Shown one piece after another: positions 1 through 64,000 of a stretch of DNA of 64,000 nt (positions are counted from its first letter, which is position 1; each line of letters starts with the position of its first letter). A program made the position numbers and the translations under genes. Below the pieces are notes generated by a model. The model ran no database searches. It saw nothing but the letters and a program-made list of their open reading frames with translations, and was not told where the DNA came from. Source of the stretch: Rhizobium sp. PDO1-076 (lineage in GTDB: Bacteria; Pseudomonadota; Alphaproteobacteria; Rhizobiales; Rhizobiaceae); the NCBI RefSeq assembly GCF_000247475.1, contig NZ_AHZC01000441.1, positions 1 through 64,000 of the forward strand. Reading direction: 5' to 3'.

Positions 1-25
1 CGGAAGAGCATTCCGCGGTTTTCTT
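1..25 (+). terminator. possible intrinsic terminator of a gene entering from the left
   Basis: A short inverted repeat (CGGAA, loop GAGCA, TTCCG) is followed by CGG and a T-rich stretch on the plus strand. It would end a plus-strand gene lying left of the window and convergent with hppA. The stem is only 5 bp, so this is tentative. Confidence 0.3.
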
Positions 26-41
26 TTGTGTCCGGTCTGGA

Positions 42-2180
42 TCAGCCGGCGAGGACAGCCAGCAGCAACAATGCCACGATATTGGTGATCTTGATGGCCG
101 GGTTTACGGCGGGACCTGCCGTATCCTTGTAGGGATCGCCGACGGTGTCACCAGTGACGGAGGCCTTGTGGGCATCGGAGCCCTTGAGGTGCTTCACGCC
201 ATCCTTGTCGATGAAACCATCCTCGAAGCTCTTCTTCGCATTGTCCCAGGCGCCGCCGCCCGAAGTCATCGAGATCGCCACGAACAGGCCATTGACGATG
301 ACGCCAAGCAGCGAGGCGCCGAGGGCGGCAAAGGCGGACGCCTTCGAGCCTGAGATCAGCAAGACGCCGAAATAGACGACCAGAGGCGCCAGTACCGGCA
401 GCAGTGACGGGATGATCATCTCGCGGATGGCAGCGCGCGTCAGGATGTCGACGGCGCGGCCATAGTCCGGCTTCTCGGTGCCGGCCATGATGCCGGGCTT
501 TTCGCGAAACTGCCGGCGGACTTCCTCGACAATCGAACCGGCAGCACGACCGACGGCTGTCATGGCGATGCCACCGAAGAGATAGGGGATCAGACCCCCG
601 AAGATCAGGCCGGCGACGACATAGGGGTTCGACAGATCGAACGAAATTGCACCCATATCGGCAAAGTAGGGATACTGGGCGCTGTTGGCGGCAAAATACT
701 TCAGGTCGTTGGAATAAGCGGCAAAGAGAACCAAGGCTCCGAGACCGGCAGAACCGATGGCATAACCCTTGGTCACGGCCTTGGTGGTATTGCCCACCGC
801 ATCCAGCGCATCGGTCGACTTGCGGACTTCCGGCGGCAGGCCGGCCATTTCGGCAATGCCGCCGGCATTGTCGGTGACAGGTCCGAAGGCGTCGAGCGCG
901 ACGATCATGCCGGCAAGGCCAAGCATGGTCGTGACGGCGATGGCCGTACCGAACAGGCCGGCGAGCTGGTAGGTGGCAATGATGCCGCCGACGATGACGA
1001 TGGCCGGCAGAGCGGTCGATTCCAGCGATACGGCAAGGCCCTGGATGACGTTGGTGCCATGACCGGTGACCGATGCCTGGGCGATCGAATTGACCGGCCG
1101 CTTGTTGGTGCCGGTATAGTATTCGGTGATGACCACGATCAGCGCCGTAACGACAAGACCAAGGATGCCGCAGAAGAAGAGATTGAGGCCCGTGACGTCC
1201 ATGCCGGCAACGGTGCCGATCGAGCCCCAGCCGATTGTCAGCGAGGTGGCAAGCGCCAAACCGCCGACCGACAGCAGGCCGGTGACGATCAGCCCCTTGT
1301 ACAGCGCACCCATGATCGAACCATTGGTGCCGAGCTTGACGAAGAAGGTGCCGATGATCGAGGTGATGATGCAGGCGCCGCAAATGGCCAGCGGATAGAT
1401 CATGGTGATATCAAGGGCTGCGGATCCGGCAAAGAAGATCGCGGCCAGAACCATGGTCGCCACGACGGAAACCGCGTAGGTTTCGAAAAGGTCGGCAGCC
1501 ATGCCGGCGCAGTCACCGACATTGTCGCCGACATTATCGGCAATGGTTGCCGGATTGCGCGGGTCGTCTTCGGGAATGCCCGCTTCGACCTTGCCGACGA
1601 GGTCACCGCCGACATCGGCGCCCTTGGTGAAGATACCGCCGCCCAGACGGGCAAAGATGGAAATCAGCGATGCACCGAAGCCAAGCGCGACAAGCGAGTC
1701 GATGACCTCGCGCGAGCCGCTCTGGTGGCCCAGCATCGCCGTCAGAATGTAGAAATAGATCGAGACACCGAGCAGTGCGAGACCGGCGACAAGCATGCCG
1801 GTGATGGCACCGGACTTGAAGGCGATGTCGAGGCCGGCGGCCAGGCTGTGGGACGACGCCTGGGCCGTGCGCACATTGGCGCGAACAGAGACATGCATGC
1901 CGATGAAGCCGGCTGCGCCCGACAGGACGGCACCGATCAGGAAGCCGATGGCTGCCAGACCGGACAAAAGGAACCATGTGGCGACGAACACCACGGCACC
2001 GACGATCGCGATGGTCAGGTATTGACGAGCGAGATAGGCCTGCGCACCTTCGCGAATATAGCCTGCGATTTCCTGCATTCGGGCATTGCCCTGGTCAGCC
2101 GCCAACACTGAGCGCGTCGCCCAGACTGCGTAGACCACCGACAATAACCCGCATAAAATTACGCCTAAAAGAACCGTCAT
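42..2180 (-). CDS. hppA: Proton-translocating membrane pyrophosphatase, K+-independent type
   Basis: About 712 residues, an integral membrane enzyme that couples pyrophosphate hydrolysis to ion pumping across the inner membrane. The pyrophosphate/Mg site is visible as [15 protein letters not shown], followed by [20 protein letters not shown]. The K+-dependence signature reads [10 protein letters not shown]: Lys and Thr stand where K+-dependent enzymes carry Ala, so by family rules this is the K+-independent, H+-pumping class. An upstream in-frame start at 2213 exists, but the ATG at 2180 has GGGAGGG about 8 bases before it and begins directly with the first membrane helix, so I chose it. It lies downstream of an MFS gene and nusB on the same strand, but a -35-like box right after the MFS stop suggests its own promoter. 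Confidence 0.95.
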
Positions 2181-2276
2181 TCGCAATACCCTCCCGTATT
2201 GCCCGCGCCTCACTCTTCGCGGGCGGTGTCACGCAGACTCAAGACCCCTCCTGCGAGACCTCGTCGACGCGAGGCG

Positions 2277-2305
2277 AGATTGCGTTGCACTTTCCTTTGC
2301 GTCAA
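2277..2305 (-). promoter_or_regulatory. candidate hppA promoter
   Basis: On the minus strand CTTGACG (-35) is followed after 17 bases by CAATCT (-10-like), between the upstream MFS gene and hppA. The -35 matches the rhizobial CTTGAC consensus well; the -10 is poor. Confidence 0.3.
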
Positions 2306-2333
2306 GTGCGCATATCCTGCGGAGATCAATGGC

Positions 2334-3560
2334 TCAGGCGGGTTTGCGGGAGGCGGCACGCATCTGGAGCAGGACCAGAACAAGGCAGAGAATTGTCACC
2401 GGCCAGATGACCAGGTTCATCACCGACCAGCCAAAGGCCGTAAAGACCTTGCCGGACGAGAAGGAGGATAGCGCCACGGTCGAAAACAGGATGATGTCGT
2501 GGAAACCCTGGACCTTGTCGGCTTCGGCCGGACGGTAGCTCGATGCGACGATGGCCGTCGCGCCGATGAAGCCGAAGTTCCAGCCGATGCCGAGCAGTAC
2601 CAGGGCACCCCAGAAATTCCACAACTCGATGCCCCAATGGGCCACCACCGCACAGGACATCAGGATCAACAGGCCAGCCGCGACGATCTTTTCCGGACCG
2701 AAGCGGGAAATCAGCATGCCGGTGAAAAAGCTCGGCGCGAACATGGCAATCACATGCCACTGGATGCCGAGCGTGGCGAGATCGGATGAGAAGCCACAGC
2801 CAATGACCATGGCAAGCGGCGCGCCGGTCATCATGAAGGTCATCAGGGCATAGGAGCCGATGCCGCAGACCATGCCGGTCATGAAACGCTGTGTCATGAC
2901 GATTTCGCGCAATGGACGGGTGGGTTCATGGGCTGCGGAGGTTTTCACGGAGAGGCTCGGCAGCTTCAAGAAGAAGAGCACACCAATTGCGGTCAGCAGC
3001 AGCGGCACAAGACCGAGGAAGGCGCCGGCAAAGGTTACCGGTGCTAGGCTGTCCTTCAGCCATATGGCGATCTGCGGACCGACGATGGCCGAGACGATGC
3101 CGGCGGCCAATATCCAGGAAATTGCCTTGCCCTTGTAGAAGTTCGGCGAGGCGTCCGCTGCTGCAAAACGGATCTTCTGGGTAAATCCGGCAGACAGTCC
3201 CATCAATGCCAGGGCGACAACAAAAAGCCAGAAGTTCGATTGGATCAGAGCGAAGGCCGCCAGCGCGCTGCCGGTTGCGCCCATCAGGGCACCGATCATG
3301 AAGCTTTCGCGCCGCCCGAGCAGACGCGATGCGGCCGCAACACCGATGGCACCCAACGCGATGCCGACATTGAAGCCGGTCAGAGGCGCGGTGGACAGAG
3401 ACTTGTCGGCACCGAGCATCTGGAATCCGGCAAGGCCGCCGACCGAAAAGGCCAGCGGCGGTGCCGCGCCCAGGATGGCCTGGGCGACAGCCAGGAGGGA
3501 GACGTTTCGCTTGGCCGTCGCAAGTTGACCGTCCAGCCCCGCGTTCGACGTCCCGTCCAT
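2334..3560 (-). CDS. MFS transporter, substrate unknown
   Basis: About 408 residues with roughly twelve hydrophobic segments, the length and pattern of the major facilitator superfamily. The first helix follows a short polar start (MDGTSNAGLDGQLATAKRN). Lys- and Glu-containing cytoplasmic loops between helices are typical. The open frame runs back to 3677, into nusB, but the ATG at 3560 has AGGACAGGG upstream and lies just after the nusB stop at 3574, so I place the start there. The 13-base gap suggests co-transcription with ribH-nusB. The substrate cannot be read from the sequence; no motif links it to riboflavin or to pyrophosphate. Confidence 0.8.
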   Translation of the reverse strand: MDGTSNAGLDGQLATAKRNVSLLAVAQAILGAAPPLAFSVGGLAGFQMLGADKSLSTAPLTGFNVGIALGAIGVAAASRLLGRRESFMIGALMGATGSALAAFALIQSNFWLFVVALALMGLSAGFTQKIRFAAADASPNFYKGKAISWILAAGIVSAIVGPQIAIWLKDSLAPVTFAGAFLGLVPLLLTAIGVLFFLKLPSLSVKTSAAHEPTRPLREIVMTQRFMTGMVCGIGSYALMTFMMTGAPLAMVIGCGFSSDLATLGIQWHVIAMFAPSFFTGMLISRFGPEKIVAAGLLILMSCAVVAHWGIELWNFWGALVLLGIGWNFGFIGATAIVASSYRPAEADKVQGFHDIILFSTVALSSFSSGKVFTAFGWSVMNLVIWPVTILCLVLVLLQMRAASRKPA

Positions 3561-3573
3561 GCCCTGTCCTGCC

Positions 3574-4053
3574 TTATTTTTGCGCCGGTGCGCGGACCTG
3601 CTTTGCAATGCGATCGAGCACGGCATTGACCAGTTTCGGCTCGTCGTCCGAGAAGAAAGCCTGCGCGATCTCGACATATTCCGTTACAATTACCGCGATC
3701 GGTACGTCCTTGCGCTCGATCAATTCGAACGTGCCGGCGCGCAGGATCGCGCGCACCGTGCTGTCGATACGCGACAGCATCCAGTCATCCTGCAGGGCTG
3801 CGCGGATCATCGGATCGATCTTGGTCTGGTCACGCACCACGCCGGCAACAATGGAACGGAACCAGGATGCGTCGGCCTTGAGATAGGTGTCGCCATCCAC
3901 TTCCTGGCCGAGGCGGTGTGTCTCGTATTCCGCGACGACTTCAAGCACACCCGTGCCGCCGATATCCATCTGGTAGAGTGCCTGCACGGCTGCAAGCCGG
4001 GCCGCGCCACGCTGGTTTGCCGTCTTGGCCGGCTGTTTGTCTTCGGTCGTCAT
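3574..4053 (-). CDS. nusB: Transcription antitermination factor NusB
   Basis: 159 residues, an all-helical RNA-binding protein that works with NusE (S10) in antitermination of rRNA operons. Recognisable blocks are [16 protein letters not shown] near the N-terminus, [17 protein letters not shown] in the middle and [17 protein letters not shown] near the C-terminus. The start is 3 bases after the ribH stop (TGA-TCG-ATG), so the two genes are almost certainly translated from one message. ribH-nusB pairing is widespread in bacteria, which supports both calls. Confidence 0.95.
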
Positions 4054-4056
4054 CGA

Positions 4057-4515
4057 TCAGCTACCCAGTTTGTTCTTCAGCGCAATCATGGTCAGCGCTG
4101 CCCGTGCGGCAAAGCCACCCTTGTCCTTTTCCGAACGCTTGACGCGCGCCCAGGCCTGCTCCTCGTTCTCGACCGTCATGATGCCGTTGCCGATCGAAAG
4201 AGATTCAGACACGGCGAGGTCCATCAGAGCACGCGAGGATTCATTCGAAACGATATCGAAGTGATAGGTCTCGCCGCGAATGACCATGCCGAGCGCGACA
4301 AAGCCGTCATAGACGGTGCCTTCGTCGTCCGACGCATCCAGCGCCATGGCGATTGCCGGCGGAATTTCGAGTGCACCCGGCACCGTGATGATGTCGTAGG
4401 TGGCGCCGGCTTCATCGAGCGCTGCGCGTGCACCATCCAGAAGTGCATCAGACATATCGTCGTAGAAACGTGCCTCGACGATCAGCAAATGCGGCGAAGC
4501 CTTCTTCTTTCCCAT
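4057..4515 (-). CDS. ribH: 6,7-dimethyl-8-ribityllumazine synthase
   Basis: 152 residues from the ATG at 4515; catalyses the penultimate step of riboflavin synthesis, joining the pyrimidine from RibD with the butanone phosphate. The family signatures [15 protein letters not shown] (substrate site) and [20 protein letters not shown] (catalytic His region) are both present, and the length is normal. An open frame continues upstream to 4614, but that extension has no family similarity. The Shine-Dalgarno (AGG just before the ATG) is weak. ribD is about 0.9 kb away on the same strand, with two small plus-strand genes between them and no riboflavin synthase. Confidence 0.95.
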
Positions 4516-4842
4516 AACCTGATCCGATCTTGAATGTGATTGTGGCCCACGGCCAAACAGAAACGCGGTCAAACCATGCTGTTTCACGGAAGGCAAGTGT
4601 TTTTCGGCCAGCATGTCTCTCCGCCATCTTCGCCCTTATCGACGAGATCAGGGCCAATGGTGCAACCCCACGTTTCGGCACGCGCTAATGCGGGCAAAAT
4701 CGTGTCGAAGATCGTGACAAATCTTTAATGGAATTCAGTGCCTTACCGGCTGGATTTCGCCGCAATCCGATCCCAGCTTCAGCCTTGCAAGCGAGCGACG
4801 GAATTCCCCGCCATCGCAGCTTTCCTTGAAAGGATGAGGACA
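4516..4842. other. intergenic region between divergent ribH and a secreted-protein gene
   Basis: About 327 bases. I looked for the conserved blocks of an FMN riboswitch on the ribH strand and did not find them. No tRNA, strong hairpin or clear -35/-10 pair was recognised. It must hold the promoters of both divergent genes. Confidence 0.5.
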
Positions 4843-5205
4843 ATGAATCGCTTTGCATCCGCACTCAGCGCATCGGCCATCTCGGCGCTTGCCTTTGGTG
4901 GCGACAGCTACGCCGCCATGCCGGCCACCGGCACCACCGCCTCGCAACAAATCGAACAGACGATCACCGGACTGACCGCCAACCATTTCGACATCATTCG
5001 TCTCGATGAATTGGACAGGGGAGATCCCGTGCTGCAGAAGTTCGAGACTGTCGCGCCAGGCTCTCAGGAAGCCAGAATGATCCAGGCTTCGGTGATTGCC
5101 AACAAGTCGCTGTCTCGGCGACTCCAGTCGGAAAAGGTCGAACTGACCAATATCGTCGGCGCCGAACGCGCCAGCGACGGCACCGTCACCTTCTATCTGC
5201 GATAG
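4843..5205 (+). CDS. small secreted protein of unknown function
   Basis: 120 residues from the ATG at 4843, which has AGGATGAGGA immediately upstream; the frame is open further back to 4738 but without a ribosome site. The N-terminus (MNRFASALSASAISALAFGG, cleavage likely near SYAA) looks like a Sec signal peptide. The mature part is polar, has no cysteine, and ends in an alternating segment (DGTVTFYLR) that could be a beta strand. I do not recognise the family. It stands alone between ribH and ribD, on the opposite strand, followed by a GC-rich hairpin. Confidence 0.7.
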   Translation: MNRFASALSASAISALAFGGDSYAAMPATGTTASQQIEQTITGLTANHFDIIRLDELDRGDPVLQKFETVAPGSQEARMIQASVIANKSLSRRLQSEKVELTNIVGAERASDGTVTFYLR

Positions 5206-5238
5206 CCGCCGCCCCCTCTTCCCCTGCCCGCTTTACAG

Positions 5239-5265
5239 CATCCCCGCGCTCCCGGCGCGGGGATG
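5239..5265 (+). terminator. GC-rich hairpin after the secreted-protein gene
   Basis: An 11-bp perfect stem (CATCCCCGCGC / GCGCGGGGATG) with a 5-base loop, followed by GTTTGTC. The weak T run makes it an imperfect intrinsic terminator. Confidence 0.5.
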
Positions 5266-5365
5266 GTTTGTCATGAGCGGAACAAAAGCGGTCAAATGCG
5301 TGTTGTCAGACTACCGAGGCGGAAATCAATCCGACGGATGCAGAAACAGAAAACAGGAGGTCACC

Positions 5366-5443
5366 ATGGGACGCAGTATTCTTCTCTGGCTTGTTGGGGT
5401 GCCGATCCCGATCATCATTCTGATCATGCTGTTCTGGCGCTAA
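5366..5443 (+). CDS. 25-residue single-helix membrane microprotein
   Basis: A 26-codon frame encoding MGRSILLWLVGVPIPIIILI followed by MLFWR and TAA. It is preceded by a near-perfect Shine-Dalgarno, AGGAGGT, 5 bases before the ATG, which is stronger than those of most genes here. The product is one hydrophobic helix with Arg at both ends, consistent with an inner-membrane peptide. I recall similar tiny membrane proteins with a GVPIPIIIL core in rhizobia, without a known function. It ends 4 bases before the convergent ribD stop. Confidence 0.7.
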   Translation: MGRSILLWLVGVPIPIIILIMLFWR

Positions 5444-5447
5444 GGCG

Positions 5448-6533
5448 TCAGAGCCAAGCCGACGCCGGAAGGCGCTCGAACACCAACAGCTGATCGGAGC
5501 CGTAAGTCTCCGATCGCTGCAAGGAAAATCCCGCCGGAGGTCGATCCCCGGTAATTGGCGAAGCTATTCCTTCTCCGAGGTTGATAGCACCGCGATAGAG
5601 GTGAATGTAGTCGACCAGCCCCTGGCTGAGGAAATTTGCGGCGACGCGCGCACCGCCCTCAACCATCAGCGAAGACACGCCCCTGTCTGCCAGCCGAAGC
5701 AACAGGTCTTCGATGCCATCCACCTCAACAATCTCCACACCCAGCGCCTCAAGCGCTTGACGATTGCCGACGGCTCCGACGCTCGCGGCCAGAAGTACCG
5801 GCACCTCGTGCGCCGTCTGCGCAAGTTTGGACGAAGGTGACAGTTCGAGATTGCGATCCAGCACGATCCGCAGGGGCGACGTATGCTCAAGTCCCGGCAG
5901 CCTGACCGTCAGTTCAGGATCATCCGGATTGGCGGTGCCGATACCCACCAGGATCGCATCGCTTTTCGAGCGCAGCAGATGAACCTCTGCCCGGGCTTCG
6001 GGGCCCGTGATCGCGACCTGACCGGCACCCGTCTTGCCCAACATACCATCGGCAGAAACCGCAAGCTTGAGAGTCACTTGCGGCCGTCCCTTTGTCTGGC
6101 GTGTGAGATAACCGGACATTGCCTCGCGGGCCTCGCGCTGGAGAGTGCCCGTGGTCACCTCAATACCGGCATCCGCCAATATCTGCAGACCCCGCCCGGA
6201 TACCCGCGGATCAGGATCCGCCACGGCAACAACGACTCGCGATACTCCGGCGGCGATCAGCACGCCCGCGCAAGGCGGCGTCATGCCATGGTGGGAACAG
6301 GGCTCAAGGGTGACATAGGCAGTCGCCCCCCTCGCCTTTTCGCCTGCGTCGGCAATTGCCTGAGGCTCGGCATGCGGCCTGCCGCCCGGGGCGGTGACGC
6401 CGCGACCGACAACCTCGTCATTGCTGACGATCACACAGCCGACGGACGGGTTGGATGCCGTCTGGCCAAGATGGGTCAGCGAGAGGCTGATCGCCTCGCG
6501 CATGAATGCCTCATCCTTTGCCGTGACGGACAA
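5448..6533 (-). CDS. ribD: Bifunctional riboflavin deaminase/reductase RibD
   Basis: 361 residues. The N-terminal deaminase domain (about 1-145) carries the zinc motif HAEPQA and PCSHHGMTPPC; the C-terminal reductase domain (about 150-355) has TLKLAVSADG and LMVEGGARVAANFL. It performs two successive steps of the pyrimidine branch of riboflavin synthesis. The start is a TTG at 6533, 4 bases past the nrdR stop, with GGTGGA upstream; this gives the expected spacing to the family's first conserved Met. The ATG at 6503, with AAGGATGAGG before it, is a real alternative and would shorten the protein by 10 residues. Likely co-transcribed with glyA and nrdR. Confidence 0.93.
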   Translation of the reverse strand: MSVTAKDEAFMREAISLSLTHLGQTASNPSVGCVIVSNDEVVGRGVTAPGGRPHAEPQAIADAGEKARGATAYVTLEPCSHHGMTPPCAGVLIAAGVSRVVVAVADPDPRVSGRGLQILADAGIEVTTGTLQREAREAMSGYLTRQTKGRPQVTLKLAVSADGMLGKTGAGQVAITGPEARAEVHLLRSKSDAILVGIGTANPDDPELTVRLPGLEHTSPLRIVLDRNLELSPSSKLAQTAHEVPVLLAASVGAVGNRQALEALGVEIVEVDGIEDLLLRLADRGVSSLMVEGGARVAANFLSQGLVDYIHLYRGAINLGEGIASPITGDRPPAGFSLQRSETYGSDQLLVFERLPASAWL

Positions 6534-6537
6534 GGTA

Positions 6538-7014
6538 TCAGTCCACCCCGTTGTCGCGCGAGATCTTTGCGTTGATCTCGGCGATCACATTCTCGAAGTC
6601 TTCGGCATGAGAGAAATCGCGATAGACGGAGGCATAGCGGACAAAGCCGACGTCATCGAGGCTCTTCAGAGCTTCCAGCACCTGCAGGCCGATCGCCTCG
6701 GACGAGATTTCGGTCTCGCCCGAACTTTCCAGCCTGCGAACGATGCCGGATACGGCGCGTTCGATCCGGTCGCGGTCCACGGGACGCTTGCGCAGTGCGA
6801 TCTCGAAAGACCGCACCAGCTTGTCGCGATCGAAGGGCGCCTTGCGGCCCGTCTTCTTGGCAACCATCAGTTCACGCAGTTGCACCCGCTCGAACGTGGT
6901 GAAACGGCCGCCGCAATCGGGACAAATGCGACGCCGACGGATGGACGTGTTGTCCTCCGCCGGGCGCGAGTCCTTGACCTGTGTTTCATCCGAGCCGCAG
7001 AAGGGGCAACGCAT
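6538..7014 (-). CDS. nrdR: Transcriptional repressor NrdR
   Basis: 158 residues. Zinc ribbon at the N-terminus ([17 protein letters not shown] and [12 protein letters not shown], four cysteines) followed by an ATP-cone domain (about 50-140). NrdR represses ribonucleotide reductase genes in response to adenine nucleotides. It sits between glyA (12-base gap) and ribD (4-base gap), the usual alphaproteobacterial glyA-nrdR-ribD order, so it is probably read from the glyA promoter. Confidence 0.96.
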
Positions 7015-7026
7015 CAGCCTTAAGCC

Positions 7027-8316
7027 TTACATGTAGGGGTACATCGGGAAGCGGTCCGTCAGGGCCACGACCTTTTCGCGAACGTTTGCTTCGACGGCCG
7101 CATTACCCTCGTCGGAATTGGCGACCTTCAGACCATCGAGGACCTCGACGATCAGGTTGCCGATTTCCTTGAAGTCAGCTTCCTTGAAGCCGCGGGTCGT
7201 GCCGGCCGGCGTGCCGAGGCGGATACCCGAGGTGACAAAAGGCTTTTCCGGATCGAAGGGAATGCCATTCTTGTTGCAGGTGACAAAGGCGCGGCCGAGC
7301 GCGGTCTCGGCGCGCTTGCCGGTGGCGTTCTTCTTGCGCAGATCGACCAGCATCAGGTGGTTGTCGGTACCGCCGGAAACGATATCGAGACCGCCGGCCA
7401 CCAGCGTCTCGGACAGCGCCTTGGCATTCTTGACGATCTGGGCGGCGTAGTCCTGGAATTCCGGCTGCAGCGCTTCACCGAAGGCAACGGCCTTGGCGGC
7501 GATGACATGCATCAGCGGGCCGCCCTGGAGGCCCGGGAAGACGGCCGAGTTGAACTTCTTCGCCAGATCCTCGTCATTGGTGAGGATCATGCCACCGCGC
7601 GGGCCGCGTAACGACTTGTGGGTCGTGGTGGTGGCGACATGGCAATGCGGGAATGGCGACGGATGCTGATTACCGGCAACGAGACCGGCAATATGGGCCA
7701 TGTCGACCATCAGCCACGCGCCGACTTCGTCGGCGATCTCGCGGAAGCGCTTCCAGTCCCAGATGCGGGAATACGCCGTGCCGCCGGCAATGATCAGCTT
7801 CGGCTTGTGCTTGCGGGCCGATTCAGCAACCGCGTCCATGTCGAGGAGGTTATCGCCTTCGCGCACGCCGTAGGACACGACGTTGAACCACTTGCCGGAC
7901 ATGTTGACCGGCGAACCATGCGTCAGGTGACCACCCGAATTGAGGTCGAGACCCATGAAGGTGTCGCCCGGCTGCAGGAGCGCCAGGAATACGGCCTGGT
8001 TCATCTGGCTGCCAGAATTCGGCTGGACGTTGGCGAAGTTGACGCCGAACAGCTTCTTGGCGCGCTCGATGGCCAGTTCCTCGGCAATATCCACGAACTG
8101 GCAGCCACCGTAGTAGCGCTTGCCCGGATAACCTTCGGCATATTTGTTGGTCATGATCGAGCCCTGTGCTTCCAGCACCGCACGCGAGACAATATTCTCG
8201 GATGCAATCAGTTCGATCTCATGACGTTGGCGACCAAGTTCTTTCTCGATCGCACCAAAAATGTCCGGATCTGTTTCGGCCAGGGGGCGAGAGAAGAAGG
8301 CATCGGTATTCGACAT
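7027..8316 (-). CDS. glyA: Serine hydroxymethyltransferase
   Basis: 429 residues, the normal length. A PLP enzyme interconverting serine and glycine and charging tetrahydrofolate with a one-carbon unit. The PLP lysine lies in [14 protein letters not shown]; other signatures are [22 protein letters not shown] and [13 protein letters not shown]. The ATG at 8316 is preceded by GAGGAG. It heads the glyA-nrdR-ribD transcription unit. The preceding transpeptidase gene is closed by a terminator at 8462-8480, so glyA has its own promoter in the roughly 130-base gap. Confidence 0.97.
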
Positions 8317-8452
8317 GATCGCAGGCTCCTCAAAGAGTTTGATGCTGTGGGGTATTAACGTTCCGCAGGGCCGAGGGCAATACGATCAGCGACATTTGCG
8401 CATCAAATGACGCGACCTTCGAGATCAATGACTAAAGCTGGTCGCGTCGAAT

Positions 8453-8480
8453 AAAAAAAGCCGCGTCCGGGAAGGACGCG
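8453..8480 (-). terminator. intrinsic terminator of the L,D-transpeptidase gene
   Basis: A perfect 7-bp stem (CGCGTCC / GGACGCG) with a 5-base loop, followed on the minus strand by a run of seven T (the A run at 8453-8459). Confidence 0.85.
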
Positions 8481-8508
8481 ACCATGATTTCCGTGCGCCG
8501 AATGCGGC

Positions 8509-9834
8509 TTATTGGGGCAGGAGATCTTCTTCGATCGATCCGGATGCCTGCTCGACGCCGATATTGGCCTGCAGGGCCAGCTGCGCATCGCCATCCTTCT
8601 GGTAGATATCGTCGCGGAACTGCACCACCTGGTCCTTGGCCGACCACGCCGTGATGTAGACGATATAGACAGGCACTTCCTGGGCGAGCTTGATCGGATT
8701 GTTCTGGCGGGTCGTGATGACCCGTTCGATCTCCTGGCGCGACCAGCCGGGCGTATCACGCAACAGCCAGGTGACCAGGTCGCGAACGTTCTGAACACGC
8801 ATGCAGCCCGAGGATTCAAAGCGCATCAGCTTGTTGAACAGGCCCTGCTGGGGCGTATCGTGCATGTATTCGTTGTTCGGGTTGTGGAAGTTGATCTTCG
8901 TCGAGGACATGGCGTTGATCTTGCCAGGGTCCTGACGGAACATCAGGTTCGGTGCCTTCGGTGCAAACCAGTCGACGCTTTCCGGCGACACTTCCGTACC
9001 ATTGCCATCGATCAGGCGGATGTTGTTGCGCGTCAGATAAGTCGGGTCCTTCTGCATCAGCGGCACGATGTCCTTTTCGACAATCGAACGCGGCGCAGTC
9101 CAGTAAGGATTGAGAATGACTTCATAGATCTTCGAGTTGATCGTGTGGGTCGGACGGTCGATGCGGCCGACGACTGCGGTGTTGCGCAGCGCCACGCTGT
9201 CATTTTCCACCGCCTCGACATAGGCAGCCGGAATATTGACCATCAGATAGCGCGGACCGAGATCACCCGACATGGACTGCAGGCGAATGAGGTTGGTGTT
9301 CAACTGGTTGAGGCGAACATCGGCACTGACGTTCAAAGCCTTGATCGTGAACTCGCCGAGGACACCGTCTTCCGGCAGGCCGTGACGGGCCTGGAACCGT
9401 TTGACGGCACCGTCGACATAGCTGTCGAAAGAGTTCGACATGCCGGCTTCCTGCGGCAGATCTCCCGAAATCATCAGGCGCTGGCGCAAGGCCTGAACCG
9501 ACGGATCGGTGACGCCAAGACGCAGTTTGACCTGCGGATTGACGGCTGGCCAACCGCCATTCGATACGATCGCCTGGTATTGGGCGATCGCCTGCTGCAT
9601 GTTGGTGGCGCTGTTGCCGCTGATCATCGGCGTGTTGGAGGCAACCGCCGTGACCGTACGCGAGGCCTGGGCATCGAACTGGTCATCCCAGTTGCCGCGA
9701 CGTGGTGCATTGATCAGCTCATCAATAGCCGTCTGGGCCAAGGCCTGCCCCGCGATCGCCGCGACACTGACAGCTCCCGCGCCCCGCAGAAGCGATCGAC
9801 GCGAAAGATCAACAATTCCAGACTTTTTGGACAT
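8509..9834 (-). CDS. Tat-exported L,D-transpeptidase (YcbB/LdtD-like)
   Basis: 441 residues from the ATG at 9834, which has GGTAGGAA before it; an upstream ATG at 9873 would only lengthen a signal peptide. The N-terminus has a twin-arginine signal (SRRSLLRGAG, then a hydrophobic segment ending AGQALA). A peptidoglycan-binding domain follows at about 120-185 (DGAVKRFQARHGLPEDG), then a YkuD catalytic domain with the His of HDTPQQGLF and the Cys of FESSGCMRVQNV. It forms 3-3 cross-links in periplasmic peptidoglycan. The nearby MarR regulator matches LdtR, the known regulator of such a gene in Liberibacter and its relatives. The gene has its own terminator and an upstream region with inverted repeats. 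Confidence 0.9.
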   Translation of the reverse strand: MSKKSGIVDLSRRSLLRGAGAVSVAAIAGQALAQTAIDELINAPRRGNWDDQFDAQASRTVTAVASNTPMISGNSATNMQQAIAQYQAIVSNGGWPAVNPQVKLRLGVTDPSVQALRQRLMISGDLPQEAGMSNSFDSYVDGAVKRFQARHGLPEDGVLGEFTIKALNVSADVRLNQLNTNLIRLQSMSGDLGPRYLMVNIPAAYVEAVENDSVALRNTAVVGRIDRPTHTINSKIYEVILNPYWTAPRSIVEKDIVPLMQKDPTYLTRNNIRLIDGNGTEVSPESVDWFAPKAPNLMFRQDPGKINAMSSTKINFHNPNNEYMHDTPQQGLFNKLMRFESSGCMRVQNVRDLVTWLLRDTPGWSRQEIERVITTRQNNPIKLAQEVPVYIVYITAWSAKDQVVQFRDDIYQKDGDAQLALQANIGVEQASGSIEEDLLPQ

Positions 9835-10137
9835 ATTTCCTACCGTTTCGTTCTGACCCACATGGAAACGCATAGCGCGCCATGGTTAACAAAGAAGACG
9901 CTTTTTTCGTCAGATCGAGACGATCCACAGCGTCAGGCGGGGGCTTCAAGCCAGCCCGATTTTTCCACTCTGGCGGTCCCATATCAATATGGCCAATTCG
10001 TGTCAGGTACGCCGACTGTCACAACACTGTGTTCATGGCCGAAGCCACGCGATCTATATACGGCAAAACGGATGCTTCGCGGGAAGCATCCGTGTTTGGC
10101 GGTGGATCGCTTGCGCTGGAGGTGCGCTGGCCGTGCG
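9835..10137. promoter_or_regulatory. upstream region of the L,D-transpeptidase gene, with inverted repeats
   Basis: About 303 bases. Its left part holds two short perfect palindromes, CCATATCAATATGG at 9979-9992 and AACACTGTGTT near 10023-10033, possible operator sites. Its right part holds the ldtR terminator at 10069-10092. No gene is visible. Confidence 0.4.
10065..10092 (-). terminator. intrinsic terminator of ldtR
   Basis: A perfect 10-bp stem (CGGATGCTTC / GAAGCATCCG) with loop GCGG, followed on the minus strand by TTTTGCCG. It lies 45 bases past the ldtR stop. Confidence 0.85.
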
Positions 10138-10647
10138 TTAGAGACGATAGGCGATCGAGTCGTTCCAGAAACGATCGAGGCGCTGCAGCAGCTTGTTCAT
10201 TTCGGTGAATTCATCCGCACCGATGCCGCCGACCTTCTGGATCGAGCCCATGTGACGCTCATAAAGCTTGGCGACGGTCTCGGCGATTTCCTGGCCGCTC
10301 TCGGTCAGGCTGATGCGGACAGAGCGACGGTCGACACGCGAGCGCTGGTGATTGATGAAACCGAGGTCTACGAGCTTCTTGACGTTGTAGGAGACGTTCG
10401 AGCCGAGGTAATAACCGCGCGAGCGCAGTTCACCGGCGGTCAGTTCGGAATTGCCGATGTTGAACAGGAGAAGAGCCTGGACAGCGTTGATATCGCTGCG
10501 TCCCTTGCGGTCGAACTCATCCTTGATAACATCGAGAAGGCGGCGGTGGAGACGTTCCACCAGATGCAGGGACTCTAGGTAGAGCGAGCGGATTGCTTCT
10601 TCCTGCGGATCGAGAGTGGCCGGCTGTGGCTTGAGCTTGGTGTTCAT
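10138..10647 (-). CDS. ldtR: MarR-family regulator LdtR
   Basis: 169 residues from the ATG at 10647, with GTGAGGC upstream; the longer frame would use a GTG at 10662 that falls inside that ribosome site. The protein is a winged-helix MarR type: helical dimerisation segments at both ends and a central DNA-binding part (SELTAGELRSRGYYLGSNVS, then the wing RSRVDRRSVRISLT). Sequence and location next to the L,D-transpeptidase match LdtR described in Liberibacter asiaticus and its relatives, which controls that transpeptidase and stress tolerance. It is read separately from the transpeptidase because a strong hairpin divides them. Confidence 0.85.
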   Translation of the reverse strand: MNTKLKPQPATLDPQEEAIRSLYLESLHLVERLHRRLLDVIKDEFDRKGRSDINAVQALLLFNIGNSELTAGELRSRGYYLGSNVSYNVKKLVDLGFINHQRSRVDRRSVRISLTESGQEIAETVAKLYERHMGSIQKVGGIGADEFTEMNKLLQRLDRFWNDSIAYRL

Positions 10648-10779
10648 GTCGGTCTGCCTCACTGTTTTGTTTGGCGGTGTTGGTTTTTTCTCCCGCCTTA
10701 GTGAGGACCATATCCAATGCGCATAAAATTCTATTTAAAACGCAGGCTTAACAGAGGCTTACCAAAGCCGCTGATGCAA

Positions 10780-11286
10780 TCAGAGTAAATCAACCGTTAC
10801 ACTCTCCTGCTTGTGTCTGCTTTCGAGCCACAACGCCAGGCGGAACGCCAGGTAGACCAGCGCGACCACGCTGTGCAGAACAATGGCCAGGGGATTGTGG
10901 CCGAAGATCTGCGTCCACAGACCAAACATCAGGATCTGCCCGCCGGCTGCCAAGGCCCAGATCACCGGTCCCCAGGCCCCGCCCAGCCAGAGACCTAGGG
11001 CTGCCACCGGAAAGACAACGGCAAGCCCGGCTGCGGCCACACGCCATGGCAGGCTGAGCAGGTCAAAGCGGCCCAGTCCGGCATGGCTGTAGCCGACCAG
11101 CATCGACCAGTATTGCAGCCCGAACCAGAGGCAGGCGATGGCAACGACGCGCAGGAAGATCACGAAGATGGTCTCCGTAAGGCTGCGCTTGGGCGAATTC
11201 GGCGAATCAGATTCCATCGCGGCAGAATAGGCCTGTGAACCTTCAGCCGCCAACTGGATTGCCCTGCCCTCCCCAGACCTTTCCAT
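10780..11286 (-). CDS. four-helix membrane protein of unknown function (DUF6163-like)
   Basis: 168 residues. After a polar N-terminus of about 35 residues there are four hydrophobic segments (about 41-65, 78-104, 107-127 and 132-155) and a short charged tail. The first ATG at 11286 has AGGAAGGAAC upstream and is preferred; a second ATG at 11217 would remove 23 residues but lacks a ribosome site. I believe it belongs to a rhizobial family of unknown function often found beside ldtR (possibly DUF6163), but that name is from memory. It is divergent from hemB and upstream of ldtR on the same strand, with 132 bases between. Confidence 0.65.
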   Translation of the reverse strand: MERSGEGRAIQLAAEGSQAYSAAMESDSPNSPKRSLTETIFVIFLRVVAIACLWFGLQYWSMLVGYSHAGLGRFDLLSLPWRVAAAGLAVVFPVAALGLWLGGAWGPVIWALAAGGQILMFGLWTQIFGHNPLAIVLHSVVALVYLAFRLALWLESRHKQESVTVDLL

Positions 11287-11442
11287 CCGCTGTTCCTTCC
11301 TGGCACAGTCGCACCGCGAAAAGAGCCATCAAGCGAAGTGGGACAATTCGCCCGGCCCAAAGTGAAGCAGGGACAGTCTACAACGGTTTTGCTGCGCGCG
11401 CCGACATGATATCAGCGGCAGACGATAAGACGAGGATACCCC

Positions 11443-12459
11443 ATGCAGGACAAGACACATCTGGTCGATGACGTGACCGGCCACCGGCGTATGCGGCGCA
11501 ACCGCAAGGCGGACTGGACCCGCCGTCTGGTGCTGGAAAACCGGCTGACCGTCGACGATCTGATCTGGCCGATCTTCGTGGTGCCGGGAGCCGGCATCGT
11601 CGAGCCGATCGCGGCCATGCCGGGCGTCAACCGGATGAGCGTCGATAAGGCCGTCGAAGCCGCAAAGGAAGCCGCCGATCTCGGCATACCAGCGCTGGCG
11701 ACGTTCCCGAATGTCGGCATGGAACTGCGCGATCAAACCGGCTCGCAGATCCTCCAGGCCAACAACCTGCTCAATCAGGTAACAGCCGCAATCAAGAAGG
11801 CAGTGCCCAACATCGGCGTGATTACCGATGTCGCGCTTGATCCGTTCACCAGTCACGGCCATGACGGCATCCTGCGTGATGGCGTGATCGTCAATGATGA
11901 AACCGTGGACCAACTCGTCAGGGCAGCCATTCTGCAGGCCGATGCCGGGTCCGACATCATCGCGCCATCGGACATGATGGACGGCCGTATCGGCGCGATC
12001 CGCCGTGGTCTGGACGCCGCCGGCCACCAGGATGTCGGCATCATGTCCTATGCGACGAAATTTGCTTCTTGTTACTATGGCCCCTACCGCGAGGCCATCT
12101 CGACCAGCGGCCTGCTGAAGGGCGACAAGAAGACCTATTATATAGATCCGGCCAACGGCACCGAGGCGCTGCGCGATGCGGCACTTGATGTCGAAGAAGG
12201 GGCCGACATGCTGATGGTCAAGCCCGGCCTGCCCTATCTCGATATCTGTTGGCGGATGAAAGAAGCCTTCGGCCTTCCGGTTTTTGCCTATCAGGTCTCT
12301 GGCGAATACAGCCAGATCAAGGCTGCGGCGGCCAATGGCTGGATCGATGGCGAACGGGCGATGCTGGAGACGCTGCTGTCCTTCAAGCGTGCCGGATGCG
12401 ATGGCATCCTGACCTATTTCGCGGTGGACGTTGCTCGGCACCTTGCCAAGAAGGGCTGA
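11443..12459 (+). CDS. hemB: Delta-aminolevulinic acid dehydratase (porphobilinogen synthase), Mg-type
   Basis: 338 residues; condenses two 5-aminolevulinate molecules to porphobilinogen in heme synthesis. The Schiff-base lysines are in MSYATKFASCYYGP and MLMVKPGLPYLD. The metal loop reads DVALDPFTSHGHDG: the three cysteines of the zinc-dependent enzymes are replaced by Ala/Asp, the magnesium-dependent class known from Bradyrhizobium and Pseudomonas. The ATG is preceded by GAGGA. It is transcribed away from the membrane-protein gene and is followed after 70 bases by an RDD protein. Confidence 0.97.
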   Translation: MQDKTHLVDDVTGHRRMRRNRKADWTRRLVLENRLTVDDLIWPIFVVPGAGIVEPIAAMPGVNRMSVDKAVEAAKEAADLGIPALATFPNVGMELRDQTGSQILQANNLLNQVTAAIKKAVPNIGVITDVALDPFTSHGHDGILRDGVIVNDETVDQLVRAAILQADAGSDIIAPSDMMDGRIGAIRRGLDAAGHQDVGIMSYATKFASCYYGPYREAISTSGLLKGDKKTYYIDPANGTEALRDAALDVEEGADMLMVKPGLPYLDICWRMKEAFGLPVFAYQVSGEYSQIKAAAANGWIDGERAMLETLLSFKRAGCDGILTYFAVDVARHLAKKG

Positions 12460-12529
12460 CCTGCCAACACAATATTGTATTTTCCGTGTTCCTCACCATA
12501 TCTGACGGGTAACTTCAAAGGAGCCGACT

Positions 12530-12988
12530 ATGAGCCTCGACAGTAACCCGATCTACGCCGCCCCAGATGACTGGCGCGCTTATAGCGGCGTGCTGTCTCG
12601 GCGCGTGTTCGCTTTTGTCATCGACTACATGCTGGTCGCACTGTTGTGGATACCGGCCGCGGTCGTTGTTTTCTTTCTCGGCATCCTGACGCTTGGCCTC
12701 GGCTGGCTTCTCTATCCGGTCCTGTTCTTCATCGTCGCCGGGCTCTATTTCGGCATGTCACTGGCCGGTGCAGCGCAGGCAACGCCCGGCATGCGCGCCA
12801 TGGGCATTGCCATGGTCCGTCTCGACGGCCGCAAGCTCGACTTCGTGACCGCCATTGCCCATCTGGCTCTGTTCTGGATCCTCAACTCGATCCTGACCCC
12901 GCTCATTCTTCTGGCCGGCCTGTTTATCGAGCGGTCGCGGCTGGTCCATGACCTGCTGCTGGGCACGGCAACGGTGCGCACCGCCTGA
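12530..12988 (+). CDS. RDD-family membrane protein
   Basis: 152 residues with three hydrophobic segments (about 28-50, 55-78, 105-130) after a polar start. The family's Arg-Asp positions are seen in SRRVFAFVIDYMLVALL and the second block in ATPGMRAMGIAMVR, and it ends RLVHDLLLGT. Function is unknown for most members; some are ion exchangers. The ATG has AAGGAG upstream. It follows hemB in the same direction and ends at a clear terminator, so the two may form a unit. Confidence 0.8.
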   Translation: MSLDSNPIYAAPDDWRAYSGVLSRRVFAFVIDYMLVALLWIPAAVVVFFLGILTLGLGWLLYPVLFFIVAGLYFGMSLAGAAQATPGMRAMGIAMVRLDGRKLDFVTAIAHLALFWILNSILTPLILLAGLFIERSRLVHDLLLGTATVRTA

Positions 12989-13017
12989 AAGTAGCATTTC
13001 CGCCCTAGACCAAGAAT

Positions 13018-13054
13018 ACACTCCGGCAAACCACACCGGAGTGTTGACCTTTTT
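13018..13054 (+). terminator. intrinsic terminator after the RDD gene
   Basis: A perfect 9-bp stem (ACACTCCGG / CCGGAGTGT) with a 9-base loop, followed by TGACCTTTTT. Confidence 0.8.
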
Positions 13055-13111
13055 CAATCTTGCGCCATCCTAGTCGATAACGACAGGCAAGAGGATTCTC
13101 GTCAGCGGCAG

Positions 13112-13873
13112 ATGAATACCCAAACCTCTCCATCCCCGCAGTTTTATCTCACGGCTCCGGCGCCGTGTCCCTATTTGGCGGGGGAAATGGAACGGAAGGT
13201 GTTTACGCATCTGGTCGGCCAGCGGGCGACGGAAATGAACGACCTTCTGACGCAAGGCGGGTTCCGCCGGTCGCAGAACATCGCATACCGTCCGGCCTGC
13301 GAAAGCTGCCGCGCCTGCGTCTCCGTCCGTATCCTCGTCAATGAATTTAAACCCAGCCGCGCTTTCCGCCGGGTCGAGGCAAGCAATCTTGATGTGATTG
13401 CGACGATCTTCCCGGCCCAGCCCTCGACCGAGCAATTCTCGCTGTTTCGAGGCTATCTTGACGACAGGCACCCGCAGGGCGGCATGTCGGACATGTCGGC
13501 CCTCGACTATGCGATCATGATCGAAGACAGCCATGTGCAGACGCGAGTGATCGAATATCGCCTGCGTAGTCCCGGTGATGGACTTTCCGCGCATCCGAAA
13601 GGCGAACTGATCGCAGTCGCCCTCACCGACCTGATGAGCGACGGGCTGTCGATGGTGTATTCCTTCTTCAACCCCACGATGGACAGACGCTCTCTGGGCA
13701 CGATGATGGTGCTGGATCATATCTCCCGCGCCAGGACGCTCGGGCTGCCACATGTCTATCTCGGCTATTGGGTTCGGGGCTCACACAAGATGGGCTACAA
13801 GACCCGTTTCCAGCCGCAGGAGCATCTGCTCAATCAGGGCTGGACACGGTATAATCCAGAAACGGAAGAATAA
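13112..13873 (+). CDS. bpt: Aspartate/glutamate leucyltransferase (bacterial N-degron transferase, ATE-like)
   Basis: 253 residues. Bpt enzymes move leucine from Leu-tRNA to proteins with N-terminal Asp or Glu, marking them for ClpS/ClpAP. Family signatures: [16 protein letters not shown] (N-terminal Cys-rich block), SMVYSFFNP, and the C-terminal acyltransferase part with [19 protein letters not shown]. The ribosome site is weak (GAGGA lies 17 bases upstream), but no better in-frame start exists. It lies between terminators of its own and follows the RDD gene. Confidence 0.93.
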
Positions 13874-13910
13874 CCGTCAAGTCTATCGCAGGCTTGTGCC
13901 AAATTCATAC

Positions 13911-13951
13911 AACAAGGCCCCGGATGCCATTTCGACATCCGGGGCCTTGTT
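13911..13951. terminator. strong hairpin terminator between convergent genes
   Basis: A perfect 16-bp stem (AACAAGGCCCCGGATG and its complement) with a 9-base loop, followed by TGTTTCG on the plus strand. It lies 38 bases past bpt and 9 bases before the convergent methyltransferase stop, so it probably serves both. Confidence 0.85.
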
Positions 13952-13959
13952 GTTTCGTT

Positions 13960-15003
13960 TCAGGACAGCTTGCGAATGATGCCGTAAACGACATTCCTGT
14001 TCTGGCCGAAACGAACGCTGCCTTCGAATTTCTGATCGCCGACGCTGCCGTTGATGATGCGCCACATGTCTTCTTCGCTGCGCAGCAGCAAAGCCCAGTT
14101 CATGAAGCTCTCCATATAGCCATCGACGCCGATGTCGGTGGCGAAGTTGGCAAACAGGAAGACGCCGTTCGGCTTCAGCATGCTGAGGCAACGCTGCGTC
14201 AGCTTCATCGACACCTTGTCGTTGAGATAGTCGTAGAGACCGGCCGCATAGATGAAATCAAATGTGCCGAGCTGATGGCGACCGGCCAGAAGGCCGCGCA
14301 CGGAGCCGTCGATCGCTTCGATGCAGGTACCGGAGAAATCACGCGTGATCGCACCGACGCTCATCGGATCCTGGTCCAGAGCAACCCAACGCTTCAGACG
14401 TCCCTCCTTCAGGGCACTGGAGCGATTGGCCTCGCGCAGATGGCCGGCGGCAATCGTCAGAACTTCCGCTCCCGGACCACGAGATGTAGCAATTTCATCG
14501 ACATGCTGGGTCAGCAGGTCGCGACGCTCGCGCACCGCGACGGAGGATGACGCATCCTTGGTGTAGTCGTAGAGTGCCTTGCCAAGCGGTGTCGCGTTGG
14601 CGATCTCGTCGGCAACGCTCGGGTGGCCGTAGATAAAGTCGAGAAGCTGGGCATCGCCCGAATAACCGCGCGGCTTGGTAAAGGACCAGCGGGTAAAGGG
14701 ATCCTGGAGAAAATAGCTTGCAACCGGGTGTTGCTGCGCAATCGGGATCAACTGCTGCCAGACGCTCGGCTCGTAACGCATGCGGGCCTCGTGAAGAGAA
14801 CCGGCGATGCGATGAATGATCTGCTGCGGCTCGGCGCCGCGTTCGAACTGCTGCATCGCAATATTCAGCATCAAGCCAAGCTCGACCTTGGCGTTCTGCA
14901 ATTCGTCCGCCTTCCAGCGGGTACCCGGCGCCACCATGTGCGCGGCAATGGATTCAGGAGTAATAAGGCTTTCGCCGTCCAATGAAATTTCGATCTGTCT
15001 CAT
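13960..15003 (-). CDS. class I SAM-dependent methyltransferase (possibly PhcB-like)
   Basis: 347 residues from the ATG at 15003; the frame opens with a TTG at 15024, but the ATG has GGTGGG upstream. The C-terminal two thirds fold as a Rossmann methyltransferase: VLTIAAGHLREA (SAM loop I), VALDQDP (acidic loop II) and FIYAAGLYDYLND. The N-terminal helical part contains FTKPRGYSGDAQLLDFIYG. I associate that block with the PhcB group, which makes the 3-hydroxy fatty acid methyl ester signal in Ralstonia, but only from memory. It is divergent from a GGDEF-EAL gene. Confidence 0.6.
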   Translation of the reverse strand: MRQIEISLDGESLITPESIAAHMVAPGTRWKADELQNAKVELGLMLNIAMQQFERGAEPQQIIHRIAGSLHEARMRYEPSVWQQLIPIAQQHPVASYFLQDPFTRWSFTKPRGYSGDAQLLDFIYGHPSVADEIANATPLGKALYDYTKDASSSVAVRERRDLLTQHVDEIATSRGPGAEVLTIAAGHLREANRSSALKEGRLKRWVALDQDPMSVGAITRDFSGTCIEAIDGSVRGLLAGRHQLGTFDFIYAAGLYDYLNDKVSMKLTQRCLSMLKPNGVFLFANFATDIGVDGYMESFMNWALLLRSEEDMWRIINGSVGDQKFEGSVRFGQNRNVVYGIIRKLS

Positions 15004-15319
15004 ACGCCGACCCACCAAACACAAGAGTTACCGTTAAGAATTTGGTTACCATAGTTGCAATTGATGAGAGCTGCTACTCACTTTGGTAACTTTTAAGTAG
15101 TTTGGTTAATGCTCCTGGCACTCGCATGCGGTGACCGAAAAGATCGCGTTGAACCTTTTTGGGATGCAACTCGAAGCCAGTTGGCCTCTTCTCGAAGTTG
15201 CGCTATGGACGAATGACTGGATGGACGGCCCGTGATACAGAAAAGCAGGTGCTTATTGTCTATTCCTACCGGGGTTCGTGCGACCAACATCGGCTCTGTA
15301 TGTCACGGAGCGCTAATCG
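15004..15319. other. intergenic region between divergent methyltransferase and GGDEF-EAL genes
   Basis: About 316 bases. The left part is AT-richer and repeats a TTGGTTA/TTGGTAA element three times (near 15041, 15083 and 15100), possibly a binding site cluster. The rest shows no RNA gene or terminator. Confidence 0.4.
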
Positions 15320-17314
15320 ATGGATTGCTCTATGCAGACGACCTTGCTCAAAGCAATTGAGGCCAGTTGGCCTCAGCGGCCGCAGGACGCTCCGACGGCG
15401 GAGCTGTATAACCTGTACCGGCGCCATATCGAGCCAAAGCGTGCCAGAGCGGCGCGCCAAGGCCTGTGGGTCGCCGTCATTGTCTATCTGCTGTTTGCGG
15501 TTACTGACATCATCCTGATTCCCGACGTTGCACGCGATACAATCGTGGCGCGATTCATGGTCGGGGCATCGGTTCTGACCGTTCTGGAAACGCTGGTCTG
15601 GTTTCGCGCGGGCGCCCGGTGGCTGGATATCACCTGCGCGGCAGCGCTGGTCACAGGCTATCTCTTCTGGCTCCTGCCGGCGGTGGCGACAACGGCAACC
15701 GAAAGCATCCGCTACTACATGATCTTCGGCACCATCTTCATGATGGGCGCCAACCTGTTCTTCAATTTCTTCGTGCTTTTGTCGGCGGTAACGTCCGCCT
15801 TCGTCCTGGTGATATTCTTCACTAGCATCCTGATGCTCTTCCCGACCGACATGCCCTATCTTGTCGCTTTCGGCACGTTCTACATTTCCTGCTTCATCTT
15901 CACGTCGTATGTGAACTGGAAGCTGAATGACGAGCGCTACAATGTCTTCCTGAACGCGCTGGAAGCACAGCACCAGCATCACGAGTCCGAGCAGCGCGGC
16001 AAGTCGCTGGAGCGACTCTCGAACACGGACTATCTGACCGGTATCGATAACCGCCGGGCGATCGACAAGAGGCTTCGCGACCTGTGGAATGCCTGGCACA
16101 ACGAAGGCACCGGATTTGCCGCAATCCTGGTCGATGTCGACTTCTTCAAGAAATACAATGATTTTTACGGTCACCAGGCAGGTGACCGTTGTTTGATTCT
16201 GGTTGCCAATGCGCTTCAGGAAGCACTGACGCCGTTCAACGCCTCGCTCGGCCGCTACGGCGGCGAGGAATTCATTGTTCTGGCGCAGATCGCCAAGCGG
16301 GACCAGGTCTCTTCGCTGGCGGAAATCATCCGCAGCACGGTCGAAAGACTGAACCTCGTGCATGACCAGCGTCGTGACGGACAGGCCGTCGTCACGGTCA
16401 GCGTTGGCGCATCCTATACCAGACCGAATTCAGGACCGAAGCTGGAGCGGATTATCGACGAGGCGGACCGGGCGCTCTATTCCGCCAAGGCGAACGGCCG
16501 CAACTGCATTCGCCTGTTCAACCCCGACGATCCGCTCAGCAGCGACGACAATGAAAATATTGCCTCCCTCTTGCGGATGGCGGTCAAGAAGGATCTTGTC
16601 AGGCTTGTCTATCAGCCGATCCAGAACCTGCAGACCGGCAAACTCGAGGCCGTCGAAGCGCTGATGCGCCTGCAGATGATCGACGGAACACCGATTTCAC
16701 CGGGCCAATTCATCCCGATCGCAGAGCGCACCGGCTCCATCCTGGAACTTGGCCTCTGGGCGATCCGCAGGGTCTGCACCGAAATGCTGGCGCCGGGCCA
16801 TGTTCCGCTTTCCAGCGTCAATGTCTCAGCCATCCAGCTCAAGTCGCGCGGCTTTGCACTCGCTGTCTCGACGATCCTCGAGGAGACTGGCGTCAAAGGC
16901 GAACGGCTTGCCTTCGAGATCACCGAAGGCATCGATATGGAAGGCCAGTCGGACGTCATTCGCTGTATCAAGGACCTGGAATCCATGGGCATCCGGATCT
17001 GGCTTGACGACTTCGGCACCGGCTTCGCCGGCCTTTCGTGGTTACGGCTGTTTCCCTTCGACACGGTCAAGATCGACCGTTCGTTCCTGCAGGATACAGA
17101 TCAGCCGCACGGTCGCTCCATGCTGGAAGACATCATCCGCCTGGTGCGCCACCGCGGCCACAAGATCCTCATCGAAGGGCTTGAAACGCCTGAGCATGTG
17201 GCCTTGATGCACGAACTCGGTATCGAGCATGGGCAAGGTTTCTATCTCGGACGACCGGCGCCGGTGACGGACTTCAGGGACTTGGCAAAGTTGCCGGCAG
17301 CCGTCGGACGCTGA
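15320..17314 (+). CDS. membrane GGDEF-EAL protein (c-di-GMP synthesis and hydrolysis)
   Basis: 664 residues. About 45-205 is a membrane region of roughly six helices, then a short coiled linker, a GGDEF domain (about 235-395) and an EAL domain (about 410-655). The cyclase site RYGGEEF is intact near residue 311. The phosphodiesterase residues also look complete: EALMR near 446, NVSAIQL, EITE, LDDFGTGF, VKIDRSF, EGLETPEH and GQGFYLG. Both activities are therefore possible. The membrane part is not a named sensor domain that I recognise. The ATG at 15320 has GGAG upstream; a second ATG lies four codons later. It is monocistronic, closed by a terminator at 17356. Confidence 0.9.
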   Translation: MDCSMQTTLLKAIEASWPQRPQDAPTAELYNLYRRHIEPKRARAARQGLWVAVIVYLLFAVTDIILIPDVARDTIVARFMVGASVLTVLETLVWFRAGARWLDITCAAALVTGYLFWLLPAVATTATESIRYYMIFGTIFMMGANLFFNFFVLLSAVTSAFVLVIFFTSILMLFPTDMPYLVAFGTFYISCFIFTSYVNWKLNDERYNVFLNALEAQHQHHESEQRGKSLERLSNTDYLTGIDNRRAIDKRLRDLWNAWHNEGTGFAAILVDVDFFKKYNDFYGHQAGDRCLILVANALQEALTPFNASLGRYGGEEFIVLAQIAKRDQVSSLAEIIRSTVERLNLVHDQRRDGQAVVTVSVGASYTRPNSGPKLERIIDEADRALYSAKANGRNCIRLFNPDDPLSSDDNENIASLLRMAVKKDLVRLVYQPIQNLQTGKLEAVEALMRLQMIDGTPISPGQFIPIAERTGSILELGLWAIRRVCTEMLAPGHVPLSSVNVSAIQLKSRGFALAVSTILEETGVKGERLAFEITEGIDMEGQSDVIRCIKDLESMGIRIWLDDFGTGFAGLSWLRLFPFDTVKIDRSFLQDTDQPHGRSMLEDIIRLVRHRGHKILIEGLETPEHVALMHELGIEHGQGFYLGRPAPVTDFRDLAKLPAAVGR

Positions 17315-17355
17315 ACAGCTCGGCTACTCCCCCAATGAGTGCCCGAAACAAAAAA

Positions 17356-17380
17356 GCCGATCGTGATACGATCGGCTTTT
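17356..17380. terminator. bidirectional terminator between the GGDEF-EAL gene and parC
   Basis: A perfect 8-bp stem (GCCGATCG / CGATCGGC), loop TGATA, with TTTT on the right and AAAAAA on the left, so it works for both convergent genes. Confidence 0.85.
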
Positions 17381-17402
17381 CTTCTAACTCCATTCCGGCT
17401 GT

Positions 17403-19679
17403 TCAGCCGGCGAACTTACCGCTGCGCGGGAAGCCCTTCGGCACCGTACGGCCGGCCGTGGCACGATCGGCCAGCCATTCGACCAACTCGTCCTTGGTCT
17501 TGGTAAAGGTGCGGCCGGCCGAATCTTCCCAGGTCAGGCCGTCGGCAATGGCAAAACACTTCACATCGGAAATGCCGCCATCCTTGTAGCGCTGCAGGCG
17601 CACACCCTTGCCGCGGGTCATTTCCGGGATCTGGGCGAGCGGGAATACCACCATCTTGCGGTTCTCGCCAACGACGGCGATGTGATCGCCCGTAACGGTG
17701 ACAACCAGTTTGGTCTCGTCCGGCATGCCGACATTCATCACCTGCTTGCCCTTGCGGGTATTGGCGACCACTTCGCCTTCCGGAACGATGAAACCATTGC
17801 CGGCCGTCGAGGCGAGGATCAGCTTGCGGCTAGGATCGTGGACAAAGGCCGTCAGAACGTCCTGGTCGTTTTCCATGTCGACGATGATGCGCAACGGTTC
17901 GCCATGGCCGCGTCCGCCCGGCAGTTTATCGCCGCCGAGCGTGTAGACCTTGCCGCCGGTGGTCACCAGCAGGATCTTGTCGGTGGTCTGGGCTGGGAAG
18001 GCCACGCGCAGGCCGTCGCCTTCCTTGAAGGTCAGCGACGACGTGTCGGAGATATGGCCCTTGAGGGCGCGGATCCAGCCCTTCTCGGAGATGACAACCG
18101 TGATCGGTTCTTTCTCGATCATGGCCTGCTGGATGGCTTCGATGTCGGCTTGCGGCGCGTTGGCGAACAGCGTGCGGCGGCGACCGAGTTCGGTTGCCTT
18201 GGCATACTTCTTCTTGACCTCGCCGATCTCCCAGGCAACCGTCTGCCAAAGCTTTTCCGTAGAGGCGAGCAACGACTCGATCTCGGCCTTTTCCGCCGAC
18301 AGTGCTTCATGCTCCTTGCGGATCTCGAATTCCTCGAGCTTGCGCAAGTTGCGCAGGCGCATGTTGAGGATGGCTTCGACCTGATTGTCGGTTAGATCCC
18401 ACCTGGCGACCATGACCGGCTTCGGTTCGTCTTCCTCGCGGATGATGCGGATCACTTCATCGAGGTTCAGATAGGCAATCAACAGACCGCCGAGAATTTC
18501 CAGACGCCTGTCGATCGCCGCCAATCGGAAGCTCGAGCGACGAACCAGCACGTCCTTGCGGTGGTCGAGCCACTCGGTCAGCACCTCGTTGAGCGCCATG
18601 ACCCTGGGCACCTTGCCCATGGACAGAACGTTCATGTTGAGCGGAATTCGGCTTTCAAGCTCGGTGAGCTTGAACAGCGATTCCATCAGGATGGTGGGGT
18701 CGACGGTGCGGCTCTTCGGCACCAGAACGACGCGTACGTCCTCGGCCGACTCGTCGCGAATGTCCTCGAGCAGCGGCAGGCGGCGGGCGATCAGCAATTC
18801 GGCGATCTTCTCGATCAGGCGCGACTTCTGCACCTGGAACGGGATCTGGGTGATGATGATCTGATAACCGCCGCGGCCGAGATCCTCGGTCTCCCACTTG
18901 GCACGGACACGGAAACCACCGCGACCGGTGCGGTAGGTCTCCAGCATGCTTTCGCGGCTTTCGACGATGATGCCGCCGGTGGGGAAATCGGGACCCTCGA
19001 TACCGCCCTTCTGGGGATTGGCCGGATCGGCCAGCAGTTCCTCAACGGGCGCGCCGGGGTTCTTAATCAGGTACAGTGCTGCGTCGCAGAGTTCATGGGC
19101 GTTGTGCGGCGGGATGGAGGTCGCCATGCCGACCGCGATGCCGGACGAGCCATTGGCGAGCAGGTTGGGAAACGCACCCGGCATGACGACCGGTTCGTCG
19201 TCTTCTTCGTTGTAAGTCGGGCGAAAATCGACAGCGTCCTGATCGATGCCTTCCAGCAGCAGGGCTGCGACATCGGTCATGCGAGCTTCGGTGTAACGAT
19301 AGGCGGCCGCGCTGTCGCCATCGATATTGCCGAAATTGCCCTGGCCATCGACAATCGGATAACGCTGGGAGAAATCCTGCGCGAGACGGACCAGCGCGTC
19401 ATAGACCGACTGGTCGCCATGCGGATGGAATTTACCGATCACGTCACCGACAATACGGGCACATTTCTTGAAGGCTGAGTTCGGGCGAATGCCCATCTCG
19501 CTCATCGCATGAATGATGCGGCGATGGACCGGCTTCAGGCCGTCGCGCACGTCGGGCAGCGCCCGGTGCATGATGGTCGAGAGCGCATAGGCAAGGTAAC
19601 GCTCTTCAAGCGCTGCCTTGAGGTCCACTGGCTGGATGTGATCGCCCCCGTCGCCGGGCGGAATTAGATTTTTCCCCAT
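17403..19679 (-). CDS. parC: DNA topoisomerase IV subunit A
   Basis: 758 residues. The active-site tyrosine is in [12 protein letters not shown]-terminal winged-helix and tower domains precede a shorter C-terminal beta-propeller (about 500-740) than in GyrA, and the GyrA box is absent, which favours ParC. The quinolone-region loop reads [17 protein letters not shown], with Gln where E. coli ParC has Ser80. With ParE it decatenates daughter chromosomes. It stands alone, with its own upstream region of about 70 bases shared with the start of a divergent gene. Confidence 0.95.
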
Positions 19680-19887
19680 GCTCCCTGCCTAACCGAGATA
19701 TGGCGCAACGGCAAGGAATCCGGGGATTCTGGCTGTGGATTAACGGTGTGTGATCCCGGTCACGAAACAACAGCCGCTTAACTCTGCCAGTGGAAAAGCG
19801 ATGGAACTTTTTACAATCCCTCATATAAATGACACGGAATTCATGCCGAGTGTCGAAACACCGGCCATTCTTACAGAGGAACACTCG

Positions 19888-21081
19888 ATGACGATCTATC
19901 GCTCCACCCGGATCCTGCTTGCCGGAGCCGCCCTGAGCGCCCTTTCCAGCCAGGCATGGGCTCTCGACGGCCAGGACCTGCTGAAGAAGCTCAACGCCGC
20001 ATTTGCGACCGGTGGCACGGTCATCTCCGCCGACTCGGTGGAAGTAAGCGGCGAAGACGTCATCCTGAAGGGTGTGAAATTCACCGTCAACAGCGCGACC
20101 GACAGCCCTTTGAAGCTGGATGAACTGACGCTTGAGGGCGTTAGCGAGGAAGACGGCGGCGCCTATTATATCGACCGCGTCGAATTCCCGGAAATCGACA
20201 TGACGGAAGAGAAGTCGACGTTTTCGGTTGCAGATCTCTATCTCGCCGGCGTCTTCATTCCGGGCGACGTCAATGCCACCGGCATCGACTCGATGATGTT
20301 CTACGAGGAAGCGCATAGCGGGCCGGTCAATGTCACCGTCGACGGCAAGCAGGTCTTCTCGATGGATGAGGCGACCGGCACCATGAGCCTGTCGGAAGAC
20401 GAAAAGACGATTTCGTTCGAAGGTTCTGCCACCGCGATCAAGGCCGACCTGACCGTCGTCGAAGATCCGAAGAGCAAGGAAACTATCGATGCGCTCGGAT
20501 TGCAGACGCTCGACGGCAATCTGAGCATGTCCGGCAGCTGGGAAATCGAAAGCGGAACGATCGATATCGAAGACTACTCGATCGATTTCGCCAATATCGG
20601 CAAGCTGAGCCTGTCCTTCGGCATGTCCGGCTACACACTTGACCTGGTCAAGCAGATGCAGGAACAGGCGCGCACCATGCAGACAGATCCGAAGAACGAG
20701 CAGGCGCAGCAGGCAGCCGGCCTTGCCATGCTCGGCCTGGTGCAGCAGCTGTCGCTGATCAACGCCAAGGTCCGCTTCGAAGATGCCGGCATCACCAAGC
20801 GCGGCCTCGACTATGCCGGCAAGACCCAGGGCACCGACGGGGCGCAGATGGGCCAGATGATCAAGGGCATGCTGCCGATCCTGCTGGCGCAGGCCAAGCT
20901 CGGCGCCCTGCAGAACGAAGTGTCCACTGCCGTCAACGCCTATATCGACGATCCGAAGGCGCTGACGATCTTGGCACAGCCGGCAAATCCGGTCGCCTTC
21001 CCGATGATCATCGGCGCCGCCATGGGTGCGCCGGAAAGCATTCCGGCGCTGATCGGCGTCAAGGTGACCGCGAACGACTGA
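19888..21081 (+). CDS. secreted protein of unknown function
   Basis: 397 residues from the ATG at 19888, which has AGAGGAA upstream; the frame is open back to 19750 without a ribosome site. The signal peptide is clear (MTIYRSTRILLAGAALSALS, cleavage near AWA-LDG). The mature protein has repeated alternating strands (for example VEVSGEDVILKGVKFTV and MSGSWEIESGTIDIEDYSID), then a helical part rich in Gln and Met (about 255-330). It has no cysteine pair or catalytic motif that I recognise. The pattern recalls periplasmic AsmA/DUF945-like beta proteins, but I do not assign a family. It is monocistronic, with a strong terminator. Confidence 0.75.
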   Translation: MTIYRSTRILLAGAALSALSSQAWALDGQDLLKKLNAAFATGGTVISADSVEVSGEDVILKGVKFTVNSATDSPLKLDELTLEGVSEEDGGAYYIDRVEFPEIDMTEEKSTFSVADLYLAGVFIPGDVNATGIDSMMFYEEAHSGPVNVTVDGKQVFSMDEATGTMSLSEDEKTISFEGSATAIKADLTVVEDPKSKETIDALGLQTLDGNLSMSGSWEIESGTIDIEDYSIDFANIGKLSLSFGMSGYTLDLVKQMQEQARTMQTDPKNEQAQQAAGLAMLGLVQQLSLINAKVRFEDAGITKRGLDYAGKTQGTDGAQMGQMIKGMLPILLAQAKLGALQNEVSTAVNAYIDDPKALTILAQPANPVAFPMIIGAAMGAPESIPALIGVKVTAND

Positions 21082-21110
21082 CGTCGTTCAACGCCAAGGT
21101 CCAATATGAA

Positions 21111-21138
21111 AGCCCGGATGTCCGCATCCGGGCTTTTT
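21111..21138 (+). terminator. intrinsic terminator of the secreted-protein gene
   Basis: A perfect 10-bp stem (AGCCCGGATG / CATCCGGGCT) with loop TCCG and a following T run. Confidence 0.88.
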
Positions 21139-21156
21139 CTTTGAAGTGCCCGTAGA

Positions 21157-21187
21157 GAAAAAGGCCTCGGAGTATTCCGAGGCCTTT
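21157..21187 (-). terminator. intrinsic terminator of aspS
   Basis: A perfect 12-bp stem (AAAGGCCTCGGA and its complement) with loop GTAT; on the minus strand it is followed by a T run (A run at 21157-21162 on the plus strand). Confidence 0.85.
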
Positions 21188-21213
21188 GCAATTCCATCGC
21201 TCTATCGCAGCGA

Positions 21214-23004
21214 TCAGTCCTTCTTCGGCTGCGGCACGACGCGCAGTGCCAATTCGCGCAGCTGGGTCGGCGTTGCCGGAGACGGCGCACCCATCAGCAG
21301 ATCCTGGGCCTGCTGGTTCATCGGGAAGATCGAGATCTCGCGCAGGTTCTTCGCCCCGACGAGCAGCATGATGACGCGGTCAACACCGAAAGCACAACCG
21401 CCATGCGGCGGTGCGCCGTACTGGAAGGCGCGGTAGAGGCCGCCGAAGCGCTCTTCCACGTCCTGCTGGCTGAGGCCAACCTTTTCGAAGGCCTTGACCA
21501 TCAGTTCCGGCGACTGGTTACGGATCGAGCCAGAGGCGATTTCGAAGCCGTTGCACACCGCGTCATACTGATAGGCCTTCAGCGTCAGCGGATCCTGGCT
21601 GTCCAGCGCTTCCATGCCACCCTGCGGCATCGAGAACGGGTTGTGGGCGAAGTCGATCTTCTTTTCTTCCTCGCTCCATTCGTAGAACGGGAAGTCGACG
21701 ATCCAGCACATTTCGAAGCGGTCGCGGTCGACGAGGTTCAGTTCCTCGCCGGCGCGGGTGCGGGCTTCACCGGCAAACTTGTAGAACTTCGACGGCTCGC
21801 CCGCGACGAAGAAGCAGGCATCCCCGGCTTCGAGACCGAGCTGCTGGCGAACGGCTTCCGTGCGCTCTTCGCCGATGTTCTTGGCGAGCGGACCGGAGCC
21901 GACGATCTTGCCATCCTCTTCCTTCCAGAAGATATAGCCGAGACCCGGCTGGCCGGCGCCTTGCGCCCAGGCGTTCATGCGGTCGCAGAATGCACGGCTA
22001 CCACCGGTCTTGGCTGGGATCGCCCAGATCTCGACCTTCGGGTTGGAGGCGATCATGCCGGCGAAGACCTTGAAGCCCGAGTCGCGGAAGTGGTCGGTGA
22101 CGCCTTCCATGACGATCGGGTTGCGCAGGTCCGGCTTGTCGGAACCGTATTTGCGGATCGCAACATCATAGGGAATGCGCGGCCACTTCTGGGTCACCGG
22201 CTTGCCTTCGGCAAACTGCTCGAAGACCGACGTCATCATCGGTTCCATGGTCTCCCAGACGTCTTCCTGGGTGACGAAGCTCATTTCGACGTCGAGCTGG
22301 TAGAACTCGCCCGGCAGGCGGTCGGCGCGCGGGTCTTCGTCGCGGAAGCACGGCGCGATCTGGAAATAGCGGTCGAAACCGGCGACCATCAGCAACTGCT
22401 TGTACTGCTGTGGCGCCTGCGGCAGCGCGAAGAACTGGCCTTCGTGGATACGGCTCGGCACCAGAAAGTCGCGAGCACCTTCCGGCGAAGACGCGGTCAG
22501 GATCGGCGTGGTGTATTCGGCAAAGCCGGCCTCGCCCATGCCCTTGCGCATGGCGGATACGATCTGGGTGCGCTTGACGATGTTCTTGTGCAGCGTCTCG
22601 CGGCGCAGGTCGAGGAAGCGGTACTTCAGGCGCACGTCTTCCGGATAGTCCGGCTCGCCGAAGACCGGCAGCGGCAATTCCTTGGCCGCACCGAGAACTT
22701 CGATTTCCTGCGCGTAGAGTTCGATCTCGCCGGTCGCCATTGTCTTGTTGGTGGTGTCTTCCGAACGAGCCTTGACGAGGCCGTCGATGCGAATGACCCA
22801 TTCGCCGCGCACGGTCTCGGCCATCTTGAAGGCCGGGCTGTCCGGGTCGGCGACGACCTGGGTGATACCGTAGTGGTCGCGCAGGTCGATGAACAGAACG
22901 CCGCCATGGTCACGGACGCGATGAACCCAGCCAGAGAGACGAACGGTCGAGCCAACGTCGGATTTGCGGAGTGCGGCACAGGTGTGGCTGCGGTAACGAT
23001 GCAT
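21214..23004 (-). CDS. aspS: Aspartyl-tRNA synthetase, probably non-discriminating
   Basis: 596 residues from the ATG at 23004 ([18 protein letters not shown]); the open frame continues upstream without family similarity. Bacterial class II AspRS: OB-fold anticodon domain (1-110), catalytic core with motif 2 ([19 protein letters not shown]), a GAD insertion (about 290-420) and motif 3 ([14 protein letters not shown]). The anticodon domain reads [13 protein letters not shown]; His and Gly at these places are typical of non-discriminating enzymes that also charge tRNA-Asn for GatCAB, as expected in alphaproteobacteria. This specificity is inferred. Confidence 0.96.
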
Positions 23005-23079
23005 GGTCAGGTTTCCCGATGTATGACGGCCGGAAAGGCGCTTCACGGAGCAGCACAGGGCCGATAGAAAATCGGGCGG

Positions 23080-23108
23080 AAAAGCGCATGGTGCGCCTGA
23101 TTTGTCAA
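23080..23108 (-). promoter_or_regulatory. candidate aspS promoter
   Basis: On the minus strand a perfect TTGACA is followed after 17 bases by GCTTTT. It lies about 75 bases upstream of the aspS start. The -10 match is weak. Confidence 0.3.
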
Positions 23109-23299
23109 GGCTGAAGGCAAAATGCGGTGGTGCCCGCGACACCGGGCGGAGCACCTGCCCGGCATCTTCCCATCGGTTTCGTTGATGCGCCCATTCAATG
23201 CTTTTGCTGTTGTCGGAGGCACAGGCGACTTATTGTCGGCCAATTGATCCGGGATAGACCGTCTGATTCCCCCACCGCTCGCGCAGAAAAAGCCAGTTC

Positions 23300-24535
23300 A
23301 TGTATGACATCCGTCCGCTCATCCCCCTTCTTCTCACGGCTGGCATTCTGATCGGGGGCAATGGCCTGCAGGGTACCTTCATATCGCTTCGCGCACTCGA
23401 AGAGGGATTCTCACCCTCGGTGATCGGCATGATCGGTACCGGCTATTTCATCGGCTTTGTGATCGGCTGCATCTATGTCACCAAGATCATGCGCGCGATC
23501 GGCCATATCCGCACCTTCTCCGCCCTTGCTGCGATCGCCTCGGCCGCTTCGATCATGATGGCGATGGTCATCGATCCGGTCTCCTGGTTTGCCATGCGCC
23601 TGATTCAGGGCATTTGTTTTGCCGGTCTGTTTGCCGCCGTCGAAAGCTGGCTGAACGCGCGCGTGACAAACTCCACAAGGGCGCGCACGCTGTCGATCTA
23701 TCGTTTTGTCGACCTCGGCTCGGTGACGGCGGCGCAATACCTGATTCCGGTCTTTGGCCTCAGCGGCTTCGATCTTTTCGCCATCATCTCGATGGCGCTG
23801 ACCCTGTCGCTGGTGCCGATCTCGTTTGCAGACCGCACCAGCCCTGCCCCGCCGCAAGACGTGAAATTCGACATCCGCGTGCTGTGGTCCGTCTCGCCGC
23901 TTGCAACGGTCGGCTGCATCATCGTCGGCCTGACCAATTCCAGCTTCCGATCACTGGGCCCCATCTACGCCGACGGTATCGGCATGTCGGTCACCGGCAT
24001 CGCCACCTTCATGAGCATCGGCATCTTTGCCGGTATCGTTTTGCAATACCCGCTGGGGCACTATTCCGACAAGCTCGACCGGCGTGTGGTGATGCTGATC
24101 GCCACGTTCGGGGCGCTCGCGGCCTGCATCTTCCTCGCCTTCTTCGCCGGTGAAAGCGAGCTTTTCAATTTCATCGGCATCTTTGCATTCGGCGCGTTTG
24201 CCATGCCGCTCTATTCCCTGTGTTCCGCCCATGCCAATGACCATGCGGCGCCGGGGCAGCACGCGCTGGTGTCGGCCGGCACATTGTTCTTCTGGTCCGT
24301 CGGCGCCGTCATTGGACCCCTGTTTGCATCCTTCCTGATCGATGCCTTCGGGCCGCATGCGCTGTTTACTTACATGATCGTCGTGCTGGCCTTCTTCATG
24401 GGCTACACATTCTTCCGCATCACCGCCCGCGAAGGTGTGCCGACGCAACAGCGGCGCATGCGGTTTCGCAATCTGCTGCGCACCTCGACCTATTTCACCA
24501 AGCTCGCGGCACCACCGTCCGAGAGAGACGACTGA
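23300..24535 (+). CDS. MFS transporter (YcaD-like)
   Basis: 411 residues with about twelve membrane segments. The N-terminal half has GTGYFIGFVIGCIYVTKIMR, a cytoplasmic loop 2-3 with basic residues, and the middle has a cytoplasmic loop around residues 185-200. The overall look, with ESWLNARVTNSTRARTLSIY after helix 4, resembles YcaD/YfcJ-type carriers whose substrates are unknown. The ribosome site is weak. It is divergent from aspS and followed after 85 bases by a multicopper oxidase in the same direction. Confidence 0.8.
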   Translation: MYDIRPLIPLLLTAGILIGGNGLQGTFISLRALEEGFSPSVIGMIGTGYFIGFVIGCIYVTKIMRAIGHIRTFSALAAIASAASIMMAMVIDPVSWFAMRLIQGICFAGLFAAVESWLNARVTNSTRARTLSIYRFVDLGSVTAAQYLIPVFGLSGFDLFAIISMALTLSLVPISFADRTSPAPPQDVKFDIRVLWSVSPLATVGCIIVGLTNSSFRSLGPIYADGIGMSVTGIATFMSIGIFAGIVLQYPLGHYSDKLDRRVVMLIATFGALAACIFLAFFAGESELFNFIGIFAFGAFAMPLYSLCSAHANDHAAPGQHALVSAGTLFFWSVGAVIGPLFASFLIDAFGPHALFTYMIVVLAFFMGYTFFRITAREGVPTQQRRMRFRNLLRTSTYFTKLAAPPSERDD

Positions 24536-24620
24536 CGACCTGCGACAGCATGGTCGCATGCGCTCTATTGCTGAAAGCCCTGCTCAACTTTAGAACAGCG
24601 GAAACCACTCGGAGGCTCTC

Positions 24621-26027
24621 GTGTTTCGTCCCTCGCGCCGCACCCTGTTGAAATCCGCGGCCGTTGCCGGCGCGTATGGTGCCGGCATGGCGTTGCTGCC
24701 ACGCATCCACGTTGCACTTGCAGCCCCGAATCCGATCCTGCTGGAAGCTCGCAACATCGATACGATGCTGGATGGCAAGGGATTAACGCGCAAGGTGATG
24801 AGCTACAGCGACGGCCGATCAACCGAGGCCGCGCCGCCGGTCCTGCGCGTGCAGCGCGGTGAAAAATTCGCCGCCACTTTGATCAACACTCTCGACGAGC
24901 CATCCACTGTACATTGGCATGGCATCCGCCTGCCGAATGATCAGGACGGCGTTCCCTTCCTCAGCCAGCCGTATGTCTATCCGGGCGACCGGTTCGACTA
25001 CGCTTTCAGCCCGCCCGATGCCGGCACCTTCTGGTACCATCCGCATTGCAATACGCTGACGCAGATGGGCCGGGGGCTGGCCGGCATGCTGATCGTCGAA
25101 GACAGGAACGATCCGGTTTTCGACGGCGAAGTGGCGCTCAACCTGCGTGACTGGCGGTTGGGTGGCGACAGCCAGTTCATTGACCAGTTCAAGCCGCGCG
25201 ATGCGGCCAAGACCGGCACATTCGGCACGGTGCGCACTGCCAACTGGCAGCTCGCGCCGACCTATGACGCGCCAGCGGGTGGACTGGTGCGCCTGCGCAT
25301 TGTCGCCTCGGACGTCACCCGCATCTTCAATCTCAAGCTTGACGGTGCCGAGGCCGACATCATCGCCATCGACGGCCATCCGGTGCCGGAACGCATGCCG
25401 CTCGACATGGTGGTGATCTCGCCCGGACAGCGGCTCGACCTGGCGGTTCGCATGCCGGACAGTGAAGGTGGCGTTGCCACTTTGGCGGACATCCGTCCGT
25501 CCACGCCGAAAGCGGTGGCGAGCCTCAGGTCCGTCGGCACGTCGCTGAAACGCGACCTGGGCGACCTTGGTCCGCTTGCTGAGAACGCCGGCGTCGATAT
25601 CGACATGGCCAATGCCACCGAAATCCCGCTTCTGCTCAGCGCCACGGCCGAAAATGCCGGCAAGGACAGCATCTGCGGCACGCTGGGTTATTCCTTCTGG
25701 GCGATCAACAAGAAGCCATGGCCCGGCGACAGCGCCGACCCGATGGACCCGATCGCGGAGCTGAAACTCGGCAAAAGCTACATCTTCAATGTCGAGAATG
25801 TCACGCCGCATGCGCATCCGATCCATCTGCACGGGATGAATTTCAAGGTCATCGCCTCGAACAAGCGCAGCATTCAACAACCGCTGGTCTCCGACACCTA
25901 TCTGATGTTGCCGGACGAGAAGGTGCGACTGGCTTTGGTCGCCGACAACCTTGGCGACTGGGTCTTCCATTGCCATATCATCGAACATCAAAAGACCGGG
26001 ATGACCGGCTATATGAGGGTGGTTTAG
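24621..26027 (+). CDS. Tat-exported multicopper oxidase
   Basis: 468 residues from a GTG at 24621 with GGAGG 6 bases upstream. The Tat signal SRRTLLKSAAVAG is followed by a hydrophobic stretch ending near ALA-AP. Three cupredoxin domains carry all four copper motifs: HWHG (about residue 99), WYHPHC (about 138), HPIHLHG (about 397) and HCHIIEHQKTGM near the C-terminus, where the last Met would be the type 1 axial ligand. No Met-rich loop like that of CueO is visible. Substrate is open: copper(I), phenols or siderophore-type compounds are all possible. Its stop is 4 bases before the start of an MBL-fold gene, so the two are coupled. Confidence 0.9.
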   Translation: MFRPSRRTLLKSAAVAGAYGAGMALLPRIHVALAAPNPILLEARNIDTMLDGKGLTRKVMSYSDGRSTEAAPPVLRVQRGEKFAATLINTLDEPSTVHWHGIRLPNDQDGVPFLSQPYVYPGDRFDYAFSPPDAGTFWYHPHCNTLTQMGRGLAGMLIVEDRNDPVFDGEVALNLRDWRLGGDSQFIDQFKPRDAAKTGTFGTVRTANWQLAPTYDAPAGGLVRLRIVASDVTRIFNLKLDGAEADIIAIDGHPVPERMPLDMVVISPGQRLDLAVRMPDSEGGVATLADIRPSTPKAVASLRSVGTSLKRDLGDLGPLAENAGVDIDMANATEIPLLLSATAENAGKDSICGTLGYSFWAINKKPWPGDSADPMDPIAELKLGKSYIFNVENVTPHAHPIHLHGMNFKVIASNKRSIQQPLVSDTYLMLPDEKVRLALVADNLGDWVFHCHIIEHQKTGMTGYMRVV

Positions 26028-26031
26028 GGTC

Positions 26032-26931
26032 ATGGGCACCACGACTGACATTTCGGCGACAATGCGCATCCACCAGCCCTATCCGGGTCTGTTTGCCTAT
26101 TACGACGGGCGCATCGCCGGAAAGCGGCTGCATTCTCCGGAGCCGAACTGGCTCGATGACGGTGCCTATAGCCTGGGCGTCGCGAGCTTTGCCCTGGTTT
26201 CCGGGGCGCAAGCGCTGGTCTACGACACCCATATCTCGCTCGATCATGCGCGCTCCATTCGCCACCATCTCGAAGGCCTGGGTGTTTCGTCGATCCGGGT
26301 GGTGATGAGCCACTGGCATACCGATCATGTGGCGGGCAATGGCGGCTTCGCCGACTGTCCCATCCTCGCCAACAGCCTGACGATCGAGACACTGAAAGCC
26401 AAGCGCAAGGTTCTGGAAAACAAGACCCCGCCGATCAAGCCGGTCGTTATGCCGACCGAAAGCTTCGACGGGGAAATGACGCTGACCATCGGAAGCTGGA
26501 CGGTGCAGCTGCTGCAATTCGATATCCACAGCGCCGACGGCACCGTGCTGTTCATCCCGGCGATGGGCGTGCTGCTGGCGGGTGACACGCTGGAAGACAC
26601 GGTCACCTATATTTCCGAGCCGGAACATATCGATCGACATATCCTTGACCTGAAGCGGATGGCCGAACTGCCGATCCGTCACATCCTGCCCAATCACGGC
26701 GCGGAAGAGATCATTGCCGCCGGCGGTTATCCGCCCTCGCTGATTGAAGCGAACCGCCTCTATCTCGAACGTCTGCTTGCCCGCCGCGACGATCCGCAGC
26801 TTGGCGACGAGAGCCTCGCCGTCTTTGCCGAACCGGAGATTTCGTCCGGCGCCATCGTCTATTTCGCCCCCTATGAGGAGGTCCACCGTCAGAACATCGC
26901 CGTCCTGCACGGTGCGCCCACGGACGAATAG
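26032..26931 (+). CDS. MBL-fold metallo-hydrolase
   Basis: 299 residues, no signal peptide, so probably cytoplasmic. The dinuclear metal site is complete: SHWHTDHVAGN (HxHxDH, about residue 99), a His in FDIHSADG, the Asp of LAGDTLEDT and the His of LPNHG. The start is 4 bases after the multicopper oxidase stop (TAG-GGTC-ATG), which implies translational coupling. The substrate is not evident; the short insert after the first motif (about 115-140) differs from glyoxalase II and from beta-lactamases as I know them. Confidence 0.85.
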   Translation: MGTTTDISATMRIHQPYPGLFAYYDGRIAGKRLHSPEPNWLDDGAYSLGVASFALVSGAQALVYDTHISLDHARSIRHHLEGLGVSSIRVVMSHWHTDHVAGNGGFADCPILANSLTIETLKAKRKVLENKTPPIKPVVMPTESFDGEMTLTIGSWTVQLLQFDIHSADGTVLFIPAMGVLLAGDTLEDTVTYISEPEHIDRHILDLKRMAELPIRHILPNHGAEEIIAAGGYPPSLIEANRLYLERLLARRDDPQLGDESLAVFAEPEISSGAIVYFAPYEEVHRQNIAVLHGAPTDE

Positions 26932-27048
26932 TGGCGAATTAGTGGCTGCAAAGCGGGGTCGCAGGCGCGTTTGGCAGCCGTTCATATTGACATCGCCGGC
27001 CAGAAGGGAAAGTAAGGTTGATCCGTATTTTTCCATGACCGAGACGAA

Positions 27049-28194
27049 ATGATCGATACCACTGCCGCGCTTGAGGAGGCTTGCCGCCAACTCGCCAAAT
27101 CCGATTTCATCACGATCGACACGGAATTCCTCCGCGAAACGACCTTCTGGCCTGAGCTCTGCCTGATCCAGATGGCGAGCCCGGATTTCGATGCCATCGT
27201 CGATCCGATGGCCAAGGGCCTGGATCTGGCGCCGTTCTTCGAGCTGATGGCCAATTCCGCCGTGGTCAAGGTCTTCCATGCCGCCCGGCAGGATATCGAA
27301 ATCATCTTCCATCTCGGCAATCTCATCCCGCACCCGATCTTCGATACGCAGGTCGCGGCGATGGTCTGCGGCTTCGGCGATTCGGTCTCCTATGACCAGC
27401 TCGTGCAGAAGGTGAAGAACGTCCATATCGACAAGAGCTCGCGCTTCACCGACTGGAGCCGCAGGCCGCTGTCGGAAAAGCAGCTCGACTATGCGCTGGC
27501 CGACGTCACTCACCTGCGCGATTGCTATATCAAGCTCAAGGCCGATCTGGAGCGCGAAGGTCGCGCCGAATGGTTGACCGAGGAAATGGCCATCCTCGAA
27601 TCCCGTGATACCTATGACCTGCATCCCGACCAGGCCTGGCTGCGCCTGAAGATGCGCTTGCGAAAGCCGCAGGAGCTGGCCGTCATGCAGTATGTGACTG
27701 CGTGGCGCGAACGCGAGGCACGGGCGCGCAACGTGCCGCGCTCGCGCGTGCTGAAGGACGATGCGATCTATGAGATTGCCCAGCAGCAACCGAAGGATAC
27801 GGAAGCGCTCGGCCGCTTGCGGACTATCCCGAAGGGCTGGGAGCGCTCGACCGCCGGCGCCGTGATCGTCGAACAGGTTAATGCTGCCCTCGCACTGCCG
27901 AAGTCCGAAATGCCACATGTCCAGCGCCATACCCACGCGCCGGAAGGTGCACAGTCCGCCGTCGAACTGCTGAAGGTGCTGCTGCGCCTCACGTCTGAAA
28001 AGCATGGCGTCGCATCCAAGGTGATTGCCAATAGCGAAGATCTGGAACGGATTGCGGCCGAAGGCGAAAATGCGCCGGTGGCCGCACTTCAGGGCTGGCG
28101 ACGCGAACTGTTCGGCGATCTGGCGCTCAAGCTGATTTCCGGCGGCGTCGGTCTTCGTTTCGTCGACAAGCGCGTCGAAGCCGTGGAATTCTGA
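27049..28194 (+). CDS. rnd: Ribonuclease D
   Basis: 381 residues. 3'-5' exoribonuclease of the DEDDy type that trims tRNA and other small RNA precursors. Exonuclease residues: TIDTEFLRE (D, E), HAARQDIEIIFHLGN (D), and YALADVTHLRDCY (Y, D). An HRDC domain follows (about 205-285) and a second, weaker one lies at the C-terminus. A perfect -35 (TTGACA at 26987) is seen upstream but no good -10. A five-codon frame ends by overlapping the rnd start (ATGA). It heads a run of five closely packed genes reaching aconitase X at 32349. Confidence 0.95.
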   Translation: MIDTTAALEEACRQLAKSDFITIDTEFLRETTFWPELCLIQMASPDFDAIVDPMAKGLDLAPFFELMANSAVVKVFHAARQDIEIIFHLGNLIPHPIFDTQVAAMVCGFGDSVSYDQLVQKVKNVHIDKSSRFTDWSRRPLSEKQLDYALADVTHLRDCYIKLKADLEREGRAEWLTEEMAILESRDTYDLHPDQAWLRLKMRLRKPQELAVMQYVTAWREREARARNVPRSRVLKDDAIYEIAQQQPKDTEALGRLRTIPKGWERSTAGAVIVEQVNAALALPKSEMPHVQRHTHAPEGAQSAVELLKVLLRLTSEKHGVASKVIANSEDLERIAAEGENAPVAALQGWRRELFGDLALKLISGGVGLRFVDKRVEAVEF

Positions 28195-28197
28195 GCG

Positions 28198-28680
28198 GTG
28201 ACGGCGCTCACGGTGCGCCGCGCGACGGTCGAGGACATCGCCTTCCTCATGGCGACCGAGCGGCTGCCTGGCTATGAACGCACGGTTGGTCGCTTCGAGG
28301 AGCAGGAGCATCGCGAACAATTGAGCGATCCCAACTGGCTCTATCTGGTTGCTGAGGACAAAGGCTTTGCCATACTCCAGGGACTGAGCAATCGGGACGG
28401 CAATCTGTGTATGCGACGCTTTATCGTCGCCGAACAGTTTCGCGGCATCGGAAGCCGGTTGCTGCCTTCGGTGATCAATGCAATTTTCGAGCAGACCCGG
28501 ACCCACAGGCTGTGGCTGCATTATGTGTGTGGCAACGAGCCCGCAGCGCGTCTCTACGCTCGACATGGCTTCCAGATCGAGGGCATTGAGCGCGAAGCGG
28601 GACTACGTCCCGATGGCACGCGTTTCGACTTGATCAACGCATCGCTTCTGCGCCCCGAATGGGCGGCTACAAAAGGCTGA
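28198..28680 (+). CDS. GNAT-family N-acetyltransferase
   Basis: 160 residues from a GTG 4 bases after the rnd stop. The acetyl-CoA loop is in EQFRGIGSRLLPSVIN, followed by the conserved helix and the HYVCGNEPAARLYARHGF block typical of the family's C-terminal half. There is no visible Shine-Dalgarno, so translation probably depends on rnd. Substrate unknown; a free-standing GNAT beside RNase D does not point to a particular acceptor. Confidence 0.8.
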   Translation: MTALTVRRATVEDIAFLMATERLPGYERTVGRFEEQEHREQLSDPNWLYLVAEDKGFAILQGLSNRDGNLCMRRFIVAEQFRGIGSRLLPSVINAIFEQTRTHRLWLHYVCGNEPAARLYARHGFQIEGIEREAGLRPDGTRFDLINASLLRPEWAATKG

Positions 28681-28687
28681 TTTCCCT

Positions 28688-29659
28688 ATGGAACTTCCCT
28701 CCCCGCTGCGCGCCGCCGTCGACCAGATGCTGGCCGGGGAGCCGCTTGAGCGGCTGGCAAAGGCCAGCGCCCTTTTGTCCGATCGCTATCGTCGCGAAGT
28801 GCGCGACGGCCGGTTCCACATTGACGATGCGCTTGCCGCCAAAGCCTATCTGGCGACGCGCATGCCGGCGACCTATGCCGCCGTGCGCGCGGCGCTGTCG
28901 ATGGTCGAGGACGTCGCTCCCGATTTCGAACCACGGACCCAGATCGATCTCGGCTCCGGTCCCGGCACCGCCTTCTGGGCGGCGCAAGATGCGTGGCCGC
29001 AGATGCAGTCTGCCGACATGGTCGAGGCCAGCGCTGCGATCCGCAGCGTCGGCGATGCGTTGGCCAGGCACGCAACGGTCATGGCCCGCTGGCATGCCGG
29101 CGATGTCACGGGAAAGATCCCAGCACTTGCGCCCGCCGATCTCGTGACGCTTGCCTATGTGCTGGACGAACTGCCGCCCGCAACCATCGCTGCTGTCACG
29201 ACAAAGCTGTGGGCGCTGACCACAGACATGCTTGTCATCATCGAGCCCGGCACGACAGCCGGCTGGCAGCGTATCCTTGCCGTGCGCGAGACGCTGAAGG
29301 CTGCGGGTGCCCATCTGGTTGCACCGTGCTCGCATGAACACGACTGTCCGATCGAGGTGCCGGACTGGTGTCACTTCTCGCGGCGCGTTGCCCGGTCGCG
29401 GGTGCACCGGCTGGCCAAGGGGGCGGAGGTGCCGTGGGAGGACGAAAAGTTCATCTTCATTGCCGCATCGCGCTCGCCCATCACACTGGCCGGTGCGCGC
29501 GTGCTGTCACCTCCGCGTGTCTCCGGCGGCGTTGGCCGTGTCAAGCTCTGTCGTACCGACGGGTCGGCGGGCGAGGTCACACTCAGCAAGCGCGATGGAG
29601 ACGCGTTCAAGCAAGTCCGCCGCGCCGATTGGGGCGACCGCATCGACCTGGAGAGTTGA
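28688..29659 (+). CDS. Rsm22/METTL17-family methyltransferase-like protein
   Basis: 323 residues. A SAM-binding Rossmann core is visible: QIDLGSGPGTAFWAA (loop I), DMVEASAAI, and LVTLAYVLDELP. The C-terminal part has the family's cysteine cluster, APCSHEHDCP and DWCHFSRRV, with a further cysteine in KLCRTDG, which matches the metal or Fe-S site described for mitochondrial METTL17. In mitochondria this family assists small-subunit ribosome assembly; a bacterial role is not established. It is the third gene of the rnd run (8-base gap before, 3-base gap after), a plausible RNA-processing context. Confidence 0.82.
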   Translation: MELPSPLRAAVDQMLAGEPLERLAKASALLSDRYRREVRDGRFHIDDALAAKAYLATRMPATYAAVRAALSMVEDVAPDFEPRTQIDLGSGPGTAFWAAQDAWPQMQSADMVEASAAIRSVGDALARHATVMARWHAGDVTGKIPALAPADLVTLAYVLDELPPATIAAVTTKLWALTTDMLVIIEPGTTAGWQRILAVRETLKAAGAHLVAPCSHEHDCPIEVPDWCHFSRRVARSRVHRLAKGAEVPWEDEKFIFIAASRSPITLAGARVLSPPRVSGGVGRVKLCRTDGSAGEVTLSKRDGDAFKQVRRADWGDRIDLES

Positions 29660-29662
29660 ACC

Positions 29663-30676
29663 ATGACGATCACACTGGATATCGCGCTTGCCGAACGCCT
29701 CGCCGCCATAGCCCTCGGCCATGTCGGCCGCGAATATCCGAACCAGATCTCGCACGGGCTGGACGGGCCACAGGACGCGCAGGTGCCATCGCAACTGCAT
29801 CCGATCTTCTACGGCAGCTATGACTGGCATTCCTGCGTGCATGGCTACTGGACACTGGCGCGGCTGTTGCGGCTCTATCCTGGCATGGAGAATGCCGATG
29901 CCATCCGCCGGCTGTTCGACACGATGCTGACGACGGACAAAGTTGCCGGCGAATGCGCCTATTTCGACCGGCCGTCGGCGCGCGGCTACCAGCGCCCCTA
30001 TGGCTGGGGGTGGCTGTTGAAGCTGGCGACCGAATTGCATGGGCATGAAAATGCCCGGTGGAGTGCCGCGCTTTCCCCGCTGACGCAGCGCATCGTCCAG
30101 CGCTTCATCGACTTCCTGCCGATCGCAACCTATCCCGTGCGCGTGGGCACGCATTTCAACACGGCCTTCGCCATGCGGCTGGCAGCAGACTATGCCGAGA
30201 CAGTTAGCGACGGCGAACTGCTTCTTCTGTTGCAGAACGCCGCGCTGCGCTGGTACGGCACCGACCGCGACTGCACCGCCTGGGGCGAACCCTCGGGCGA
30301 CGACTTCCTGTCCTCGACCCTGATCGAAGCGGAATGCATGCGGCGGCTGATGCCGACCCGGGACTTTGCCGACTGGTTCGACGGCTTCCTGCCTGATCTT
30401 TGCGCGAGCGAACCGGAAGTGTTGTTCTCACCGGCAAGGGTTTCCGATCGCTCGGACGGCAAGATCGCTCATCTCGACGGGCTGAATATCAGCCGTGCCT
30501 GGTGCTGGCGCTCGCTCAGCGCCGCCCTGCCGGCGGACGATCGGCGGCGTGACATTCTGATGCGCGCCGCCGAAGCACACCTTGACGCCGGTCTTGGCCA
30601 TGTCGCGGGCGACTATATGGGCGAACACTGGCTGGCGAGCTACGTCATGCTGGCCTTGACGGAGATACCAGCATGA
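29663..30676 (+). CDS. DUF2891-family protein
   Basis: 337 residues, cytoplasmic, mainly helical. The family signature is HPIFYGSYDWHSCVHGYWTL near residue 46; further conserved aromatic and acidic positions are RPYGWGWLLKLATELH and CTAWGEPSGDDFLSS, and it ends AGDYMGEHWLASYVMLAL. The pattern of repeated helices with Trp, His and Asp in loops suggests an alpha/alpha toroid as in sugar-processing enzymes, but no activity is known to me. GGAGAG precedes the ATG. Its stop overlaps the start of the aconitase X gene by four bases (ATGA), which argues for a joint function. Confidence 0.78.
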   Translation: MTITLDIALAERLAAIALGHVGREYPNQISHGLDGPQDAQVPSQLHPIFYGSYDWHSCVHGYWTLARLLRLYPGMENADAIRRLFDTMLTTDKVAGECAYFDRPSARGYQRPYGWGWLLKLATELHGHENARWSAALSPLTQRIVQRFIDFLPIATYPVRVGTHFNTAFAMRLAADYAETVSDGELLLLLQNAALRWYGTDRDCTAWGEPSGDDFLSSTLIEAECMRRLMPTRDFADWFDGFLPDLCASEPEVLFSPARVSDRSDGKIAHLDGLNISRAWCWRSLSAALPADDRRRDILMRAAEAHLDAGLGHVAGDYMGEHWLASYVMLALTEIPA

Positions 30677-32349
30677 TCAACGGGCAGGTCATCGTTGCGG
30701 GTCAGGCCGAAGGCGAGATTCTCTTCAGCGACGTGCCGCTGAGCTTCTGGGGCGGCGTCTCATCCGACACAGGCGAAGTGATCGACCGGCATCATCCACT
30801 CAGCGGCGAGAGGCTGGCCGGACGCGTGCTCGCCATTCCGGGTAGCCGTGGCTCCTGTTCCGGCAGCGGTGTCGTTCTCGAACTGATCCTCAACGGAAAC
30901 GGTCCGGCGGCGATCCTGCTGGAACGACCCGAAGCGATCATAACGCTTGGGGTGATTGTTGCGCAGGAAGTGTTCGGGGTCTCGATCCCGGTTCATTGCC
31001 TCGGGCCGGACAGCTTCCAAAACCTGCCGAAAACAGGCCCAGTTCGCGTCAGTGGAACGCCGCCCCTATCCCCGGACACAGTTCCGGCCATCACCCTGTC
31101 GGAGAAAGACCAGGCGCTGCTCGAAGGTCGCTTCGGCGCAGCCGCACAGGTGGCGATGCACATCGTGTTGCGCATGGCGGCGATCGAGGGCGCAACTGAA
31201 CTGATCGACATCACTCAGGCCCATATCGACGGCTGTATCTATACAGGTCCCGGCGGGCTCGCGTTTGCCGAACGGCTGCGCGACCTCGGCGGCAAGGTCG
31301 TCGTTCCGACCACGCTGAATGCCATCTCCGTCGACCAGCGGCGCTGGCGAAGCCAGGGCATCGAGAGCGGCTTTGGCGAGGCGGCCAGCCGGCTGGCGGA
31401 TGCCTATGTCGAGATGGGGGCGCAACCGAGCTTCACCTGTGCGCCCTATCTGCTCGACACGGCGCCGAAACGCGACGAACAGATCGTCTGGGCCGAATCC
31501 AATGCCGTGGTCTATGCCAACAGCGTGCTCGGTGCTCGCACGATGAAATATCCGGACTATCTGGATATCTGCATCGCGCTGACCGGGCGGGCACCAAAAG
31601 CCGGTTGCCATCTCGATGCCCAGCGACAGCCAGCGCTTCGTATCAGTCTTACGGCACCCGGGGACGTAGACGACAGTTTCTATCCGCTGATCGGTTACCT
31701 GAGCGGCATGCTGGCTTCCGACGACATCCCGATCATCGACGGCATCGGCCACCTTGCGCCGGACACCGACGCGCTGAAGGCCTTCGGCGCGGCTTTCGCC
31801 ACAACCTCCGGGGCACCGATGTTCCATATCGCCGGCGTGACGCCGGAAGCCCGCGACGCTGGCGACTTCAATGCCCTGCCCTTGCGGCAGCACCGCGTAA
31901 GCCACACCGACATGCCGCGGGCATGGGGCGAATTGAATGGTGCCGACGCCGGCGCCATCGACCTGATCGCGCTCGGCAATCCGCATTTCTCTGCAACCGA
32001 AATTGCCGCACTTGCGGGCCTTTGTCGTGGAAGAACGAAACATGCGGATGTCCCGGTCATCGTGACCTGCGGCCGCTGGACGCTCAAGCAAGCGCGAATG
32101 GCCGGCCATGTGGCGGCACTGGAAAGCTTCGGCGTGCAGTTCGTCACAGACACCTGCTGGTGCATGATCATCGAACCGCTGATCCCGCCGCACACCCGAA
32201 CCATCATGACCAATTCCGGAAAATATGCGCATTACGGTCCCGGTCTCTCCGGTCGGGCAATGCGCTTCGGCAGTCTGGCGGCCTGCGTGGAAGCCGCCGT
32301 CTCGGGTCGCGATACGGGTCACCTGCCCGGCTGGATCGTAAGATCCTAG
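30673..32349 (+). CDS. Aconitase X (fused small and large domains), probable cis-3-hydroxy-L-proline dehydratase type
   Basis: 558 residues. About 1-135 is the swivelling small domain (DUF126-like; RGSCSGSGVVLELIL), fused to the large DUF521 domain (about 150-550). Conserved blocks include QPSFTCAPYL, WAESNAVVYANSVLGART, and TNSGKYAHYGP, with cysteines in VTCGRWT and TDTCWCM as candidate metal or cluster ligands. Fused bacterial type I enzymes, including one from Agrobacterium, dehydrate cis-3-hydroxy-L-proline. No proline-pathway partner gene (reductase, epimerase, transporter) lies nearby, so the substrate is inferred. The ATG overlaps the DUF2891 stop. It is the last gene of the rnd run. 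Confidence 0.85.
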   Translation: MINGQVIVAGQAEGEILFSDVPLSFWGGVSSDTGEVIDRHHPLSGERLAGRVLAIPGSRGSCSGSGVVLELILNGNGPAAILLERPEAIITLGVIVAQEVFGVSIPVHCLGPDSFQNLPKTGPVRVSGTPPLSPDTVPAITLSEKDQALLEGRFGAAAQVAMHIVLRMAAIEGATELIDITQAHIDGCIYTGPGGLAFAERLRDLGGKVVVPTTLNAISVDQRRWRSQGIESGFGEAASRLADAYVEMGAQPSFTCAPYLLDTAPKRDEQIVWAESNAVVYANSVLGARTMKYPDYLDICIALTGRAPKAGCHLDAQRQPALRISLTAPGDVDDSFYPLIGYLSGMLASDDIPIIDGIGHLAPDTDALKAFGAAFATTSGAPMFHIAGVTPEARDAGDFNALPLRQHRVSHTDMPRAWGELNGADAGAIDLIALGNPHFSATEIAALAGLCRGRTKHADVPVIVTCGRWTLKQARMAGHVAALESFGVQFVTDTCWCMIIEPLIPPHTRTIMTNSGKYAHYGPGLSGRAMRFGSLAACVEAAVSGRDTGHLPGWIVRS

Positions 32350-32371
32350 TCAGGAAACCCGAGGGAGACTG

Positions 32372-32779
32372 TCATGCGTGCATCCTAGCACCCTTGCTGA
32401 TCTTGTCGGCGATCTTCTTGTCGCTACGCATGGCGATGCCAACCACTTTCGCATCGTCGGGGTTGAACGCGGCGAATATCTCGCGATTGGCAGCATCGTG
32501 GCCGGTGGAGAACATTTCCTCGATATAGAGCGAACATGGAACCTCGCGTTGCAGCGCGCGGCGATGAATGGTCCGCAACAGTTCCTGTTCGGCCGACAGG
32601 ATAACGATCGGCTGGATACACAGCGGATTGTACGCATTGCCGTCCGCATCCCTGTAGACTTCTCCGATCAACTCCTTGTTGGTGCCCGCTATGCCACTGA
32701 CCAAAAAGGCGGTAACATTCAGCTTTTGCCACGCGAGAAGATCCTCGCGCAGGACGATGACGAATTTTGTGTCGAACAT
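32372..32779 (-). CDS. DUF2000-family protein
   Basis: 135 residues from the ATG at 32779 (MFDTKFVIVLREDLLAWQKL), preceded by GGAGTG; the frame is open further upstream into the AraC gene without similarity. DUF2000 proteins have a peptidyl-tRNA hydrolase 2-like fold; function unknown. Conserved parts seen are LNVTAFLVSGIAG and the C-terminal KVVGIAMRSDKKIADKISKG. It is divergent from an AraC-family gene, with which it shares the CATG at 32777-32780 as start codons, and convergent with aconitase X (22-base gap). Probably controlled by that AraC protein. Confidence 0.8.
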   Translation of the reverse strand: MFDTKFVIVLREDLLAWQKLNVTAFLVSGIAGTNKELIGEVYRDADGNAYNPLCIQPIVILSAEQELLRTIHRRALQREVPCSLYIEEMFSTGHDAANREIFAAFNPDDAKVVGIAMRSDKKIADKISKGARMHA

Positions 32780-33680
32780 GAAGCACTCCGAAGCAGGCTG
32801 GTTGGATGATGTGGCTGAGCTAGCAAGCGGCGGGCCGAACCGTCTTGAACGTTCGTGCAGCGGCACGGACGTAATCCGGATGGGCGTCGAAACGGGCGGG
32901 ATCGAGCGTATCGAGGCGATGTTTTCCGGCAACGGCTTCTCCCCACACCGGCACGACACCTATGCGCTCGGGCTGACCTTGAGCGGGGTCCAGACATTCG
33001 CCTACCGGGGCGCATCGCGTTTCAGCATGCCCGGCAATGTCATCGTGCTCCATCCCGACGAGTTGCATGACGGTGGTGCCGGCACCGAGGCGGGACTGCA
33101 TTACAGAATGATGTATATTCCGCCGGAATACCTGCGTGAAGCGGGCGCAAGCCGGTTCACCGCTCTCCCCTTCGTCGCCAATCCCGTTCTATCCGACGGT
33201 CGCCTAGCGCAGGCGCTTGCGGATGCATTGATGGATCTTGAACAGCCGCTCGGCGACCTCGCCTACGCCGATCTTCTTACACGCATTGCCGACGGCCTGG
33301 GGCGTCATGCAGGCGCCCCTACACGGCTCTCGCCAGTGGCCGAAAGTGCGGTGTCCGTGGCCTGCGCCTATCTCAGGGAAAATGCCACGGGAACCGTTCT
33401 CTCGGAAGAACTGGAGGCCGTCACCGATATCAACCGCTACACGCTTGCACGGCAGTTCCGGCTCGTCACAGGCACCAGTCCGCATCGCTACCAGGTCATG
33501 CGCCGGCTCGAACAGGCCAAGCGCCAGATGCTGGGCGGCATCCCGATCGCGGAAGCGGCAATCGATGCGGGCTTTGCCGACCAGAGCCACCTGACCCGAC
33601 ATTTCAAGGCGTGTTTCGGCATGCCGCCCGGCCGCTGGCTGACACTGGCGACGGGCCACCGGATTGTGCACAGTCACTGA
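32778..33680 (+). CDS. AraC-family transcriptional regulator
   Basis: About 300 residues. N-terminal cupin-like sensing domain (HRHDTYALGLTLSGVQTF, about 55-75) and a C-terminal pair of helix-turn-helix motifs (INRYTLARQFRLVTGTSPHR and AAIDAGFADQSHLTRHFKAC). The start is uncertain. The ATG at 32778 fits the domain but shares its bases with the divergent DUF2000 start and has no ribosome site; an ATG at 32757 with AGGA upstream, or a GTG at 32811, are alternatives. Such regulators commonly control the adjacent divergent gene, here DUF2000. Some members sense amino acids. Confidence 0.85.
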   Translation: MKHSEAGWLDDVAELASGGPNRLERSCSGTDVIRMGVETGGIERIEAMFSGNGFSPHRHDTYALGLTLSGVQTFAYRGASRFSMPGNVIVLHPDELHDGGAGTEAGLHYRMMYIPPEYLREAGASRFTALPFVANPVLSDGRLAQALADALMDLEQPLGDLAYADLLTRIADGLGRHAGAPTRLSPVAESAVSVACAYLRENATGTVLSEELEAVTDINRYTLARQFRLVTGTSPHRYQVMRRLEQAKRQMLGGIPIAEAAIDAGFADQSHLTRHFKACFGMPPGRWLTLATGHRIVHSH

Positions 33681-33761
33681 AACTTCATCGAACGGCAATC
33701 GGTGCGACATCAAGTCTGCCTAAGCATGCGGCGTTCCATCCTTCCCAAAAAAGGTGACGCC

Positions 33762-35120
33762 ATGAAAAAGGCACTTCTGACTTCCGTATCCCTTTGCCTT
33801 CTGTTTTCCGCCCCGGCCATGGCCGAGGAAAAAGCCTATTCCGCCAAGCTCGTTTCCCACGCCATCCTGCCGGCCAACACGATCATCGCGGCACCGGCAG
33901 ATGCGCCGGCGCATCTGAAGACCTCCGGCAAGTTCACCACGGCTGACCGCAAGCGTGCCGAAGGCCTCGGCACCGTTCCGGGCAAGGACGGCGTTCGCGA
34001 AACCGGCCTGAAAATGCCGTTCGATGGTCAGGCCATGCAGGGTTTTTCCGGCATCAAGACCATGGAGGACGGCACCTTCTGGAGCCTGTCGGACAATGGT
34101 TTCGGCTCGAAGATCAATTCCTCGGATTCGATGCTGATGCTGCATCACATCAAGTTCGACTGGGAGGACGGTAAAGTCGAGCCGATCGAGACCGTCTTCC
34201 TCTCCGACCCCGACCGCAAAGCGCCCTTCCCGATCGTCATGGAAGGGTCGGACCAGCGGTATCTCACCGGCGCCGATTTCGACATCGAGTCGATCCAACC
34301 GGTTGCCGACGGCTTCTGGGTAGGCGAGGAATTCGGCCCCTCGATCCTCAAGTTCTCCCAGGACGGCAAACTGACCGATGTCATCGCCACCAAGGCCGGC
34401 GAGATCGACGTCAAGTCGCCCGACAATGTCACGCTTGTTGTCCCGGCCAATCCTACGGCAAAGATGCCGGCTTTCAACCTCAAGCGTTCAGGCGGCTATG
34501 AAGGCCTTGCCATGTCGAAGGACGGCTCGAAGCTCTATGGCCTGCTCGAAGGTCCGCTCTATCTCGAAGACGGCTCCGTGGAGAAGGCCGATGGCCTGAC
34601 GGCGCTACGCATCATCGAGCTCGACGTCGCGACCAAGGCATGGACCGGTCGCAGCTGGCTCTACCCCTTGTCGGAAGGTGGCGAGGCCATTGGCGACTTC
34701 AACATGATCGATGCCACAACTGCCCTTGTGATCGAACGCGACAACGGCGCCGGCACGGTAGACAAGGCCTGCGCGGATCCCAAAGCGCCGGCGGCCGACT
34801 GTTTCGCCGTTCCGGCCAAGCACAAGCGCATCTACAAGATCGAAATGTCGGAAGAAAACGTCGGCAAGGCCGTGCGCAAGATCGGCTATATCGACCTGAT
34901 GAAGATCGAGGATCCGGACAACAAGAAGCTGCAGGGTGGGGGCGACGGCTTTTACGACATGCCGTTTGTGACCATCGAAGACGTCGATGTCGTCGATCCG
35001 ACGCACATTGTCGTCGGCAATGACAACAACCTGCCCTTCTCGGCTGGGCGGGCGCTGGACAAGGCGGACGACAACGAGTTCGTGCTGCTCGAAGTGGGTG
35101 ACTTCCTCGCGGCTAAGTAA
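33762..35120 (+). CDS. secreted esterase-like/phytase-like protein
   Basis: 452 residues from the ATG at 33762, with AAGGTGA upstream; the longer frame from 33702 lacks a ribosome site. Signal peptide MKKALLTSVSLCLLFSAPAM ends near AMA-EE. The mature protein matches the esterase-like activity of phytase family (a beta-propeller): GFSGIKTMEDGTFWSLSDNG, GFWVGEEFGPSILKF, GGYEGLAMSKDGSKLYGLLE and the C-terminal HIVVGNDNNLPFS, with acidic residues placed to bind calcium or phosphate. Real phytase activity is rarely shown for this family. It is monocistronic with a strong terminator. Confidence 0.82.
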   Translation: MKKALLTSVSLCLLFSAPAMAEEKAYSAKLVSHAILPANTIIAAPADAPAHLKTSGKFTTADRKRAEGLGTVPGKDGVRETGLKMPFDGQAMQGFSGIKTMEDGTFWSLSDNGFGSKINSSDSMLMLHHIKFDWEDGKVEPIETVFLSDPDRKAPFPIVMEGSDQRYLTGADFDIESIQPVADGFWVGEEFGPSILKFSQDGKLTDVIATKAGEIDVKSPDNVTLVVPANPTAKMPAFNLKRSGGYEGLAMSKDGSKLYGLLEGPLYLEDGSVEKADGLTALRIIELDVATKAWTGRSWLYPLSEGGEAIGDFNMIDATTALVIERDNGAGTVDKACADPKAPAADCFAVPAKHKRIYKIEMSEENVGKAVRKIGYIDLMKIEDPDNKKLQGGGDGFYDMPFVTIEDVDVVDPTHIVVGNDNNLPFSAGRALDKADDNEFVLLEVGDFLAAK

Positions 35121-35148
35121 GCCAGGCAATCCGTTCGCAAACGTGAAT

Positions 35149-35174
35149 GGACCGGGATTTCGCCCGGTCCTTTT
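35149..35174 (+). terminator. intrinsic terminator of the phytase-like gene
   Basis: A perfect 8-bp stem (GGACCGGG / CCCGGTCC) with a 6-base loop and TTTTCATTTTT. It also lies just before the convergent ppx end. Confidence 0.85.
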
Positions 35175-35197
35175 CATTTTTCCCTGTGTCTACCGCC

Positions 35198-36719
35198 TTA
35201 TTCGAACCTGAAGCTCAGGCGCTTGCCGGTCAGCTTGGCAAGCTGTTGCAGACGGCCATCGAGACGTTCGCCGGCAAAATCGAAATAAGCGTGCGGAACG
35301 ACGAATTCGAGATCGACATCCGGCCGCGTGGAACGCTGGAAGCGCAGATTGTGCACGACGCCCGGCATTGAGGCCGAGAAGAGATAGACGACGCGCAGCA
35401 TGCCGCCGAGCAGTTTGGCGCGTTCCAGCAGGCGTTCGGTTGCGATTGCAGCCAGCGGACCGGTACGGCCGTCGTCATACAGACCTTCGAAGCGGTAGTA
35501 GTTGGTCAAGGCGATGAAGGCGCGGCCCGGATGCGTGATGCCAACGAAGGACGAATGCGCGATGACGTTGAGCGCCTGCAGTCCGCGATAGTCCGGATGG
35601 GCACGCCAGCTGATATCGGCAAGCAGGCAGGCGGCCTGACGATAACGCGCATCCTCTTCCGTCTCGACAACGTCGAAATGCGGCATCATCTGCCCGGTCC
35701 AGTCGGCCAGTTCCCGTGCATGTTCCGGGGAACGGGCACGCAGGATCGCCAGTTCGTCGGCCGCCTCGACCAGAGGGTCGAGCGCCTTTTCGTCGTCCGG
35801 CAACAGCGAATAGAGATAGCCTTCGCGCACGCCTTGCGCCGAGAAGCAGACGCTTTTCGGCTTCATGACTTCGATCACCTCGCGCAAGGCGACCGCGCCG
35901 AAAGGGATGAGCGTGCGGCGGTTCTTGGAAATGCTCGTCCAGGCCGGATCACGGCTGTTGGCACCGCTGATGATTTCCTCGAGGAAGAAGGCAACCTCGT
36001 CATAGGGCAGCTCGTAGCCCTGCATCATGTGCAGCGGATATTTACGAATCTCCATATGCAGCTTGGCAATGTTGCGCCACGTGCCGCCGACCGCATAAAA
36101 GGTTCGCCCCTGGCCTTTCTGGAGGAGCTGTGCGTCGGCCACCAGCTTCTTGGCATGAACTCTCGCCTTCGGTAGCCGATCCCCCCACCGTCTCGGAGAG
36201 GCGCAGACCGCCGAGCGGGAGCGTGATACCCTTGCCGAATTCTCGGCCGCGGATGTCGATCAGTTCGAGCGAGCCGCCGCCCAGGTCGCCAGCGATGCCG
36301 TCGGCAAAGTGAAAACCGCTGATGATGCCGAGCGCCGAATAGAGCGCCTCTTCCTCGCCGCTCAAAACCTGGATCTCATGGCCGAGGATGGCTTCAGCGC
36401 GCGCAATGAAATCGGCGCCGTTGGACGCATCGCGGGCGGCGGCAGTTGCCAGGACATACATCCGGCTCGCCTGCGCCTGCTTGGACAGCGCATTGAAGCG
36501 CCGCAGTGCCAGCAGGGCGCGCTCGACGCCTTCCTGGTCCATGCGACCGGTGGTGGCCAAACCTTTCCCAAGCCCGCACAGAACCTTTTCATTGAAAAGA
36601 ACCGTGGGGGCGCGTGCCAATCCCTCATAGACCACGAGGCGGATCGAGTTGGATCCGATGTCGACAACGGAAACAGGGGCGATACCGGGTAGACGCCCCC
36701 GTGCTTCAGATCTTGTCAT
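35198..36719 (-). pseudogene. ppx: Exopolyphosphatase, broken by a +1 frameshift in a six-base homopolymer
   Basis: The minus strand encodes an exopolyphosphatase/GppA enzyme in two frames. The first frame (36719 down to about 36181) gives the N-terminal actin-like domain with VVDIGSNSIRLVVYE, LATAAARDASNG and GDLGGGSLELIDI. The second (about 36186 down to 35198) gives the rest, with GRTFYAVGGTWRNIAKLH and a C-terminal HD-like domain. Removing one base from the run of six C at 36181-36186 (G on the coding strand) joins them through GGLRLSETVGDRLPKARVHA into a normal protein of about 506 residues. It lies 12 bases after ppk, so the operon is intact. As given, translation ends 225 residues in, after a nonsense tail. 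It may be a sequencing error, a true mutation or a phase-variable tract. Confidence 0.88.
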
Positions 36720-36731
36720 GAAGTTCCAGTT

Positions 36732-38924
36732 TTATCGTTTCCTGCCGGAAATCAGGCCGGCGATCAGTTTCGGTGCGCTCGATTTCAACGCTTCACCCCG
36801 ACCCGACAGGCTTGGGTTGGTCATGAAATACTGTTGCGCGTTGAAAGGTTCCTCACCTTGCCGCACCTCAATGCGGCGAGACGTGCCATCGGCCAATATC
36901 TCGTAGCTCTGCTGATTGTCAATCAGATTGCCCAGCATGATCTGGGACAAAACCTGCTCATGCACGGTCGGGTTGATCAGCGGCACAAGCGTTTCAACGC
37001 GCCGGTCGAGATTGCGCGGCATCATGTCGGCCGAGCCGATATAGACAAGCGCCTTTTCCGACGGCAGGCGATGGCCATGGCCAAAGCAAAAGATGCGGCT
37101 GTGCTCGAGGAAGCGGCCGACGATGGATTTCACCCGGATATTTTCCGACAGACCCGGAACCTGCGGCCGCAGGCAGCAGATGCCGCGAATGACCAGGTCG
37201 ACCTCGACGCCCGCCTTGCTTGCCCGGTAGAGCGCATCGATGATTTCGGGGTCGACGAGCGAATTCATCTTCATCCAGATGCCGGCCGGCAGACCGTTGC
37301 GGGCGTTCTGGGTTTCCTCCTCGATATGGCGGAGAATGCGTGGACGAAGCGTGTAGGGCGACACCGCCAGCTTCATGCTTTCTTCCGGCTCGCCGTATCC
37401 GGTGATGAAGTTGAAGATATTCGCCATGTCATGGGCAATCTTCGGATTGCAGGTGAAGAAGGACAGGTCGGTATAGATCTTCGCCGTGACCGGGTGGTAG
37501 TTGCCGGTGCCGAGATGGCAATAGGTGCGCAGCTTGCCGTCCTCGCGGCGCACGACCATCGACATCTTGGCGTGGGTCTTCAGTTCGATGAAACCGAAGA
37601 CGACCTGCACGCCGGCGCGCTCCAGGTCGCGGGCCCAGCGGATATTGGCCTCTTCGTCGAAACGGGCCTTGAGCTCGACCAATGCGGTGACCGACTTTCC
37701 GGCATCGGCCGCATCGATCAGAGCTCGGACGATCGGGCTGTCATTGGAGGTTCGGTAGAGTGTCTGCTTGATCGCCAGCACATCCGGATCACGGGCCGCC
37801 TGCAGCAAGAACTGCACGACGACGTCGAAGCTCTCATAAGGGTGATGAACGATCATGTCCTTTTCGCGGATTGCCGCTAGGCAGTCACCCGCATGCTCGC
37901 GCACGCGCTCCGGGAAACGGGCATTGTAGGGTTCGAAACGCAGATCCTCGCGCGGCGCCTTGCAGATTTCGGTAATGGTGTTGAGCGCCAGGAGACCGGG
38001 CAGAACGGCGACGCGATTGTCCGGCACATTCAACTCATGCACGACGAACTGGCGCAGCGCGACCGGCATCTCGCTGTCGACCTCAATTCGAATGACCGAA
38101 CCGCGCCGGCGACGCTTCAGGGCGGTCTCGAAAAATCGGACCAGATCTTCCGCCTCTTCCTCGACTTCGATGTCGCTGTCGCGGATGATGCGGAATGTGC
38201 CGAAACCCTTGACCTCGTAGCCGGGATAAAGCCTGTTGATGAACAGGCCGACGACGTCCTCCAGCGTGATGTAGCGGATCGTCTGGCCCTGATCCTGCAG
38301 CCGAATAAAGCGATCGAGCGTGGGTGGGAGGCGCAACAGAGCCGTCATCGGCTCACCCGTACGGCTGCTGGCCAGTTGAAGTCCCATGGAGAAACCGAGA
38401 TTGGGAATGAAGGGGAATGGATGGGCCGGATCGATCGACAGCGGCGTCAGAACAGGGAATATCGAATCCTCGAATGTATTAGCCAGCCAGTTGCGATCTT
38501 CGTCCGACAGAGCGGCCGGGCGCACCACCAGAATTTCTTCTTGCGCCAAATACTGCTGAAGCACGGCAAGTGATGCCTGCTGTTCCATCTGCAGGTTGTC
38601 GATTTCCTTCAGGATGTCATTCAGCTGCTCGGCCGGCGTCTTGCCGTCGGGGCTCCTGATGGTGATGTTCTGACGCACCTGCCCTTCGAGCCCGGCGACA
38701 CGCACCATGAAGAACTCATCGAGATTGGCCGCCGAAATCGACAGGAAACGGACACGCTCCAGCAGCGGATGCGCGGTGTTGAGGGTTTCTTCGAGAACGC
38801 GCCGGTTGAACTGCAGCCACGAGAATTCACGGTTGATGAAACGCAGCGGGCTGGTCATCAGGTCGTCCGAGGTAAGCGCCTCAGCTTCGACGTGGCCGTC
38901 CATCTCGTTCACCACAGAGTCCAT
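36732..38924 (-). CDS. ppk: Polyphosphate kinase 1
   Basis: 730 residues from the ATG at 38924, with AAGGGACGGG upstream; a longer frame to 39182 overlaps hdaA and is not family sequence. It makes polyphosphate from ATP. The N-terminal domain begins [19 protein letters not shown]. The phosphorylated histidine is in HLGTGNYH, and the second phospholipase D-like site is in FCFGHG and YIGSADMM. ppx follows 12 bases downstream, the classical synthesis/degradation pair, although ppx is frameshifted here. A gap of about 65 bases separates it from hdaA upstream. Confidence 0.96.
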
Positions 38925-38988
38925 AGTCCCGTCCCTTCGTTCTTGTTTCCTGGCCGAATATAACAGTTTGACGACAGATCTGTGACAT

Positions 38989-39702
38989 CTACCCTTCGTC
39001 GGTCGTGGCCTCGAGCGCTCCGAGCACTTCGGCTGCCAGGCTGCGCGTGATGCGCGCGCGGCGGGCAAGCGCCAGTTTGTCCAGTCGATCGACAATCTCC
39101 TGCGCCGCCGAAAACGACCGTTCCATTCGCTGAACGATATAGCTGACGATCTTGTCATCGATGTAAAGCTGCCGGTCGGCAAACAGCTTCATGATGACCT
39201 GCCCGAGCAGATCCTCGTCAGGTGTTCCGATCTCGACCACGGTTGCCGCCTTGAGGCGCGATCGAAGGTCGGCAAGCGTGACGTTCCACGAAGGCGGAAA
39301 GCTGCGTGAGGTGATCAGCAGCGTGGTGCCATGCTGCTTGACGCTGTTGATGACATGGAAAAGCTCGACCTCATCGAAACCCTGGCGGTCGGCATCCTCG
39401 AAAACCACCGGGCCGAGCGCCGCAACCGCCGGCGCATCGCGCCCCGGCTGTGGATCAATGTCAACGGCTCCGCTCTGCTGGCGAAAGATCTCGGCGAGGT
39501 GCGACTTTCCCGACCCGGCAGGACCGGTCAGCACCACGACGGGTGCCGGCCAGGCTGGCCAGCTGTCGATCAGGGCAACGGCAGCAGCCAGGCGCTCGGA
39601 CACAAGAAGGTCGTCGCGGCCGGTCGCCGATCCATGGTCGAAGACAAGCGGCAATTGTTCTGCGGCGCCGCGCCGCTCTGTGGGCTTCCTGACGTCAGCC
39701 AT
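38989..39702 (-). CDS. hdaA: HdaA, DnaA-related regulator of replication initiation
   Basis: 237 residues. An AAA+ protein that with the loaded beta clamp inactivates DnaA-ATP. The clamp-binding motif QLPLVF lies at about residue 16; the Walker A is [12 protein letters not shown]; the DnaA-like C-terminal part includes [15 protein letters not shown] and the sensor 2-type helix [14 protein letters not shown]. Its ATG directly abuts the perM stop (TAAATG), so the two are translated together. The pairing of a PerM-type gene with hdaA and the nearby purMN block is a common alphaproteobacterial arrangement. Confidence 0.9.
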
Positions 39703-40848
39703 TTACGTTTCAGTCGTCTGCGCCGGAATTTCGATCACCGGAGGCTTCGGCTCTCCGGCAATTTCAATCACCGCGCCGTAGTAGAGGTCGCTCTCAAGAT
39801 ACCGCGACAGCGCGAACCGGACAAGCACACCGACGGCTGCCGCCGCCGGAACGGCGACCAGCACGCCGACAAAGCCGAACAGGGAGCCGAAGGCAAACAA
39901 GGCAAACATCAACCAGACGGGATGCAGGCCGACGCTTTTACCGACCAGTTTCGGCTGCAGGATATTGCCCTCGAGAAACTGGCCGAAGAAGAAGATGCCG
40001 GCAATGAAGCCGATCCAGAGGTAGTCCGGCCAGAACTGCACAAGTGCCACGCCGATCGCCAGCAGCAGGCCGACGGTCGAACCGACATAGGGAATAAAAC
40101 TGATCAGACCGGTGAAGAAGCCGATCAACAGGCCGAAATTCAGGCCGGCCAAGGACAGCGCAACGGCATAGAAGAGCCCGAGGATCAGGCAGAGCGAACC
40201 CTGGCCACGGACAAAGCCGGCAATGGTATTGTCCAGTTCGGTTGCCAGTTTGCGCACCGTCGGAAGCTGGCCGCGCGGCACCCAGCTATCGACCTTGGCG
40301 ATCATGCGGTCCCAGTCGAGCAGCAGGTAGAAGGCAACAACCGGCGTGACCACCAGAAGCGAAACGATGTCCAGTAGCGCCTTGCCGGAATTCCAGATCT
40401 GTTCGACCAATGTGCCAAGAAAGCCGACCCCCTCGCTGATATAGCGGGAGAAATTGCCCTTGATCGTATCCATCTGGCCATTCAACCATTCCGGCAGCCA
40501 GGAGGCATTCGACGTGGCGATGAAATTCTGCAGCTGGGTCACGTATCCCGGCACGCGCTCGATGAAGTCATTCAACTGGCTGGCCAGGATCGGGATGATG
40601 ATCATCAACGACAGGGCAAAGACGATGACGAAGGTCACAAGGATGACCACCGTTGCCATCAGGCGGCTCAGCCCCAGACGCTCGAGCCGGTCGGCCACCG
40701 GATCGAGGAAATAAGCAAGCGCCATGCCGGCAATGAAGGGCAGCAGGATCGAGCTGAACATCAGCAGGAAAAGGACAAAGACGGCAAGAGCGACCAGCCA
40801 GAACATCACCTGACGCCTGAGGCCTATCCCGCTAATATACTTCGGCAT
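39703..40848 (-). CDS. AI-2E/PerM-family membrane transporter
   Basis: 381 residues with about eight membrane segments and a central hydrophilic helical stretch (about 85-165), the pattern of the PerM/AI-2E export family. Typical blocks are ILLPFIAGMALAYFLDPVAD near the start and GLISFIPYVGSTVGLLLAI in the second half, followed by QFLEGNILQPKLVGKSVGLH. Members transport autoinducer-2 or Na+/H+, or have no known substrate. GGGAAA precedes the ATG. It heads a unit with hdaA; a -35/-10 candidate lies at 40913-40941. Confidence 0.88.
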   Translation of the reverse strand: MPKYISGIGLRRQVMFWLVALAVFVLFLLMFSSILLPFIAGMALAYFLDPVADRLERLGLSRLMATVVILVTFVIVFALSLMIIIPILASQLNDFIERVPGYVTQLQNFIATSNASWLPEWLNGQMDTIKGNFSRYISEGVGFLGTLVEQIWNSGKALLDIVSLLVVTPVVAFYLLLDWDRMIAKVDSWVPRGQLPTVRKLATELDNTIAGFVRGQGSLCLILGLFYAVALSLAGLNFGLLIGFFTGLISFIPYVGSTVGLLLAIGVALVQFWPDYLWIGFIAGIFFFGQFLEGNILQPKLVGKSVGLHPVWLMFALFAFGSLFGFVGVLVAVPAAAAVGVLVRFALSRYLESDLYYGAVIEIAGEPKPPVIEIPAQTTET

Positions 40849-40912
40849 GTCTGTTTCCCAATTTCATCCGTCGAACGCCATTTGTGCGACGCAACCGATC
40901 TTCTCTAGCAGC

Positions 40913-40941
40913 AGTTAGATCGGGCCGAAACCCTCGGTCAA
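40913..40941 (-). promoter_or_regulatory. candidate perM-hdaA promoter
   Basis: On the minus strand CTTGACC is followed after 17 bases by CTAACT, a fair match to the rhizobial CTTGAC-N17-CTATAT consensus. It overlaps an inverted repeat (CCCTCGG at 40931, CCGAGGG at 40954). Confidence 0.35.
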
Positions 40942-41081
40942 GAATGTGACCTCCCGAGGGCCGGATCTTACGCGGTTGCAGCAGAATTGGCAGGAAATCG
41001 GGGCCTAATTCTCGTCGCGGCTTGCATCTGAGGGCTCTTCATGCAATGGCCAGCCAAACTCTCTTAGGATCGGAGACACGG

Positions 41082-42155
41082 ATGAGCCAGGCTGGCAAAA
41101 ACGGTTTGACCTACAGCGATGCAGGCGTCGACATCGACGCTGGAAACCTGATGGTCGAGAAGATCAAGCCGGCCGTGCGTTCGACGCGCCGTCCGGGTGC
41201 CGATGGCGAAATCGGCGGCTTCGGCGGCCTGTTCGACCTGAAGGCCGCCGGCTTCAACGACCCGATCCTGGTGGCCGCCAACGACGGCGTCGGCACCAAG
41301 CTGAAGATCGCCATCGATGCGAACATTCATGACACTGTCGGCATCGACCTGGTGGCCATGTGCGTCAACGATCTCGTGGTTCAGGGCGCCGAACCGCTGC
41401 TGTTCCTCGACTACTACGCCACCGGCAAGCTCGACCCGGATCAGGGGGCAGCAATCGTTCAGGGCATCGCGGCCGGCTGCCGCGAGGCAGGCTGCGCGCT
41501 GATCGGCGGCGAGACCGCCGAAATGCCGGGCATGTATTCGCATGGCGACTACGACCTTGCAGGCTTTGCCGTCGGTGCTGCCGAACGCGGTGAACTGCTG
41601 CCGGCCGGCGACATTGCCGAAGGCGACGTGATCCTCGGCCTGTCTTCATCCGGCGTGCATTCGAACGGCTTCTCGCTGGTGCGCAAGATCGTCGAACTTT
41701 CCGGCCTTGGCTGGGATGCCCCTGCCCCGTTTGCGGCAGACAAGACGCTGGGGGCCGCTTTGCTCACACCGACCCGCATCTATGTGAAGCCGCTCCTGAA
41801 GGCGATCAAAGAAACCAAGGCACTGAAGGCGCTGGCTCATATCACCGGCGGCGGCTTCCCGGAAAACATTCCGCGCGTCTTGCCGAAGCATCTGGCAGCC
41901 GAGATCGACCTTTCGTCGATCCAGGTTCCGGCCGTGTTCTCCTGGCTCGCCAAGACTGGCGGTGTGGCGCAGAACGAAATGCTGCGCACGTTCAACTGCG
42001 GCATCGGCATGATCGTCGTGGTTTCGGCGGAAAATGCCGACACGGTGACGTCTGCGCTTGAAGCCGAAGGCGAGACCGTTGCCCGTCTCGGCCGAATGGT
42101 TGCGCGTGAAGACGGCGCACATGGCACGATCTACAAGGGCACGCTCGCCCTATGA
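41082..42155 (+). CDS. purM: Phosphoribosylformylglycinamidine cyclo-ligase (AIR synthetase)
   Basis: 357 residues from the ATG at 41082, which has GGAG upstream; a longer frame to 41022 lacks similarity. It closes the imidazole ring in purine synthesis. Signatures: [51 protein letters not shown] and [12 protein letters not shown]. The last four bases overlap purN (ATGA), the standard purM-purN arrangement. Confidence 0.97.
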
Positions 42156-42808
42156 GCCAAGCCCGCAAGCGCATCGCTGTCTTCATCTCCGGCAGCGGAT
42201 CGAACATGCTGGCGCTGGCAAAGGCCTGCGAGGCGGACGCGTTTCCGGCCGAGATCGTTGCGGTGTTCTCGGACAAGCTGTCTGCCGGGGGCATCGCCAA
42301 AGCACAGGCACTCGGCATCGCCACGCATGTTTTCGAGCGCAAGCAATATGCGAGCAAGGCCGAACATGAGGCGGCCATTCTAGCAGCTCTCGACGCGGCT
42401 TCGCCGGATTTTGTCTGCCTGGCCGGCTATATGCGGCTGCTGTCAGGCGAGTTCATCCAGCGCTATGAGGGCAGGATTCTCAATATCCACCCGTCCCTCT
42501 TGCCGCTATTTCCGGGACTTCACACCCATCAGCGTGCACTGGACGCCGGTGTCATGGTCGCGGGCTGCACCGTGCATTTCGTCACCGAGGGCATGGATGA
42601 AGGTCCGGTCATCGCCCAGTCCGTCGTGCCGATCCTGCCCGGCGACACGGCCGACGATCTTGCCGCGCGCGTTCTCACCGTCGAGCATACGAGCTATCCG
42701 CTGGCCCTGCGTCTTGTTGCCGAGGGCAAGATCCGCATGTTGGCGGATGGAAAAGTCGAACGACAGACCTATCTCGGCGACCCGGCGGCAAAACTGATCA
42801 GCGCCTGA
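42152..42808 (+). CDS. purN: Phosphoribosylglycinamide formyltransferase
   Basis: 218 residues. Transfers a formyl group from 10-formyl-tetrahydrofolate to GAR. N-terminal [12 protein letters not shown] and catalytic Asn, His and Asp in [12 protein letters not shown] and [11 protein letters not shown] are all present. The start overlaps purM by four bases. The gene ends 3 bases before the convergent TauE/SafE stop, leaving no room for a separate terminator. Confidence 0.97.
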
Positions 42809-42811
42809 CGT

Positions 42812-43594
42812 TCAGCTAGCCCATAACGAGCCGAGACTGCGGTAGATCATATAGGCAGCCACGACGAACACCACCGCTGCGAAGACGCGATTGAGCGTGT
42901 TCTTGTGGGCGGCCAGCCTGCCCGAGACGAATGTGCCGAGCAGACCGCCCAGAATGCCGCCGAATATGAACTCGGCCGCAAGCGTCCAGTCCACCAGTCC
43001 CGACCAGGCATAATTGACCGCAGTCGCCAATCCGAAGGCACTGACCGCAAGAAGCGACGTTCCGACCGCGTTGATCATCGGCATGCCGGTCGCCAGCATC
43101 AGGCCGGGCACGATGAGAAAGCCGCCGCCGATGCCGAAGAAGCCGGACGCGGCACCCGTGGCGATCGCGATCGCCCCTGTTGCCAGACACATGCGCAGAT
43201 CCATCGGGCGTGGCGTAGCGGTCACCAGAGGTTTGGGCCGAGCCATCAATGCAGCGACGACCAGCATGACAATACCGAAGAGAAGCAGCAGTTTCGTCCC
43301 GTCTATCGCCTTGCCGAGCGAAGACCCGCCCAAAGCGCCGATCACGCCCAGCACGGCAAAGACCATGCCGCAGCGCCAGCGAACATGGCCCTTCACAGCA
43401 TGACTGGCAAAATTGAGCAGGGCATTGACCGAGACCGCCAGGGCTCCCGTTCCGATGGCGATATGCGGCTGGGAAACACCAACCACATACAGCAGCAGCG
43501 GCGTGGCCAGGATCGAACCGCCGCCGCCCAGCAGTCCAAGCGAAAAACCGATGATACTGCCGGAGCCGATGGCGGGGAGAAGCGTTCCGTTCAT
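42812..43594 (-). CDS. TauE/SafE-family sulfite/sulfur anion exporter
   Basis: 260 residues with about eight hydrophobic segments in two repeats: GFSLGLLGGGGSILATPLLL near the start and ASGFFGIGGGFLIVPGLML in the middle, the paired Gly-rich signature of the family. These carriers export sulfite or related sulfur anions. It is the last gene of the blh operon; its ATG overlaps the previous stop by four bases and it has no ribosome site of its own. In this setting it would remove sulfite or thiosulfate made by the persulfide dioxygenase. Confidence 0.88.
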   Translation of the reverse strand: MNGTLLPAIGSGSIIGFSLGLLGGGGSILATPLLLYVVGVSQPHIAIGTGALAVSVNALLNFASHAVKGHVRWRCGMVFAVLGVIGALGGSSLGKAIDGTKLLLLFGIVMLVVAALMARPKPLVTATPRPMDLRMCLATGAIAIATGAASGFFGIGGGFLIVPGLMLATGMPMINAVGTSLLAVSAFGLATAVNYAWSGLVDWTLAAEFIFGGILGGLLGTFVSGRLAAHKNTLNRVFAAVVFVVAAYMIYRSLGSLWAS

Positions 43595-44025
43595 GAGATT
43601 ATGCCGGCAACAAAGCGATCATGAATGACCATGCCGGCCAGCATGGCGACGACGAACAGGACGATCGCGCCATAGCCCATCGGCAGGGCGGCAATCGCCG
43701 GCCCCGGGCACAGGCCGCCAAGCCCCCAGCCGACGCCGAAGATCGCCGAGCCGATAATCAACGGCAGATCTATCTTCGTTTTGCCCGGCATATGGAAGCA
43801 TCCTGCCAGGAGTGGACGCGCCATCGTCTTGACAAGGAGCATGCCGATCATCGCAACGAGCACGGCGCCGCCAAGGACAAACATCAGGCTGGGATCCCAG
43901 GCACCAAAGACATCGAGGAAGCCTTGAACGCGGGAGGGATCCAGCATGCCTGACAGTGACAGGCCGAAGCCGAACAGCGTCCCGCAGGCGAGTGACGCCA
44001 AAGCTTCAGTATAGGCGGGTTTCAT
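43591..44025 (-). CDS. YeeE/YedE-family half-transporter, second copy
   Basis: 144 residues from the ATG at 44025, with GAGGCAG upstream; the open frame runs further back but overlaps the previous gene. Four hydrophobic segments. The first repeat has GTLFGFGLSLSGMLDPSRVQ, the second GVGWGLGGLCPGPAIAALP, whose Cys matches the conserved cysteine of YeeE-type thiosulfate channels. YeeE is normally one polypeptide; here two half-size genes follow each other, each probably one half of the pore. The start and stop both overlap the neighbours by four bases. Confidence 0.87.
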   Translation of the reverse strand: MKPAYTEALASLACGTLFGFGLSLSGMLDPSRVQGFLDVFGAWDPSLMFVLGGAVLVAMIGMLLVKTMARPLLAGCFHMPGKTKIDLPLIIGSAIFGVGWGLGGLCPGPAIAALPMGYGAIVLFVVAMLAGMVIHDRFVAGIIS

Positions 44026-44441
44026 AGGCTGCCTCGCATCAGGGTCACCGTGATGATACCTGTGGCCAGAAACGTCATGACGGCTGCCAAGGAACGGAGC
44101 GAGAGCCTGGCAAGGCCCATGACCCCATGTCCACTGGTGCAGCCCGACCCCATGCGCGCGCCAAAGCCGACCAGAAGGCCGGCGACGCCGATCAGTGGCA
44201 GGGACGCGGTGATGGTAAGGGTCGGCCAAGTCCTGAAAAGGCCAACATAGACAAGAAGGCCCGCCATCAGGCCGACGACGAAGGCCGCGTTGATCAGGCG
44301 GCTGTGCCCCTGCACAAGCCGTCCGACAATGCCACTAATGCCGGCAATGCGGCCATTGAGGGCGAGCAGCAGGATGGCGGAAAGACCAATCAGCGCGCCG
44401 CCGGTCAAGGATTGCAGGTATTGCGTCACTTGCGGCGTCAC
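44022..44441 (-). CDS. YeeE/YedE-family half-transporter, first copy
   Basis: 139 residues, four hydrophobic segments. The first repeat reads GALIGLSAILLLALNGRIAG, the second GFGARMGSGCTSGHGVMGLA, with the GCTSGHG cysteine motif typical of YeeE/YedE sulfur transporters. It likely pairs with the next gene to form a complete carrier for thiosulfate or persulfide sulfur. ATGA overlaps join it to bigR upstream and to the second half-transporter downstream. Confidence 0.88.
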   Translation of the reverse strand: MTPQVTQYLQSLTGGALIGLSAILLLALNGRIAGISGIVGRLVQGHSRLINAAFVVGLMAGLLVYVGLFRTWPTLTITASLPLIGVAGLLVGFGARMGSGCTSGHGVMGLARLSLRSLAAVMTFLATGIITVTLMRGSL

Positions 44442-44782
44442 GTGGGCATGTCCTCGGCACAGAAAATGGTGAACAGAGCTGTTATGAGCTTGGCAATCTT
44501 TGCCTCCACCAGACGGTAGAAGATCTGCTTGCCCTCCCGACGGGTCTCGACGATCCCCGCATCGCGCAGAACGGTGAGCTGCTGGGACAGCGTGGGCTGA
44601 TGGACATCAAGTCTCTCCTCCAACTCTCCGACCGAATATTCGCCCTGCACCAGAGTGCAGACCAGCATCAGGCGGACGGGATGCGCCAGCGTCTTCAGGT
44701 GGCTAGCCACTTCCGTTGCCCGCGTCTCCATGACGTCGGGGCTCATCGCCACGCGGTTCCTGAACTCCAGCACGTTCACCAC
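44438..44782 (-). CDS. bigR: BigR-type ArsR-family repressor, persulfide/thiol switch
   Basis: 114 residues from a GTG at 44782, overlapping the blh stop by 7 bases; the next GTG (44779) would give a four-base GTGA overlap like the other junctions. Winged-helix ArsR protein with recognition helix VHQPTLSQQLTVLRDAG. Two cysteines, in LMLVCTLVQG and FTIFCAED, fall at residues 42 and 108 when counted from 44782, the same numbers as the redox pair of Xylella BigR. In BigR, sulfide or oxidation links them and releases DNA. It should repress the operon it sits in; a palindrome over the blh promoter is the likely operator. Confidence 0.93.
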   Translation of the reverse strand: MVNVLEFRNRVAMSPDVMETRATEVASHLKTLAHPVRLMLVCTLVQGEYSVGELEERLDVHQPTLSQQLTVLRDAGIVETRREGKQIFYRLVEAKIAKLITALFTIFCAEDMPT

Positions 44783-46071
44783 TTGGCACCCGCCAATGCA
44801 TCGATCGGGATCTTCAGATAACGTCGGCCATTGCTCTCCGGCTCCGGCAGGCGACCACCGCGCACATTGACCTGCAATGCATGCAGGATCAGTTTCGGCA
44901 TGGCCAGGGTACGGTCGCGCGCCTGTCTGAGATCGATGAAAGCCTGCTCGCTGATTCTGGCGAGATGCGTATTGGCAAGCTTCTGCTCGCCAACCGTGCT
45001 TTCCCAGCGCGGATGACGGCCGCCAGGCTGGTAGTCATGGCCGGTAAACACACGGGTCTCTTCCGGCAGGGCAAGGATCGCCTGGATCGAATTCCAGAGA
45101 GCATGGGCGCTGCCGCCGGGGAAATCGGTGCGGGCCGTGCCGCTGTCGGGCATGAAGATCGTATCGTGCACGAAGGCTGCATCACCGATGACGTAGGTGA
45201 TCGAAGCCAGCGTATGCCCCGGCGAGAACATCACCCTCGCGTCGATAGAGCCGAGCTTGAAATGTTCGCCCGGCTTGAACAGGTGGTCCCAATAGGAACC
45301 ATCGGTGCGTAGCTCTGGCCAGTTGTAGATATCCTTCCAAAGCGCCTGCACCTCCACGACATGGTCGCCGATGGCGGTTTGCGCACCTGTCTTCGACTTC
45401 AGGTAGTGCGCGGCGGATAAATGATCGGCGTGCGGATGGGTATCGAGGATCCACTCGACCGACAGCCCCTGACTTTCGACATAGGCCAGAATGCGGTCGG
45501 CATTCTTGGTCGAGGGTTGTCCCGACTTCTCGTCATAGTCGAGCACGGGATCGATGATGGCGCATTTGCTGGTCTCGGGATCGGAGACGACATATTGAAC
45601 GCTCCAGGTGCGCGGATCAAAGAAACCCTTGACCTGTGGGCGGCGGGCGGCACGGCGATCGAGAAAGGCGATGACGGCGGTCAGGTCCATGCCGTGCCGG
45701 TCGCCGAGTGCCAGCACCTGGTCACGCGTCATGCGACCGTCCAGGACTTCGATGATGGCATAAAGTGCGAGTGCTCGATGGCCGGTGCGGCAATGCGCCA
45801 GAACCGGACCCTTGCCCGGCACTGTTACCGCCGCGCGAAAAGCATCGACATCGGCATCGGTCAGACCTGCCAAAGTCAGGGGCAGGAATATGTAGGGTAA
45901 TCCGGCCTCTGCAGCTGCGTCCTTTTCGACGCGCGTGCCGAGGGCACCTTCCTCGCCCTCCGGGCGCAAGTTGACGAGCGCTGAAAAACCCGCCTCCCCT
46001 AGGCGCTCGATATCTGCAACCGAAGGCTGGGCGGCAATAGAAAGTCGGTCATTGATACGGGTGGCGAACAT
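44776..46071 (-). CDS. blh: Blh: DUF442 phosphatase-like domain fused to an ETHE1-type persulfide dioxygenase
   Basis: 431 residues. The N-terminal DUF442 domain (about 1-110) has the Cys of LAHCRTGHRALAL, as in dual-specificity phosphatases and rhodanese-like enzymes. The C-terminal MBL domain (about 145-400) resembles the ETHE1 persulfide dioxygenase: DTHPHADHLSAAHYL (metal motif), FSPGHTLASITY, and FTGHDYQPGGRHPRW. Together they would turn glutathione persulfide into sulfite. First gene of the operon, with GAGGAT before the ATG and its promoter 35-60 bases upstream. Confidence 0.93.
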   Translation of the reverse strand: MFATRINDRLSIAAQPSVADIERLGEAGFSALVNLRPEGEEGALGTRVEKDAAAEAGLPYIFLPLTLAGLTDADVDAFRAAVTVPGKGPVLAHCRTGHRALALYAIIEVLDGRMTRDQVLALGDRHGMDLTAVIAFLDRRAARRPQVKGFFDPRTWSVQYVVSDPETSKCAIIDPVLDYDEKSGQPSTKNADRILAYVESQGLSVEWILDTHPHADHLSAAHYLKSKTGAQTAIGDHVVEVQALWKDIYNWPELRTDGSYWDHLFKPGEHFKLGSIDARVMFSPGHTLASITYVIGDAAFVHDTIFMPDSGTARTDFPGGSAHALWNSIQAILALPEETRVFTGHDYQPGGRHPRWESTVGEQKLANTHLARISEQAFIDLRQARDRTLAMPKLILHALQVNVRGGRLPEPESNGRRYLKIPIDALAGAKW

Positions 46072-46090
46072 GACAGCATCCTCAATTTAT

Positions 46091-46132
46091 CAATATACGA
46101 ATTCATATATTGTTTTTTTGCAGTTCCTTCAA
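46091..46132 (-). promoter_or_regulatory. blh operon promoter with overlapping 22-bp palindrome (candidate BigR operator)
   Basis: On the minus strand TTGAAG (46132-46127) is followed after exactly 17 bases by TATATG (46109-46104). A 22-bp palindrome at 46091-46112 covers the -10: half-sites CAATATA and TATATTG around a GAATTC centre, 20 of 22 positions symmetric (one mismatched pair). Repressor binding here would block RNA polymerase. BigR is known to bind an AT-rich palindrome at this position in Xylella and Agrobacterium. Confidence 0.7.
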
Positions 46133-46232
46133 GTGCGGCTTCATCTGATTTCGCTGAAAACGTCAGACACGCATAAAGCAAAGATTAACCAAGATCGTAC
46201 AACCTGAAACTGTCTCCTTCGTTCAGGACTAC

Positions 46233-47198
46233 GTGATGATGTATGCGACCTGCTTCCGTCCAACTTTGATGGCAACCCTGTTGCCGGCAATGCTGCTTGC
46301 GATGCCGGTGGCTGCCGTTGCGCAGGACAGGCTCTACACGTCGTCTGACGGTACGGCGTCATTTCAGGCCGGCTTCGGTATCGCCAACATCAAGGCCGGC
46401 GAATACGTCTATGATGGCGACCACAAGCTCAGCCAACTCGACTGGGAAAGCAAGGGCGTCAAGGTGGGCACGCTCGGTGCAGAAATCGAACTTGGCTACA
46501 AATGGCGCCTGAAAGGTCGGCTGGATGTCGGCTTCAGCGGCAATAGCCAGATGGAAGACCGCGACTGGATGGACTATTCAAACGAGGACTGGACCCATCA
46601 GTCACTGCATCCGGACACAAGGCTCGGCCACTATGTCAATGCAACGATCGAAGCCGACCGCTCACTGGTGGACAATGGCTCAACCCGGATCGCGCTTGGC
46701 GGTGGTGCCGGCTATACCGACGTCAAATGGAAATCCTATGGCGGCAGCTATATCTACAGCTCCAGCGCAAGCTCCCTCTACGATACGGTCGGCACGTTCG
46801 ACCCAGATGAGAAGGGCATTAGCTATCGCCAGAAGATTCCGGTCGCCTATCTGAGTGCGAGCGCCGAGCAGACGATCGGCGCGTTCAGTATTTCGGGCAG
46901 CATGCGCGGCGGCGTTGCCTTCGGCTTTGATGGTGTAGACGACCACTGGATGCGGGATCTGCGATTCTTTGACGAGGTAAAGATCGCTCCGATGGTCGGG
47001 GCAACCGTTTCGGCCGACTATCGCTTCCTGCCGACGGCATCGATCTATCTGGCAGGCAGTTTCGACAAAATGTTCGAAGGGAAAGGCGACACGCGCGTGG
47101 TCCATACGCCGACCAGCCTGCAGGCAATATATGCCGATACTGCCGGCGCCGACTACCAGGTCATATCTGTATCGATGGGCCTCAAGGGCCAGTTCTGA
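46233..47198 (+). CDS. omptin-family outer-membrane protease
   Basis: 321 residues. Signal peptide to about residue 30 (PVAAVAQ), then a ten-strand barrel pattern ending in SMGLKGQF, Phe last as in outer-membrane proteins. Omptin active-site residues are all present: MEDRDWMD (Asp109 and Asp111, matching OmpT Asp83 and Asp85) and GVDDHWMRDL (Asp236 and His238, matching Asp210 and His212); HPDTRLGHYVNA also matches. Omptins cleave peptides between basic residues at the cell surface and need LPS. It is divergent from the blh operon and convergent, 17 bases away, with a Nudix gene. Confidence 0.9.
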   Translation: MMMYATCFRPTLMATLLPAMLLAMPVAAVAQDRLYTSSDGTASFQAGFGIANIKAGEYVYDGDHKLSQLDWESKGVKVGTLGAEIELGYKWRLKGRLDVGFSGNSQMEDRDWMDYSNEDWTHQSLHPDTRLGHYVNATIEADRSLVDNGSTRIALGGGAGYTDVKWKSYGGSYIYSSSASSLYDTVGTFDPDEKGISYRQKIPVAYLSASAEQTIGAFSISGSMRGGVAFGFDGVDDHWMRDLRFFDEVKIAPMVGATVSADYRFLPTASIYLAGSFDKMFEGKGDTRVVHTPTSLQAIYADTAGADYQVISVSMGLKGQF

Positions 47199-47215
47199 AA
47201 ACTGGCACGATTGCC

Positions 47216-47815
47216 TCAGTTGGAGCCCGTTTTTGATTGCAGTGCCGCCCATAGCAGCAACATGATGGTTTTCGCGTCGACAATCTCACCGCGATCAATC
47301 ATTGCGAGAGCCGCGTCGAACGGAAGTTCGACGACTTCCAGATCTTCCTTTTCCTCGTCGAGACCGCCGCCGTCCGCCACACGGTCCGCATCCACAACGG
47401 TGGCATAGAAGCCGTGCAGCTTCTCCGTCACCGATCCCGGTGACATATAGGGCGCAAATGCCTTTCGAACCCTGTTGATCCGGTAACCGGTCTCCTCAAA
47501 GGCCTCGCGGATGGCAGCCTCCTCCGCCGTCTCACCATCGTCGATGAAACCGGCGGGAACCTCGAGCAGGAAAGGATGATCGCCCATCAGGTGGGCCGGA
47601 ATACGAAATTGCCGCACGAGCGTCACGGTATCGGTCTCGACATTGTGCAGCAGGATGCCGGCGGCCTCGCTGCGATCGAAGACTTCCCATTCCAGACGAT
47701 GCGGCTTGCGACCTTCGCGAAAGAAATCGAATGTGACGCGGCGCAGATGGCTCCAGCCCTTCCACAGTGTCTTGTCCTCGACGATGGAAATGCTGCTCTT
47801 GTCAAAAATGCTCAT
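47216..47815 (-). CDS. Nudix hydrolase (NudK/ADP-ribose pyrophosphatase-like)
   Basis: 199 residues from the ATG at 47815; the frame extends to 47851 without a better start. The Nudix box is complete (GFIDDGETAEEAAIREAFEE then TGY). The N-terminal part (RRVTFDFFREGRKPHRLEWE) and the later YMSPGSVTEKLHGFYA resemble GDP-mannose pyrophosphatase NudK and ADP-ribose pyrophosphatases, which hydrolyse nucleotide sugars. The specificity cannot be read. It lies 66 bases after a molybdopterin oxidoreductase on the same strand and may be co-transcribed. Confidence 0.87.
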   Translation of the reverse strand: MSIFDKSSISIVEDKTLWKGWSHLRRVTFDFFREGRKPHRLEWEVFDRSEAAGILLHNVETDTVTLVRQFRIPAHLMGDHPFLLEVPAGFIDDGETAEEAAIREAFEETGYRINRVRKAFAPYMSPGSVTEKLHGFYATVVDADRVADGGGLDEEKEDLEVVELPFDAALAMIDRGEIVDAKTIMLLLWAALQSKTGSN

Positions 47816-47881
47816 CGTGAAATGTCTTGCCCAGAGTTGGAGTGCCCGCACGCCGCCGAACGGCGGCGTCGCCCGGATGCC

Positions 47882-49996
47882 TTAAACGGTTCGGAGCCAG
47901 ACCTTGTTGTCGTGGAAGGCCGCACCACCATGGGGCGCAGCAGCATCGGCACCGGTCAGCACATTGATGCCCTCGCCATCGAGATGCGACTTGTTCGGCC
48001 ACAGGCCCTCGGCGACCAGAACGCCGGTCTTGACCGCATCGGTGACCTTGGCATGGAGGCGGATTTCGCCACGTCCATTACCGAGCCGGACAATGTCGCC
48101 ATCCGAAAAACCGAGAGCCTCGGCATCGGCAGGGCTAACCATCACTTCCGGTCGGCCTTCCTTGTCGCGCGAGGTCTTGGTCTCGGCAAAGGTGGAGTTA
48201 AGGAAGTTGCGCGCCGGAGACGTCGCAAGCCGGAAGGGGTGCTCGGCATCGGCACGCTCGATCAGGTCGACCTGGTCGGGGAAGGCCGGCAGCGCATTGA
48301 CCGGTCCGAACGAACCGAGGACGGCCGGCGGCTTGTTGGGCGCCGGCGTGCCTTGCCAGTCGGGTCTGAAACGGAACTTGCCGTCCGGGTGGGCAAAACC
48401 CTTGAGATAATGCGCATCCTCGAAGGCCGGCTGGCAGTCGAGCCACTTCTCCTCGGCCAGCGTATCAAAGTCGGGTTTGCCGCTGACTTGCAGCATATGC
48501 TCGATATGCTCGCGCTCGGTCAGGCCGAAGCCTGGACGGTCAGCCACTCCGAGGCGCCTTGCCAGTTCCTCGATGACGAAGAGATTGGTGCGCACAGTGT
48601 CCGGCGCATCAACCAGCTTCGGTCCGAGCAGAATATGGCTCTGGCCGCCGCCGCGATAGATGTCGTCGTGCTCGACGAACATCGTCGCCGGCAGCACGAT
48701 ATCGGCAAGTTCCGCCGTTTCGGTCATGAACTGCTCGTGCACGGCAACGAACAGGTCGTCGCGCAGGAAGCCCTGTCTCACCAGCCGCTGTTCGGGCGCA
48801 ACGTTGATCGGGTTGGTGTTCTGGATGATCATGGCGGTGACCGGCCCGCGATGGCGTAGCGCCTCGGCGTCGCCCGTCAGCACCCGGCCGATCTGCGACT
48901 GGTCGAGCATGCGGATATTGGGATCGACCATGGCCGTGCCCATCAGATCCGCCTTGTTCAGCTTGAAGATATCGCTGTTGGAGTGGAAGGCGCCGCCACC
49001 TTCATACTGCCAGGAGCCCAGAACCGTGGCGAGCGACAGGGCCGCATGCATGGAAACGGCACCGTTGCGGCTGCGGGTGAAACCATAGCCGAGGCGGAAG
49101 TAGGTCTTCCTCGTCTGGCCTATATGGCTGGCGAATGCTTCGATCTCCGCAACCGTCAGGCCGGTGATGGCCGCGGCCCATTCCGGCGTCTTGTCCTTCA
49201 AGTGCGCTTCGAGGCCCGCCGGATCATCGGCGAACTTCGCCATATAGGCGCGGTCGGCATAGCCGTCGCGGAAGGCGATGTGCATGGCGGCGCAGGCCAG
49301 CGCCGCGTCGGTGCCCGGCCTGACGATCAGCGCCATGTCGGCCTGCTTCATCGTCGGGTTTTCGTAGACATCGATAACGACGATCTTCGCGCCGCGATCC
49401 TTGCGGGCCTTGATCGCATGGGTCATCACGTTGACCTGGGTCGCGACCGCATTGGTGCCCCAGATCACCACGCAATCCGACACGGCCATCTCGCGGGGAT
49501 CAGGCCCGCGCAGGGTTCCGGTCCCCATCACATAACCGGTCCAGGCGAGATTGGTGCAGATGCTGCCGAAGAAGCCGGAGTAGCGTTTGGCATGACGCAG
49601 GCGTTCGATCGAATCGCGCTGCACCAGTCCCATCGTGCCGGCGTAAAAATACGGCCAGACGGCCTCGCTGCCGTGCTTCTGCTCAGCCTTGACGAAGGCA
49701 TCGGCAATTTCGTCGAGCGCCGCTTCCCAGGTCACGTCCTGCCACTGGCCCGCCCCCTTGGCGCCGGCACGACGAACCGGCTTCATCAAACGGTCGGGAT
49801 GATAGAGGCGCTCGGCATAGCGAGCGACCTTGGCGCAGATGACGCCGGCCGTATAGCTGTTTTCCGCAGCACCGCGAACGCGGCCGATCCTGCCGTCCGG
49901 TGTCAGATCGACATCGAGCGCACAGGTGGATGGACAGTCATGCGGACAGGCCGTATGACCAACGGAACGATTGCGGATGGGGCTCTGGATATTCAT
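47882..49996 (-). CDS. molybdopterin oxidoreductase (DMSO reductase superfamily), substrate unknown
   Basis: About 704 residues. The N-terminal Fe-S motif CPHDCPSTC with a later Cys in GVICAKVARY fits a [4Fe-4S] cluster, and VVIWGTNAVATQVN, YGFTRSRNGA and NTNPINVAPEQR belong to the molybdopterin domains; the C-terminal dinucleotide-binding domain (about 590-700) ends HDNKVWLRTV. No Tat signal, so a cytoplasmic, assimilatory-type enzyme. I placed the start at the ATG at 49996, just before the cluster motif; ATGs at 50014 and 50038 are alternatives and none has a clear ribosome site. No electron-transfer subunit or chaperone gene is adjacent. Divergent from rlmJ. Confidence 0.85.
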   Translation of the reverse strand: MNIQSPIRNRSVGHTACPHDCPSTCALDVDLTPDGRIGRVRGAAENSYTAGVICAKVARYAERLYHPDRLMKPVRRAGAKGAGQWQDVTWEAALDEIADAFVKAEQKHGSEAVWPYFYAGTMGLVQRDSIERLRHAKRYSGFFGSICTNLAWTGYVMGTGTLRGPDPREMAVSDCVVIWGTNAVATQVNVMTHAIKARKDRGAKIVVIDVYENPTMKQADMALIVRPGTDAALACAAMHIAFRDGYADRAYMAKFADDPAGLEAHLKDKTPEWAAAITGLTVAEIEAFASHIGQTRKTYFRLGYGFTRSRNGAVSMHAALSLATVLGSWQYEGGGAFHSNSDIFKLNKADLMGTAMVDPNIRMLDQSQIGRVLTGDAEALRHRGPVTAMIIQNTNPINVAPEQRLVRQGFLRDDLFVAVHEQFMTETAELADIVLPATMFVEHDDIYRGGGQSHILLGPKLVDAPDTVRTNLFVIEELARRLGVADRPGFGLTEREHIEHMLQVSGKPDFDTLAEEKWLDCQPAFEDAHYLKGFAHPDGKFRFRPDWQGTPAPNKPPAVLGSFGPVNALPAFPDQVDLIERADAEHPFRLATSPARNFLNSTFAETKTSRDKEGRPEVMVSPADAEALGFSDGDIVRLGNGRGEIRLHAKVTDAVKTGVLVAEGLWPNKSHLDGEGINVLTGADAAAPHGGAAFHDNKVWLRTV

Positions 49997-50071
49997 GCCA
50001 TTTTTATAGGGCATGGCGTGAGAGCTCAAAAGCCCCATTCGAACAAATCATCAAAGCCATCGGAACCGTTC

Positions 50072-50935
50072 ATGAATTATCGCCACATCTATCACGCGGG
50101 CAATTTCGCCGATGTCTTGAAGCATCTCGTGCTGTCGCGGCTGATCGTCTACCTGCAGCAGAAGGACAAGGCTTTCCGGGTGCTCGACACCCATGCCGGG
50201 ATCGGGCTCTACGACCTTTCCTCGGAAGAAGCGCAGAAGACCGGCGAATGGCTGGAAGGTATCGGCAAGGTCATCGATGCAGAACTGCCGGCCAAAGTCG
50301 CCGAGATCATGAAGCCCTATCTCGACGTTGTGCGAGCGCTCAACCCTGATCGGGAGCCGAATGGACCGCTGACATTTTATCCCGGCTCACCGAAACTGTC
50401 GCGCGATCTGTTTCGCCCCCAGGACCGGCTTTCGGCGATGGAACTGCATCCCGACGATTCCGGCGCGCTAACTCGCCTGTTCGAGGGCGACTTCCAGGTC
50501 CGCGTGACCGAACTCGACGGCTGGCTGACGCTCGGCGCCCATCTGCCGCCGAAGGAAAAGCGCGGCATCGTGCTGGTCGATCCGCCGTTTGAAATCGAAG
50601 GCGAATACGAGCGGCTGGTCGAAGGCCTGGCCAAGGCACATCGCCGGTTCGCCAGCGGCGTCTATTGCTTGTGGTATCCGATCAAGAAGGGCGCACCGAT
50701 CATTGCCTTCCATGATGCCTTGAAGGCGCTGGAGATCCCGAAAATGCTCTGCGCGGAGCTTGCGATCAAGAGCGACCGCGACCAGACCGGCCTTTCCGGC
50801 ACCGGGCTGATCATCGTCAACCCGCCCTTCACGCTGAAGGACGAGTTGCATGCGGCGCTTCCGGAACTCAAGCGCCTGATGGCGCAGGATCGCTACGCCT
50901 CGCATCGCTGCTTCTGGCTGCGCGGCGAAGACTGA
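50072..50935 (+). CDS. rlmJ: 23S rRNA (adenine-2030-N6)-methyltransferase RlmJ
   Basis: 287 residues from the ATG at 50072. The family start NYRHIYHAGNFADVLKH is intact, as are the SAM-site block FRVLDTHAGIGLYDL, the catalytic VLVDPPFE (DPPF/Y type) and YCLWYPIK. An open frame runs nearly 1.1 kb further upstream, but that part is antisense to the oxidoreductase gene. It begins a short run with RNase T2 and a GST (21- and 27-base gaps), which looks like one transcript ending at 52385-52407. Confidence 0.95.
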   Translation: MNYRHIYHAGNFADVLKHLVLSRLIVYLQQKDKAFRVLDTHAGIGLYDLSSEEAQKTGEWLEGIGKVIDAELPAKVAEIMKPYLDVVRALNPDREPNGPLTFYPGSPKLSRDLFRPQDRLSAMELHPDDSGALTRLFEGDFQVRVTELDGWLTLGAHLPPKEKRGIVLVDPPFEIEGEYERLVEGLAKAHRRFASGVYCLWYPIKKGAPIIAFHDALKALEIPKMLCAELAIKSDRDQTGLSGTGLIIVNPPFTLKDELHAALPELKRLMAQDRYASHRCFWLRGED

Positions 50936-50956
50936 GACCGCGACCGGGAGGCATCG

Positions 50957-51727
50957 ATGGCCATGCGTTCGTATGCCGGATTTCTCGCATTCGGCGCCCT
51001 GGTGATCGGGGCCGCAGTCTACGGTCTTTTTGCGCAACCTGCTCCGACCAGCGGCACAGCGGACACCGTCGCCTCGACCCAGAAACCCATCGTGACCCGA
51101 TCGAAACCGAAGACTGAAGACTCCCAGTCAGGCGCCAAACCCACTGTGCCTGCAGGCGACGGCTTCGACTTCTATGTCCTGTCTTTGTCCTGGTCGCCGA
51201 CCTTTTGCCAATCCAACGGCGCGGCCCGCAACCGCGACCAATGCGGACCCGGCAAACGTTTCGGCCTGATCGTACACGGGCTTTGGCCGCAGTATGAACG
51301 CGGCTATCCGGAAAGCTGCCCGACCAACCAGCCGCAGCAGGTGCCCATCGGCATCGGGCGAAGCATGATGGACATCATGCCAGGCATGGGACTGATCGGC
51401 CATCAATGGCGCAAACATGGCACATGCTCGGGCCTGGCCATGGCGGACTATTTTTCGGTCTTGAGACAAGCATTCGAAACTGTGCGCATTCCCCAAACTC
51501 TTGTTCGGCCTGGCCCGCAACAGCGGACATCGCCACAGGCGCTTGAAGATGCCTTGATCAAGAGCAATCCGGGATTGTCGCGCTCGGCAGTCGCCGTGAC
51601 CTGTGATAGTCAGAGACTCGATGAGGTAAGGATCTGCTTCAGCAAGGCGCTCGATTTTCGCGCCTGCCCCGAGGTCGACGCCAATGCCTGCCGCCGGTCC
51701 AAACTGACGATACCGCCCGCCCCATAA
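50957..51727 (+). CDS. secreted ribonuclease T2
   Basis: 256 residues. A hydrophobic N-terminal segment (about 6-27) acts as signal peptide or anchor, then a Thr/Lys-rich linker to about residue 65, then the RNase T2 fold. Both catalytic blocks are present: GLIVHGLWPQYE (CAS1) and IGHQWRKHGTCSG (CAS2, with the second His and Lys). Cysteines in FCQSNG, QCGPG, SCPTNQ and CDSQ suggest disulfides. It cleaves RNA outside the cytoplasm, probably for nutrient scavenging in the periplasm. GGGAGG precedes the ATG. Confidence 0.9.
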   Translation: MAMRSYAGFLAFGALVIGAAVYGLFAQPAPTSGTADTVASTQKPIVTRSKPKTEDSQSGAKPTVPAGDGFDFYVLSLSWSPTFCQSNGAARNRDQCGPGKRFGLIVHGLWPQYERGYPESCPTNQPQQVPIGIGRSMMDIMPGMGLIGHQWRKHGTCSGLAMADYFSVLRQAFETVRIPQTLVRPGPQQRTSPQALEDALIKSNPGLSRSAVAVTCDSQRLDEVRICFSKALDFRACPEVDANACRRSKLTIPPAP

Positions 51728-51754
51728 GACAACGAGACATACTGGAAAACGTCG

Positions 51755-52351
51755 ATGAAGCTGCTTTTCGCTCCCGCCTCGCCCTATTCGTCGAAAGTCA
51801 GAATGGCGGCGCGCCACCTTGGCATTGCCTTGGAAGAGGTTCGGGTCAACACTGCAGAGAACCCGTCCGAACTGTTGGACGCCAATCCGCTTGGCAAGAT
51901 TCCGACACTCATTACCGATAACGGTGAAGCTGTCTTCGACAGCCGCGCCATCATGCATTACCTGCACCGGATCGGCGGCAAGGGCCTCTATCCGAAGAAG
52001 GACAAGAAGCGCACCGAAGCAGAAGTGCTCGAGGCGCTGGCCGACGGCATCAGCGACTGCCTGCTGGCGATCGTCTACGAGAAGCGCTTTCGTCCACCGG
52101 AACTGGTCAGCCAGGCGGCGATGGATCGGCAGTGGGAAAAGGTCAATCGGGGCCTGGACCATCTGGACGCGCATCTGCCGAAGATCGGCAAGAAGCTGCA
52201 TGGCGGCCATTTCGCGCTGGCCTCACTGCTTGGCTACCTGATGCTGCGCTTCCCGGGAGAATGGGAAGGCGGACGCACGGCACTGACGGAATGGCCGGCA
52301 AAATTCGCCAAGCAATTCGAGGCCTACCCGGCCCTGCGCCCCAAAGCCTGA
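51755..52351 (+). CDS. glutathione S-transferase family protein
   Basis: 198 residues. N-terminal thioredoxin-like domain with SPYSSKVRMAARHLGI (candidate catalytic Ser), the cis-Pro of GKIPTLITDNG and the glutathione-binding DSRAIMHYLHR; C-terminal helical domain (about 85-195). Activity and substrate unknown. It follows RNase T2 by 27 bases. Its stop codon is the first of four tandem GCCTGA hexamers (52346-52369), each containing TGA, and a strong terminator follows. Confidence 0.87.
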   Translation: MKLLFAPASPYSSKVRMAARHLGIALEEVRVNTAENPSELLDANPLGKIPTLITDNGEAVFDSRAIMHYLHRIGGKGLYPKKDKKRTEAEVLEALADGISDCLLAIVYEKRFRPPELVSQAAMDRQWEKVNRGLDHLDAHLPKIGKKLHGGHFALASLLGYLMLRFPGEWEGGRTALTEWPAKFAKQFEAYPALRPKA

Positions 52352-52369
52352 GCCTGAGCCTGAGCCTGA
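52346..52369 (+). repeat. tandem hexamer GCCTGA x4 at the GST stop codon
   Basis: Four perfect copies of GCCTGA. The first contains the GST stop, and because the unit is six bases the other TGAs stay in frame as backup stops. Confidence 0.9.
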
Positions 52370-52384
52370 CACAAGACAACAAAA

Positions 52385-52410
52385 AAGCCGGGGCAAAACC
52401 CCGGCTTTTT
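52385..52410. terminator. bidirectional terminator between GST and porin genes
   Basis: A 9-bp stem (AAGCCGGGG / CCCCGGCTT), loop CAAAA, with an A run on the left and a T run on the right; convergent genes on both sides. Confidence 0.88.
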
Positions 52411-52432
52411 CGACAATTGCTGATCGAATGGA

Positions 52433-53095
52433 TCAGAACTTGACGCCCATACCGACCTTGACGGAGTGGTCGTCGAAGCCCTTGGACACGGTGCCCGAGC
52501 TAAGTTCGAAATCGCGCTTCTGGTAATCCGAATAGCGGTATTCGACGCGAGCGGTGATGTTGTTGGTGACCATGGCTTCAACACCGGCGCCGACCGTGTA
52601 ACCGGCAGCGATGCGTTCGTCGTTCGAAGCGCCGTCTTCCATCTCATGGTTGGCAACAGCCAGACCGGCCGTACCATAGAGCAGGAAGGGGTTCATGTCG
52701 TAACCAACGCGGCCGCGGATCGAGCCGTTAACGCCCTGGGTGCCGGTCAGAGCCGCGCCGTTTGCTGCGGTGCCGGCGCTGCCGTCTTCGCCGTTGTAGC
52801 CGAGGTCGGCTTCAGCACCGTAAACGATCTGGCCGTTCTGCATGTTGTAGCCGCCGTAAACCGAGCCGCCGAGGCCCTTGGCGTCGCGACCGTCGTTCGA
52901 GCCGGTGAACTTGCCGAAGTCATAGGTAGCGGCGCCACCGAGGTACGCGCCAGACCAGCTGCCGGCAGGAGCAGAGTAGCTTTCAGTCGCAGCCGGTGCT
53001 TCCGGGATCTGGTCGATCGCGTCAGCGGCCTGGACAGCCTGAAAAGCGACGAGAGTGGTTGCAGACGCAATGAGCATCATCTTGAAGGTACGCAT
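52433..53095 (-). CDS. RopB/Omp25-family outer-membrane protein
   Basis: 220 residues. Signal peptide ending near VQA-ADA, then an acidic, Pro/Ala-rich linker, then an eight-strand barrel (from SWSGAYLGGAATYDFG) closing with DDHSVKVGMGVKF, Phe last. RopB of rhizobia and Omp25/Omp31 of Brucella share this pattern; these are abundant structural surface proteins with a role in envelope stability. It has GAAAGGAGAC upstream, a strong ribosome site, and a long AT-rich leader region of about 370 bases, fitting high and regulated expression. Confidence 0.9.
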   Translation of the reverse strand: MRTFKMMLIASATTLVAFQAVQAADAIDQIPEAPAATESYSAPAGSWSGAYLGGAATYDFGKFTGSNDGRDAKGLGGSVYGGYNMQNGQIVYGAEADLGYNGEDGSAGTAANGAALTGTQGVNGSIRGRVGYDMNPFLLYGTAGLAVANHEMEDGASNDERIAAGYTVGAGVEAMVTNNITARVEYRYSDYQKRDFELSSGTVSKGFDDHSVKVGMGVKF

Positions 53096-53462
53096 AAATA
53101 GTCTCCTTTCGGTTCTCGACCGCGCCTACGAATAACCAACGGCGGCCTGAACGATATCTTGGGTATTCCCTGCCCGTTCCGACTGAACAAATGGACGCCA
53201 ATTGAGGAAATGAAAGAGCCGAAATGTGAATTGTTTGTGGCAACCGGATGACGAAATTTGGATGTTGCTTCGATGCAACAGGATATTTATTAACCTTAAC
53301 AAATTCTTTACATACGAAAATGAAGTTTATCCAAATTTATATTTCCATCCATTGAAGTATAACTCGAATTAAATGGCAGAGAACAATTTTGCATCCCCTG
53401 TTCAATTTTCCAATCGCCGCCATATATGCAGCGCAGCACATTGATTACCAAGGTTAAACCCC
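53096..53462. other. AT-rich intergenic region between the porin gene and an SDR gene
   Basis: About 367 bases, clearly richer in A+T than the rest of the window, especially 53240-53440. It has one small inverted repeat (TGTTGC at 53263, GCAACA at 53275). It holds the porin promoter on the minus strand and the SDR promoter on the plus strand, but I cannot place either with confidence. No RNA gene recognised. Confidence 0.5.
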
Positions 53463-54230
53463 ATGCAGATGAGCATACCCAAAGCCGCCCTCGTGACCGG
53501 ATCAGCCAAAAGACTTGGCCGTGCGATTGCCGAGGACCTCGCAAGCCACGGTTTTGCCATCGCCCTGCATGCAAACACATCAATCGATGAATGTGAGGCG
53601 CTGGCCGCCTCGATGCGGGCCGACGGACACCGAGTCGCAGCGCTCAAGGCGGACCTTGCAAATATTTCAGAGACCGCATCGCTGATTTCCCGCGCAGAGG
53701 CCGAAATCGGTCCGATCGGGCTGCTGGTGAACAATGCCTCGGTGTTTGAGGAGGACAACGCAGACGCTTTCGATGCCGAACGATTCGCAAAGCATTTCGA
53801 CCTGCATGTCCGTGCGCCAGCCATCCTGTCGGCCGCTTTTGCCAATGCCCTGCCCGCGCCGCTGCCTGGCCTGATCGTCAACATCATCGACCAGCGTGTG
53901 CTGGCGCTGAAACCGACGTTCTTTTCCTATACCCTGTCGAAATCAACTCTGTGGACGGCAACGAAGACCATGGCGCAGGCTTTTGCCCCGCGCATCCGCG
54001 TCAACGCGATCGGCCCGGGGCCGACACTGATTTCGGACCGGCAGCGTCAGGAAGATTTCGATGTGCAGATCGACAGCCTGCCGCTGAAGCGCGGCCCCTC
54101 ACTTGAGGAATTCGGTCGCACCATCCGCTTTCTTTTTGACACGCCTTCGATCACCGGCCAAATGATTGCCCTTGATGGGGGACAGCATCTGATTTGGCCC
54201 GGATCGACGGGCGTGGAGATTGTTGAATGA
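53463..54230 (+). CDS. SDR-family oxidoreductase (pteridine reductase-like)
   Basis: 255 residues, short-chain dehydrogenase fold. The cofactor loop [13 protein letters not shown] follows the TGxxxRxG variant of pteridine reductases and FolM, rather than the common TGxxxGxG. The catalytic block is YTLSKSTLW with the upstream Asn in VNNASVFEE and a Gly-rich end ([14 protein letters not shown]). It may reduce dihydro- or tetrahydropterin substrates, but this is inferred from the loop only. Its stop overlaps uvrC (ATGA). Confidence 0.85.
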
Positions 54231-56254
54231 CCGGAGGAAAGCTGCCTGACGGCGGTGTTCTCTATGACGGAACCGAAGACGACGACGATGACACCATCGT
54301 CGAGAGTGATTCGGCGCGCCTGCCGCTCAGCATCGACTGGAACGAAGGCGACCTCAACGCGACCGACCTGACCGGCGCCGATCTGATCGCGGAATTCGTC
54401 AAACAATTGCCCAACAGTCCCGGCGTCTACCGGATGATGAACAGCGCAGGTGACGTTCTTTACGTCGGCAAGGCGCGCAGCCTGAAGAAGCGGGTCAGCA
54501 ACTACGCCCAGGGTCGCCTGCATTCCAACCGCCTGACCCGCATGGTGCGCGAAACCACACATATGGAATTCGTCACGACCCGGACCGAGGTCGAGGCGCT
54601 GCTGCTGGAAGCCAACCTGATCAAGCGGCTTCGGCCGCGCTACAATGTGCTTCTGCGCGACGACAAGAGTTTTCCCTATATCCTGATCACCGGCGACAGC
54701 CGGGCACCCGCGATCTTCAAGCATCGCGGCGCCCGTGCGCGCAAAGGCGACTATTTCGGCCCGTTTGCCTCGGCCACCGCTGTCAGCCGCACGATCAATT
54801 CGCTGCAGCGTGCCTTTCTGTTGCGCACCTGTACCGACAGCGTCTTCGAAAGCCGGACACGGCCCTGTCTTCTCTATCAAATCAAGCGCTGTTCCGGCCC
54901 CTGCACCCGGGAGATCGATGACGCGGGCTATGCGGAACTGGTCTCGGAGGCCAAGGATTTCCTGTCCGGCAAGAGCCAGAACGTCAAGGAAGCCATGGCC
55001 CGCTCGATGAACGAGGCGGCCGAAGATCTCGATTTCGAGCGGGCCGCCGTGTTTCGCGATCGCCTTGCCGGCCTGTCGCATGTGCAGAGCCACCAGGGCA
55101 TCAATCCGGCCGGCGTCGAGGAAGCCGATATCTTCGCCATTCATCACGAGGGTGGCCTGACCTGTATCCAGGTGTTCTTTTTCCGCACAGGGCAGAACTG
55201 GGGCAACCGCGCCTATTTCCCCAAGGCCGATCCGCAATTGACCAGCGCGGAAGTGCTGAGTGCCTTTCTGGCACAGTTCTACGACGACAAACCCTGTCCG
55301 CGGCAACTGCTTCTCTCCGAGGGGATTGACGAGCAGGATTTGCTGGCTCTTGCCCTGTCGGAAAAGGCCGGACACAAGGTCAATGTGCTGGTTCCGCAAC
55401 GCGGTGAGAAGAAAGACCTGGTCGATCACGTGGTCGCCAATGCGCGCGAGGCCCATGGCCGCAAGCTGGCCGAGACGGCCTCGCAGTCACGTCTGCTGCA
55501 AGGCCTGTCCGAGACCTTTGCGCTGCCCTACGTGCCGCGCCGCATTGAGATCTACGACAACTCGCATATCATGGGCACCAATGCCGTCGGCGGCATGGTG
55601 GTCGCCGGACCGGAAGGCTTCGTGAAGGGCCAGTACCGCAAGTTCAATATCAAATCGACCGACATCACGCCCGGAGATGACTTCGGTATGATGCGCGAAG
55701 TGATGACGCGGCGGTTCTCGCGCCTGCTGAAGGAAGAGGGAAAGCCTGATCGCACCGTCGCTCCCGACGACAGCGCCGAAGCGCCCTTCCCCGCCTGGCC
55801 GGATGTCATCCTGATCGACGGCGGCCAGGGCCAGATGAGCGCGGTGCGCAAGATCCTCGAGGATCTCGACATCACCGACAGCGTGATTGCGATCGGCGTC
55901 GCCAAGGGCGTCGACCGTGATGCGGGCCGCGAGCGTTTCTTCGTCGCCGGCAAGCCGGATTTCACACTGCCGCCACGCGACCCGGTGCTCTATTTTGTCC
56001 AGCGCATGCGCGACGAGGCGCACCGGTTTGCCATCGGCACGCATCGGGCGCGACGCAAGAAGGAAATGGTGAAAAATCCGCTGGACGAGATTTCCGGCAT
56101 CGGCCCGACGCGCAAGCGCGCCCTGCTGCAGCATTTCGGCACGGCCAAAGCCGTCTCGCGCGCCGCGATGGGCGACCTCATGGCAGTCGACGGCATTTCC
56201 GAAGCCGTTGCACGTCTCATCTACAATCATTTTCACGAAAGTACTGTCGAGTGA
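54227..56254 (+). CDS. uvrC: UvrABC excinuclease subunit C
   Basis: 675 residues, somewhat long because of an acidic N-terminal extension of about 60 residues ([12 protein letters not shown]). A GIY-YIG nuclease domain follows ([20 protein letters not shown]), then a UVR motif (about 260-295), an RNase H-like C-terminal nuclease ([19 protein letters not shown] and [14 protein letters not shown]) and tandem helix-hairpin-helix motifs ([15 protein letters not shown]). It makes both incisions in nucleotide excision repair. It overlaps the SDR stop by four bases. Confidence 0.96.
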
Positions 56255-56372
56255 CGGACACAGCGCAATTTGGCCGCAGAAAATGGTAAAACGGAATCAG
56301 AATTCTTGAGTTGACGGGCGAAAGCGAAAACCGTCATCTAGACGTCGTATCTTTTTCAAAAGTCAGGGCATC

Positions 56373-56954
56373 ATGGCATCGCGCGCATACAATATCCCCA
56401 ATCTCCTCACCTACGCCCGCATTCTGGCCGTGCCGCTGATTGTCGTCTGCTTTTTCATCGAGGGACGCCTGGAAAGCTCCGATTTTGCCCGCTGGACGAG
56501 CCTCGGGCTCTTCGTCGTCGCCTCTTTCACCGACTACCTTGATGGCTATCTTGCCCGCATCTGGAACCAGACGTCGAATATCGGCCGCATGCTCGATCCG
56601 ATTGCCGACAAGCTGCTGATCGCCTCGATCCTGCTGCTGATGGCAGCCGACGGCACAATTGCCGGCTGGTCGCTGTGGGCAGCCATCACCATCCTGTGCC
56701 GCGAGATCCTGGTTTCGGGTCTGCGGGAATATCTGGCGGCCCTCAAGGTCAGCGTTCCGGTGACCCGGATCGCCAAGTGGAAGACGGCCGCACAGATGGT
56801 GGCACTCGCCTTCCTGCTGGCAGGCCCTGCCGGCGACAAGATCCTGCCTTACACAACCGAACTCGGCATCACGCTCCTGTGGATCGCGGCCATCCTGACA
56901 ATCTACACCGGCTACGACTATTTCCGCGCCGGCGCCAAGCATATGGTCGACTGA
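56373..56954 (+). CDS. pgsA: CDP-diacylglycerol-glycerol-3-phosphate 3-phosphatidyltransferase
   Basis: 193 residues with about four to five membrane helices. The CDP-alcohol phosphotransferase motif is complete (DYLDGYLARIWNQTSNIG then RMLDPIADK). It makes phosphatidylglycerol phosphate in the inner membrane. It starts NIPNLLTYARILAVPLIV, the usual PgsA N-terminus. A possible -35 (TTGACG near 56312) lies upstream. moaD begins 1 base after its stop. Confidence 0.93.
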   Translation: MASRAYNIPNLLTYARILAVPLIVVCFFIEGRLESSDFARWTSLGLFVVASFTDYLDGYLARIWNQTSNIGRMLDPIADKLLIASILLLMAADGTIAGWSLWAAITILCREILVSGLREYLAALKVSVPVTRIAKWKTAAQMVALAFLLAGPAGDKILPYTTELGITLLWIAAILTIYTGYDYFRAGAKHMVD

Positions 56955-56955
56955 A

Positions 56956-57210
56956 ATGGTCAAGCTCGTCTATTTCGCCTGGGTGCGGGAACGGATCGGC
57001 AAGGGGGAGGAAGAACTGGACCTTCCCGCATCGGTCGTGACCGCCGGTGATCTGATCGCGCATCTGGTAACGCTTGGCGAAGGCTACGAATCGGCACTGC
57101 AGTTCCCGAATGCGATCCGCGTCGCGATCAATCAGGAACATGTCGAGCACGACGAGACGATTGCCGGCGCGCGCGAAATCGGCCTGTTTCCGCCGATGAC
57201 GGGCGGCTGA
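56956..57210 (+). CDS. moaD: Molybdopterin synthase small subunit
   Basis: 84 residues, ubiquitin-like, ending in the conserved PPMTGG whose terminal Gly carries the thiocarboxylate sulfur. N-terminal KLVYFAWVRERIGKGEEEL is typical. It begins 1 base after the pgsA stop, and moaE follows 1 base after its own stop, so the three genes form one unit. The molybdopterin oxidoreductase at 47.9-50.0 kb is a possible client. Confidence 0.95.
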   Translation: MVKLVYFAWVRERIGKGEEELDLPASVVTAGDLIAHLVTLGEGYESALQFPNAIRVAINQEHVEHDETIAGAREIGLFPPMTGG

Positions 57211-57211
57211 T

Positions 57212-57715
57212 ATGGCAGCCGGTGAGCCAATCAGCCCGGTCATCCGCGTTCAGCGGGAGGATTTCGATTCCGCCGCGGAAAGCCGCAAGCTGACGCAAGG
57301 CCGGCACGATATCGGCGCCCTTGTTTCGTTTGTCGGCCTCTGCCGTGATGAAGCAGGCATCCTGCAGGCGCTGGAGCTCGAACATTATCCCGGCATGGCC
57401 GAAGCAGAAATGACCCGGATCGGCACATTGGCGATCGAACGCTTCTCCCTGCTCGGCTTGACCGCCATTCACCGGCATGGACGCATCGAACCCGGCGAAC
57501 AGATCGTGCTGGTGATTGCCACTGCCACGCATCGCCAGGCAGCCTTCGACGGTGCCAATCTCGTCATGGATTTCCTGAAAACATCGGCGCCCTTCTGGAA
57601 GAAGGAGCACGGCAAGGACGGGACGGCCGGTGACTGGGTTGCAGCAAAGGATGCCGACGACACGGCCCGCGACCGCTGGATCAGTGTTTTAAGCGGCTCC
57701 GGCGTCACGGAATGA
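57212..57715 (+). CDS. moaE: Molybdopterin synthase catalytic subunit
   Basis: 167 residues, large subunit that inserts sulfur from MoaD into precursor Z. Recognised by ALVSFVGLCRD, LELEHYPGMAEAEM, HRHGRIEPGEQIVLV and the catalytic Lys block LKTSAPFWKKE. The last 11 bases overlap the end of the convergent LivH-type gene, so no terminator separates them. Confidence 0.95.
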   Translation: MAAGEPISPVIRVQREDFDSAAESRKLTQGRHDIGALVSFVGLCRDEAGILQALELEHYPGMAEAEMTRIGTLAIERFSLLGLTAIHRHGRIEPGEQIVLVIATATHRQAAFDGANLVMDFLKTSAPFWKKEHGKDGTAGDWVAAKDADDTARDRWISVLSGSGVTE

Positions 57716-58601
57716 CGCGCTCGCGGCGACTGACGACCAGGATCGCCACCAGAGCCGCGATCACCACCGCATCTCGCCAGATCAGCGGGCCATAACCGCC
57801 CCAGAGCGTTTCGGCGACACCGACGACCGCTGCACCCATTGCCGAGCGCCAGGGCACCGAATGGCCGCCGGCTGCGGCAATCAGCACGACTTTCAGGCCG
57901 AACATCATGCCTGCGCCAAAATCCATCGTGCCATAAAGTGCGGTCGTCGAGAGGCCGGCGATTGCGGCGATCAGGCTTGCGGCCACCAGCGACAGGACGA
58001 AGACCGCTCCGGCATCAACGCCACAGAGCCGGGCTGCCAGCGGATCCTCGCTGACGGCCTGCCACTGTCGGCCGAGACGCGACCGGGTGAGTAGCAAATG
58101 CCCCACCGCAATCACCAGCAACAGCACGCCCACATGCACCAGTTGCATGACGGTCAGGCTGACTGAAAACCCCTCGATCTCGGCAAAAACCACCCGCTGG
58201 CTGCCAATCGGCGGCAGCCAGAGACTGCGCGTGTCTGCAGCCAGCCGCGCGGATTCGGACAGGACAATGACAACCGCCAAAGCGGCAACCATGACGGCGT
58301 TCGGCGCGTGATCGTGTAGTGGCCGCATGACATGCCGGGCAATCGTCCAGCCAGCGAATACGGCGTAGGCAAGGCCTGCGATGGCGCCGAAACATAAGGC
58401 CGCAGGCAAGACGAGGTTGAAGCGGTTCCAGCCGAATTCGACGAAGAGCAGACCGACCTGCCCGGCAAAGGCAAAGAGAGCGCCGAAGGTAATGTCGGCA
58501 CGCCGGGTCATGCCGAAAGCGAGCGAGTAACCGAAAGCCAGGCAGGCATAGAGTGCTGCCACCGGCACGGCATTCAACACTTGCTGCAGCAGATAGCCCA
58601 T
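57705..58601 (-). CDS. branched-chain amino acid-type ABC transporter permease (LivH-like), orphan
   Basis: 298 residues with about eight membrane segments, the LivH permease pattern; the family's cytoplasmic coupling block is seen around GRQWQAVSEDPLAARLCGVD. Its usual partners (LivM permease, two ATPases, a binding protein) are absent on both sides. It overlaps moaE at the 3' end and is divergent from a CGNR-family gene, which may regulate it through an inverted repeat lying between them. GGGAG precedes the ATG. Substrate unknown. Confidence 0.85.
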   Translation of the reverse strand: MGYLLQQVLNAVPVAALYACLAFGYSLAFGMTRRADITFGALFAFAGQVGLLFVEFGWNRFNLVLPAALCFGAIAGLAYAVFAGWTIARHVMRPLHDHAPNAVMVAALAVVIVLSESARLAADTRSLWLPPIGSQRVVFAEIEGFSVSLTVMQLVHVGVLLLVIAVGHLLLTRSRLGRQWQAVSEDPLAARLCGVDAGAVFVLSLVAASLIAAIAGLSTTALYGTMDFGAGMMFGLKVVLIAAAGGHSVPWRSAMGAAVVGVAETLWGGYGPLIWRDAVVIAALVAILVVSRRERVIP

Positions 58602-58619
58602 TGTGAACTCCCGTCCTAT

Positions 58620-58654
58620 TTATAACTGTCAAAATTGCTTTTACCAGTTATAAT
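58620..58654. promoter_or_regulatory. inverted repeat and promoter between the LivH-like and CGNR genes
   Basis: Perfect 9-bp arms (TTATAACTG at 58620, CAGTTATAA at 58645) separated by 16 bases. On the plus strand CTGTCA (58626-58631) and TATAAT (58649-58654) are 17 bases apart, so a transcript would begin close to the CGNR ATG at 58662. The arms overlap both hexamers, as expected of an operator. Confidence 0.5.
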
Positions 58655-58661
58655 ATCGGAT

Positions 58662-59210
58662 ATGGATTTCTCATGGACCGCACATCGTTTTGCCGGAGGC
58701 GCATTGGCGCTGGATGTCGCCAATAGCGTCATCCTGCGGCATGAACCTTCACTAAGCCGAGATCGGTTTTCTGTCGCGGTTCAGCGGGACGGATTTGCAA
58801 TCGCGGCCTCGGAACTGTCGGCCGAACGGGGCCTGTTTGGCCCGTTGCAGCCGGTCGATGCCGCAAACCTGGAAAGCTTCCTGCACTTGCGCGAGGCCAT
58901 CGACCGCTATTTCCGCGCCCGCACGCTTGGCAATGTCGAGCGGGCCGCTCTGGCCGAATTGCTGGACGCGATTGCCATGGCCCTACGTGTTGCCCCATCA
59001 GAAGACAGTCTCGAATGCGCGACCGCGCGTTCTGCCCTCAGGCTTCTCGGCGAGCCTGCTGCCGAGCGAATGAAGATCTGCGGCAATTGCGGCTGGCTTT
59101 TCCTCGACCGCAGCAAGAACAAAAGCCGCTACTGGTGCGATATGGCCGTCTGTGGCAACCGCGCCAAGGCCAGCCGCCACTATCACCGCAAGAAGGATGC
59201 AGCGCCATGA
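58662..59210 (+). CDS. CGNR zinc-finger protein, likely transcription regulator
   Basis: 182 residues from the ATG at 58662; the frame is open from 58635 but those codons fall inside the promoter. The N-terminal ABATE-type domain covers about 1-120, and the C-terminal CGNR zinc finger reads KICGNCGWLFLDRSKN followed by YWCDMAVCGNRAKASRH (Cys pairs plus basic tail). No Shine-Dalgarno is present and the -10 lies only 8 bases before the ATG, so the mRNA may be leaderless. It is divergent from the LivH-like permease and overlaps the following lipoprotein gene by four bases. Confidence 0.87.
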   Translation: MDFSWTAHRFAGGALALDVANSVILRHEPSLSRDRFSVAVQRDGFAIAASELSAERGLFGPLQPVDAANLESFLHLREAIDRYFRARTLGNVERAALAELLDAIAMALRVAPSEDSLECATARSALRLLGEPAAERMKICGNCGWLFLDRSKNKSRYWCDMAVCGNRAKASRHYHRKKDAAP

Positions 59211-59743
59211 GGACGCCTCGAATGACGATGTTGCGACTGGCCTCGTTGGTGTGCGGCCTTGCCCTGGTTGCGGGCTGTCAACGCGAAAACGAGGCGGAAC
59301 CGTTGACGCTGACCGGCCGCATATTCGTCTTCAACTACCGCGTCGCGCAGGCCAGTTACCTGGTGACACTTGCGCGCAATGCGCCATTGCCGGAGGGGAG
59401 CTTTGCCGAGGCCAGCTTCGAAAATCCGGCCGGTGGCGCGCCGATCGTCACCCGGACGAAGATCTTCCCTTTCTGGGACAAGATTTCGCTCACCAGCCCG
59501 CCGGTGCATTGCGTGGTCAAGGACAGGCCCTATGCGGTATCGATCCGCATCCTCGACGGCCAGAACCGGTTGGTCCAGCAGATCGAGACCAGCATAACCT
59601 CGACGCTCGACCAGAGCGTTCTGCCGGCAAAGCCGCTGGTCGTCGGGCCGCTCTATACACCCAATCCCGCTGTCCTCCATGCCGATGGATCGACCGACTA
59701 TGCCGCGGAAAATGGCTGTCCGGCACCGGTCACCAAGGGTTGA
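59207..59743 (+). CDS. lipoprotein of unknown function
   Basis: 178 residues from the ATG at 59207 (ATGA overlap with CGNR); an ATG at 59222 is an alternative. A lipobox, LALVAGC, lies near residue 24, with +2 Gln after the Cys, suggesting outer-membrane sorting. The rest is beta-rich (LTGRIFVFNYRVAQASYLVT, KISLTSPPVHCVVKDRPYAV) with two further cysteines, and contains no catalytic motif I recognise. It is translationally coupled to CGNR and closed by a terminator at 59767. Confidence 0.75.
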   Translation: MRTPRMTMLRLASLVCGLALVAGCQRENEAEPLTLTGRIFVFNYRVAQASYLVTLARNAPLPEGSFAEASFENPAGGAPIVTRTKIFPFWDKISLTSPPVHCVVKDRPYAVSIRILDGQNRLVQQIETSITSTLDQSVLPAKPLVVGPLYTPNPAVLHADGSTDYAAENGCPAPVTKG

Positions 59744-59762
59744 CGATCGTATATGGCGCAAC

Positions 59763-59791
59763 AAAAAACCGGAGCGTTTCCGCTCCGGTTT
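59763..59791. terminator. terminator between the lipoprotein gene and ndk
   Basis: A perfect 10-bp stem (AACCGGAGCG / CGCTCCGGTT) with loop TTTC; an A run precedes it, giving a T run for ndk on the minus strand. Confidence 0.85.
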
Positions 59792-59836
59792 GATCAATGC
59801 AATCAAGTCTCTAAGGCCGGAGCCTCAAGGTTTGAT

Positions 59837-60259
59837 TCAGCCGACGATCTCGGTGTCGGAGAACCAGTACTTGATTTCCTCTGCAGCAGTTTCCGGAGCA
59901 TCCGAACCGTGAACCGAGTTCTCGCCGATGGAGAGTGCGTGGGTCTTGCGGATCGTGCCCTCGTCGGCGTTGGCCGGGTTGGTGGCGCCCATGATTTCGC
60001 GGTTCTTCAGGATGGCGTTCTCGCCTTCGAGAACCTGAACGATGGTCGGGCCGGACGTCATGCCTTCAACCAGTTCGCCGAAGAACGGGCGTTCCTTGTG
60101 CACCGCGTAGAAGCCTTCGGCTTCGCGGGTGCTCATCCAGACGCGCTTCGAAGCGACGACGCGCAGGCCAGCATCTTCCAGCATCTTGGTGATGGCGCCC
60201 GTGAGGTTGCGCTTGGTTGCGTCCGGCTTGATCATCGAGAAGGTGCGTTCAATCGCCAT
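59837..60259 (-). CDS. ndk: Nucleoside diphosphate kinase
   Basis: 140 residues from the ATG at 60259, with AAGGATGAG upstream. Transfers phosphate among nucleoside di- and triphosphates through the His in ENSVHGSD; the N-terminus [16 protein letters not shown] and the [11 protein letters not shown] segment are standard. Complete and of normal length. Monocistronic, ending at the 59767 hairpin. Confidence 0.97.
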
Positions 60260-60399
60260 CAGTCTCATCCTTGTTTGTGTCATCGGGAAAGTGGGCGGTA
60301 TCTAACCGCCCCGAATCACGAAAACAAGGGGGACCTGCGAATTTCACAGCTCCGTCACAATGCGGGCGCTCAGGCAAAGGTCATTGCGGCACCGGGATT

Positions 60400-61083
60400 T
60401 CAAGCGATCGCGCGGGCGGCGCCCTGGTAAAGGTCCAGGCAGCGTTCGAACCATTGCGCCACCACGTCATCCGCCGGCAGATGCAGCGATCCACTGGTAA
60501 GGCGCAGCCATTGCAAGGCACCGAACAGGATATAGTCGGCAAACAGCGGCGTCTCGCCCCCGATGAATGGCTGGAAAGCCAGCATATGGCGCATCGGCAT
60601 CAGGCGCTCCGGCAGGAGCGCGATCGCCTCGTCGCGGCTGGCCCGGATTTCCTCGAGCGTCTTGCCGAGTCGTGCTTCGCGGCTCGCGCGGAAATAGGCC
60701 TGATCGTCCGGCGCAAGCATGGAATGGATGTCCGACAGGGCGATGCGGGTGATCACCGAATGCACCAGTGTCTGGCAGTAACCTTCGACGAACCGGGCTA
60801 GCGCCTTGCCACCCTCGCCGCCGAACAGGCTGGGCTGGTCCGGATACGCCTCCTCCAAGTATAGTGCGATCTGGAAGCTGTCGGAGATCAGTTCCTGACC
60901 GTCGCGCAGGACCGGCACCGTCTTGGAAATCCCGCCTTCGATCTTCGGGATCGCCGTGAACGGCAGCGGCCTCTCCTCGAAATCAAGCCCCTTGTGGCGC
61001 AAGGCCATGACAATCTTCCAGCAATGGGGCGAGAAAGGCCGTGCTGCATCGGCGCCACAGAGAGAATATAGGGTGCGAGTCAT
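60400..61083 (-). CDS. glutathione S-transferase family protein
   Basis: 227 residues from the ATG at 61083, with GGAG upstream. Thioredoxin-like N-terminal domain (PFSPHCWKIVMALRHKG, then KTVPVLRDGQELISDSFQIA with the cis-Pro and the SNAIL-type Ser) and a C-terminal helical domain ending near residue 220. Similar to bacterial GSTs that act on aromatic ethers or maleylacetoacetate, but the specificity is open. About 140 bases separate it from ndk on the same strand; divergent from a DinB-like gene. Confidence 0.85.
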   Translation of the reverse strand: MTRTLYSLCGADAARPFSPHCWKIVMALRHKGLDFEERPLPFTAIPKIEGGISKTVPVLRDGQELISDSFQIALYLEEAYPDQPSLFGGEGGKALARFVEGYCQTLVHSVITRIALSDIHSMLAPDDQAYFRASREARLGKTLEEIRASRDEAIALLPERLMPMRHMLAFQPFIGGETPLFADYILFGALQWLRLTSGSLHLPADDVVAQWFERCLDLYQGAARAIA

Positions 61084-61227
61084 GGTGTACTCCAAATGGA
61101 AATCGGAAACAGACAAGCCGAACAGGGTGACAAAATCAAATCAGCAAATTTCATCGGTCCCATCGCACCGATAGAAGCAATCCTCGGTTACCATGACGCA
61201 AATTGCAAAAATTCGACGAGGCACCAC

Positions 61228-61734
61228 ATGGATCACTACCGGATGTTCGCCGCCTACAATGCCTGGGCCAATACACTGCTCTACGAGGCGGCCGCCGGAT
61301 TGACAGAGGAGGAATTGCACCGGGATACCGGCGCCTTCTTTGGCTCCCTCTTCGGCACCCTCAACCATGTGGCGACTGCAGACCGGGTCTGGCTACACCG
61401 CTTCACCGGACAAGGTCCGCAGCCGACCGCGCTCAATGCGCGTGTTGCCGACACGTTTGCCGATCTTTGGGCGGCACGACGCGAGGAAGATGCGCGCATC
61501 ACAGCCTTTGCGGAAGGCCTTACACCCGAAGCGCTTGCGGCGACCTTGCAATACAGCCCGATCAGCAAGCCGGAACCCGTCTCGCACAAACTTGGACCCG
61601 CAGTAGCGCATTTCTTCAACCACCAGACCCATCATCGCGGACAGGCGCATATGTGTCTGACCGTGCTCGGAAAGCCATCGCTCAGCCTGGATATGATCTA
61701 TTTCGTTCGAAGTGCTGCGCCCTCATTCCTCTGA
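61228..61734 (+). CDS. DinB-family protein
   Basis: 168 residues from the ATG at 61228, with GAGG upstream; the longer open frame from 61096 has no similarity. Four-helix bundle with the metal His positions LNHVATADRVWLH and FFNHQTHHRGQAH, typical of the DinB/YfiT group. Members are thiol-dependent transferases or hydrolases, often damage- or stress-linked. No substrate can be assigned. No LexA-like box was recognised upstream. Confidence 0.88.
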   Translation: MDHYRMFAAYNAWANTLLYEAAAGLTEEELHRDTGAFFGSLFGTLNHVATADRVWLHRFTGQGPQPTALNARVADTFADLWAARREEDARITAFAEGLTPEALAATLQYSPISKPEPVSHKLGPAVAHFFNHQTHHRGQAHMCLTVLGKPSLSLDMIYFVRSAAPSFL

Positions 61735-61870
61735 CGACGGTCAGGATAAAGGCTGCAAAGAATGGATTAACCGCGTTTATCTACAGACAGGCGAACTTAA
61801 CCTTTCGCACAACCAAACGTCCGATAGTCGCGCCCATCAAACGGACAGTGTCTAAACGGAAGAGGTCGTG

Positions 61871-62923
61871 ATGGAAGGGGCAAACCAGCAGGCGCAAGCG
61901 CGTTCCGGCGTAGCGGCGGGTGATCCATTGGCGAAGATTGCGTCCTTCATGGCGCGCCATGGCATAGCCGGTCTGCCGCGCAATTTCGACATCGTGCACG
62001 AAGCCTTCGGCGGTCAAAATCCCGAACTCGCCCGCGAGCTTGCAGCGCTCGGCGCCCAACCCAGCCAATATGGTCTCGACCAGCTCGGCCTGAAGCACCG
62101 GCTAGCCGGCCATTGCGGCATGCAGGCGGAACGCCTGCAATCGGAGGCGCTGACGACCCTGTCGCGGATCAAGGAGCAGATTGCACTTGGCCTGACCCAG
62201 AAACGCAGTTTTGCCCGATCCGTGGAGACCGTTGCACGCGCCATCAAGGAAGATCTGAACCAGGGCATCGACCAGTTGTTGGGCGAACTCGACCTGTTGT
62301 CATCGGTCGCGACCCAGATGGTCAATGCGGAAACCCTGTTGGCCAATGAGATCGCAGCAGGCATCGATGTTCTGACGCAGGCAGACCGGGCGGCACGCGC
62401 GGCGAAGGGTCTGGCTCTGCGCGATCGGCTGACGGGCCTGCCGAACAGGGTTGCCTTCTTCCAGCAACTTGACGGCGTCTATGGTGTGGACAGTACCAGT
62501 GCTGCCCTAATCCTGATCGAGGTCCCCGACCTTGCCGGCATCCAGCAGCAATATGGCGAAGAGGCCGCAACCAAGCTGATCAAAAAGCTCGCAACGATCT
62601 TCCGCAAGACGATCAAGAAACATGACTATGTGGCCCGCATCGAGATTGGCACCTTTGCCTTCCTGTTTTCCGATGTCAGCGCGGATGACGCCCATGTCAT
62701 TGCCGAGCGGCTCTATAGCGCGGCCGAAAACAACCTCGTATTCGCCACGGAAAACAGCAATGACGCTGGCGGTCTCGCCCTGGCAATCGGCCATGCGCTG
62801 AGCACCGATACGCAGGACGGGCTACAATTGCTGGCGCTGGCGGAGACAGCCGTACAGATGGCCCGCGTCAATCCGCGCCAGCCGATCATTGGTCATCGCC
62901 CTGCAGGGCGGCGGGTGGCCTGA
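61871..62923 (+). CDS. degenerate GGDEF-domain protein
   Basis: 350 residues from the ATG at 61871 (a GTG directly before it is the alternative), with AGAGG upstream. An N-terminal helical region (about 1-180) contains coiled stretches (ALTTLSRIKEQIALGL and similar) and is followed by a GGDEF fold with DRLTGLPNRVAFFQ intact. The catalytic GGDEF loop reads RIEIGTFAF near residue 256, so the signature Gly-Gly-Asp/Glu-Glu-Phe is lost and cyclase activity is unlikely. It may bind GTP or c-di-GMP as an adaptor. The frame ends 55 bases before an ABC-F gene. Confidence 0.8.
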   Translation: MEGANQQAQARSGVAAGDPLAKIASFMARHGIAGLPRNFDIVHEAFGGQNPELARELAALGAQPSQYGLDQLGLKHRLAGHCGMQAERLQSEALTTLSRIKEQIALGLTQKRSFARSVETVARAIKEDLNQGIDQLLGELDLLSSVATQMVNAETLLANEIAAGIDVLTQADRAARAAKGLALRDRLTGLPNRVAFFQQLDGVYGVDSTSAALILIEVPDLAGIQQQYGEEAATKLIKKLATIFRKTIKKHDYVARIEIGTFAFLFSDVSADDAHVIAERLYSAAENNLVFATENSNDAGGLALAIGHALSTDTQDGLQLLALAETAVQMARVNPRQPIIGHRPAGRRVA

Positions 62924-62948
62924 CGGCCATTCTGCCCGCCCGCTTGCC

Positions 62949-62970
62949 TTTGGCCGAAACATCGGCCAAA
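62949..62970 (+). promoter_or_regulatory. hairpin just upstream of the ABC-F start
   Basis: A perfect 9-bp stem (TTTGGCCGA / TCGGCCAAA) with loop AACA ends 8 bases before the ATG. No T run follows, so it is not a standard terminator. The gene has no visible Shine-Dalgarno. Confidence 0.45.
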
Positions 62971-62978
62971 ACGCCGGC

Positions 62979-64000
62979 ATGATCACGATCAACGACATCT
63001 CTGCCCGCATCGCCGGACGCCTGCTCATCGACCATGCCACCGTCTCCTTGCCTGCGGGCACCAAGGCCGGTCTCGTCGGCAAGAATGGCGCCGGGAAATC
63101 GACGCTGTTCAAAATCATCACAGGCGACCTGTCAGCCGAGACCGGCAATATCTCGATCCCGAGAAATGCCCGTATCGGCCAGGTGGCGCAGGAAGCGCCG
63201 GGCACGGAAGAATCGCTGATCTCGATCGTGCTTTCGGCTGACAAGGAACGGGCAGCCCTGCTGGCGGAAGCCGAACACGCAACGGACGCGCACCGGATCG
63301 CCGAAATTCAGACCCGGCTTGCCGATATCGGCGCGCACTCAGCCGAAGCGCGTGCCGCCACCATTCTGTCGGGCCTCGGGTTCGATCATGAGGCACAGCA
63401 GCGCCCTGCCTCGTCCTTTTCCGGCGGCTGGCGCATGCGTGTCGCGCTCGCAGGCGTGCTGTTTTCCGAACCCGACCTGCTGCTGCTCGACGAACCGACC
63501 AACTATCTCGACCTCGAAGGTTCGATGTGGCTGGAAGATTATGTGCGTCGCTATCCGCACACCGTCATCATCATCAGCCATGACCGCGACCTGCTGAACA
63601 CCGCGGTCAATTCGATCGTGCATCTCGACCAGAAGAAACTCACCTTCTATCGCGGCGGCTATGACCAGTTCGAGCGGCAGAAGGCCGAAAACGACGAATT
63701 GCAAACCAAGGCCAAGGTGAAGAACGATGCGGCGCGCAAGCACCTGCAGAGCTTCATCGACCGCTTCAAGGCCAAGGCGACCAAGGCCAAGCAGGCGCAG
63801 AGCCGCGTCAAGGCACTGGAACGCATGGGCACGGTTGCGGCCGTGATCGAGGATCACGTCCAACCGATCAGCTTCCCGGCGCCGGAAAAGCAGCCAGCCT
63901 CACCGATCATCGCCATTGCAGGCGGCGTGGTCGGCTATGAACCGGGCAAGCCGATCCTGAAGAACATCAACCTGCGCATCGACAATGACGACCGCATCGC
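62979..64000 (+). CDS. ABC-F family ATPase, 3' end outside the window
   Basis: About 340 codons before the sequence ends. First ABC domain complete: Walker A GLVGKNGAGKSTL, signature SFSGGWRMRVALAG, Walker B LLLLDEPTNYLD, then the inter-domain arm and linker rich in Lys, Glu and Gln (about 215-290; FIDRFKAKATKAKQAQSRVK), and the start of the second domain (GYEPGKPILKNINLRID). Two tandem domains without membrane segments define ABC-F proteins, which act on the ribosome; among them it looks closest to YheS/Uup types. Antibiotic resistance is possible but not supported. The start codon lacks a ribosome site. Confidence 0.88.
   Translation, partial: MITINDISARIAGRLLIDHATVSLPAGTKAGLVGKNGAGKSTLFKIITGDLSAETGNISIPRNARIGQVAQEAPGTEESLISIVLSADKERAALLAEAEHATDAHRIAEIQTRLADIGAHSAEARAATILSGLGFDHEAQQRPASSFSGGWRMRVALAGVLFSEPDLLLLDEPTNYLDLEGSMWLEDYVRRYPHTVIIISHDRDLLNTAVNSIVHLDQKKLTFYRGGYDQFERQKAENDELQTKAKVKNDAARKHLQSFIDRFKAKATKAKQAQSRVKALERMGTVAAVIEDHVQPISFPAPEKQPASPIIAIAGGVVGYEPGKPILKNINLRIDNDDRI

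Follow-up and report, generated by a model that had tools for sequence, protein, structure and literature searches.

One extra base, beside a run of six C and not within it, shifts the reading frame of the ppk-adjacent ppx gene of Rhizobium sp. PDO1-076, and does so in this draft assembly alone. An artefact of the draft is the likeliest explanation; otherwise it would be a very recent loss private to this strain. The gene was analyzed in a window of 64,000 nucleotides (the whole stretch of DNA examined), which comes from a draft genome (G000) of 441 contigs, 5.50 Mb and 94.3% completeness. The coordinates of the features are given in Table 1.

Table 1. Features of the ppk-ppx region in the window
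Feature	Position	Strand	Remarks
ppx (ppx2-type), in-frame 5' part	36177..36719	-	181 codons, last residues V-G-G-S
Extra-base site, CC against a single base in the relatives aligned	36176..36177	-	Nucleotide alignment
Six-C run (G6 in gene sense), in frame, not the lesion	36181..36186	+	Identical run in intact L241
ppx remainder, other frame	35198..36175	-	326 codons including stop; rest of Ppx-GppA and Ppx_C
Intact ppk (polyphosphate kinase 1), immediately upstream of ppx	36732..39182	-	ORF

Position of the extra base

In the assembly ppx is divided between two minus-strand ORFs in different frames, 36719-36042 (225 aa) and 36142-35198 (314 aa), which are both open and overlap by 101 bases. 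The ORFs confirmed what the initial annotation had described here, namely the six C, an exopolyphosphatase frame that is open on either side in different frames, and an intact neighbouring ppk, whose true start probably lies inside its ORF. Past codon 181 the first ppx ORF runs out of frame until the stop at 36042-36044. When the two pieces were searched separately against Pfam, the N-terminal piece matched positions 2-153 of PF02541 (Ppx-GppA), and the C-terminal piece matched positions 182-283 of the same family and positions 1-186 of the 187 of PF21697 (Ppx_C). Both domains of the long-form Ppx/GppA phosphatases are present in the window gene, and the continuous frame expected of these enzymes is lost after codon 181. 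Residues 2-185 and 198-508 of the putative exopolyphosphatase in PDB entry 3hi0 align along the two pieces, although the 508-residue chain of that protein is continuous, without a break. A phytase-like esterase gene (PF13449, 33702-35120) lies tail to tail with ppx.

The frame break reported in the initial annotation is present in the sequence, but the extra base is not in the C run to which it had been assigned. Read in gene sense, the window has GTG GGG GGA TCG G CTA CCG AAG where Rhizobium sp. 18065 (L004) has GTG GGC GGA TCG CTG CCG AAG. This codon-wise comparison indicates that the run is in frame and encodes V-G-G-S as in L004, from which it differs by one synonymous third-position change; the shift sets in only past the Ser codon, where the doubled base comes next. 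When the region was aligned collinearly, at 91-92% identity, the same single gap was found at the CC pair of Table 1, which is one base in all three relatives aligned. Single bases were also omitted in turn from a 55-base stretch compared with L004: the best sites, at the CC pair, left 6 mismatches, and the two run positions among the 12 sites listed left 10 each. Moreover, the gene is intact in the close relative L241 (genome G071, 3 contigs), where the identical run of six is followed by one base less and the frame stays open over 510 aa. The six-C run was therefore rejected as the lesion on the basis of the in-frame V-G-G-S, the alignment gap, the omission scan and L241. The sequence V-G-D-R-L-P-K, obtained by deleting a base of the run and taken earlier for a conserved junction, is not what the relatives listed for this motif carry, since they have Gly or Asn followed by Ser at that place (Gly-Ser in 3hi0), with Gly-Ala in L024/L107 as the exception. 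Runs of six C are rarer in the window than expected, with 2 observed against a mean of 37.9 in shuffled sequences.

Reading frame in relatives and selection behind the break

With the N-terminal piece as query, 57 of the 59 other genomes of a genus sample of 60 that included the window's own yielded an ortholog whose frame is open over 510 aa or more. Of the two exceptions, G004 (66% complete) has the gene truncated by the end of its contig, while G018 (76% complete) has only a distant family member, without an ortholog. The C-terminal piece matched in 58 genomes of an earlier set of 60, made up of the window's own, 35 other members of the genus and 24 from the order. The nearest titled loci by the C part of Ppx, among the best 80 of 145 loci, belonged to Rhizobium sp. 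18065 (97%), a Rhizobiales isolate (93%) and Peteryoungia aggregata (88%). No relative examined whose ppx is complete showed a broken frame. The comparison with homologous ppx genes of related strains, proposed in the initial annotation, thus found their frames intact and the break private to the window's assembly. A conserved frameshift was rejected, the frames of the relatives being open, and a frame transition conserved among homologs, as expected of programmed frameshifting, was absent from the relatives examined.

Behind the break there is no internal stop. Over this segment, comparison of the window with L004 shows 52 synonymous and 9 non-synonymous codon differences (6, 3 and 55 differences at the three codon positions), and comparison with L241 shows 28 and 3, respectively. 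With L004 taken as the outgroup to the window and L241, strictly polarised codons placed 9 synonymous changes and no non-synonymous one on the window's side, and 15 and 3, respectively, on the side of L241 (L004 agreeing with the window). In the comparison with L004, with L005 as outgroup, the strictly polarised codons gave 18 synonymous and 0 non-synonymous changes; the amino-acid count behind the break was 3 changes on the window's side and 5 on that of L004. These counts indicate that the segment behind the break has been under purifying selection until very recently, or still is, which points either to an assembly error, the favoured reading, or to a very recent break. An old pseudogene was rejected, given the lack of internal stops and, among strictly polarised codons, the absence of non-synonymous changes against 9 synonymous ones on the window's side; neither relaxed selection nor further damage, as expected of an established pseudogene, was found behind the break.

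Sequencing error, recent loss and other readings

The ppx frameshift is rather probably a sequencing or assembly error in a working gene. The cell would then have a functional ppx, and the extra base, we infer, would be absent from it. This reading is favoured because the source is a draft of 441 contigs, the relatives are intact and selection continued behind the break. According to the available text of a study of 1106 complete genomes (PMC3711429), isolated frameshifts validated by BLASTp are expected to be sequencing errors and not genuine indels, while for frameshifts confirmed by Pfam too both error and indel are left possible. Carry-forward and incomplete-extension errors occur in 454-type sequencing (PMC3116506, available text), and if such a platform was used, errors of this kind would fit an extra base slightly beyond a run of the same base; this is only a lead. 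The position of the extra base in a two-base run, and not in a long homopolymer, counts against an error.

A real, very recent and private loss of the ppk-adjacent Ppx2 in this strain is a tentative second reading, and one of some weight. The product would consist of 181 native residues followed by 44 foreign ones, the remainder of the enzyme being missing. A private single-base change without decay behind it fits a recent mutation as well, and a second gene, hydantoinase-A-like and on contig C8 of G000, is broken in the same genome. Natural strains carry some pseudogenes, and the rate of breaks observed (2 broken against 246 intact genes, see below) is so low that ordinary pseudogenes could explain this one. 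On the other hand, ppx is intact in 57 of the 59 other genomes of the genus, and behind the break the window's side shows 9 synonymous changes and no non-synonymous one: as a rough estimate with a neutral ratio of about 2.7, ppx would have been in the broken state for at most about one eighth of the time since its lineage diverged from L241. Of the options offered in the initial annotation, an assembly or sequencing error is thus preferred, recent loss in the strain stands behind it, and the slip-site switch is not supported.

The indel load of the draft was estimated by comparing about 1.04 Mb of the genome with about 1.40 Mb of a relative (G006), 254,590 bases of the former being aligned. 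An initial tblastn survey returned 14 apparent splits for the window's genome and 7 for G006; a wider one returned 26 and 15. When codon-position bias was required of the main piece only, 8 and 0 were left; when it was required on both sides of the break, 2 broken coding genes stood against 246 intact ones in the window's genome and 0 against 267 in G006, intact counts that may include overlapping ORFs (208 and 215 non-overlapping full-length ORFs, respectively, without the codon test). Eight apparent-split sites were inspected by eye and several of them were judged to be gene ends or starts. A Pfam search of the ORFs at apparent splits other than the hydantoinase pair, with two ORFs in L233 left out, found a family in 1 of 7 ORFs of the relative and 0 of 7 of the window's genome, and in that single case (AstE/AspA, L197) the domain, residues 112-324, lies wholly past the apparent break near 52. 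A listing of isolated one-base gaps had 44 rows, of which one, at the edge of an alignment, was empty. The draft did not prove to be full of indels, only 2 breaks being left in the window's genome after the two-sided codon test.

The second of these breaks, in the hydantoinase-A-like gene (C8, L131, near 10168), is a difference of one base from G006, with residues 1-373 followed by residues 372-525 in another frame. It shortens the Hydantoinase_A match in Pfam from 199-396 to 199-367, and in a genome search the two pieces, 1-373 and 371-525, were found apart. The two breaks have near-identical G-run contexts, GGTGGGGGGATCGG and GGTGGGGGATCGG, a likeness that was noticed afterwards. The pattern GGTGGGG+ATCGG occurs at three places in the 1.04 Mb fetched, and a whole-genome search of this context gave six further places with one mismatch. 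The two like contexts would fit a context-dependent error and prove nothing.

Some other features were observed in these comparisons. Near the hydantoinase-A-like gene, at C8:4153-5685, lies a second relative, which is 52% identical and has an open frame of 518 aa. An ORF without a Pfam family (window 8512-10578) differs from G006 by one base near 10128, immediately ahead of the relative's stop, and consequently continues for about 150 codons more. At 61735-61871 the window has 0.14 kb where G006 has about 2.2 kb (C8 103324-105566), an insertion or deletion. Near 3498 of L133 (G000:C10), a run of eight T leads into one of ten G, which is the longest among the G runs listed.

It is very unlikely that changes in length of the G6/C6 run switch the gene on and off by phase variation, or that slippage of RNA polymerase or the ribosome partly restores the frame. 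Three bases separate the end of the G6 run from the doubled base in gene sense, and a change in the length of the run could therefore restore the later frame. The indel is, however, in the CC pair outside the run, L241 has the same run in frame in an intact gene, and a junction produced by a change in run length would be without the usual Ser. The motif was found in 107 of 113 loci (the six without it include the paralog L001); within the 107, the six-base run occurred only in the three loci of the window's own genome, and in the 104 from other genomes, some of which are represented twice, the longest G/C run was 2-4. L241, with its six-base run and intact frame, lies outside those 113 loci. 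Six bases are also below the seven-base repeat minimum used in PMC3711429 (available text). The window thus resembles phase-variable slipped-strand genes in having a short G/C run near its break, but differs from them in that the length change is outside the simple repeat, the tract is not kept and variable in length in relatives, and the relatives examined keep one frame. Among titles and the beginnings of abstracts retrieved for ppx with phase variation, homopolymeric tract or frameshift, none concerned a slip-site ppx. The proposal that the run is a slip site switching polyphosphate metabolism fails because the run is not the lesion, and complete relatives are unbroken. Still less credible is a real extra base with G6 slippage restoring some full-length Ppx2, which would act as a crude on/off control of a GppA-like stringent-response step.

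That the two halves are separate polypeptides working together, the second made by re-initiation, is highly improbable: the ORFs are open and overlap, and the in-frame ATGs of the second, one at 36055, 8 bases ahead of the first stop (36044-36042), and two shortly behind that stop, at 36028 and 36025, are close enough to it to make re-initiation possible in principle, but no relative examined has a split arrangement, a re-initiated piece would be missing still more of the Ppx-GppA domain, and there is no sign of selection for such a piece.

Identity of the gene and meaning of the break

In Agrobacterium sp. ATCC 31749 ppx2 (AGRO_2552) adjoins ppk (AGRO_2553), and these consecutive locus tags, given in the available text of PMC3293034, point to the same ppk-ppx neighbourhood as in the window, where the ppx copy differs by its frameshift in this assembly. 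The two ppx2 primers used in that study both match inside the window gene, with 4/20 mismatches each (35696, plus strand; 36092, minus strand), whereas the best window sites of the ppx1 primers, with 5/20 and 4/19 mismatches, are outside it. Elsewhere in the genome, in L158, which holds its other Ppx/GppA gene, the ppx1 primers match that gene with 0/20 (forward) and 2/19 (reverse) mismatches. From ppk adjacency and primer matches, the window gene is thus identified as the ppx2 ortholog, and a predicted ppx1 ortholog is located in L158. The latter (15721-16968, G000:C44) runs into the contig end, with a frame of 422 aa against 516-686 aa for matches in the sampled genus genomes; its neighbour is presumably an RlmE-like gene.

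In ATCC 31749, according to the available text of PMC3293034, a ppx2 knockout did not raise polyphosphate during growth, lowered stationary-phase curdlan by nearly 98% and reduced viability; PPX2 was proposed from the knockouts to act on pppGpp rather than polyphosphate, and exopolyphosphatase activity was credited to ppx1. By analogy, a GppA role is probable for the window gene. The suggestion that the strain may be unable to degrade polyphosphate by Ppx is therefore doubtful, since the broken gene is orthologous to ppx2 and not to ppx1, which has an ortholog elsewhere. A real break would not alone mean lost polyphosphate degradation, and a disturbed (p)ppGpp balance would be the better guess. 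In Rhizobium leguminosarum a ppx, for which two locus tags are given, is among the genes required for root attachment (PMC11406972, available text).

The main value of these results is one of correction, as the comparison with relatives shifts the lesion a few bases off the C6 run and so removes the basis for a switch. Users of the draft should not call the strain Ppx-negative from this assembly, and the ppk-adjacent ppx of Rhizobiaceae should not be assumed, without a test, to be the main polyphosphate-degrading enzyme.
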